A DNA stretch of 23,728 bases from a virus, in the IMG/VR virus record IMGVR_UViG_3300010297_003417, positions 1-23,728 of that record, one strand, 5' to 3'. The notes under the pieces are model-generated. The model did no database searches, was not told the origin of the DNA, and was given only the letters and a program-made list of their open reading frames with translations. Positions within the stretch are counted from its first letter, which is position 1; the number at the start of each line of letters is the position of its first letter. Position numbers and translations under genes: made by a program. Positions 1 through 23,728 of this stretch are shown here, one piece after another.

Positions 1-9
1 GGTTATGAT

Positions 10-288
10 ATGAGTTTAGCATGGTTATACGGTTCTGATTTTACATTCTTTAGTCAATTGTCAAAAGAATTAATAATACCCAACGCTAAACTTAAAAAAC
101 TCGCGGTGCAAGCGAGTCCTTCGGAAAAAAGATATGCCCCTGGTGATACAGAAGCGTATAATGAAGTGTTAAGACTAACACGTGAATGGGCCTCTAAGGG
201 TTGGTTTAGTATGAGTGATGGTGTTTGGATTAATCATGATATGCACCAAAAACATTGTAAAGAATTTCCAGAAACAGTTGAACTCTAG
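10..288 (+). CDS. Hypothetical protein, possibly 5'-truncated by the window edge
   Basis: This frame codes for 92 residues from the ATG at 10, but it is also open upstream to base 1 (three more codons), and no ribosome binding site can be judged because the window starts here. The true start may therefore lie outside. The product is a mixed-charge soluble protein with no signal peptide or membrane segment; the C-terminal third is rich in His, Asp and Trp (GVWINHDMHQKH). I do not recognise the family. It is followed after 49 bases by a winged-helix gene with its own promoter. Confidence 0.6.
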   Translation: MSLAWLYGSDFTFFSQLSKELIIPNAKLKKLAVQASPSEKRYAPGDTEAYNEVLRLTREWASKGWFSMSDGVWINHDMHQKHCKEFPETVEL

Positions 289-306
289 ATAAAAAGTTAC
301 TATAAT
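278..306 (+). promoter_or_regulatory. Sigma70-like promoter for the winged-helix gene
   Basis: TTGAAC at 278-283 and TATAAT at 301-306 are separated by exactly 17 bases, matching the host sigma70 consensus well. The predicted start of transcription near 313 leaves a short leader with GGAG at 327-330 before the ATG at 338. The -35 box lies in the last codons of the upstream gene. Host-type promoters of this kind are typical of early phage genes. Confidence 0.6.
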
Positions 307-337
307 AAAGACTTTAATATATTAATGGAGAATATAA

Positions 338-604
338 ATGTCAATTTTTGATAAAGTATATAATACATTAGTAGTAGAAGGCAACGAATTAACTGCCAAG
401 CAAATGGCAAATTTTTTCGGTACTACCCCTGCAACAATCGTTGCAAGGATTGCTGATTTGAGAAATAGCGGTAACGCTGTTTATGCAAATAGGAAAACTA
501 ACTCTAAGGGTGTTACAAGAACATTCTACAGAGTTGGAACTCCAACCAAAGCTGTAGTTGCAGCTGGTTATAAAGCTTTGCGTCAAGCTAGAGCAGTAGC
601 CTAA
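338..604 (+). CDS. Small winged-helix/helix-turn-helix DNA-binding protein
   Basis: The 88-residue product starts at ATG 338 with GGAG seven bases upstream. Residues about 15-60 read as a winged helix: ELTAKQMANFFGTTPATIVA followed by RIADLRNSG looks like helix 2-turn-recognition helix, and the Tyr/Arg-rich stretch to about residue 67 would be the wing. The tail is basic and Ala-rich. It is probably a small transcriptional regulator made early, given its own sigma70-like promoter and a strong terminator just behind it, so it forms a single-gene unit. The DNA target is unknown. Similar short winged-helix proteins are common in marine T4-type phages, but I cannot name an orthologue. Confidence 0.75.
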   Translation: MSIFDKVYNTLVVEGNELTAKQMANFFGTTPATIVARIADLRNSGNAVYANRKTNSKGVTRTFYRVGTPTKAVVAAGYKALRQARAVA

Positions 605-614
605 AACAACTAAT

Positions 615-644
615 AAAGGGACCTTCTATAGGTCCCTTTTTTTT
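615..644 (+). terminator. Rho-independent terminator
   Basis: A perfect 10-bp stem (AAAGGGACCT at 615-624 with AGGTCCCTTT at 630-639, loop TCTAT) runs straight into eight T residues at 637-644. It lies 11 bases after the stop codon of the winged-helix gene and closes that unit. Confidence 0.92.
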
Positions 645-679
645 CTTGATTATATGGAGGAAACAAGTTACAATAAATT

Positions 680-1036
680 ATGTTTATTAATACTAGCCAA
701 TCATTAAGATACGATCAGCATGGTCGTAAACGTAAAACTAAATCTTTATCAACTTCTAAACGTAAGTATGATCGTAAAGACTTTAAACCTTACGTTAATA
801 ATAGAACTACTTTAGACGAACTAAGAGAAGCTCAAGCTAAGCAGTATAAGTCCGTCATGGAAGAAGCTATGAAAGATGGATCATGGATTAAGTTAGCAGG
901 TGGTACTGGTAAAAGAGAGAGCCCTAAGTATACTGGTACGTTAGTTAAAGGTATAGCTACTATGCATAAGTCTAATGCAGTACCTGTTATTAACGATCAA
1001 GAGGCTAAAGATATTGCGAGAATGCGACGTGGTTGA
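680..1036 (+). CDS. Hypothetical basic protein
   Basis: This 118-residue protein is strongly basic, with an Arg/Lys-rich N-terminal third (HGRKRKTKSLSTSKRKYDRK) and a basic C-terminus. The composition suggests binding to nucleic acid or a structural role, but no domain is recognisable. GGAGG at 656-660 lies 19 bases before the ATG, further than ideal, so the start is somewhat uncertain; no better in-frame start is visible. It ends in TGA at 1034-1036, overlapping the likely GTG start of the following oxygenase by 8 bases. Confidence 0.75.
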   Translation: MFINTSQSLRYDQHGRKRKTKSLSTSKRKYDRKDFKPYVNNRTTLDELREAQAKQYKSVMEEAMKDGSWIKLAGGTGKRESPKYTGTLVKGIATMHKSNAVPVINDQEAKDIARMRRG

Positions 1037-1694
1037 TAAACATTTTATCCATTACGGTTATCTTAAACTAGATCAGTTTATACCAAAACGTCTCATTGAT
1101 GATATGTTTAAATGGTATAATGATAATTTCTCAAGCTTTGTTTATACTAATGATTATCCTATGACGGGTACTACCTGGTGTTTAGATTCAGCTAAATGGG
1201 AAGACGCTGAACCATTTAATAGAACTCAAAATTATATTATTAATAAGATGCAAGAAATGTTTCATATGAGAGTGGTACCCACTTATAATATGGGACGTGT
1301 TTATACTAAAGATACAACTGGTATGGTTAAACATAGAGATAGATCACCTTGCGAAATTTCATTTACATTACCATTAGCTTATGATGGGTTAACATGGCCT
1401 ATTAACGTGAGAACTTCAAAAGGACCTAGAGCTATAAATTTAAAAGTTGGTGACGCTCTTTTATATAAAGGTTGTGATGTTGATCATTGGAGAGATGATA
1501 ACAGACATAGTAATGTTTTATATCAACATTATTTTCATTTTTATGATTTAGAATCAGAAACAGGATCATTTTTAGATTATTTTAATAACAAAGGTAGAGA
1601 CTGGCCTGGTGCTTTTGATCGTATGGAACAACTTAATGATTTACCTCCTCTATCAGAAAATGATAGGGCCAAATACATTGAAAAAAACGGTTGA
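1029..1694 (+). CDS. 2-oxoglutarate/Fe(II)-dependent oxygenase-like protein
   Basis: From the GTG at 1029 the product is 221 residues. It carries the double-stranded beta-helix signature of 2OG/Fe(II) oxygenases: H102-x-D104 in MVKHRDRSP as the first two metal ligands and H153 in DVDHWRDD as the likely third, with an Arg in the following strand (R159 or nearby) to hold 2-oxoglutarate. GDALLYKG is the strand before the distal His. The substrate is unknown; phage members of this superfamily hydroxylate proteins or nucleobases. The frame is open to an ATG at 975, but that would overlap the upstream gene by 62 bases and add residues that do not look like the fold, so I prefer GTG 1029. Confidence 0.75.
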   Translation: MVDKHFIHYGYLKLDQFIPKRLIDDMFKWYNDNFSSFVYTNDYPMTGTTWCLDSAKWEDAEPFNRTQNYIINKMQEMFHMRVVPTYNMGRVYTKDTTGMVKHRDRSPCEISFTLPLAYDGLTWPINVRTSKGPRAINLKVGDALLYKGCDVDHWRDDNRHSNVLYQHYFHFYDLESETGSFLDYFNNKGRDWPGAFDRMEQLNDLPPLSENDRAKYIEKNG

Positions 1695-1718
1695 TTTTTT
1701 TCGTATATATTATACAAT
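1691..1718 (+). promoter_or_regulatory. Possible sigma70-like promoter
   Basis: TTGATT at 1691-1696 and TACAAT at 1713-1718 are 16 bases apart, and a further TATAAT follows at 1718-1723. The gene starting at 1741 has GGAG at 1731-1734. The region is extremely A+T-rich, so a chance match is possible; the call rests on the same layout recurring before the genes at 338 and 2070. Confidence 0.4.
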
Positions 1719-1740
1719 ATAATTTTATAGGAGAAAAAAA

Positions 1741-2031
1741 ATGATGGATTTTTTAAATATACCAACTGATACTTGGAAACTTTCACCAGAAGAGCAAGCA
1801 GCATTAAAACATTATACTGTTAAAGTTATTCGTGATACTAAAGTTATTAAAAGCGTTGATTGTTCTTTATATGATCAAGCATTAACTGAACTAGATAGAT
1901 TTTCTAGTTATGGTGAGTCTGACACAAAAGATACAATTGTTTTGTGTCAGGGTGATAATAATAAAATTTTAAGATACTTTAAAAATGGAAAAACTTTCGT
2001 CAATGGAGTTGACTTCCATTCAAAAAGTTAA
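1741..2031 (+). CDS. Hypothetical protein
   Basis: The 96-residue acidic, soluble protein begins at ATG 1741 (an adjacent ATG at 1744 is equally possible), with GGAG seven bases upstream in TAGGAGAAAAAAA. It has no signal peptide, membrane helix or motif that I recognise. It lies between a 2OG oxygenase and a DUF932 protein, and the -35 box of the next gene's promoter is embedded in its 3' end. Function unknown. Confidence 0.75.
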   Translation: MMDFLNIPTDTWKLSPEEQAALKHYTVKVIRDTKVIKSVDCSLYDQALTELDRFSSYGESDTKDTIVLCQGDNNKILRYFKNGKTFVNGVDFHSKS

Positions 2032-2037
2032 TATAAT
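2009..2037 (+). promoter_or_regulatory. Sigma70-like promoter for the DUF932 gene
   Basis: TTGACT at 2009-2014, a 17-base spacer and TATAAT at 2032-2037 form the best sigma70-like promoter in the window. Transcription would begin near 2044, leaving a short leader with AAGGAA at 2057-2062 before the ATG at 2070. Confidence 0.65.
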
Positions 2038-2069
2038 TATTAAATAATAAATTAATAAGGAAATATATT

Positions 2070-3005
2070 ATGGCACATATGGTAGAAACAATGGCTTATG
2101 CAGGAGAGGTACCTTGGCATGGGTTAGGAACTAGAGTACCTAATGATCTTTCACCAGAGCAGATGATGACATCTGCTGGACTTGATTGGTCAGTTGAAAA
2201 ACAAACTTTAGTAACTCTTGAAGGTATAGAAGTACCTGAAAAGAAAGCTTTAGTTAGAAGTTCTGATAATAAAGTATTAGATATTGTCGGAAAAGATTGG
2301 AACCCTGTACAAAATATCGAAGCGTTTAAGTTTTTCGATGACTTCGTCAAATCAGGTGATATGATGATGGATACAGCTGGTTCTTTAAAAGGTGGTCAGA
2401 TCGTTTGGGGTCTAGCTAAGATAAATGAATCGTTCGAATTGTTTGGCGGCGATCAAGTTGATTCATATTTACTGTTTAGTAACCCTCATAGATTTGGTCA
2501 ATCTATTGATGTTAGATTTACACCTATTAGAGTTGTATGTAATAATACTTTAACCTTATCTTTATCTACTACTTCTGATAATGCAGTTAAGCTTAATCAT
2601 AAGAGACCATTCGATGCAGATGAAGTTAAAAAGATGTTAGGTATTGCCAATCTTAAACTTACTAAGTATAAAGAAATGGCTGAGTTCTTAGGTAGCAAAA
2701 GATACGAGTTGGATACAGTTAGACATTATTTTAATGATCTATTTCCAACATACTCAAAGAAAGAGTCAGATGAGCTTGTTATATCTAGACCAGGTCAAAG
2801 ATTAGAAGAGTTACTTTCAACACAGCCTGGAGCAAATTATGCTAGAGGTTCATGGTGGTCAGCATTTAATGCAGTAACTTACTTTACTGATCATGAGAGA
2901 GGTACTGATACTGATGCAAGAATGCAATCAGCATGGTATGGTCAATCTAAAAACTTAAAGTTAAAGGCTCTAGAAAAAGCAATAGAGTATGCTGAAGCAG
3001 CCTAA
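2070..3005 (+). CDS. DUF932 family phage/plasmid-like protein
   Basis: The 311-residue product has the hallmark N-terminus of the DUF932 (phage/plasmid-like, TIGR03299) family: MAHMVETMAYAGEVPWHGLG, followed by the long mixed alpha/beta domain with conserved stretches such as DSYLLFSNPHRFGQS and VRFTPIRVVCNNTL. Members are widespread in phages and plasmids and are probably made early. Their biochemical role is not established; involvement in DNA metabolism is sometimes assumed from context only. The start is well supported by AAGGAA eight bases upstream, and a strong sigma70-like promoter precedes it. The 3' end overlaps the next gene by 17 bases, suggesting coupled translation. Confidence 0.9.
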   Translation: MAHMVETMAYAGEVPWHGLGTRVPNDLSPEQMMTSAGLDWSVEKQTLVTLEGIEVPEKKALVRSSDNKVLDIVGKDWNPVQNIEAFKFFDDFVKSGDMMMDTAGSLKGGQIVWGLAKINESFELFGGDQVDSYLLFSNPHRFGQSIDVRFTPIRVVCNNTLTLSLSTTSDNAVKLNHKRPFDADEVKKMLGIANLKLTKYKEMAEFLGSKRYELDTVRHYFNDLFPTYSKKESDELVISRPGQRLEELLSTQPGANYARGSWWSAFNAVTYFTDHERGTDTDARMQSAWYGQSKNLKLKALEKAIEYAEAA

Positions 3006-3495
3006 TTGGGTTTCCTCCGAAGAGTTGGTAAGTGCGGTCAATGATCGCACTCCACTCTTTATACCCAATGCATTAGATAATTTAGACTACAATTGGGATG
3101 ATGTAATTGAATGTTTAAATATAGATAATGTACCACAAAAATGGATGCAATATGGTGGTTTTGTTTGTGAAAAATTAACTAATAGATTTATAACGATAGT
3201 TGAATTAGGTATGCTTTTAAAAGCTGCCTTTCCCCCTAGAACAAACGATATGACAATACATCTCTATGGATCATTCTCGCATCGTTCTGAGACCTTCGGT
3301 ATGCATAGAGATACTGCTGATGTGTTTTTTATTCAAGGTAAGGGCAAGACTAAATTTGACTTTGAATTTAATAGAAGCTATAATTTAAGAATGGGAGATT
3401 GTTTATATATACCAAGAGGTGTTTATCATGACCCTAAACCAATAACCCCAAGGTTTGGTTTTTCAATAGGATTAGAAAACGGAAGATATGATTGA
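2989..3495 (+). CDS. JmjC/cupin-like Fe(II) oxygenase
   Basis: The 168-residue protein carries a cupin-type metal site: H106-x-D108 in GMHRDTADVFF and H147 in the typical LYIPRGVYH turn, with R155 in a position that could bind 2-oxoglutarate. The phrase GDCLYIPRGVYHD is characteristic of JmjC/cupin_4 hydroxylases of the ribosomal oxygenase type, which hydroxylate protein side chains. The protein is shorter than cellular members, keeping only the core barrel. The ATG at 2989 lies inside the end of the DUF932 gene (17-base overlap). It is the second of four predicted Fe(II) oxygenases in the window. The substrate is unknown. Confidence 0.75.
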   Translation: MLKQPNWVSSEELVSAVNDRTPLFIPNALDNLDYNWDDVIECLNIDNVPQKWMQYGGFVCEKLTNRFITIVELGMLLKAAFPPRTNDMTIHLYGSFSHRSETFGMHRDTADVFFIQGKGKTKFDFEFNRSYNLRMGDCLYIPRGVYHDPKPITPRFGFSIGLENGRYD

Positions 3496-3655
3496 ATTAA
3501 CAGTATTTTTAATAATCGGTATAGGCATGATAGCTCAATATTATGGTTATAGACAAGGACATAAAGCAGGTGCATCTTCAATGTATGATATGCTTTATAA
3601 TAAAGGTGAAAAGAAAGGCAATTTTGTTATTGTAAGACTACAAATAGAAGATTAA
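3488..3655 (+). CDS. Small single-pass membrane protein
   Basis: A 55-residue frame starts at ATG 3488, inside the 3' end of the oxygenase gene, and ends in TAA at 3653-3655, where TAATG fuses its stop to the start of the next gene. The N-terminus (about residues 2-19, IELTVFLIIGIGMIAQYY) is one hydrophobic helix; the rest is polar and basic (GYRQGHKAG, NKGEKKG). The tight junctions on both sides and the filled 160-base gap argue that it is real. Function unknown; small inner-membrane phage proteins often act on host envelope functions, but nothing here shows that. Confidence 0.7.
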   Translation: MIELTVFLIIGIGMIAQYYGYRQGHKAGASSMYDMLYNKGEKKGNFVIVRLQIED

Positions 3656-4089
3656 TGGATATTATTTTTGATATAGATGGAACTTTAATGGATGTTAATC
3701 ACAGACGTAAGTTTGTTGATGGCTCTATGGGTAAAAAAGACTGGAAAGGTTTTAATGATGCTATGAAAGATGATGCTAAACAAGAACAAGTATGGTTCTT
3801 AGCACAGACTTTAATTGATGCAGGTCATAGAATTATTATTTTGACTGGTAGAAGCATGGACCAGCAAGCTATATCAAAAATACAACTAGCAGATCTTCAA
3901 TATGATTTTATGCTTATGAGACCTAATGATGAGTTCTGCTCTGATGAGCAGCTTAAATCTGATATGTTAGATCATGTTAGAGGGTTAGGTTATGATCCTA
4001 AAATTGTTTTTGATGATAGAGATGCTGTTGTTGATATGTGGAGACAAAGAGGACTACTTTGTTGTCAAGTTCAAAGAGGTAATTTTTAA
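3655..4089 (+). CDS. HAD-family polynucleotide 3'-phosphatase (PseT phosphatase-domain-like)
   Basis: The 144-residue protein has all HAD motifs: D6-x-D8 in FDIDGTL, T64 in ILTGRS, K101, and the acidic FDDRD at 119-123. The C-terminus, DDRDAVVDMWRQRGLLCCQV, closely matches the end of the T4 PseT (Pnkp) phosphatase domain as I recall it. T4 Pnkp is a kinase-phosphatase fusion that repairs cleaved RNA ends; here the kinase half is absent and the protein begins directly at the phosphatase domain. It probably removes 3'-phosphates from nucleic acid ends, possibly with a separate kinase elsewhere. It overlaps its neighbours by one base on each side (TAATG). Confidence 0.85.
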   Translation: MDIIFDIDGTLMDVNHRRKFVDGSMGKKDWKGFNDAMKDDAKQEQVWFLAQTLIDAGHRIIILTGRSMDQQAISKIQLADLQYDFMLMRPNDEFCSDEQLKSDMLDHVRGLGYDPKIVFDDRDAVVDMWRQRGLLCCQVQRGNF

Positions 4090-4370
4090 TGGGACAATAT
4101 GCTGATAAAGTTGAACAAAGAAGAATAGAAATAGAAGCGGAGGAATGGGCAAAGGGTATTAAAAGTATCCATGCTCATTCTATAAGTAGTATGTGGTATG
4201 ATAATAGACCTCAGGATACTGATGGTAAAGGTGTTCTTGATATAGAATATAATAACGGGAAGGTTGTTAGAACATTAGAAAACGGTCAAAAAATTACTAT
4301 GCATAAAGGTCTCGATAAAAAAGAGATTTTAAGGGAGTATGTAAGAAGTGGCAGTTTCCATCAAATGTAA
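4089..4370 (+). CDS. Hypothetical protein
   Basis: A 93-residue soluble protein starting at ATG 4089 in the TAATG junction with the phosphatase gene. The N-terminal third is a charged predicted helix (VEQRRIEIEAEEWAKG), followed by a likely beta-rich part (LDIEYNNGKVVRTLENGQK). No known domain is evident. It overlaps the GTG start of the sulfotransferase gene by 23 bases, so the two are probably translationally coupled. Confidence 0.75.
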   Translation: MGQYADKVEQRRIEIEAEEWAKGIKSIHAHSISSMWYDNRPQDTDGKGVLDIEYNNGKVVRTLENGQKITMHKGLDKKEILREYVRSGSFHQM

Positions 4371-5100
4371 CAAATTTAAAAATAGATTTTGGTTTAGTGC
4401 ATGCCCTAAAACCGGCACTCAATCAATTGAAGCAATAATAAAAGAAAATTTTGAACACAGTCATTCATTTACTGATGAGTTTCATGAAAAAGTAGCTAAA
4501 ATAATAAATCTTCCACAATTTTATAAAAGAGATGCCTTGTTTGGTACTATTAGAAATCCATGGGAAAGATTAGTTAGTAATTTTAATTATCAAAAAAAAT
4601 CAGTTGAGACAAAAATTGAGTACTTAGCAAAACCTGAAGAGTATGAAAAAGATTTTCCACGTAAACAATGGCATTATAAAAATGATATCTGGGTAAATAG
4701 TTTATATCTTGCTGCTGATCAAATATATAACACATTTGATAATTATATAAAATGGTGTAATAGATTTTCTGGGATGCATGTTTACGAAAAAGGTTATTTT
4801 AGAGATAATGTTATTAAACTTATTAATGATTTTGATACACCTGTAGCGTTTGGAATTAATACTCAAACGGAATGGTATGCAGGTAGAGATATTCATTTGC
4901 TATATTTACTTAAAATAGAAGAACCAGAACCTATTATTGATTTTTTTAGAGATGTTTTTGATACTAAAATAGAAGAGCTACCTTTTGTAAATGTTACTGG
5001 TAACGGAAAAGAATATAGAGATTATTATACACCTAAATTGAGAAAAACGGTAGATATTTTAGAACGACCTATAATATTATCTGGTAACTATAAATACTAA
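4348..5100 (+). CDS. Sulfotransferase-like protein
   Basis: The 250-residue product starts at GTG 4348 with GGGAG at 4333-4337. Near the N-terminus, FSACPKTGTQSIE (17-28) is the P-loop-like 5'-phosphosulfate binding motif, and GTIRNPWERLVSNF (66-79) is the 3'-phosphate binding motif with Arg69 and Ser77. This pair defines PAPS-dependent sulfotransferases. Such enzymes move sulfate from PAPS to a hydroxyl or amine of a glycan or small molecule. The protein lies in a run of modification enzymes (oxygenases, SGNH-like proteins, carbamoyltransferase), suggesting a shared target such as a glycan or modified surface. The acceptor cannot be read from sequence. Confidence 0.8.
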   Translation: MAVSIKCNKFKNRFWFSACPKTGTQSIEAIIKENFEHSHSFTDEFHEKVAKIINLPQFYKRDALFGTIRNPWERLVSNFNYQKKSVETKIEYLAKPEEYEKDFPRKQWHYKNDIWVNSLYLAADQIYNTFDNYIKWCNRFSGMHVYEKGYFRDNVIKLINDFDTPVAFGINTQTEWYAGRDIHLLYLLKIEEPEPIIDFFRDVFDTKIEELPFVNVTGNGKEYRDYYTPKLRKTVDILERPIILSGNYKY

Positions 5101-5101
5101 T

Positions 5102-5767
5102 ATGAAAATTATACAAAGAGGTGATGTTACATTTGTTGATGATTTATTCACAGAGAGTGAAATAAATCGTATGGATCAATATTTTTCTGAATATACTTTA
5201 TGGGGGTTAGGGTATGATGAGCTTGATTATGGTGCATCTACCGCAACATTATGTAGATCATTAAAATGGGATCAATGGGTAGGTGTGCATCGTATATTTA
5301 ATGATATTCAATTAGTAATGAAAAAAAGATTACACCAATCTACAGAAATAAAAGTGCCTCTTTTTTCTAGATGTCTTATTAACAATTTTAAATTTGGTGA
5401 TTCACCTATGTTTCATAGAGACTCACCTAGCAGCCCTGAAGGTAGAACATTTATGGTTTACCCTAATAAGGTATGGGATCATAATTGGGGTGGTTATACC
5501 GTTTTTGCAGATGATGATTTTGATGTTATTAATGTTGCTGCTCCGAAACCGGGTAGAATTGTTATATTCCCAGGCAAAATATTACATGCAGGTGTTGCAC
5601 CTACTAAAATACATAAAGGGTATGGAAGATTTTCAATAGCTTATCAAGACCCGATAGGTAATCCAAAACAAGAAGATCTTAAACATTGTAAACCAAAAGA
5701 TATTAATAAAACATCTATGGTTGAAATATACGGGGATAATTATTACGAATTAAACCCAACCAATTAA
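5102..5767 (+). CDS. 2OG-Fe(II) oxygenase (prolyl 4-hydroxylase-like)
   Basis: The 221-residue protein has a complete 2OG/Fe(II) site: H105-x-D107 in FHRDSPSS, H162 in GKILHAGV, and R176 in GYGRFSIAYQ as the 2-oxoglutarate Arg. GRIVIFPGKILHAG is the usual strand-turn before the distal His. This matches the P4H-type oxygenases often found in marine T4-type phages. Substrates are unknown: protein hydroxylation and nucleobase or sugar oxidation are all possible. It starts one base after the sulfotransferase stop codon and sits in the same transcription unit. Confidence 0.82.
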   Translation: MKIIQRGDVTFVDDLFTESEINRMDQYFSEYTLWGLGYDELDYGASTATLCRSLKWDQWVGVHRIFNDIQLVMKKRLHQSTEIKVPLFSRCLINNFKFGDSPMFHRDSPSSPEGRTFMVYPNKVWDHNWGGYTVFADDDFDVINVAAPKPGRIVIFPGKILHAGVAPTKIHKGYGRFSIAYQDPIGNPKQEDLKHCKPKDINKTSMVEIYGDNYYELNPTN

Positions 5768-5769
5768 TT

Positions 5770-5910
5770 ATGAACGATTTTGAAGCTTTAGAAAAAATAA
5801 AAAATAAAAAAAATAAAAGACCCTTTTTTATAAGATGGTATATGAAATTAATTGCCAAATATAAATTGTGGAAAATGAAAAAAAACGATCCGTTTATATA
5901 TGAGGAATAA
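5770..5910 (+). CDS. Short basic protein (46 residues)
   Basis: A 46-residue frame from ATG 5770 to TAA 5910 fills the gap between the oxygenase and the first SGNH-like gene, with two bases on either side. It is rich in Lys (KIKNKKNKRP, KMKKNDP) and has an aromatic/hydrophobic middle (FFIRWYMKLIAKYKLW) that could lie along a membrane or bind nucleic acid. The tight fit suggests a real gene, but coding evidence in such A-rich DNA is weak. No family recognised. Confidence 0.5.
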   Translation: MNDFEALEKIKNKKNKRPFFIRWYMKLIAKYKLWKMKKNDPFIYEE

Positions 5911-5912
5911 TT

Positions 5913-6668
5913 ATGATTTATACTAATGGTTGTAGTTATACATATGGTATTGGATGTGCACAGCATGATTCTGCAGAAGATTGTAAGAAGTATTGCTGGC
6001 CAACTAAATTAAGTGAATTATTAAATGATTCAGTAATAAACGAATCTATACCAGGATCAAGTAATTTAAGAATAGCTAGGGATACAATAACAGCATTAGC
6101 TAAAGATGAATTTAAAATTGCTATTGTTATGTGGTCAGATGTTTGTAGAACAGAATTATTTAGACCAGGTGAAGGTGAATTTAGACAAATTAGCATGGCA
6201 CAAATTACTCCACAAAATGTAAGTAATATTAAATCTTTCTACCATAAGGAAGCTTTTGAAAGTTATTATGGTTTTATTAGTTCAGATGAACGAGCTTTAC
6301 TTGAATCGCTCACTTTAATGCTTGGGGTTAATGCAATGGCCAAAGCTAGAAATATACCCTTAATTAATTTACATTTTAAAAAGAACTTTAATCGATATTA
6401 TAGACATGTTCTTAAGAAAGCTGAAAAAATGAAAGATATAACACATAAAACACTAATAGGTGATGTAAATAAATTAAAAGATGCTATTTTAGAAACTAAT
6501 AATCATTTTTTTGGTTTTGATTCAGAATACGGTTCATTTGAATGGTTTGTTAAAGAAAATGATTTACCATTTTCTAATTTTTCTTTAGGTCATCCTGGTA
6601 GAGAAGCACATGAAGAGATGGCAAAATGGATTCACAATTATATTATAGAAAATGACTTGGTTAGTTAA
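5913..6668 (+). CDS. SGNH/GDSL hydrolase-like protein, copy 1
   Basis: The 251-residue protein has SGNH-fold landmarks: block I TNGCSYTYG with Ser8 as the putative nucleophile, block II PGSSN (47-51) with Gly and Asn for the oxyanion hole, a buried strand IAIVMWSD (69-76), and C-terminal GHPGREAH (226-233) containing the catalytic-type His227. The Asp normally three residues before that His is replaced by Ser224, so the triad may be a Ser-His dyad or the protein may not hydrolyse esters. A typical role would be adding or removing O-acetyl groups on a glycan. A paralogue of the same length follows, overlapping by 17 bases. Confidence 0.72.
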   Translation: MIYTNGCSYTYGIGCAQHDSAEDCKKYCWPTKLSELLNDSVINESIPGSSNLRIARDTITALAKDEFKIAIVMWSDVCRTELFRPGEGEFRQISMAQITPQNVSNIKSFYHKEAFESYYGFISSDERALLESLTLMLGVNAMAKARNIPLINLHFKKNFNRYYRHVLKKAEKMKDITHKTLIGDVNKLKDAILETNNHFFGFDSEYGSFEWFVKENDLPFSNFSLGHPGREAHEEMAKWIHNYIIENDLVS

Positions 6669-7407
6669 TGGTTGCAGTTTCACTTATGGTGATGAATTAG
6701 AAAATCATGAAGAAGAAAGGTGGTCTAATCATTTAAGTAAATTATTAAATGAAAAAATAATTAACATTGCTTTACCAGGCTCATCTAATAAACAAATATG
6801 GAGACGTACTATGGAGCGTCTCCATAATGAAGAATTTACTAATTGTTTTATATTATGGTCTGCCTTTGAACGTATTGAAACAATTGAATTTAATGCGGGT
6901 GTGACTATAAAATCAGATGATGGTGTTGCATTATCTAACATTCATCCAGATTATTATGTTCAATGGTCCCCTGCTAGATTAGATACAACCCCATGGAGAT
7001 ATAAAAAAGACGAGTTTGAAAATTTTTATTCCAGAATTTATTCGTCTGAAACTGGTATAATGGATACCGCATTTTATATGTATGATTTGTATAATATTTG
7101 TAAATTAAAAAATATTAATTACTATCAAGGCTTTTTTCATCAAGGTAATAAATTTGTAATAGAAAGAACTTTTAGTGAAAATAGATTAATAAATTATGGT
7201 ACAAGATTAGAAAGGGTAATAAATTCTTGGAATAATTTAATTAAAGAATTTACAGGTAATCAAAGAATTGGTTTTGATGAAAGGTCTTTATCATTTAATG
7301 AATTTACTGAAATAAATAATTACAATAAAATGCCAGAAGGACACCCAGGTCCAGAAGCCCATGAGGGGTATGCTAAATATTTATATGATAATTTTATAGT
7401 GAGGTAA
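6652..7407 (+). CDS. SGNH/GDSL hydrolase-like protein, copy 2
   Basis: Also 251 residues and a tandem paralogue of the preceding gene: NGCSFTYG with Ser9, LPGSSN (41-46), FILWSAFE, and C-terminal GHPGPEAHEGYAKYL with His231 and His237. As in copy 1 the usual Asp before the catalytic His is missing (Pro/Glu/Gly precede His231). Identity between the copies appears confined to the motif blocks, so the duplication is old. The ATG at 6652 lies within the end of copy 1. A 10-bp perfect inverted repeat sits inside this gene (6797-6826). The next gene, the carbamoyltransferase, starts two bases after the stop. Confidence 0.72.
   Translation: MTWLVNGCSFTYGDELENHEEERWSNHLSKLLNEKIINIALPGSSNKQIWRRTMERLHNEEFTNCFILWSAFERIETIEFNAGVTIKSDDGVALSNIHPDYYVQWSPARLDTTPWRYKKDEFENFYSRIYSSETGIMDTAFYMYDLYNICKLKNINYYQGFFHQGNKFVIERTFSENRLINYGTRLERVINSWNNLIKEFTGNQRIGFDERSLSFNEFTEINNYNKMPEGHPGPEAHEGYAKYLYDNFIVR
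6797..6826 (+). repeat. Perfect 10-bp inverted repeat inside a coding region
   Basis: TATGGAGACG at 6797-6806 is the exact reverse complement of CGTCTCCATA at 6817-6826, with a 10-base loop. It lies within the second SGNH-like gene and encodes part of a helix. It has no T-run, so it is not a terminator; it could be a structured site in mRNA or a chance palindrome. Confidence 0.7.
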
Positions 7408-7409
7408 TT

Positions 7410-8849
7410 ATGATTTTAGGATGGAGTGAAGGATTTCATGATGCAGCAGCCACAATATTAGATGATTATGGTAATATAGTCTTTGCATCACATTCAGAAA
7501 GATTTTCAGGTAAAAAGCACGAAAAGTTTATATCTAATGAACTTAAAAAACACATTAATGATAATTTTGAAACACCAGTTAAAGCTTTTTTCGAAAAACC
7601 GTTATTAAAAAAATCTAGACAGCTATATGCTGGTCAGTTTAAAACTGTTTTTTCAAAAAGACAGTTAGCTTGGAACCCTACGGTAACGTTTCATCACCAT
7701 TTATCCCATGCTGCTGCAGCTTTTCAAACTTCAAATTATAATGAAGCAGCTGCTGTAGTTGTTGATTCAATTGGAGAATGGGACACAACGACAATATGGA
7801 AATGTTGGTATGAAGATGGAAAAGCAAAATATAAAAAAGCTTATTCAAAAAAATACCCTAACAGTATTGGTTTATGGTATACTGCATTAACACATCATGT
7901 CGGTCTTAAACCATTAGATGAAGAATATATTTTTATGGGTATGGCAGCTTATGGTAAGTTTAATAGAGAGCTGTCAGAAAAGTTAAGCTTTTTATTTAAT
8001 CATAACTTACATAAGGGTATATCAAAAGATTTATCTAAAAATTATTCATTAGGTAAATATAAACCGGTAGATATAGCATTTAATGCACAAGTAGTATTAG
8101 AATATAGATTAAAAAATTTATTTAAAGAAGCATTAAGAATTTCAGATAATGTGGTTTATGGTGGTGGTGTAGCATTAAATTGTGTAGCTAATTCCGAACT
8201 TTATAGACTATGTGAAGGCAATTTATGGATTATGCCTAATCCAGGTGATGCAGGGGGATCATTAGGTGCAGCTGCATTAGCATATGGTGGTAAAGTTAAC
8301 TGGCAACACCCTTACTTAGGGTTTAATATTCAACCATCTAAACCATTGAAAGCATTAGCTAAAGATATTGTTATTCATATTAAAAGAAATGGTATGTGCG
8401 GAGTTGCAGTTGGCCCCGCTGAGTTTGGTCCTAGGGCTTTAGGTAATAGATCTTTATTAGCCGATCCTAGAGGACCAGAAGTAAAAGATTTAGTTAACAC
8501 CATTAAACGCAGACAAAAATTCAGACCTTTTGCCCCTGCAGTGCTAGAAGAAGATACTGGGCTATATTTTAACCCTAATTGGAAATCTCCTTATATGCAA
8601 ATGGTTGTTGATTGCAAAAAAGGTGATGAGTTACCAGCCATTATTCATAATGACGGTTCATCAAGAGTTCAAACTGTAGGAAAGGATGACCCAACTATTT
8701 TCAGACTTATATTAGAAGAATGGAAAAAACGTACTGGGTGTTCTGTACTACTCAATACATCCTTAAACATTAGAGGTGAACCAATGGTTAATAATGTTAT
8801 GGATGCCAAAAGATTCGAAAACAAATACGGAGTTAAAGTCTTCTATTAA
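7410..8849 (+). CDS. Carbamoyltransferase, NodU/TobZ family
   Basis: The 479-residue protein has both halves of the family. The N-terminal Kae1-like ATPase part shows HHHLSHAAAAF (96-105, metal-binding His), VVVDSIGEWDTT, and YGGGVALNCVAN with PNPGDAGGSLGAA. The C-terminal YrdC-like part shows GPAEFGPRALGNRSLLADPR, KFRPFAPAV and LLNTSLNIRGEP. Such enzymes make carbamoyl-adenylate from carbamoyl phosphate and ATP, then transfer the carbamoyl group to a hydroxyl on a sugar, antibiotic or, in some phage-related members, 5-hydroxymethylcytosine. It ends the modification island. GAGG precedes ATG 7410, the likely start. Acceptor unknown. Confidence 0.92.
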   Translation: MILGWSEGFHDAAATILDDYGNIVFASHSERFSGKKHEKFISNELKKHINDNFETPVKAFFEKPLLKKSRQLYAGQFKTVFSKRQLAWNPTVTFHHHLSHAAAAFQTSNYNEAAAVVVDSIGEWDTTTIWKCWYEDGKAKYKKAYSKKYPNSIGLWYTALTHHVGLKPLDEEYIFMGMAAYGKFNRELSEKLSFLFNHNLHKGISKDLSKNYSLGKYKPVDIAFNAQVVLEYRLKNLFKEALRISDNVVYGGGVALNCVANSELYRLCEGNLWIMPNPGDAGGSLGAAALAYGGKVNWQHPYLGFNIQPSKPLKALAKDIVIHIKRNGMCGVAVGPAEFGPRALGNRSLLADPRGPEVKDLVNTIKRRQKFRPFAPAVLEEDTGLYFNPNWKSPYMQMVVDCKKGDELPAIIHNDGSSRVQTVGKDDPTIFRLILEEWKKRTGCSVLLNTSLNIRGEPMVNNVMDAKRFENKYGVKVFY

Positions 8850-8857
8850 ACATACGC

Positions 8858-8864
8858 CTAAATA
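8858..8864 (+). promoter_or_regulatory. Possible T4-type late promoter element
   Basis: CTAAATA resembles the TATAAATA late box of T4-type phages and sits in the only short gap before the membrane-protein/curli gene run. It is just 8 bases before the ATG at 8873, so transcription would start almost at the start codon. The assignment is weak. Confidence 0.25.
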
Positions 8865-8872
8865 ATGGTGTC

Positions 8873-9169
8873 ATGGAACAGTTTTTTGAACTAATCGGTG
8901 ACGTTGGAGCTCCTATAGCGGGCTCTCTCGTCATGGGATTTTTTATATTTACAGTTATTAAGCAGATCTTAGAAGGTATTGTTGACGATATAAACACGCT
9001 TACTGGATTCTGCACCATGTTAGAAAATAGAGCTAGGACAATGAGTAATGAAATGATGAAAATTGATTTACTAGTATCTAGTGCGTTAGAGTTAAGACCT
9101 GATATTGATAGAATATCAAGAGCTGAAAACTTTATAGAAGATGGTAAAATAGATACGCGGAGAGATTAA
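8873..9169 (+). CDS. Small membrane-anchored coiled-coil protein, first of a pair
   Basis: The 98-residue protein begins with a short amphipathic segment (MEQFFELIGDVG), one hydrophobic helix (about 13-36, APIAGSLVMGFFIFTVIKQI), and a charged helical tail. The next gene has the same layout and a similar N-terminus (xxLIxDxGxPIxxSxxMGxFIxxxx), so they look like tandem paralogues. The first residues recall the small YvrJ-type phage membrane proteins, but this is a weak resemblance. A holin-type or envelope role is possible. It ends in TAATG, sharing a base with the next start, and opens the curli-containing gene run. Confidence 0.7.
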   Translation: MEQFFELIGDVGAPIAGSLVMGFFIFTVIKQILEGIVDDINTLTGFCTMLENRARTMSNEMMKIDLLVSSALELRPDIDRISRAENFIEDGKIDTRRD

Positions 9170-9453
9170 TGGAAAGTGAAGTTTCACAAATTTCTCAGCT
9201 TATTTCAGATTATGGCTTTCCTATTATCATGTCAGTTGGTATGGGATACTTTATATACTTTATCTGGAATTTTATTGGTGAAAAAATAGATCCTCAGATT
9301 GAGAAAATGCATTTTGCATTAATCAAAGTGATAGATCAAACACGCATGTTAGACCAGGATATTATTAGATTACAACAAAAAGTAAATGTTGTTCTCGAAT
9401 ATAGAGCAGTAGAGGAAATAAAAAAGAAAGCCGATGAAATTAAAAAGAAATAA
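9169..9453 (+). CDS. Small membrane-anchored coiled-coil protein, second of a pair
   Basis: A 94-residue protein with one membrane helix (about 14-37, DYGFPIIMSVGMGYFIYFIW) and a long charged helix ending in Lys-rich repeats (EEIKKKADEIKKK). It shares topology and spaced residues with the preceding protein. The 3' end overlaps csgF by 20 bases, so it is probably translated together with the curli genes. The two proteins could form a membrane complex; the sequence does not say whether they serve lysis or secretion. Confidence 0.72.
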   Translation: MESEVSQISQLISDYGFPIIMSVGMGYFIYFIWNFIGEKIDPQIEKMHFALIKVIDQTRMLDQDIIRLQQKVNVVLEYRAVEEIKKKADEIKKK

Positions 9454-9913
9454 TTTATTTTTAGTACTATTTACATTACCACTTTATTCTACAGAAATAG
9501 TCCATAAATTTAAAAACCCTTCATTTAGTGGTATAGGCACTGGTGCACATTATCTTACTATTGAAAACCAAGAACATTCAAGAAAGAAAGCAATAGAAGA
9601 AGCCCTTGAAGCTGCAAAAAAAGCAGCTGAAAGAGAAGCAGATAACACCACGTTAGCTAAGTTTATTCGTAACTTAGAATCAAGAATATACGCACAATTT
9701 GCTAAACAATTAGTAGAATCAATGTTTAGTAATGATAACCCTGCATCATTTGGATCATTTGCCTTAGAAGGTAATATTGTAACATGGGAAGTTGTTACTG
9801 CTGAAGATGGTTCAGAATGGATTAAATTGACAATAACAGCAACAGATGGTACTGAGACGGTTATAGAAATACCAGTTGGAACTGGAAACTATGCTCAGGA
9901 TCCTGATGGTTAG
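9434..9913 (+). CDS. csgF: CsgF-like curli assembly factor
   Basis: The 159-residue protein has a signal peptide (MKLKRNNLFLVLFTLPLYS) followed at once by the CsgF mature signature: EIVHKFKNPSFSGIG, matching the Phe-x-Asn-Pro-x-Phe-x-Gly segment of E. coli CsgF, which inserts in the CsgG pore and forms its second constriction. A helical stretch with Ala/Glu-rich repeats follows (about 50-100), then a beta-rich end (residues 111-148) equivalent to the CsgF C-terminal domain that presents the nucleator at the surface. In bacteria CsgF couples CsgG to curlin nucleation outside the cell. It overlaps csgG by 8 bases. The length is slightly above the usual ~140. Confidence 0.88.
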   Translation: MKLKRNNLFLVLFTLPLYSTEIVHKFKNPSFSGIGTGAHYLTIENQEHSRKKAIEEALEAAKKAAEREADNTTLAKFIRNLESRIYAQFAKQLVESMFSNDNPASFGSFALEGNIVTWEVVTAEDGSEWIKLTITATDGTETVIEIPVGTGNYAQDPDG

Positions 9914-10808
9914 AATCTTATTAACATTATTAATTTTACAAGGTTGTGCATCTGTACCAAAATGGTCTGATGGTCCAGGTAACTGTGCTTATGAAACTGG
10001 TAAATATAGTGAGGGGTTTAGTAAAGATGTTGTTACAGGTATAGCTAAGCCAATAACTAGAAAATATATTTGTGTTGAGCAACCATCTGTAGTTAAATTA
10101 CCATCTTATATTCAATTATTAGAATTACCACCAGCAAAGGAACAGCCAGTGGTTGCAGTATATCAATTTTTAGATAAAACCGGTCAAAGAAAAGCTAGAG
10201 ATGGAATTGCTGATTTTTCTACTGCTGTAACTCAAGGTGGTGTTGAAATGGTTGTTGATGCACTAAAGACTGCAGGTGAAGGTACATGGTTTAGAGTTGC
10301 AGAAAGAAATGGTATAGACAATTTAGTTAGAGAAAGACAAATTATAAGAAGTGCTAGGCAAGATTTTGCTAAGCAAAACGATCAAGAAAAATTTCAAGAT
10401 TTGAATCCACTCTTATTTGCTGGTATGATTATAGAGGGTGGTATTATTGGTTATGACACTAATATCAGGTCAGGTGGTCTTGGGGCCAGAACACTTGGTA
10501 TTGGAATCAGTAAACAATATAGGCAAGATGTTGTTACTGTAAGTATGAGAGCTGTTTCAGTTCTAACAGGTGAAGTTTTACTAAACGTCCAAACTCGTAA
10601 GACTATTCTGAGCTACGGTTCAGGGGGAGACGTCTTCCGTTTTATTGAGCAAGGTACTCAGCTTATTGAGTTAGAGGACGGTGTTGGTAATAATGAATCA
10701 GTGACATTTGCAGTACGAACAGCCATTGAGGCTGCAGTATTGGAATTAATACACCAAGGCCATTCACGTGGTTATTGGACAATCGAGGGATATAACGAAA
10801 ATGAATAA
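9906..10808 (+). CDS. csgG: CsgG-like curli secretion pore lipoprotein
   Basis: From ATG 9906 the protein is 300 residues with a short lipoprotein signal (MVRILLTLLILQGC; lipobox L-Q-G-C, lipidated Cys14). The mature part follows CsgG closely: AKEQPVVAVYQFLDKTGQRK, FSTAVTQGGVEMVVDALKTA, FRVAERNGIDNLVRERQIIR, a membrane-spanning hairpin region around GIGISKQYRQDVVTVSMRAV, and TGEVLLNVQTRKTILSYG. CsgG nonamers form the ungated outer-membrane channel for curlin. The frame is open to ATG 9876, but the lipobox distance and the AGGA at 9898-9901 favour 9906. Overlaps with csgF and the curlin gene (8 bases each) imply coupled expression. This places the product in the host outer membrane. Confidence 0.93.
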   Translation: MVRILLTLLILQGCASVPKWSDGPGNCAYETGKYSEGFSKDVVTGIAKPITRKYICVEQPSVVKLPSYIQLLELPPAKEQPVVAVYQFLDKTGQRKARDGIADFSTAVTQGGVEMVVDALKTAGEGTWFRVAERNGIDNLVRERQIIRSARQDFAKQNDQEKFQDLNPLLFAGMIIEGGIIGYDTNIRSGGLGARTLGIGISKQYRQDVVTVSMRAVSVLTGEVLLNVQTRKTILSYGSGGDVFRFIEQGTQLIELEDGVGNNESVTFAVRTAIEAAVLELIHQGHSRGYWTIEGYNENE

Positions 10809-11535
10809 ACTTTTAAGTATAGCATTGCTATTGTCGACATCTTTTATTTTCGCACAAGCCACTGATGATAACGAGATTAACATAACTCAAACTGGTGACA
10901 CTTTATCTTTATACATAGACCAAATTGGTTTTGGAAACAAGATAGGTGGTGATAATGGATCTTCTGGATCTTTATCAGCTATGTCAATTACCGGTACAAG
11001 CTTATCGTTTGATCTTGATTTTACAGGAGATCAAAACTTATTGTTTGGTCCTGTTGTAGCAGATAGTTCTACTTATCTGCTTAATTTAACAGGGGATAGT
11101 AATAGTATTGATTGGAATATAGGATATATCGGAAGTGCTGATAGTTCAAATATTAACTTTGATATTACTGGTGACAGTAATACTTTTGATTTAGATCAAG
11201 GTTATATTTACAGTGCTGAAAGACTTGATGCCGATTTAATACTAATTGGTAGCTCGAATATTTTTGATATTGATTGGGAGTCTGATGATATTATATGGAA
11301 CTTTGATATAACTGGTGGTTCAAATAACATTAACACACTTCAAAGCGATGGTGCTAATGAAATTACATTTGACCTAACTGGAGATTCTGCAGATATAGAT
11401 ATCACACAGATTACAGGTACATGTTCAGGACAAAATGCTGGATGTGCTACACCAAATGGTATAATTACTATGGATGTAACTTCAGATAATGCAACAATTC
11501 AAATTGTACAAAAAGATTCAACTACCGATTCTTAA
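10801..11535 (+). CDS. Curlin-like repeat protein 1 (putative CsgA/CsgB-type amyloid subunit)
   Basis: The 244-residue product starts with a signal peptide (MNKLLSIALLLSTSFIFAQA) and then consists of about eight 20-30-residue repeats, each built around (I/F)xFDxTGDSNxxDxx. The first, NITQTGDTLSLYIDQIGFGN, has the classic curlin Q-x-G-x-x-N pattern; later units replace the Gln ladder with Asp. The composition is rich in Ser, Asn, Asp, Gly, Ile and nearly free of Lys/Arg, as expected for a secreted beta-solenoid fibre protein. Two Cys (208, 215) flank a loop in the seventh unit. Its position directly after csgF-csgG makes it the likely substrate of the pore. ATG 10801 is chosen because it starts the signal peptide; the frame is open to 10768. 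Confidence 0.85.
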   Translation: MNKLLSIALLLSTSFIFAQATDDNEINITQTGDTLSLYIDQIGFGNKIGGDNGSSGSLSAMSITGTSLSFDLDFTGDQNLLFGPVVADSSTYLLNLTGDSNSIDWNIGYIGSADSSNINFDITGDSNTFDLDQGYIYSAERLDADLILIGSSNIFDIDWESDDIIWNFDITGGSNNINTLQSDGANEITFDLTGDSADIDITQITGTCSGQNAGCATPNGIITMDVTSDNATIQIVQKDSTTDS

Positions 11536-12640
11536 TCTATTATTAATCAGTGGGGTCAGCTTTGCTGACTCCATTGGTGATATCATTGAACAGACGGGTT
11601 CAACTCAATTAATTAGAGACAAAGAAGAAATATCAGTTACAGAAACATATTTACCAGGTATTGAATTATACGATACAGCTGAAACCTCAAATGGTAGAAT
11701 GCTTATTGAATTTAAAGATAAGGCAGAACTGGCATTAACTGAGCATACTAGCGTATTGATTGATGAAATAATTTATGATCCAAACCCAAATTTATCTAAA
11801 ATGTCTTTAAAAATGGTACAAGGTACAGCCCGATTTGCTTCAGGTTCTCTTGGATTAGTCAATAAAGCTAATATTGATATACAGACCCCAACAGCCACAA
11901 TAGGTATTAGAGGAACAGATTTTACCACAACTATTGATGAAATAGGAAGAAGTTTGATTATGCTTTTACCAGACGATAAGGGTGACCCTTCAGGTGAAAT
12001 AATTATAACTAATGCAGGTGGATCAATAACATTAAATGAAGCTTATCAAGCCACTTTAGTTCAATCATTTGATAAAATTCCAGAACAATCTTATGTTGTT
12101 GATAATATTAATAATAGTATGATAGATAATATGTTTATTGTTAATCCCCCTCCAGAAGTAAAACGACAAATGGAAGATGAAGCAGCTGATAGTGCTTATG
12201 CAGATCAAGGGGTATTAGATATTGATTTTTTGGAATATAATGAATTAGAAAAAGATATAGATGATTATTTAGAAGAAAATGAAGATAAAAATAGTAGAAT
12301 AGATTATGATGCATTAAGCGGTGATTTTTTACCAAATTTATTAGACGTCGTGGAAGAATTATTGAGAACTACTGCTGCATTAGGTGATGCACAAGGTACA
12401 GATAGTTTAGCTGGATTTTCTTTAAAAGGTGCAGAATTTGGTTTTAATAAAGATTCACAATATAATATTTTTCAAGAAGATGGAAGATTAATTGTTTTTA
12501 GAGACATAAATGGTAGAATTACTATATCATTTCAACCAGGTGCTAATTTTAGTTTAACAACAGAAGTAGAAGGATATGCTGGTACTATTACAGGTAACAA
12601 TGGTGAAGATATAATAGTGGTGATCAAGCAAACAAACTAG
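11489..12640 (+). CDS. Secreted FecR-domain protein
   Basis: The 383-residue protein begins with a signal peptide (positive N-terminus FKLYKK, hydrophobic core LPILNLLLISGVSFA, cleavage near residue 26). Residues about 45-148 form a FecR domain: LPGIELYDTAETSNGRMLIE, LALTEHTSVLID, KMVQGTARFASGSLG and IQTPTATIGIRGTDF. The rest is acidic (about 205-300) with a beta-rich C-terminus. There is no membrane anchor or anti-sigma domain. In bacteria, stand-alone periplasmic FecR proteins are often encoded beside CHASE2-cyclase receptors, and a CHASE2 cyclase lies three genes downstream here. The ATG at 11489 lies inside the curlin gene (47-base overlap) and is needed for the signal peptide. Confidence 0.85.
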   Translation: MQQFKLYKKIQLPILNLLLISGVSFADSIGDIIEQTGSTQLIRDKEEISVTETYLPGIELYDTAETSNGRMLIEFKDKAELALTEHTSVLIDEIIYDPNPNLSKMSLKMVQGTARFASGSLGLVNKANIDIQTPTATIGIRGTDFTTTIDEIGRSLIMLLPDDKGDPSGEIIITNAGGSITLNEAYQATLVQSFDKIPEQSYVVDNINNSMIDNMFIVNPPPEVKRQMEDEAADSAYADQGVLDIDFLEYNELEKDIDDYLEENEDKNSRIDYDALSGDFLPNLLDVVEELLRTTAALGDAQGTDSLAGFSLKGAEFGFNKDSQYNIFQEDGRLIVFRDINGRITISFQPGANFSLTTEVEGYAGTITGNNGEDIIVVIKQTN

Positions 12641-12651
12641 CTATATATTAG

Positions 12652-12861
12652 ATGCCTATTAAATTCAGACAATCAGAAAAGGTTTTTAAGAAAGACGGTC
12701 CTAAAATAGCACCGGTTAAACATTATTACATAAAACAAACACCTACCACCGAATTAATTGATTATATCAATAAAGGTCAAAAAAATAAAGTGAAACAAAA
12801 ATGTAGAAATGAATTAACAAGAAGGGGTGTAAGACTCGTCTGGACAGCTAATGGCAGTTAA
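12652..12861 (+). CDS. Conserved small basic phage protein
   Basis: The 69-residue protein is basic with a shape I recall from many marine T4-type phages: MPIKFRQSEKVF at the start, KHYYIKQTPTTELIDYI in the middle and KCRNELTRRGVRLVW at the end. It has no signal or membrane segment, so unlike its neighbours it stays in the cytoplasm. Function unknown; nucleic-acid binding is plausible from charge. It separates the FecR gene from the second curlin gene and overlaps the next gene by 11 bases. Confidence 0.75.
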   Translation: MPIKFRQSEKVFKKDGPKIAPVKHYYIKQTPTTELIDYINKGQKNKVKQKCRNELTRRGVRLVWTANGS

Positions 12862-13006
12862 AAGCAAATCTTTTCAAAAATTTCATGTACCTACCGCTGG
12901 AATACGTGGTAAAAAAACTTCTATTGGCCTAAATAACTTAGCAACGTCTACAATGAATAAAAATAAAAGACGCTCACTAAAAAAATATCGTGGTCAAGGA
13001 AAATAA
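12851..13006 (+). CDS. Very small basic protein (51 residues)
   Basis: A 51-residue frame runs from ATG 12851 to TAA 13006, overlapping the preceding gene by 11 bases and the GTG start of the second curlin-like gene by 17. It has many Lys/Arg residues (VKSKSFQKF, GIRGKKT, NKNKRRSLKKYRGQGK) and no hydrophobic core, suggesting nucleic-acid binding. The chained overlaps and the lack of any other frame in this gap support it as a real gene. No family recognised. Confidence 0.6.
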   Translation: MAVKSKSFQKFHVPTAGIRGKKTSIGLNNLATSTMNKNKRRSLKKYRGQGK

Positions 13007-13709
13007 TTCAGATAAAGGTTTATTAGCAATAGGGTGGATAATTTTATTTACCTGGTGTGCTCTTGCGTTTGGTGACGATAATAAAATTACTATTGACCAA
13101 ACTGGTGGTGATAACTTCAATCTCACAATCAATCAATTTGGTTCAAACAATGTCATCAAAATGTATGATCCATATTCTTATGTCAATGGTGCAAATATGT
13201 CATTACATTTTTATCAAAACAATGATGGTTCAAATCAAAACACAATAGACCTTTGGCACTTAGATGGAAATAATAATAGTATTCGTTGGGGTCAGGGTGG
13301 TAAACTAGATGATGCATCTGATACTACATTCTATTTTGATGGAACTGAAAGTGGTGGTCATTACGCTAACTTTGATATACACGGAAGTTATAATAATATT
13401 GCAGGTTGGCAAGCAAACTCAGGTAATGGTGCTCACACATATAATCAACTAATCTTTAGTAGTTATAATGATGTATATGTAGAACAACGAGGTGATGGTG
13501 ATAAAACATTAAATCTTACTATTAATAATGATGGTAATGACGTAGAAGTATTTCAAAAGAATACTGGACATACAGCAACAATTAACTTATCAGGTTCAGA
13601 CCCAACCATACTCTATCTATTACAACAAGGATATACATCACAAACTTATTCACTTTCACAAAACTGTGTAACTGTAGGTGGCTGCAGTGTATCAGTCACA
13701 CAACAATGA
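12990..13709 (+). CDS. Curlin-like repeat protein 2
   Basis: The 239-residue product starts at GTG 12990 and carries a signal peptide (hydrophobic GLLAIGWIILFTWCALAFG, residues 10-28). The mature protein opens with KITIDQTGGDNFNLTINQFG, a curlin-type repeat with the Gln-x-Gly pattern, then has Asn/Gly/Ser/Thr-rich strands of 20-25 residues (NTIDLWHLDGNNNSIRWGQG, NFDIHGSYNNIAGW, DVYVEQRGDG, DVEVFQKNTG), less regular than in protein 1. A Cys pair (226, 232) lies near the end, as in protein 1. It is probably a second fibre subunit or nucleator, comparable with the CsgA/CsgB division. Its stop overlaps the cyclase start as ATGA. Confidence 0.8.
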   Translation: MVKENNSDKGLLAIGWIILFTWCALAFGDDNKITIDQTGGDNFNLTINQFGSNNVIKMYDPYSYVNGANMSLHFYQNNDGSNQNTIDLWHLDGNNNSIRWGQGGKLDDASDTTFYFDGTESGGHYANFDIHGSYNNIAGWQANSGNGAHTYNQLIFSSYNDVYVEQRGDGDKTLNLTINNDGNDVEVFQKNTGHTATINLSGSDPTILYLLQQGYTSQTYSLSQNCVTVGGCSVSVTQQ

Positions 13710-15532
13710 AATATTTAACATCAGTGTGGACAGCTATTGCAGTTCTTTTCTTATTTGTATTAATTAGAGTATTTGATCCTTTTTTAATTGAATCAACTAG
13801 ATTAAATTATTTTGATTATTTGCAAAGATCTCATGAAGTAATAGAATCTCATCAAATTGTATTAGTTGATATTGATGAAAAATCTATACAAAAACATGGC
13901 CAATGGCCTTGGCCTAGAAAAGAATTAGCGTATGAATTAAATAATATACAACCTGGCAATTTAATAGCTATGTCTATTATATTTTCAGAAAAAGATAGAT
14001 TTAATGGTGATTTTGTTTTATCAGAAACATTTCAATATTACCCAACTGTATTAGCAACAGCACCCACTAATCAAATACAAACAGAAAGAAAATTACATGT
14101 TGGTACAGCTACATTAGGTAGATATCCAGCTCAAGATTTTACCATTGATTATCCTGGTATATTATTACCAATAGAAACATTATCAAATGTATCAGCTGGT
14201 AATGGAGCTATCAGTTCAGTACCTGATATTGATGGTGTGGTTAGAAAGTTACCTATTGTTGTATCTGCTAATAAAAAGGTTTATCCATCATTTGCATTAG
14301 AAGTAATTAGAACTGCCGTAGGAGATATTTCATATCAAATAAAAACTAATGAATTAGGTATAGAATGGGTAAGAATACCTGCATATAAAGAGATTGCTAC
14401 ATTAAATAATGGAACTGTATATAATACATACTGGAACAAGTTTAAACGTGTGAGCATTAGTGAGCTTAGAGGAGAGAAACTATCTCCAGGTAGTATCCTA
14501 ATAGTAGGACCTACATTTGAAGGAACTAATATTATACCAACTCCTGTTGGAGCAATGTACCCTCATGATGTGCAAGCTAATTTAATTAAAACTATAATTG
14601 ACGGTACAGTACTTAAACGTCCTGATTATTTTTCTTTTGTTGAGATAGTAGCTCAAGTATTTCTTGGTCTTCTTTGTCTCGTTCTATTGTATCAAGCTGC
14701 CGTTTGGATAAGTGGAGTCGCCAGCGTTGTCTTGATTGTCTCTGCTGCTTGGCTTTCTGTTTGGCTTTTTTCATCAAAATCCTTGTTATTTGATCCTACA
14801 TGGATTATAATATCAACTATATTAGTATTTAGTGTTGGAGCATTCAACCAGTTCTATAACAATTTTAAACTAAGACAACAGATTAAAAAACAATTTGGTA
14901 CATATGTATCACCAGATCTTGTTAAACAATTACAAGATGATCCATCATTGCTTAAATTGGGGGGTGAAAGAAAAACCATGTCTTTTATGTTTATGGACAT
15001 ATGTGGATTCACACCTATAAGTGAACATTATAAAAATAATGATGATCCAGAAGGGTTAGTAGAACTGGTTAATAAGTTTTTAGATGTTCAGACAAAGATA
15101 ATACTAAATAATAATGGTACGGTTGATAAGTATATGGGAGATTGTATCATGGCATTTTGGAATGCCCCATTACCATGTGAAAATCATGCAGATATGGCCG
15201 TAAAAACTTCTCTCGAAATAATAGAAGCTACAAAAAAATTAAATGAAGAACTTAAACCTCTTAATCTCCCTCCTATCAATGTTGGTATTGGTGTCAATAC
15301 CGGTGAATGCATCGTCGGTAACATGGGTTCAGAATCTAGATTTGACTATTCCGTCATTGGAGATGCCGTCAACCTTGCCGCTAGACTCGAAAGCCAAACA
15401 CGAAATTATGATGGGGTGGACTTGTTGTTATCACAATTCACTGCTGGAGCGTGTACAGAAAGAGCATTCAGAAAAGTTGATACAGTCCAGGTTAAAGGAA
15501 AATCAGAAAAGGTTGACATCTTTACAGTTTAG
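13706..15532 (+). CDS. CHASE2-domain class III adenylate/guanylate cyclase
   Basis: This 608-residue receptor-type cyclase has an N-terminal membrane helix (4-22), an extracytoplasmic CHASE2 domain (about 30-305; IVLVDIDEKSIQKHGQWPWP, DIDGVVRKLP, GSILIVGPT), three membrane helices (about 311-385) and a class III cyclase domain (about 420-605). Catalytic residues are complete: metal Asp431 (FMDICGFT) and Asp479 with substrate Lys475 (VDKYMGDCIMAFW), Ser549 at the base-selecting position, and Asn555/Arg559 of VNLAARLE for the transition state. It should make cAMP (or cGMP) in response to a periplasmic signal. The ATGA start overlap couples it to curlin 2. A cyclase of this kind in a phage-like genome is unusual. 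Confidence 0.93.
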   Translation: MKYLTSVWTAIAVLFLFVLIRVFDPFLIESTRLNYFDYLQRSHEVIESHQIVLVDIDEKSIQKHGQWPWPRKELAYELNNIQPGNLIAMSIIFSEKDRFNGDFVLSETFQYYPTVLATAPTNQIQTERKLHVGTATLGRYPAQDFTIDYPGILLPIETLSNVSAGNGAISSVPDIDGVVRKLPIVVSANKKVYPSFALEVIRTAVGDISYQIKTNELGIEWVRIPAYKEIATLNNGTVYNTYWNKFKRVSISELRGEKLSPGSILIVGPTFEGTNIIPTPVGAMYPHDVQANLIKTIIDGTVLKRPDYFSFVEIVAQVFLGLLCLVLLYQAAVWISGVASVVLIVSAAWLSVWLFSSKSLLFDPTWIIISTILVFSVGAFNQFYNNFKLRQQIKKQFGTYVSPDLVKQLQDDPSLLKLGGERKTMSFMFMDICGFTPISEHYKNNDDPEGLVELVNKFLDVQTKIILNNNGTVDKYMGDCIMAFWNAPLPCENHADMAVKTSLEIIEATKKLNEELKPLNLPPINVGIGVNTGECIVGNMGSESRFDYSVIGDAVNLAARLESQTRNYDGVDLLLSQFTAGACTERAFRKVDTVQVKGKSEKVDIFTV

Positions 15533-15842
15533 AAAAAGTGAGCCTGCACATGATGTTGTTTGGTTTGCTTTTTGGACATTACAAGCAGCAGATGTGTGGA
15601 CAACACAACGAGGAATGGATTATAATTGTGTATTTGAACAAAACCCTCTTTTACCAAAAGTACCACATTTAGATAGATTAATAGCTCATAAAATAATTTT
15701 TTTACACCCTTTTTACTTTTTTCAAACTGAAGATGTATTGACTCAACAAGAAATGTTGATTCCTACATTATTAGGTGCATATGTTATACATAGTAACCTG
15801 AGAGTGATTAAACGAGCAAAAAGAAATTGTTCTAAGAGGTAA
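15513..15842 (+). CDS. Small membrane-associated protein; start uncertain
   Basis: The part beyond the cyclase gene codes for about 109 residues from a possible TTG at 15513 (20-base overlap). It has hydrophobic stretches VVWFAFWTLQAADVW, LIAHKIIFLHPFYFF and LIPTLLGAYVI, plus a conserved-looking ADVWTTQRGMDYNC...NPLLPKVP block typical of small phage membrane proteins. The same frame is open back to ATG 15243, and that longer 199-residue version begins with a convincing signal peptide (MKNLNLLISLLSMLVLVSIP) but overlaps the conserved cyclase domain by 290 bases. I list the shorter form; the longer one is discussed as a finding. Function unknown. Confidence 0.6.
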   Translation: MTSLQFRKSEPAHDVVWFAFWTLQAADVWTTQRGMDYNCVFEQNPLLPKVPHLDRLIAHKIIFLHPFYFFQTEDVLTQQEMLIPTLLGAYVIHSNLRVIKRAKRNCSKR

Positions 15843-15851
15843 AATAAATAG

Positions 15852-15880
15852 TTGATCTCTCTTAAGGGAGTTCATATAAT
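15852..15880 (+). promoter_or_regulatory. Sigma70-like promoter before the lysozyme gene (doubtful)
   Basis: TTGATC at 15852-15857 and TATAAT at 15875-15880 with a 17-base spacer match the other host-type promoters in the window. However, transcription would begin near 15887, inside the ribosome binding site GGAG (15885-15888), leaving almost no leader before ATG 15895. The match may be fortuitous or the start may be a phage late-type one. Confidence 0.35.
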
Positions 15881-15894
15881 ATACGGAGTAAGTT

Positions 15895-16344
15895 ATGTTT
15901 AATAAACAAAAAGTTATCGATCAGCTTAAAATTGATGAAGGTGTAGTAAACGAGATATACCTTGATCATCTTGGCTATCCTACTTTTGGTATTGGTCATT
16001 TAATTCTTGAATCTGATCCAGAACATGGAAAAGATGTAGGTACACCAGTTTCAGAAGATAGGGTGCTAGAAGCTTTTGATCATGATTTAGATATCACTGT
16101 AAACGAGTGTAGAGTTTTATTTCCTGATTTTGATGAAAAATTAGATGAAGTTCAAGAAATTTTAATTAACATGATGTTTAATATGGGTAGAACACGTCTA
16201 TCTAAATTTAAAAAATTTATCGGTGCATTAAACGATAAAAATTATAATGAAGCAGCAGATCAAATGATGGATTCAAAATGGTACCATCAAGTAGGTAATA
16301 GATCTGTTAGATTAGTTGAAAGGATGAGAGCATTAAGTGAGTAG
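15895..16344 (+). CDS. e: T4-type lysozyme (endolysin)
   Basis: The 149-residue protein matches phage T4 lysozyme (glycoside hydrolase 24): the catalytic triad is Glu15 in KIDEGVV, Asp24 in YLDHLGYP and Thr30 in TFGIGHLI, in the same spacing as T4 E11-D20-T26. INMMFNMG and the C-terminal SKWYHQVGNRSVRLVERMR correspond to the helical lobe and end of T4 lysozyme. It cuts the peptidoglycan glycan strand at lysis. There is no signal peptide, so a holin is needed; none is certain here. GGAG lies six bases before the ATG. It overlaps the next gene by 8 bases. Confidence 0.95.
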   Translation: MFNKQKVIDQLKIDEGVVNEIYLDHLGYPTFGIGHLILESDPEHGKDVGTPVSEDRVLEAFDHDLDITVNECRVLFPDFDEKLDEVQEILINMMFNMGRTRLSKFKKFIGALNDKNYNEAADQMMDSKWYHQVGNRSVRLVERMRALSE

Positions 16345-16594
16345 TATTCAAGAGCAAATAGATAAAAAAATTATTACTGTAAAAGATTTTACCTATCAAA
16401 TAGAAAGATTTGTTAGTGAAAAGAGATGTGAGTATCTAGATGCTCTTATTTACTATGCAGAAAAAAATAATGTAGAAGTAGAAAGCATAGCTTCATTAGT
16501 AAAAAACAGCCATGTATTAAAAGCTAAATTAGCTGCAGAATCTGAAGACAATAATCTAATAAAAAGAAAATCAGGTAAGAAATTACCTATTTAA
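16337..16594 (+). CDS. 33: gp33-like late transcription co-activator
   Basis: The 85-residue protein starts at GTG 16337 within the end of the lysozyme gene. It resembles the short gp33 proteins of marine T4-type phages: a helical N-terminus with FVSEKRCEYLDALIYYAEKN, a second helix VEVESIASLV, and a C-terminus ending RKSGKKLPI. gp33 bridges host RNA polymerase and the gp45 sliding clamp to activate late promoters. The order 33-(oxygenase)-59-32 mirrors T4's 33-59-32, which supports the call more than sequence alone. It shares one base with the next gene (TAATG). Confidence 0.68.
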   Translation: MSSIQEQIDKKIITVKDFTYQIERFVSEKRCEYLDALIYYAEKNNVEVESIASLVKNSHVLKAKLAAESEDNNLIKRKSGKKLPI

Positions 16595-17295
16595 TGTATA
16601 AAGTTTTTAAAAATTTTCTTTCCGACGAGCATATTAGAGATATCTATGATATTGCTCATTCTTCGATGAAAGATTGGAGACCAGCTGGTATAGTTCAGCC
16701 TAAAAGTAAAATAATTAGGAATAGTACAAGGATTACCGATCAAAAAGTATTTTTCCCTCCAAAGTATTTTGTAAACAAATTAACAACCTTATTTGATAAC
16801 GACGACCATTTTAAAAGATCTGGTGGTTACGCTTGGGTTGAAAACTGGGCAATTTTACGCTATAATGGTAAAGATGAAGGTAGGTTTAAATGGCATACAG
16901 ATGATTTGGATTTCTTTTTATATAATGATGATCATGTAGATGATGCTGGCAGACCTGATGTAGAAAAAATTTTTATTCATAATGCAAGACCAAAAAGAAA
17001 AATATCGATCTCTATTCAATTAAATAATCAAAATGAATTTGAAGGTGGTGAACTACTTATTCAACGCAATACAGAGAAAGCCGAGTTTTTTGAAGGGGGA
17101 GAGCTATCACATGAGCATAATTATTTACGTCAAACAGCTGACAGAGTAGTTTTAAATAAGGGTGATATGGCTGTTTTTGATTCATGGATGGGACATGAAG
17201 TAACACCAGTAAAAAGTGGTATAAGGGATGCATTAGTTATATGGGTGGCAGATAAAGAAGAATGGGACAAGTTCAATTTAATGATGGATGTTTAA
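16594..17295 (+). CDS. 2OG-Fe(II) oxygenase (prolyl hydroxylase-like)
   Basis: The 233-residue protein has the full metal and cosubstrate site: H101-x-D103 in FKWHTDDLDFF, H201 in DSWMGHEVTPV and R211 in SGIRDALVIWV, with the FEGGELLIQ strand typical of P4H/PKHD hydroxylases. It is intact and of usual length. It is inserted between gp33- and gp59-like genes, a position that in T4 has no such gene, so it has been added to the core replication block. The substrate may be a protein of phage or host. TAATG joins it to the gp33-like gene. Confidence 0.88.
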   Translation: MYKVFKNFLSDEHIRDIYDIAHSSMKDWRPAGIVQPKSKIIRNSTRITDQKVFFPPKYFVNKLTTLFDNDDHFKRSGGYAWVENWAILRYNGKDEGRFKWHTDDLDFFLYNDDHVDDAGRPDVEKIFIHNARPKRKISISIQLNNQNEFEGGELLIQRNTEKAEFFEGGELSHEHNYLRQTADRVVLNKGDMAVFDSWMGHEVTPVKSGIRDALVIWVADKEEWDKFNLMMDV

Positions 17296-17318
17296 GAGGT
17301 AAAATACAGGTAAGATAT

Positions 17319-17900
17319 ATGACACCATATCAAGTATATCAAAAATATCTGGCCCTTAAACAACATTTTACAAATTTAAAATATGATTACTTTACTTACA
17401 ATGGTAAAGTTAGAGCATCTGAGCATTCTTTCGAAATAAGAAAAGACAAATACTTTTTTTATAAATTATCGAAGCATAAAGATGTTGAAAATTTTCTAGT
17501 TTCTAATATAATAGAAACTGGACCAGACTTTTGGGTTGGGGAGTTAAAAGAAGACGAACCGGAAGAAATCTATACAAGATGGAAAAAAAGAAAGGAATCA
17601 TTAACATACACTTTTAAAGATGACCTTTCAAGACTTGAAGAAGATTTTGATAAAAATTTCGTAGTTGAAAAATATGGACATCCTCATCTCTTAAGACTTT
17701 ATCTTCGTAAAGAAGTTTGTATTGAAACTATGTGTATCTTAGATATGCTAGTCAATTATAGTAATAGTTGGAATAAAAAGTTACAAAAAGACTTGATTTG
17801 GGAAGATAAATATACTATAATAAAGAAATATAGACCTTTCTTATCAATTGATACTGATAAGTTTAGAGCTATAACTCTTAATTATTTTCGTAATGAATAA
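17319..17900 (+). CDS. 59: gp59-like loader of gp41 helicase
   Basis: From ATG 17319 the protein is 193 residues and resembles gp59 of T4-type phages: YQVYQKYLALKQHFTNLKYD at the start, RKDKYFFYKLSKH, and the C-terminal half HPHLLRLYLRKEVCIETMCI with KKYRPFLSI. gp59 binds forked DNA and gp32 and loads the replicative helicase gp41. The next gene codes for gp32, its direct partner, as in T4. The frame is open upstream to ATG 17262, but that would overlap the oxygenase gene and adds an unlike sequence; AGG at 17308-17310 supports 17319. Confidence 0.82.
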   Translation: MTPYQVYQKYLALKQHFTNLKYDYFTYNGKVRASEHSFEIRKDKYFFYKLSKHKDVENFLVSNIIETGPDFWVGELKEDEPEEIYTRWKKRKESLTYTFKDDLSRLEEDFDKNFVVEKYGHPHLLRLYLRKEVCIETMCILDMLVNYSNSWNKKLQKDLIWEDKYTIIKKYRPFLSIDTDKFRAITLNYFRNE

Positions 17901-17945
17901 TGTGGATAAACCGTAAATATAACGCTATACGTAAGGAGAAAAAAT

Positions 17946-18845
17946 ATGGCAACTTCATTTGAAGCGCTCAAGAAGAACTCGGCTTCTGAGCTTACTAAAC
18001 TCACCGAGGCACTTAATAAACTAGAAAGCCCACAGCAACAAAATGGACCAGATGATAGAATCTGGAAACCAGATGTAGACAAGGCTGGTAATGGTTATGC
18101 AGTAATTAGATTTTTACCTGCACCTGAAGGTGAAGATGTACCATTTGTAAGAGTATGGGATCATGGATTCCAAGGACCTCAAGGTCAATGGTATATTGAA
18201 AAATCTCTAACTACTATTGGTCAAAAAGATCCAGTATCAGAATATAACACAATGTTATGGAACTCTGGTATTGAGTCTAATAAAGACTTAGTGAGAAAAT
18301 ATAAAAGGAGATTATCCTTTTATTCAAATATCTACGTTGTAAAAGATCCTACAAGACCTGAAAACGAAGGTAAAGTGTTTCTATTCAAATATGGTAAAAA
18401 GATCTTTGAGAAATTAAATGATCTTATGAACCCTCAATTTGAGGATGAAAGTCCTGTTAACCCATTTGATCTTTGGGGAGGTGCAAACCTTAAACTAAAA
18501 ATCAGAAATGTAGAAGGTTACAGGAACTATGATAAATCGGAGTTTGAAGAATCAGCACCTTTAAGCAGTGATGATTCTCTTTTAGAAACTGTTTGGAAAT
18601 CTCAATACTCATTGAGTGATTTTGTTGAACCAAGCAATTTCAAATCATATGATGAACTTAAAACTAAACTATATAGAGTTTTAGCTTTAGGTGAAAGTGC
18701 TGCAGATGAACAACCTCAAGTTCAAGCACCAGTACAAAGAGAAGTGAGTGCTCCGACTATACCAACTACATCAGCTGAAACAGAGTCCTTTGATTCATCT
18801 GATGACGACGACACAATGTCGTTCTTTCAAAAACTAGCTGAATAG
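17946..18845 (+). CDS. 32: gp32-like single-stranded DNA-binding protein
   Basis: The 299-residue protein follows gp32: a basic N-terminal part (SFEALKKNS, equivalent to the LAST-type self-assembly segment), an OB-fold core with YAVIRFLPAP, VWDHGFQGPQGQWYIEKSLT, SFYSNIYVVKDP and GKVFLFKYGKKIF, and an acidic tail ending DSSDDDDTMSFFQKLAE that binds replication partners. T4 gp32 holds a zinc ion with Cys/His ligands; this protein has no Cys at all, so the zinc site is lost. AAGGAG at 17933-17938 gives a strong start. A terminator follows directly. It coats replicating and recombining single strands. Confidence 0.95.
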   Translation: MATSFEALKKNSASELTKLTEALNKLESPQQQNGPDDRIWKPDVDKAGNGYAVIRFLPAPEGEDVPFVRVWDHGFQGPQGQWYIEKSLTTIGQKDPVSEYNTMLWNSGIESNKDLVRKYKRRLSFYSNIYVVKDPTRPENEGKVFLFKYGKKIFEKLNDLMNPQFEDESPVNPFDLWGGANLKLKIRNVEGYRNYDKSEFEESAPLSSDDSLLETVWKSQYSLSDFVEPSNFKSYDELKTKLYRVLALGESAADEQPQVQAPVQREVSAPTIPTTSAETESFDSSDDDDTMSFFQKLAE

Positions 18846-18858
18846 CTTGTCTCTTCTG

Positions 18859-18883
18859 GGGTGGTGAAAACCACCCTTCTTTA
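18859..18883 (+). terminator. Rho-independent terminator with GAAA tetraloop
   Basis: A 7-bp stem (GGGTGGT at 18859-18865 with ACCACCC at 18870-18876) closes on a GAAA tetraloop and is followed by TTCTTTA. It lies 13 bases after the gp32-like gene and stops rightward transcription before the convergent tail genes. The reverse strand lacks a T-run, so it acts mainly in one direction. Confidence 0.85.
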
Positions 18884-21109
18884 CTTTGAAAATCTGATTA
18901 CTGTTGGAGTAGTACCTCTTGATACTCGGTACTGTTTGGTTTCAATATTGTTGCTAAGTGCTGTAGTATTACCACCTGTATTTACAACATTATTTACATT
19001 CTGAGATACTACATTTGCAATAGATTCTGATAATGCCTGTTCATCTAAAACTTTACCAGATGATCCCCCTTGGAATATATTTACTGCTTTAGATATATCT
19101 GCTAATTTTTTATGATCTAAGTTTTGTATTTGTTTTAATTTATCAATTAATTTTTGAAGATTCTCATCTTTAAATTCTCTACCTTCTAAATTCTTTAATA
19201 AATCATCTGTTGAGCCTACAAAATCTTTAAATACTATAAGTTCTGGACCACCAAATTTTGATAGATCTGTCATTGCGGTGCCTAGTTCACTTAAAGGTTC
19301 GATAGCTGATTCAAAGTCACTTGTTGTTATCCAGCCTGTTAATTGACCCCAAATATTTTTTAACCCTTTAAATGCACCTTCTAAAAATGTATCATTTTCA
19401 TCAATTCTATCAAGCCCAGTTAAATTATCAATTAATTCACGTACACCATCACCCATATAACCCATTGACTTAACTGTATCTTCATTAAAGTTTAATTTGG
19501 AAATATCATCCATACCAGCCGCAAATTCTTCTAAATCATCTGATATCATACTTAATTGAAATGAGGATAAAAAGCTACTAAAACCACCTAATAAATCAGC
19601 AAACCCCGTACCTATTAGTTTACCTTTATCAGCAAACATAACTGCATCAACACTGTTTAATTTATTAATTGTTTCACTTAACCCACCAATCTCATCTTCT
19701 ATAGATGATAAAACAAGCCCTTCTTTTAAGCTATTAAACCCTCCTAATAAACTACCAAATCCTGTACCAAGTTGTTCACCTGTAGTTATAAATTTAGCTG
19801 AATCAGTTTTATTTAAACTATCCACACCAGATGCTATAACACCAAGATTATCGTCTATAAGTTTAGCTGTTAAAGTATCAAATATGGATCCCATACCGGT
19901 AAGCAACTTATTAATACCCTTACCAGCAGTTTCCATATCAGTTTCAAAACTGCTATCAATTTCTGCGTTATTTAATGCAGTAATACCTGTTGCTAATACA
20001 CCTAAATTATCATCTATAAATTGTAATGTGAATGAACCAAACAGATTTTTAAATCCTGATTGTTCACTCATAAATGCTGATAATCCTCTACCAGCAGCTC
20101 CCATATCATCTTCAAAGTTGCTGTTAAGTTTTACAGTGTTAAATGCTTCAATACCTCTTGCTAAAGGTACTAAACTTTCATCAACCAACTTAACTGTTAT
20201 ACCAGCTAAAATATTTGTATCAACATTATTTAAAAATGCATTAATTCCATCAGCTGCTCTTGATAAATTTTCTTCATCAAATTCTGTATCATTTAATGCT
20301 TTCATACCAGCTGCTAAATCAGTAAATTGTGTTTTAGCTAATAACATTAAATTGATAGTACCACCAAAAGAGGTTGCACCAGTTAGTTGACCTAATGCAT
20401 AACCTAGTTCTTCAAATTTTTCTTTATCAATATCTAATTTATTAAGTTGATCTATACCCGTTGATGTTTCTTGTAGCCCTTTGCCGAATACTTCTACTGC
20501 TTTTGCTCCAATATAAAGAGCACCAGTTATGGTTGCTAAACCTAAACCTACTGCACCTAAACCTAAACCAACACCACCTAATGTACCAGCTACAGCACCA
20601 CCTGCAGCACCACCTGCAGCCCCTCCTGCAGCTCTACTGGCCCCTCTTCCACCTACTAATCCAGCAAGTGTTGACATAAAACCACCCGTAGCTTTATCTG
20701 CTTTTTCTGTTTCGTCTGTGTAAGTTTTTAATCCTTTAGTGTCTGGGCTGATTACTATATCACCATCTTTCTTTTTACCTTTAGGTTGAATAGATTTTGC
20801 ACCTGAATCTTCCTTCAGCTCAGTAAAATAACTACTTACTGGTTCAAAAAGTGATATTAATTTATCAAATTGTCCAATTTGTATATTTAACTTATCATTT
20901 GCACCATCAAATGATAATGCTAATTCACCCATCTCTTCTCTTAAAGTAGAGGCGAGATCATTATTACCTTCTATGATAGCTTTTTGTAATGAATTAAATG
21001 TTTGAACTTGTTTACCTATGATACCAAAAACTTGAGACGCCGTTTTATCTCCATTCCCTCTTGGTAATGGTTTTCTCGGCCCGTTTGGTTTTTTAGTATC
21101 TTCAGCCAT
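18881..21109 (-). CDS. Large repeat protein, putative tape-measure/tail structural protein
   Basis: The 742-residue protein has a charged helical N-terminus (1-130), a Gly/Ala-rich hydrophobic segment (about 143-205; AAGGAAGGAAGGAVAG then GLGLGAVGLGLATITGALYI) and then about seven repeats of roughly 53 residues (205-545) sharing IDDNLGVxAxGxxxLN. The end is Asn/Ser-rich. A long helical protein with a membrane-seeking segment, encoded just behind the gp26-like gene with its frameshift signal, fits a tape measure: at the roughly 1.5 angstrom per residue usual for tape measures, 742 residues would span about 110 nm, close to a T4-type tail. I cannot match it to T4 gp29 by sequence, so another tail role is possible. 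The start is in a TAATG junction. Confidence 0.6.
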   Translation of the reverse strand: MAEDTKKPNGPRKPLPRGNGDKTASQVFGIIGKQVQTFNSLQKAIIEGNNDLASTLREEMGELALSFDGANDKLNIQIGQFDKLISLFEPVSSYFTELKEDSGAKSIQPKGKKKDGDIVISPDTKGLKTYTDETEKADKATGGFMSTLAGLVGGRGASRAAGGAAGGAAGGAVAGTLGGVGLGLGAVGLGLATITGALYIGAKAVEVFGKGLQETSTGIDQLNKLDIDKEKFEELGYALGQLTGATSFGGTINLMLLAKTQFTDLAAGMKALNDTEFDEENLSRAADGINAFLNNVDTNILAGITVKLVDESLVPLARGIEAFNTVKLNSNFEDDMGAAGRGLSAFMSEQSGFKNLFGSFTLQFIDDNLGVLATGITALNNAEIDSSFETDMETAGKGINKLLTGMGSIFDTLTAKLIDDNLGVIASGVDSLNKTDSAKFITTGEQLGTGFGSLLGGFNSLKEGLVLSSIEDEIGGLSETINKLNSVDAVMFADKGKLIGTGFADLLGGFSSFLSSFQLSMISDDLEEFAAGMDDISKLNFNEDTVKSMGYMGDGVRELIDNLTGLDRIDENDTFLEGAFKGLKNIWGQLTGWITTSDFESAIEPLSELGTAMTDLSKFGGPELIVFKDFVGSTDDLLKNLEGREFKDENLQKLIDKLKQIQNLDHKKLADISKAVNIFQGGSSGKVLDEQALSESIANVVSQNVNNVVNTGGNTTALSNNIETKQYRVSRGTTPTVIRFSK

Positions 21110-21480
21110 TAATTTTTACCAAATGCTCTTCCAGCTTCACTAATACCAAATGCACCTAATGTAACTACCACAAATGATGTATAAATTGTATCAGAGATAA
21201 CTAAGTCTTGACCCATAAATGCAGTGATTAAATCACATATACCGAAAATTGTCATTAATGCAAATGATATAAATCCAATAATTGCTTTTTCGTTTACATC
21301 ATTATCATCTAAAAAAATGTCCATAAATTTTCTTTCGGGTGGTGCAAGTCTTTTTTTAGCTTCTGCAGCCTCAAGTTGCATTTCTCTAATGGTATCTTCA
21401 GCTTTATCAAGCTTATCGATTAACCCCATATATTTGTCGAGATCTATCTCAACTTCGTTTCTACTATTATCTTTAGCCAT
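21109..21480 (-). CDS. Two-helix membrane protein
   Basis: The 123-residue protein has a charged coiled-coil-like N-terminus (8-50; LIDKLDKAEDTIREMQLEAA) and two membrane helices (about 64-87 IIGFISFALMTIFGICDLIT and 93-114 LVISDTIYTSFVVVTLGAFG) ending in GRAFGKN. The layout could suit a holin-like or tail-tip membrane protein, but no family is evident. It lies between the gp26-like gene and the large repeat protein. Its ATG falls inside the last codons of the predicted frameshift frame, and its stop overlaps the next start. Confidence 0.72.
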   Translation of the reverse strand: MAKDNSRNEVEIDLDKYMGLIDKLDKAEDTIREMQLEAAEAKKRLAPPERKFMDIFLDDNDVNEKAIIGFISFALMTIFGICDLITAFMGQDLVISDTIYTSFVVVTLGAFGISEAGRAFGKN

Positions 21481-21658
21481 TATGTTTTTTCCTCAGTTCT
21501 TCTTGTTGCTTTAACCAATCAATTAATAACTCTATGTAAATATCCCTCTCAAAAGGGTACATAGCCTCTAACTCTGTTAAAGAGTATTTATGATGCTGAA
21601 CAAGATTAAACTGGGTTTGATAATAGTTACCTAAGTCGTTATGACTTAGGCATACATA
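21473..21658 (-). CDS. Minus-one frame extension of the gp26-like protein (61 residues)
   Basis: Reading the strand in the frame one base back from the gp26-like frame gives 61 codons, from TAT re-reading base 21658 to TAA at 21475-21473. It includes NYYQTQFNLVQHHKYSLTEL, then MYPFERDIYIELLIDWLKQQ. It is a well-formed soluble sequence with no ATG, GTG or TTG before its internal Met, so it is best explained as the second half of a gp26 fusion made by frameshifting; the fusion would be 304 residues (21473-22386). It fills an otherwise empty 165-base gap. It resembles small proteins annotated after gp26 in marine T4-type phages, as far as I recall. Confidence 0.75.
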   Translation of the reverse strand, partial: YVCLSHNDLGNYYQTQFNLVQHHKYSLTELEAMYPFERDIYIELLIDWLKQQEELRKKHNG

Positions 21659-21664
21659 AAAAAA
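21630..21664 (-). promoter_or_regulatory. Programmed -1 ribosomal frameshift signal
   Basis: Read on the minus strand, the gp26-like frame contains GA T-TTT-TTT, a perfect X_XXY_YYZ slippery heptamer (21664-21658). After a 7-base spacer comes a perfect 8-bp hairpin: CCTAAGTC (21650-21643), loop ATAAC, GACTTAGG (21637-21630). The zero-frame stop TAA (21648-21646) lies in the 5' arm of the stem. Slipping back one base enters the open frame described above. Heptamer, spacing and stem all fit known -1 signals. Confidence 0.8.
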
Positions 21665-22386
21665 TCGTTAAGCCCACTTAAAGTTTTTGTTTTTTCTTCT
21701 CCAGCAGCATTAACATAATGTAAGTCATAAGATAATTGCGGTATTTTTGCAATATATTCTTGTATCTGTTTAAAGTTCTGGGTGGTTAAAGAGTCAAAAA
21801 ATTCTCTTCTTTCATCCGGACTATAATCTTTTAACAAATAGACTTCATCACCATCATCACTATAAACAGAATCAACTGCATTCGATACTAATTCAAAAGC
21901 AATGTTTGCAGGATTCTCTTTGAATATTTCATCAGAAAAATCATGATTTTCTTTATATTCAGGAAACTTTAATTTTAACCAGTACTTATCTGATATTTGT
22001 ATTTTATCATTTGGTACTTTAGATACATCTAATTCTACTTCATCTAAATCCAATTCTACTTCTACATAACCTGTTTCACCTTCTACCACTTCTTTTGTTT
22101 CATCAACAATATTAAGTTTTACAATATTATTAACAGACAATGCTCGTAATTTTAAAAATATATAATCCACTTCAAAAGCAGGTAATGTTTCTAAGTTTGT
22201 ACCACATACTATACAGTTTCTTAAAACTGTTTTTACTGCATCAACTATTGCAGTCATTTTTTTCTCGTTTTGTGCAAAAAGTAAAAGCTTTTCTTCTTTT
22301 ACCGTAAAAGGTCTTATTTTGATTTTCTTTTTACTGTAAGGTAAAAACACCTCTGTTGTGGGTGAATCAAGTTTTGGTAAGCTCAT
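21646..22386 (-). CDS. 26: gp26-like baseplate hub assembly protein / tail chaperone
   Basis: The 246-residue protein resembles the T4 gp26 family (T4_baseplate, PF12322): LPKLDSPTTEVFLPYSKKKI at the start, IRPFTVKEEKLLLFAQ, then an acidic middle and a C-terminal half with YSPDERREFFDSLTTQNFKQ. T4 gp26 is needed to build the baseplate hub and has no clear enzymatic role. The gene has AGGAG (22392-22396 on this strand) before ATG. Its 3' end carries a slippery T7 followed by a hairpin, so a fraction of ribosomes should make a 304-residue frameshifted form, as with G/GT tail chaperones. It is followed by a membrane protein and a possible tape measure. Confidence 0.8.
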   Translation of the reverse strand: MSLPKLDSPTTEVFLPYSKKKIKIRPFTVKEEKLLLFAQNEKKMTAIVDAVKTVLRNCIVCGTNLETLPAFEVDYIFLKLRALSVNNIVKLNIVDETKEVVEGETGYVEVELDLDEVELDVSKVPNDKIQISDKYWLKLKFPEYKENHDFSDEIFKENPANIAFELVSNAVDSVYSDDGDEVYLLKDYSPDERREFFDSLTTQNFKQIQEYIAKIPQLSYDLHYVNAAGEEKTKTLSGLNDFFMYA

Positions 22387-22394
22387 TATATCTC

Positions 22395-23162
22395 CTAATC
22401 AAATAAATTTAATAATGTTTTACCATTATTAATCACATTCAAAGCGTCTTGAACGCCTCTTGGTTTTTTAATAGATTTCACTATTTCAGCTGCTCCTTTC
22501 ATTTTAGCAATAAACTGGAATAAATTTAATCCACGTTTTCTTTCACCACCCTCTGCAATATCAGATGTAGATGGCATCATTGTTCTATATGATAACTGGG
22601 TTTGTATTAAAGCAATTTCATTATTTTGTTGCCAGCCATAATCGATTGAACCAATATTTAAAATTGCACAGTCATAAAATTTGTATGTTAAAATAGTTCC
22701 ACCTTTAGGTTCAAAAACTTCTAATGTTACATCCATAGCATAATCATCAAAATATCCAGTTTCACCAAAATAAGAAGCACCACCATCAGGCATTGGTACT
22801 GATCCTATTTCACCCGCATTAAGAGCATATTGAGCATGTCGTTGTGCCCATTTTGTTAAAAATTCAATTACCTGATTAGTATTATCTAGAAAAAATTCTA
22901 AAGATAAAGCCTGAGGTATATAACCTGTTGTTCTTCTTTCATTAGGACCAAACCCTTGTCTTTTAAATTCTGTTTGTGAAAAAGCAAACCCTGGCATTGT
23001 AGCTCTAGAACAAAGTATTCTTGCTGCATCTAAATTGCTGGTTGTTTTAAATCCATTAGACCCTCTTGGTGGTGAAAAAGATACCATAAACAAATTAGGT
23101 ACTTGAAGTCCTTGAAATTTATCTACTTGTGATCTAAATTCGTTTACGTTAAATTTTGCCAT
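22395..23162 (-). CDS. Tail-tube-fold baseplate protein (gp48/gp54-like)
   Basis: The 255-residue protein has the pattern of tail-tube-type folds: LQVPNLFMVSFSPPRGSNGF, a strand-rich body with ILCSRATMPGFAFSQTEFKR, YIPQALSLEFFLDNTNQVIE, MDVTLEVFEP and the end IALIQTQLSYRTMMP, then a short charged tail. In T4 the gp19 tube fold is shared by gp48 and gp54, which start the tube on the baseplate; this protein could be either, or the tube cap. It overlaps the upstream gene by 14 bases and precedes gp26-like by 8 bases, in a tail gene cluster. I cannot name the exact T4 partner. Confidence 0.6.
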   Translation of the reverse strand: MAKFNVNEFRSQVDKFQGLQVPNLFMVSFSPPRGSNGFKTTSNLDAARILCSRATMPGFAFSQTEFKRQGFGPNERRTTGYIPQALSLEFFLDNTNQVIEFLTKWAQRHAQYALNAGEIGSVPMPDGGASYFGETGYFDDYAMDVTLEVFEPKGGTILTYKFYDCAILNIGSIDYGWQQNNEIALIQTQLSYRTMMPSTSDIAEGGERKRGLNLFQFIAKMKGAAEIVKSIKKPRGVQDALNVINNGKTLLNLFD

Positions 23163-23727
23163 TCCATTTTAACCTTGAATCTTCCCAAACTTGATTTACG
23201 TTTGGTACTTTTCTGAAGTCTTGTAAAGGTAATGATATTACATACTGCCATTCTTCTGGATGTATTTTAATCATTCTTCCTCTTATATGATTATTTAGGT
23301 ACTTTTTAATACATGCTTTATAATAAAGCTTACTTGTACCAGTTGATCTAACTTTATCATAATCAATATCTAGATAAGTTTTATCAGTTAATACATTTTC
23401 ATCTCTAAATTCTAAAAGCTGTTTCATAAAAAGCCCCCGTTCTCTATAGGGTAAATAATGAAAATTTAACCCTAAACAGTAAGTTGGAGTGACGTCTATA
23501 ATTGCTGAAATAGGAAATCTATCATAATATGGCAGTGAATTTTTATTTTTATTTTTTGGATCATATTTAAATAAAAAAATATCACCAGGTTTAAATGGTA
23601 ATTCTTTATAATTATCTATTAATGATTTTCTTCTAAATAAGTTATCAACGATGGGTAAATCAGCATCTTCTGTTTCTTTTGCTTTTTGTTGAAAGTATAA
23701 ACGAGATTTATTTGAACCGTCTTGAAT
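23149..23727 (-). CDS. Partial structural/DNA-end protein, 5' part outside the window
   Basis: The frame ending at 23149 is open without stops to the right edge of the window, giving at least 192 residues; the Met at 23427 is internal and is not preceded by a ribosome binding site, so the gene starts beyond base 23728. The visible part includes KPGDIFLFKYDPKNK, a Tyr-rich loop YYDRFPISAIIDVTPTYCLG, GLNFHYLPYRERGLFMK and a basic C-terminal half. Marine T4-type genomes carry a family of this kind that I recall being labelled gp2, DNA end protector; I cannot confirm that and a tail role is equally possible. It overlaps the tube-fold gene by 14 bases. Confidence 0.6.
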   Translation of the reverse strand: MQDGSNKSRLYFQQKAKETEDADLPIVDNLFRRKSLIDNYKELPFKPGDIFLFKYDPKNKNKNSLPYYDRFPISAIIDVTPTYCLGLNFHYLPYRERGLFMKQLLEFRDENVLTDKTYLDIDYDKVRSTGTSKLYYKACIKKYLNNHIRGRMIKIHPEEWQYVISLPLQDFRKVPNVNQVWEDSRLKWNGKI

Positions 23728-23728
23728 A

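Follow-up and report, generated by a model that had tools for sequence, protein, structure and literature searches.

The gene unit and its phage setting

The window analysed here is a stretch of 23,728 nt of viral DNA (IMG/VR record IMGVR_UViG_3300010297_003417), in which the parts from 8857 to 15842 described below lie on the + strand. Between positions 9434 and 13709 it carries csgF, csgG and two genes for curlin-like secreted proteins, from here curA and curB, all in the same orientation; gp32, tail tube and baseplate hub families back the T4-type setting. Pfam and profile matches together with the gene coordinates confirmed this arrangement, which an earlier sequence-only reading of the DNA had proposed, but its parts list was too short. 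Five more genes belong to the unit, encoding a FecR-domain protein, a cyclase, two small membrane proteins (TM1 and TM2) and the product of an ORF at 15243–15842 (D9). The full operon order is TM1-TM2-csgF-csgG-curA-FecR-curB-cyclase-D9, with the FecR gene between the two substrate genes and the CHASE2-adenylate cyclase gene after them. Overlapping junctions, likewise claimed before, were found at csgF/csgG and csgG/curA (8 nt each) and also at curA/FecR (47 nt) and curB/cyclase (4 nt).

CsgF (9434–9913) matches Pfam PF10614 at E = 2e-12 and contains the N-terminal F-K/R-N-P-x-F region as FKNPSF, over which it also matches the solved CsgF weakly (0.15). CsgG (9906–10808), the outer-membrane lipoprotein pore, is complete, with the lipobox LILQGC, a PF03783 match at E = 4e-51 and a family profile match to the solved E. 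coli CsgG at 6e-64. Its start codon is ATG, while an alternative TTG start at 9876 is possible. Both identifications agree with the sequence-only reading. Matches to solved structures and Pfam families were obtained for CsgF, CsgG, FecR, CHASE2 and the cyclase.

Genes csgC, csgD and csgE were not seen among the genes examined, as stated previously, and a scan of the module proteins gave no match to CsgE, which is reported to be dispensable for curli (PMC7029224). Two small ORFs, one of 69 aa (12652–12861) and a basic one of 51 aa (12851–13006, read from the sequence), are inserted between the FecR and curB genes and are probably outsiders to the system. In related loci a homologue of the 69-aa ORF occupies other positions, e.g. 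downstream of the cyclase gene, and among the loci compared it is not at the matching place in the phages HTVC008M or Melnitz. An Rfam scan of the window yielded zero matches and hence no trace of the riboswitch that has been described in Melnitz.

A late promoter and the TM1/TM2 pair

The element CCTAAATA at 8857–8864, just upstream of TM1, differs by one mismatch from NATAAATA and was recognized, by comparison with relatives, as a degenerate copy of a T4-type late promoter. At the matching place, at most 60 nt from TM1, NATAAATA occurs in 29 of 43 distinct relatives (controls: mean 0.8, maximum 5), and in the same loci none was found before TM2, csgG, curA or the FecR gene. The exact sequence TATAAATA has two copies in the window, neither of them at the module, the promoter of which is visible only through the comparison of relatives. 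Generic sigma-70 promoters were rejected as candidates, their count in a scan of the window being no higher than in shuffles. Based on the promoter present in most relatives, the module is predicted to be switched on late in infection. Such timing would make an early block of superinfection, one of the purposes suggested before alongside cell clumping and changes to the outer membrane, less likely and would limit what the module may do to assembly, lysis and its aftermath.

TM1 (98 aa; 8873–9169), encoded by the first gene of the operon, has a predicted topology of one membrane span followed by a coiled coil, and TM2 (94 aa; 9169–9453), likewise a one-span coiled-coil protein, is its diverged paralogue; both belong to phrog_18771, and no Pfam family was matched by TM1. 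The TM1 gene adjoins csgF/csgG wherever the contig extends, with one rearranged exception. Judged by position, TM1 and TM2 appear to be the products of those small genes before csgF that were labelled histidine kinases in PMC9599517. We reject this label, given their lengths of 98 and 94 aa and the lack of any kinase family among the Pfam or PHROG matches.

A role in lysis timing, in which CsgG/CsgF serve as a gated pore or a device resembling a pinholin and fibres are incidental, has been proposed (PMC9004378). It would fit the late promoter, the weak resemblance of TM1/TM2 to small phage holin-like proteins (phrog_4898, best 1e-4; for TM2, 12 of 25 members, best 2.6e-4) and the lysozyme gene that follows the module at 15895–16344. 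Nevertheless, CsgG is an outer-membrane pore whereas pinholins act in the inner membrane, and both substrate genes are retained in every sufficiently long locus, so that we regard this explanation as unlikely. The place of the lysozyme gene relative to the module varies among loci, and for this reason the reading of the region as a lysis cassette was dropped.

The two curlin-like substrates

CurA (10801–11535), a secreted protein with a C-terminal Cys pair, contains a single recognised PF07012 curlin repeat, which scores just above the cut-off (21.0 versus 20.7 bits). CurB (12990–13709), the second such protein, ends in C-x5-C and on its own stays under the cut-off at 14.6 bits, but its family profile matches the solved curlin subunit 8c50 at 2.7e-5 and picks up curlins adjoining csgG in bacterial genomes, e.g. 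at locus L148 with 7e-16. Matches to PF07012 at E ≤ 1 were obtained for 29/29 CurA and 23/31 CurB homologues. Units of the form hydrophobic-x-hydrophobic-x-Q-x-G number two in CurA (0.08 in shuffles, P = 0.003) and four in CurB (0.13 in shuffles, a count reached in 0 of 5000 shuffles). Repeat periodicity was detected in CurA at lags of 11, 22 and 33 (z = 5); the same analysis did not support it in CurB. The Cys pair is present in 48 of 50 CurA and all 37 CurB homologues; such pairs are unusual among known curlins.

These profile searches uphold the curlin-type nature of the two repeat proteins, for CurA directly and for CurB by way of its homologues and the 8c50 match. Could they instead belong to some other kind of beta-solenoid protein, of the surface or the virion, that the phage exports or carries? 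The predicted structures are all-beta (pTM 0.71 and 0.72), and Foldseek returned for both models no PDB match at E ≤ 0.001 and only weak, generic matches to assorted beta-solenoids, with curlin 8c50 at E 2.6 and a TM score of 0.12. Together with the borderline Pfam scores in the window this would suit a non-curlin identity, which we nonetheless consider improbable in view of the PF07012 matches of the homologues, the profile match to a solved curlin and the constant adjacency of both genes to csgF/csgG. An assignment as unrelated tail-fibre modules is not favoured.

The FecR protein and the CHASE2-cyclase

The FecR-domain protein (11489–12640; PF04773, E = 1.3e-8) has a signal-peptide-like N-terminus, and its last strand, IIVVIKQTN, is curlin-like. 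All 48 distinct phage homologues have this tail motif; of the bacterial homologues, 21 were checked and none has it. The CHASE2 receptor with a class III nucleotide cyclase domain spans 13706–15532 (PF05226, 5e-35; PF00211, 3e-19). The alignment shows the metal-binding Asp431 and Asp479 as well as Lys475, Asn556 and Arg560 to be all present, so that the catalytic residues are intact at the level of sequence.

It has been suggested that an open CsgG channel admits larger nutrients or iron compounds (PMC7029224, PMC9599517), FecR then being an iron regulator. The CsgE gate was indeed not seen and a FecR domain is present, but this FecR has a signal peptide and is encoded next to a CHASE2 receptor, rather than being an inner-membrane anti-sigma factor. 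Moreover, bacterial FecR/CHASE2 pairs are biofilm-linked sensors (PMC5192318), FecR genes also adjoin CHASE2-type cyclases in bacteria without curli genes, and conserved substrates and late expression would be left unexplained. An uptake aid is therefore very unlikely.

Relatives in phages and bacteria

In loci fetched with CsgG, curlin-like genes adjoin csgF/csgG in every sufficiently long contig and in a fixed order, and the same gene order was observed in 39 complete loci fetched with TM1. In neither set did a sufficiently long locus carry csgF/csgG without nearby substrate genes, a finding that would have spoken against the module. The conserved loci thus support the earlier claim of a phage type VIII secretion unit with its own substrates, but such a unit is not new, since it has already been published for pelagiphages (PMC9599517, PMC7029224, PMC9004378). 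The window shares the order CsgF-CsgG-CsgA/B-FecR-CsgA/B-cyclase, with one or two small genes in front, that was published by Wittmers et al. 2022 (PMC9599517); up to seven proteins were reported there, compared with the nine-gene operon in the window. Ocean phages commonly carry curli modules, which were detected at all 65 survey stations (PMC9599517). The Pelagibacter phage HTVC008M and the Methylophilales phage Melnitz carry the complete module in the equivalent part of their genomes, with proteins 30–51% identical to those of the window, but their CurA lacks the Cys pair.

The E. coli curli system (csgBAC-csgDEFG) has the CsgG and CsgF families and curlin-type repeats in common with the phage unit. 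The latter differs in that CsgD, CsgE and CsgC were not seen, in the additional FecR, CHASE2-cyclase, TM1/TM2 and D9, and in its diverged substrates.

According to the abstract of PMC9599517, FecR and cyclase do not occur within bacterial curli operons. At the thresholds used, our search for bacterial FecR-cyclase operons gave, among the matches examined, only two that were csg-linked, L091 (398 genomes of the order plus 385 of the class) and L101 (369 genomes), the latter with no cyclase seen; the remaining matches were other large or generic FecR proteins. Locus L091, on a 705,567-base contig of the Hyphomonas sp. TMED17 chromosome, has csgF-csgG-curlin-FecR-CHASE2 cyclase in the phage order and a CsgG that groups with phage CsgGs, but it lacks TM1/TM2, has a single long curlin and a FecR without the curlin-like tail, and its cyclase +1 frame is open for 3 codons. 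On whether the phages form a single clade to the exclusion of the two bacterial operons, the test gave p-AU 0.06, with long branches. As the Hyphomonas operon demonstrates, curli operons of cells can include FecR and cyclase; hence, the phages need not have invented the signalling arm.

An overprinted ninth gene

D9 (199 aa; 15243–15842) starts inside the catalytic domain of the cyclase in the +1 frame and ends beyond the cyclase stop codon, an overlap of 290 nt. A signal-peptide-like start and a linker are encoded in the cyclase +1 frame, and the conserved domain DVWTTxxGLxYxCVxExNPLL follows past the cyclase stop. D9 was assessed by how far the frame stays open, by resampling, by synonymous constraint relative to controls and by an unbiased scan. 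Across 73 distinct cyclases, the +1 frame is open for 97–140 codons in 53 and closed at 2–41 codons in 20. Synonymous change in the overlap is down by 25% (ratio 0.75, P = 1.6e-5; controls 0.996, P = 0.55). In nearly all loci fetched with its own non-overlapping part, D9 adjoins the module; no D9 gene was found in the cultured phages searched, including HTVC008M and Melnitz, in which the +1 frame of the cyclase is shut within 4–7 codons.

It is highly improbable that the frame is an accidental by-product of conserved cyclase sequence with the true gene beginning past the cyclase stop: codons conserved in the cyclase do account for the conservation of the ATG (resampled ATG probability about 0.7) and for some of the hydrophobic stretch, and signal hydrophobicity was significant in some loci only, but openness follows an all-or-none pattern that matches where D9 is present, synonymous-codon resampling almost never leaves the frame open (P ≤ 0.001 in each of 23), the synonymous constraint is confined to the overlap set, and non-overlapping copies keep the identical plan of signal peptide, linker and domain. 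The sequence comparisons establish the D9 frame as real coding sequence, the translation of which is predicted, and its start in the +1 frame is apparently a secretion signal.

Gene finders that restrict overlaps probably miss D9. Its second frame of about 290 nt lies within the catalytic domain of an enzyme and has been retained in many marine phages; it clearly illustrates how reading an old gene in a new frame yields a new N-terminus, here apparently a secretion signal. The late promoter, the overlapping ninth gene and the occurrence of FecR plus cyclase in a bacterial curli operon go unmentioned in our searches of the published pelagiphage module papers; relative to these papers, D9, the late promoter, the non-kinase coiled-coil pair travelling with the module and the Hyphomonas operon go beyond the published accounts.

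Proposed function

We favour, with a probability of roughly 0.6, that the unit is a functional late export system, which would most likely send out fibres and have its own cAMP-signalling arm. CsgG and CsgF would form an outer-membrane export pore in the infected cell, as in E. coli, through which CurA and CurB may exit and, at a late stage of infection, assemble on the cell or close by. TM1 and TM2 would act in the inner membrane, possibly coupling the system to lysis, and D9 may be exported and aid assembly or the sensor. Lysis, or the time immediately before it, is when the fibres would most likely be of use, e.g. by binding debris, virions and neighbouring cells together; no clumping was seen in Melnitz-infected cultures (PMC9004378). 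FecR with its curlin-like end might read curlin in the periplasm and signal via the CHASE2 receptor, raising cAMP. Tentatively, a bacterial curli operon may have been converted by phages into an export device that acts late and monitors itself, in which the curlin-ended FecR senses the substrates and drives the cyclase, while the cyclase DNA in its second frame gives a secreted ninth component. One stretch of DNA, read in two frames, would then provide both signal and component.

The curli module and its setting

The sequence-only reading proposed CsgF, CsgG and two curlin-like proteins, and all four are present on the plus strand: csgF (9434–9913; Pfam match 2e-12), csgG (9906–10808; 4e-51), curA (10801–11535) and curB (12990–13709). 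A single curlin repeat of CurA is recognised by Pfam; CurB of the window alone scores under the Pfam curlin cut-off and was assigned through its family profile, which finds a curlin subunit of solved structure at 2.7e-5. The curlin repeat was detected in 29/29 CurA and 23/31 CurB homologues. That four-gene list omitted two further genes of the unit, both identified by Pfam, which encode a FecR-domain protein (11489–12640) and a CHASE2-adenylate cyclase (13706–15532). A C-terminal cysteine pair occurs in 48/50 CurA and 37/37 CurB sequences; CurA of Pelagibacter phage HTVC008M and OM43 phage Melnitz lacks it.

Two small genes, TM1 (8873–9169) and TM2 (9169–9453), encoding 98 and 94 residues, lie 5′ of csgF and among cultured phages were found only where the module is present. 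Both match a holin family weakly. A histidine kinase was rejected for TM1/TM2, the products being far too short and no kinase family match being found for either.

As the sequence-only reading mentioned, csgF and csgG had been noted earlier in pelagimyophages, for which 'sibling capture' was proposed (Zaragoza-Solas 2020, PMC7029224). Curli genes were then described in Melnitz with a proposed role in lysis (Buchholz 2022, PMC9004378), and the CsgA/B substrates, FecR and cyclase of the module were identified, together with its ocean-wide occurrence and expression (Wittmers 2022, PMC9599517). The gene order in HTVC008M and Melnitz is identical to that of the window, whose module is a member of this known kind. 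New, as far as these papers show, are an overprinted ninth gene, a late promoter, the reassessment of TM1/TM2 and a bacterial operon.

Genes for gp32, tail tube and baseplate hub in the flanks agree with the T4-type setting proposed earlier. Nol-like carbamoyltransferase and 2OG-Fe(II) oxygenase-like genes stand on either side of the module (7410–8849, 975–1694, 16594–17295), and HTVC008M is flanked likewise. When viral contigs were scanned with CsgG, the order TM1-TM2-csgF-csgG-curA-FecR-curB-cyclase was kept with few gaps in the best 80 of at least 574 relatives. A second scan with TM1/TM2 fetched 78 new loci, 68 of them with csgG; the loci were picked for similarity to the window, and the fractions are valid for this phage branch, not for every curli phage. 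Among the 10 without csgG, 9 stop less than 900 bases from TM1 and 1 is rearranged. In a single locus (L275), cyclase, FecR and CurA come after TM1-TM2 with their order reversed, an inversion or an assembly error.

A ninth gene overprinted on the cyclase gene

The predicted ninth gene, D9 (15243–15842), begins in the +1 frame within the cyclase gene, 290 nt short of its end. Relatives likewise keep this frame open; it has a conserved ATG and a signal-peptide-like start (in the window LLSMLVLVSIPVNASS) and runs on for about 100 codons beyond the cyclase stop. In an initial set of 23 cyclases with D9 downstream, the +1 frame was open for 96–139 codons; synonymous-codon resampling of the same cyclases gave means of 5–21, the frame being kept open at P ≤ 0.001 in each. 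Openness was bimodal over 73 distinct cyclases (53 at 97–140 codons, 20 at 2–41). Synonymous difference in the overlap set was 0.334 in the last 96 codons versus 0.446 elsewhere (P = 1.6e-5), and 0.559 versus 0.561 in 20 control cyclases; the sequences are related and all these P values serve as guides. The conserved ATG had a probability of 0.7 under resampling and is by itself weak evidence for D9, since it is to be expected from conserved residues of the cyclase.

A further scan used as query only the portion past the cyclase stop and hence had no bias towards overlap. Among 80 loci, D9 overlapped the cyclase by at least 270 nt in 56 and by 56 nt in 5, 3 more ORFs were truncated, and 16 had no cyclase directly upstream. 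Several of these 16 sit between FecR and cyclase; there, the D9 domain follows a signal peptide of its own and a linker unrelated to that of the overlapping copies, which indicates that the latter take their putative signal and linker from cyclase DNA.

A late promoter before TM1

The motif NATAAATA occurs within 60 nt upstream of TM1 in 29 of 43 distinct sequences, mostly starting 13 nt ahead of the ATG. For random 60-mers taken from these loci (2000 draws) the mean was 0.8 and for shuffled TM1 upstream regions 0.9, with a maximum of 5 in either control. In the relatives' loci it was not found upstream of TM2, csgG, curA or FecR, and it was rare upstream of csgF, curB and cyclase. TATAAATA is the known late promoter of T4; the copy in the window is CCTAAATA (8857–8864). 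A hairpin and T-run precede many of the copies at TM1; the operon therefore starts with TM1 and is probably transcribed late. Another late-promoter-like sequence, AATAAATA (15843–15850), lies about 45 nt 5′ of a lysozyme gene (15895–16344), the place of which relative to the module differs among loci.

FecR tail and cyclase

FecR ends in [hydrophobic]-x-[hydrophobic]-x-Q-x in 48/48 distinct phage homologues, as do 32/37 CurB proteins; the tail resembles curlin strands and was not found in the bacterial FecR proteins checked. This likeness hints that FecR may touch curlin. In the cyclases of Melnitz (L003) and one further locus (L092), the class III transition-state Asn is replaced (GDSVSTAAR and GDAVSTAAR versus GDAVNLAAR), so these enzymes may be altered or inactive.

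Bacterial counterparts

A Hyphomonas contig of 705,567 bases (L091) contains csgF-csgG-curlin-FecR-CHASE2 cyclase, flanked on either side by ordinary bacterial genes. This operon departs from a statement in PMC9599517, which places FecR and cyclase outside bacterial T8SS operons. A gammaproteobacterial contig (L101, 8176–13782) has curlin, csgF, csgG, two further curlins and FecR, and no cyclase was found adjoining these genes. CsgG of both contigs groups with the phages at 100/98 support, on long branches. FecR adjoining a CHASE2-type cyclase was also seen without curli genes, and a biofilm operon with a FecR/CHASE2 kinase pair has been published (PMC5192318).

Curli-phage contigs, most of them with TM1/TM2, were also present in bins of unrelated bacterial genomes (Bacteroidota, Planctomycetota, Rhodobacteraceae, Synechococcus and Pelagibacter); these contigs (L084-L090, L092-L095, L097, L110) could pass wrongly for bacterial curli genes.

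Follow-up and report, generated by a model that had tools for sequence, protein, structure and literature searches.

The 23,728-nucleotide viral sequence analyzed here (IMG/VR record IMGVR_UViG_3300010297_003417, positions 1 to 23,728; the whole stretch is called the window below) very probably carries the tail assembly chaperone pair of a marine T4-type phage, a short protein (TAC-N) and a long one (TAC-NC) produced by -1 frameshifting at the end of a gp26-like gene. We put the probability of this reading at about 0.93. It is supported because relatives conserve the slip site together with the -1 frame and its extension, because the extension belongs to the gp51 family, and because the N-terminal domain is predicted to have a chaperone-like fold. 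A programmed -1 frameshift yielding a short and a long tail chaperone had been proposed earlier from the nucleotides of the window alone (the original prediction), and the same evidence speaks in favor of that proposal.

Probable frameshift site in the window

The zero-frame 3' end of the gp26-like gene reads GAT TTT TTT ATG TAT GCC TAA, on the minus strand (Table 1). The heptamer T_TTT_TTT stands in the phase X_XXY_YYZ and is separated by 7 nt (ATGTATG) from a perfect 8-bp hairpin (CCTAAGTC-ataac-GACTTAGG, 21650-21630), whose stem includes the TAA stop. Sixty-one codons are open in the -1 frame before its stop at 21473; in the upstream direction the frame is closed by a stop four codons before Tyr1, the first residue of the slip product. 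No ATG, GTG or TTG is found in this frame ahead of Met33, which lies past half of the conserved extension domain. Residues 1-243 of the gp26-like protein plus the 61 residues of the extension make a TAC-NC of 304 aa. The layout described in the original prediction (in-phase heptamer, 7-base spacer, 8-bp hairpin with the zero-frame stop, and 61 open codons in the -1 frame with no usable start) was confirmed in every element. We also scanned both strands of the window for frames of at least 100 codons with an in-phase XXXYYYZ (Y = A or T) followed by a stop no more than 11 codons on, and with a -1 extension of at least 50 codons. Exactly one site was returned, the gp26-like junction, against 0.005 sites per window expected by Markov shuffles.

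Table 1. Features of the putative chaperone locus and its neighbours, in window coordinates.
Feature	Position	Strand	Evidence
TAC-N gene (gp26-like, 246 aa), putative short tail assembly chaperone	21646..22386	-	PF12322 and phrog_150 matches, predicted fold
Slippery heptamer T_TTT_TTT, zero-frame phase (X_XXY_YYZ)	21658..21664	-	Sequence reading; TTTTTTN equivalents in relatives
Zero-frame stop TAA, within hairpin 5' arm	21646..21648	-	Sequence reading
Putative stimulatory hairpin, 8 perfect bp, 5-nt loop, 7-nt spacer from heptamer	21630..21650	-	MFE -14.1 kcal/mol, z -3.4
-1 extension (putative TAC-C, gp51 family), 61 codons and stop	21473..21658	-	phrog_634 match
Gene next after the extension, 123 aa, two predicted membrane segments	21109..21480	-	Start overlaps extension end by 8 nt
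Candidate tape measure protein, 742 aa	18881..21109	-	Position downstream of chaperone only
Tail tube protein, upstream neighbour	22395..23162	-	phrog_45, E 1.2e-26
DNA end protector (gp2-like), runs off window	23149..23727	-	phrog_429, E 1.2e-46

Protein families and predicted fold

The gp26-like protein matched the Pfam family T4_baseplate (PF12322; E 2.6e-46, 158.5 bits with a cut-off of 24.5) and the PHROG family annotated as "baseplate hub" (phrog_150; E 2e-52). The extension matched phrog_634, "baseplate hub assembly catalyst", that is, the gp51 family (E 5e-24, covering positions 58-115 of the 121 in the profile). A tblastn search with the extension found similar sequence in 583 phage records, mostly of cyanophages, together with phages of Vibrio, Rhizobium, Sinorhizobium, Campylobacter and Pseudomonas.

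The AlphaFold2 model of the 246-aa protein, built with 64 relatives, had a mean pLDDT of 90.6. Foldseek alone gave no match of this model to the PDB at E<0.001, and a PDB sequence search with the gp26-like protein returned nothing relevant; structure matches in the viral library were gp26-type baseplate hub proteins. In a second look by structural alignment against the PDB, model residues ~1-90 matched 3fgx (RBSTP2171; Z 8.1), 3klu (YqbN; Z 7.4) and 2ob9 (the HK97 tail assembly chaperone gp13; Z 7.3) over 84-85 residues, and the next PDB entry scored Z 2.8. RBSTP2171 and YqbN are tail-chaperone homologues. Z values of 7-8 are moderate, with the three chaperones well clear of the next entry, and the modeling thus supports a tail-assembly-chaperone fold for the N-terminal domain. 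The three structures share this predicted fold with the T4-type protein at only 8-12% identity, and the T4-type protein is some 150 residues longer (246 aa for TAC-N, 107 residues for the HK97 chaperone chain).

Conservation of the slip site among relatives

We collected relatives by two scans of viral contigs with protein patterns, of which the heptamer was not part, and from phage isolates. Both domains were found at 174 loci, and in 172 of them (before removal of duplicates) they stand in the -1 relation. The two others, the in-frame fusion of phage CP220 (L009) and a locus whose best matches are not an adjacent pair (L079), were excluded from the 168 distinct loci, which comprise phage isolates and T4-type environmental contigs.

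An in-phase TTTTTTN is present in all 168 distinct loci with the -1 pair (103 TTTTTTC, 57 TTTTTTT, 7 TTTTTTA and 1 TTTTTTG), and each has a stop codon after the heptamer. At control xFF sites, taken from the remaining long reading frames of these loci, the TTTTTTN form was used in 30 of 487 cases (6.2%). The slip run, on whose conservation the original prediction staked itself, is therefore invariant in this set. We examined the junctions of the isolates S-WAM1, S-RSM4, S-H9-1, S-PM2, P-SSM2, P-HM2, S-CRM01, phiM7, RHph_Y68, nt-1 and pf16: they read TTTTTT[C/T/G] and then a zero-frame stop, with homology to the extension beginning at the slip point, in the -1 frame relative to gp26. The gp26/gp51 frameshift architecture is thus invariant across a wide T4-type set outside the T4-proper group.

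The extension is 56-68 aa long in nearly all loci. Its differences at codon positions 1, 2 and 3 number 14528, 7390 and 28744 (1252 pairs, which are non-independent), and this bias indicates that the frame evolves as protein. Together with the gp51-family match, it agrees with the earlier suggestion that the frame codes for a plausible protein segment.

This reading competes with that of two separate genes, gp26 and gp51, each translated from its own start, gp51 by coupled re-initiation after the gp26 stop. In its favor, gp51 is annotated as a CDS of its own in many records, an ATG overlaps the gp26 stop in S-CRM01 and nt-1, and in 72 of the 168 loci an ATG occurs in frame at some point from where the frame opens up to residue 15. 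However, 66 of the 168 have no ATG, GTG or TTG up to residue 15 (96 have no ATG), and a start at Met33 in the window would omit more than half of the conserved domain. The annotated starts are also inconsistent: they truncate the domain in P-HM2 and S-RSM4, and gp51 is not annotated in S-WAM1 or S-H9-1. The heptamer is invariant where the starts are not, and the gp26-like domain is fused to the extension in T4 gp51 and in the long proteins of CP220 and Vibrio phage Va1. The original prediction had singled out a separate gene with its own start as the finding that would speak against it; such a start is absent in the window and inconsistent in the relatives, and we consider separate translation improbable. 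In the isolate genomes inspected, gp51 is annotated as a separate, truncated or missing gene, and the 583 phage records with the extension are candidates for re-annotation.

In S-CRM01 (L011:2001) and Vibrio phage nt-1 (L008:2004), a TAATG stop-start overlap closely follows an intact TTTTTTC, and in these two phages the extension might be reached by frameshifting as well as by coupled initiation.

Frameshifting could also be mimicked in the mRNA if RNA polymerase added or dropped a U on the T7 run and so joined the frames. The run is homopolymeric in the window and in 57 of the 168 loci. However, 103 loci have T6C, which is shorter than the runs usually required for polymerase slippage; the site keeps a strict X_XXY_YYZ phase and is followed by RNA structure, as used by ribosomal slippage; and the many other T7/A7 runs of the window lack the gene-junction layout of this site. 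Transcriptional slippage is accordingly very unlikely. A pseudogene or sequencing error, in which a single indel has split one continuous gp26-gp51 gene, is the least credible explanation: sequencing errs easily in homopolymers, and both parts do share one frame in some lineages, but the same -1 relation recurs at the same site in 172 of 174 loci, a stop follows the heptamer in each distinct one, and the in-frame lineages also retain a separate short gene. Separate starts, transcriptional slippage and sequencing error were all judged unlikely.

RNA structure downstream of the heptamer

With flanking U-A and G-U pairs, the stem in the window grows to 10 contiguous bp at 21628-21652, and only 1 of 200 dinucleotide shuffles was as stable as the native region, from which the z-score in Table 1 derives. 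Among the relatives, mean predicted stability peaks around and just 3' of the heptamer, with a mean structure z of about -1.1. Since the hairpin register is not the same in all loci, column-wise covariation in a single shared register did not work, and chimeras with swapped arms (the 5' half of one locus joined to the 3' half of another) were used in its place. In 134 non-redundant loci, the native RNA just after the heptamer averaged -6.3 kcal/mol and the chimeras -4.5 kcal/mol, with relatedness incompletely removed by this design. Forty-two of these loci (31%) ranked in the best decile of their own chimeras, compared with 10-20% at six control offsets.

Relatives differ in the register and strength of the hairpin, and many have no strong simple one: a simple hairpin below -5 kcal/mol in the scanned geometry occurs in only 63 of 168 loci. 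The downstream hairpin is therefore a common aid and not an invariant part of the site, and that of the window is among the stronger ones. The expectation that slippery run and hairpin would both be conserved thus held for the former, which is universal, and in part for the latter, which is enriched after the heptamer without being universal.

Proposed mechanism

We infer that slippage takes place in the phage, at an efficiency that would leave most ribosomes to halt at the TAA (21646-21648) and release the 246-aa gp26-like TAC-N. A minority would pause at the hairpin starting 7 nt downstream and slip by -1 on U_UUU_UUU, with both Phe-tRNAs re-pairing. Having passed the stop, these ribosomes would extend the chain by 61 gp51-type residues to the 304-aa TAC-NC (243 + 61). 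If lambda gpG/gpGT is a guide, TAC-N may coat the tape measure protein, for which the 742-aa product of the gene at 18881-21109 is a candidate, and TAC-C, carried by the rare long form, may recruit tail tube subunits. Neither TAC-N nor TAC-NC would need to be present in the virion.

T4 and the two-gene lineages

T4 gp26 matches PF12322 over its whole length, as the window protein does, and equates to the short form. T4 gp51 has its PF12322 match in residues 1-201 and a phrog_634 match at the C-terminal end; it therefore corresponds to the fused long product, with gp26-like domain and extension in one frame, encoded as an ordinary gene. T4 thus has two divergently oriented genes and no frameshift, where the window has a single site. 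Assembly of T4 depends on gp51, which is not part of the particle, and both gp26 and gp51 have been listed as hub assembly chaperones (PMC3004832). The "hub assembly catalyst" gp51 would then be explained as the long form of the chaperone.

Short and long genes are also found in Aeromonas phage 44RR2.8t and Enterobacter phage EC-F2. Outside Straboviridae, a T4-like two-gene arrangement was observed in Vibrio phage Va1, where the genes are in tandem (L179:833-2175), and in Campylobacter phage CP220, where they are about 8 kb apart (L009:1437-2171 and L177). In our tree, the long and short genes of each two-gene set group together and the frameshift lineages fall between the sets; the branches are long, and a single clade of two-gene lineages is not rejected (p-AU 0.14). 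This topology suggests two replacements by the two-gene solution. A tentative scenario, to which we would give slightly less than even odds, is that T4-type phages ancestrally used the frameshift and that two genes took its place on at least two independent occasions, once in the Straboviridae of T4, Aeromonas and Enterobacter phages and once in Campylobacter phage CP220 and Vibrio phage Va1. Slip site and gene pair would represent two well-separated strategies, which raises the question of whether selection maintains the TAC-N:TAC-NC ratio.

Relation to known systems

Tail chaperones are well known to be expressed through a conserved -1 frameshift, as in lambda G/GT (Xu et al. 2004), and T4 has been named as the exception to this rule (Atkins et al. 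2016, PMC5009743). The claim in the original prediction that the gp26 frameshift had not been described does not hold up: tail assembly chaperones of T4-like phages were identified by Vladimirov, Gautam and Davidson (Virology 2022;566:9-15), a study known here through papers that cite it. As paraphrased there, TAC-N genes of T4-like phages carry poly-T slip signals (PMC12846349), and some T4-like phages have one short and one fused long gene (PMC10885494). The gp26/gp51 pair described here fits the short TAC-N and long TAC-NC of that study, so far as the citing papers convey it.

Since these chaperones are already published, the present locus is a further example and not a discovery. The frameshift is reportedly conserved in several T4-like groups, according to the abstract of the 2022 study. 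What is new amounts at most, judging the coverage of that study by its citing papers, to the T7 heptamer of this lineage, with its hairpin that contains the stop, and to a possible second replacement by two genes in Campylobacter and Vibrio phages. Literature searches combining gp26, gp51 and cyanophage with frameshift found nothing relevant. The slip heptamer of lambda gpG/gpGT is G_GGA_AAG and differs from that of the window, which is further set apart from lambda by a strong downstream hairpin.

Neighbouring and other genes

The gene order at the window locus is that of Vibrio phage nt-1 and Sinorhizobium phage phiM7. The tail tube gene upstream was assigned by its phrog_45 match, and the 742-aa gene downstream is placed by position alone; its product has a Gly/Ala-rich hydrophobic segment near residue 180, and family profile searches with it gave no informative match. 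In S-RSM4, the large gene downstream of the chaperone (L002:2689-5180) has peptidase/endolysin-type matches and weak tape-measure PHROG matches, in keeping with the occurrence of lytic domains in tape measure proteins.

Elsewhere in the window, on the plus strand, we found a curli-secretion-like set of genes (9434-13709) with CsgF (PF10614, E 2e-12) and CsgG (PF03783, E 4e-51). The set also includes one protein with curlin repeats (E 3e-4), one with a FecR domain (E 1e-8) and another secreted, curlin-like protein that has no Pfam match. Directly after it, a plus-strand gene (13706-15532) encodes a 608-aa protein with CHASE2 and adenylate/guanylate cyclase domains (PF05226, E 5e-35; PF00211, E 3e-19), a membrane sensor cyclase that is unexpected in a phage genome. 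A carbamoyltransferase gene (PF02543/PF16861; 7410-8849, plus strand) adjoins genes for two proteins of ~251 aa (5913-6668 and 6652-7407), and a possible sulfotransferase, a weak match (4348-5100), and oxygenase-like proteins are encoded nearby; the carbamoyltransferase and its neighbours possibly form a modification cluster.
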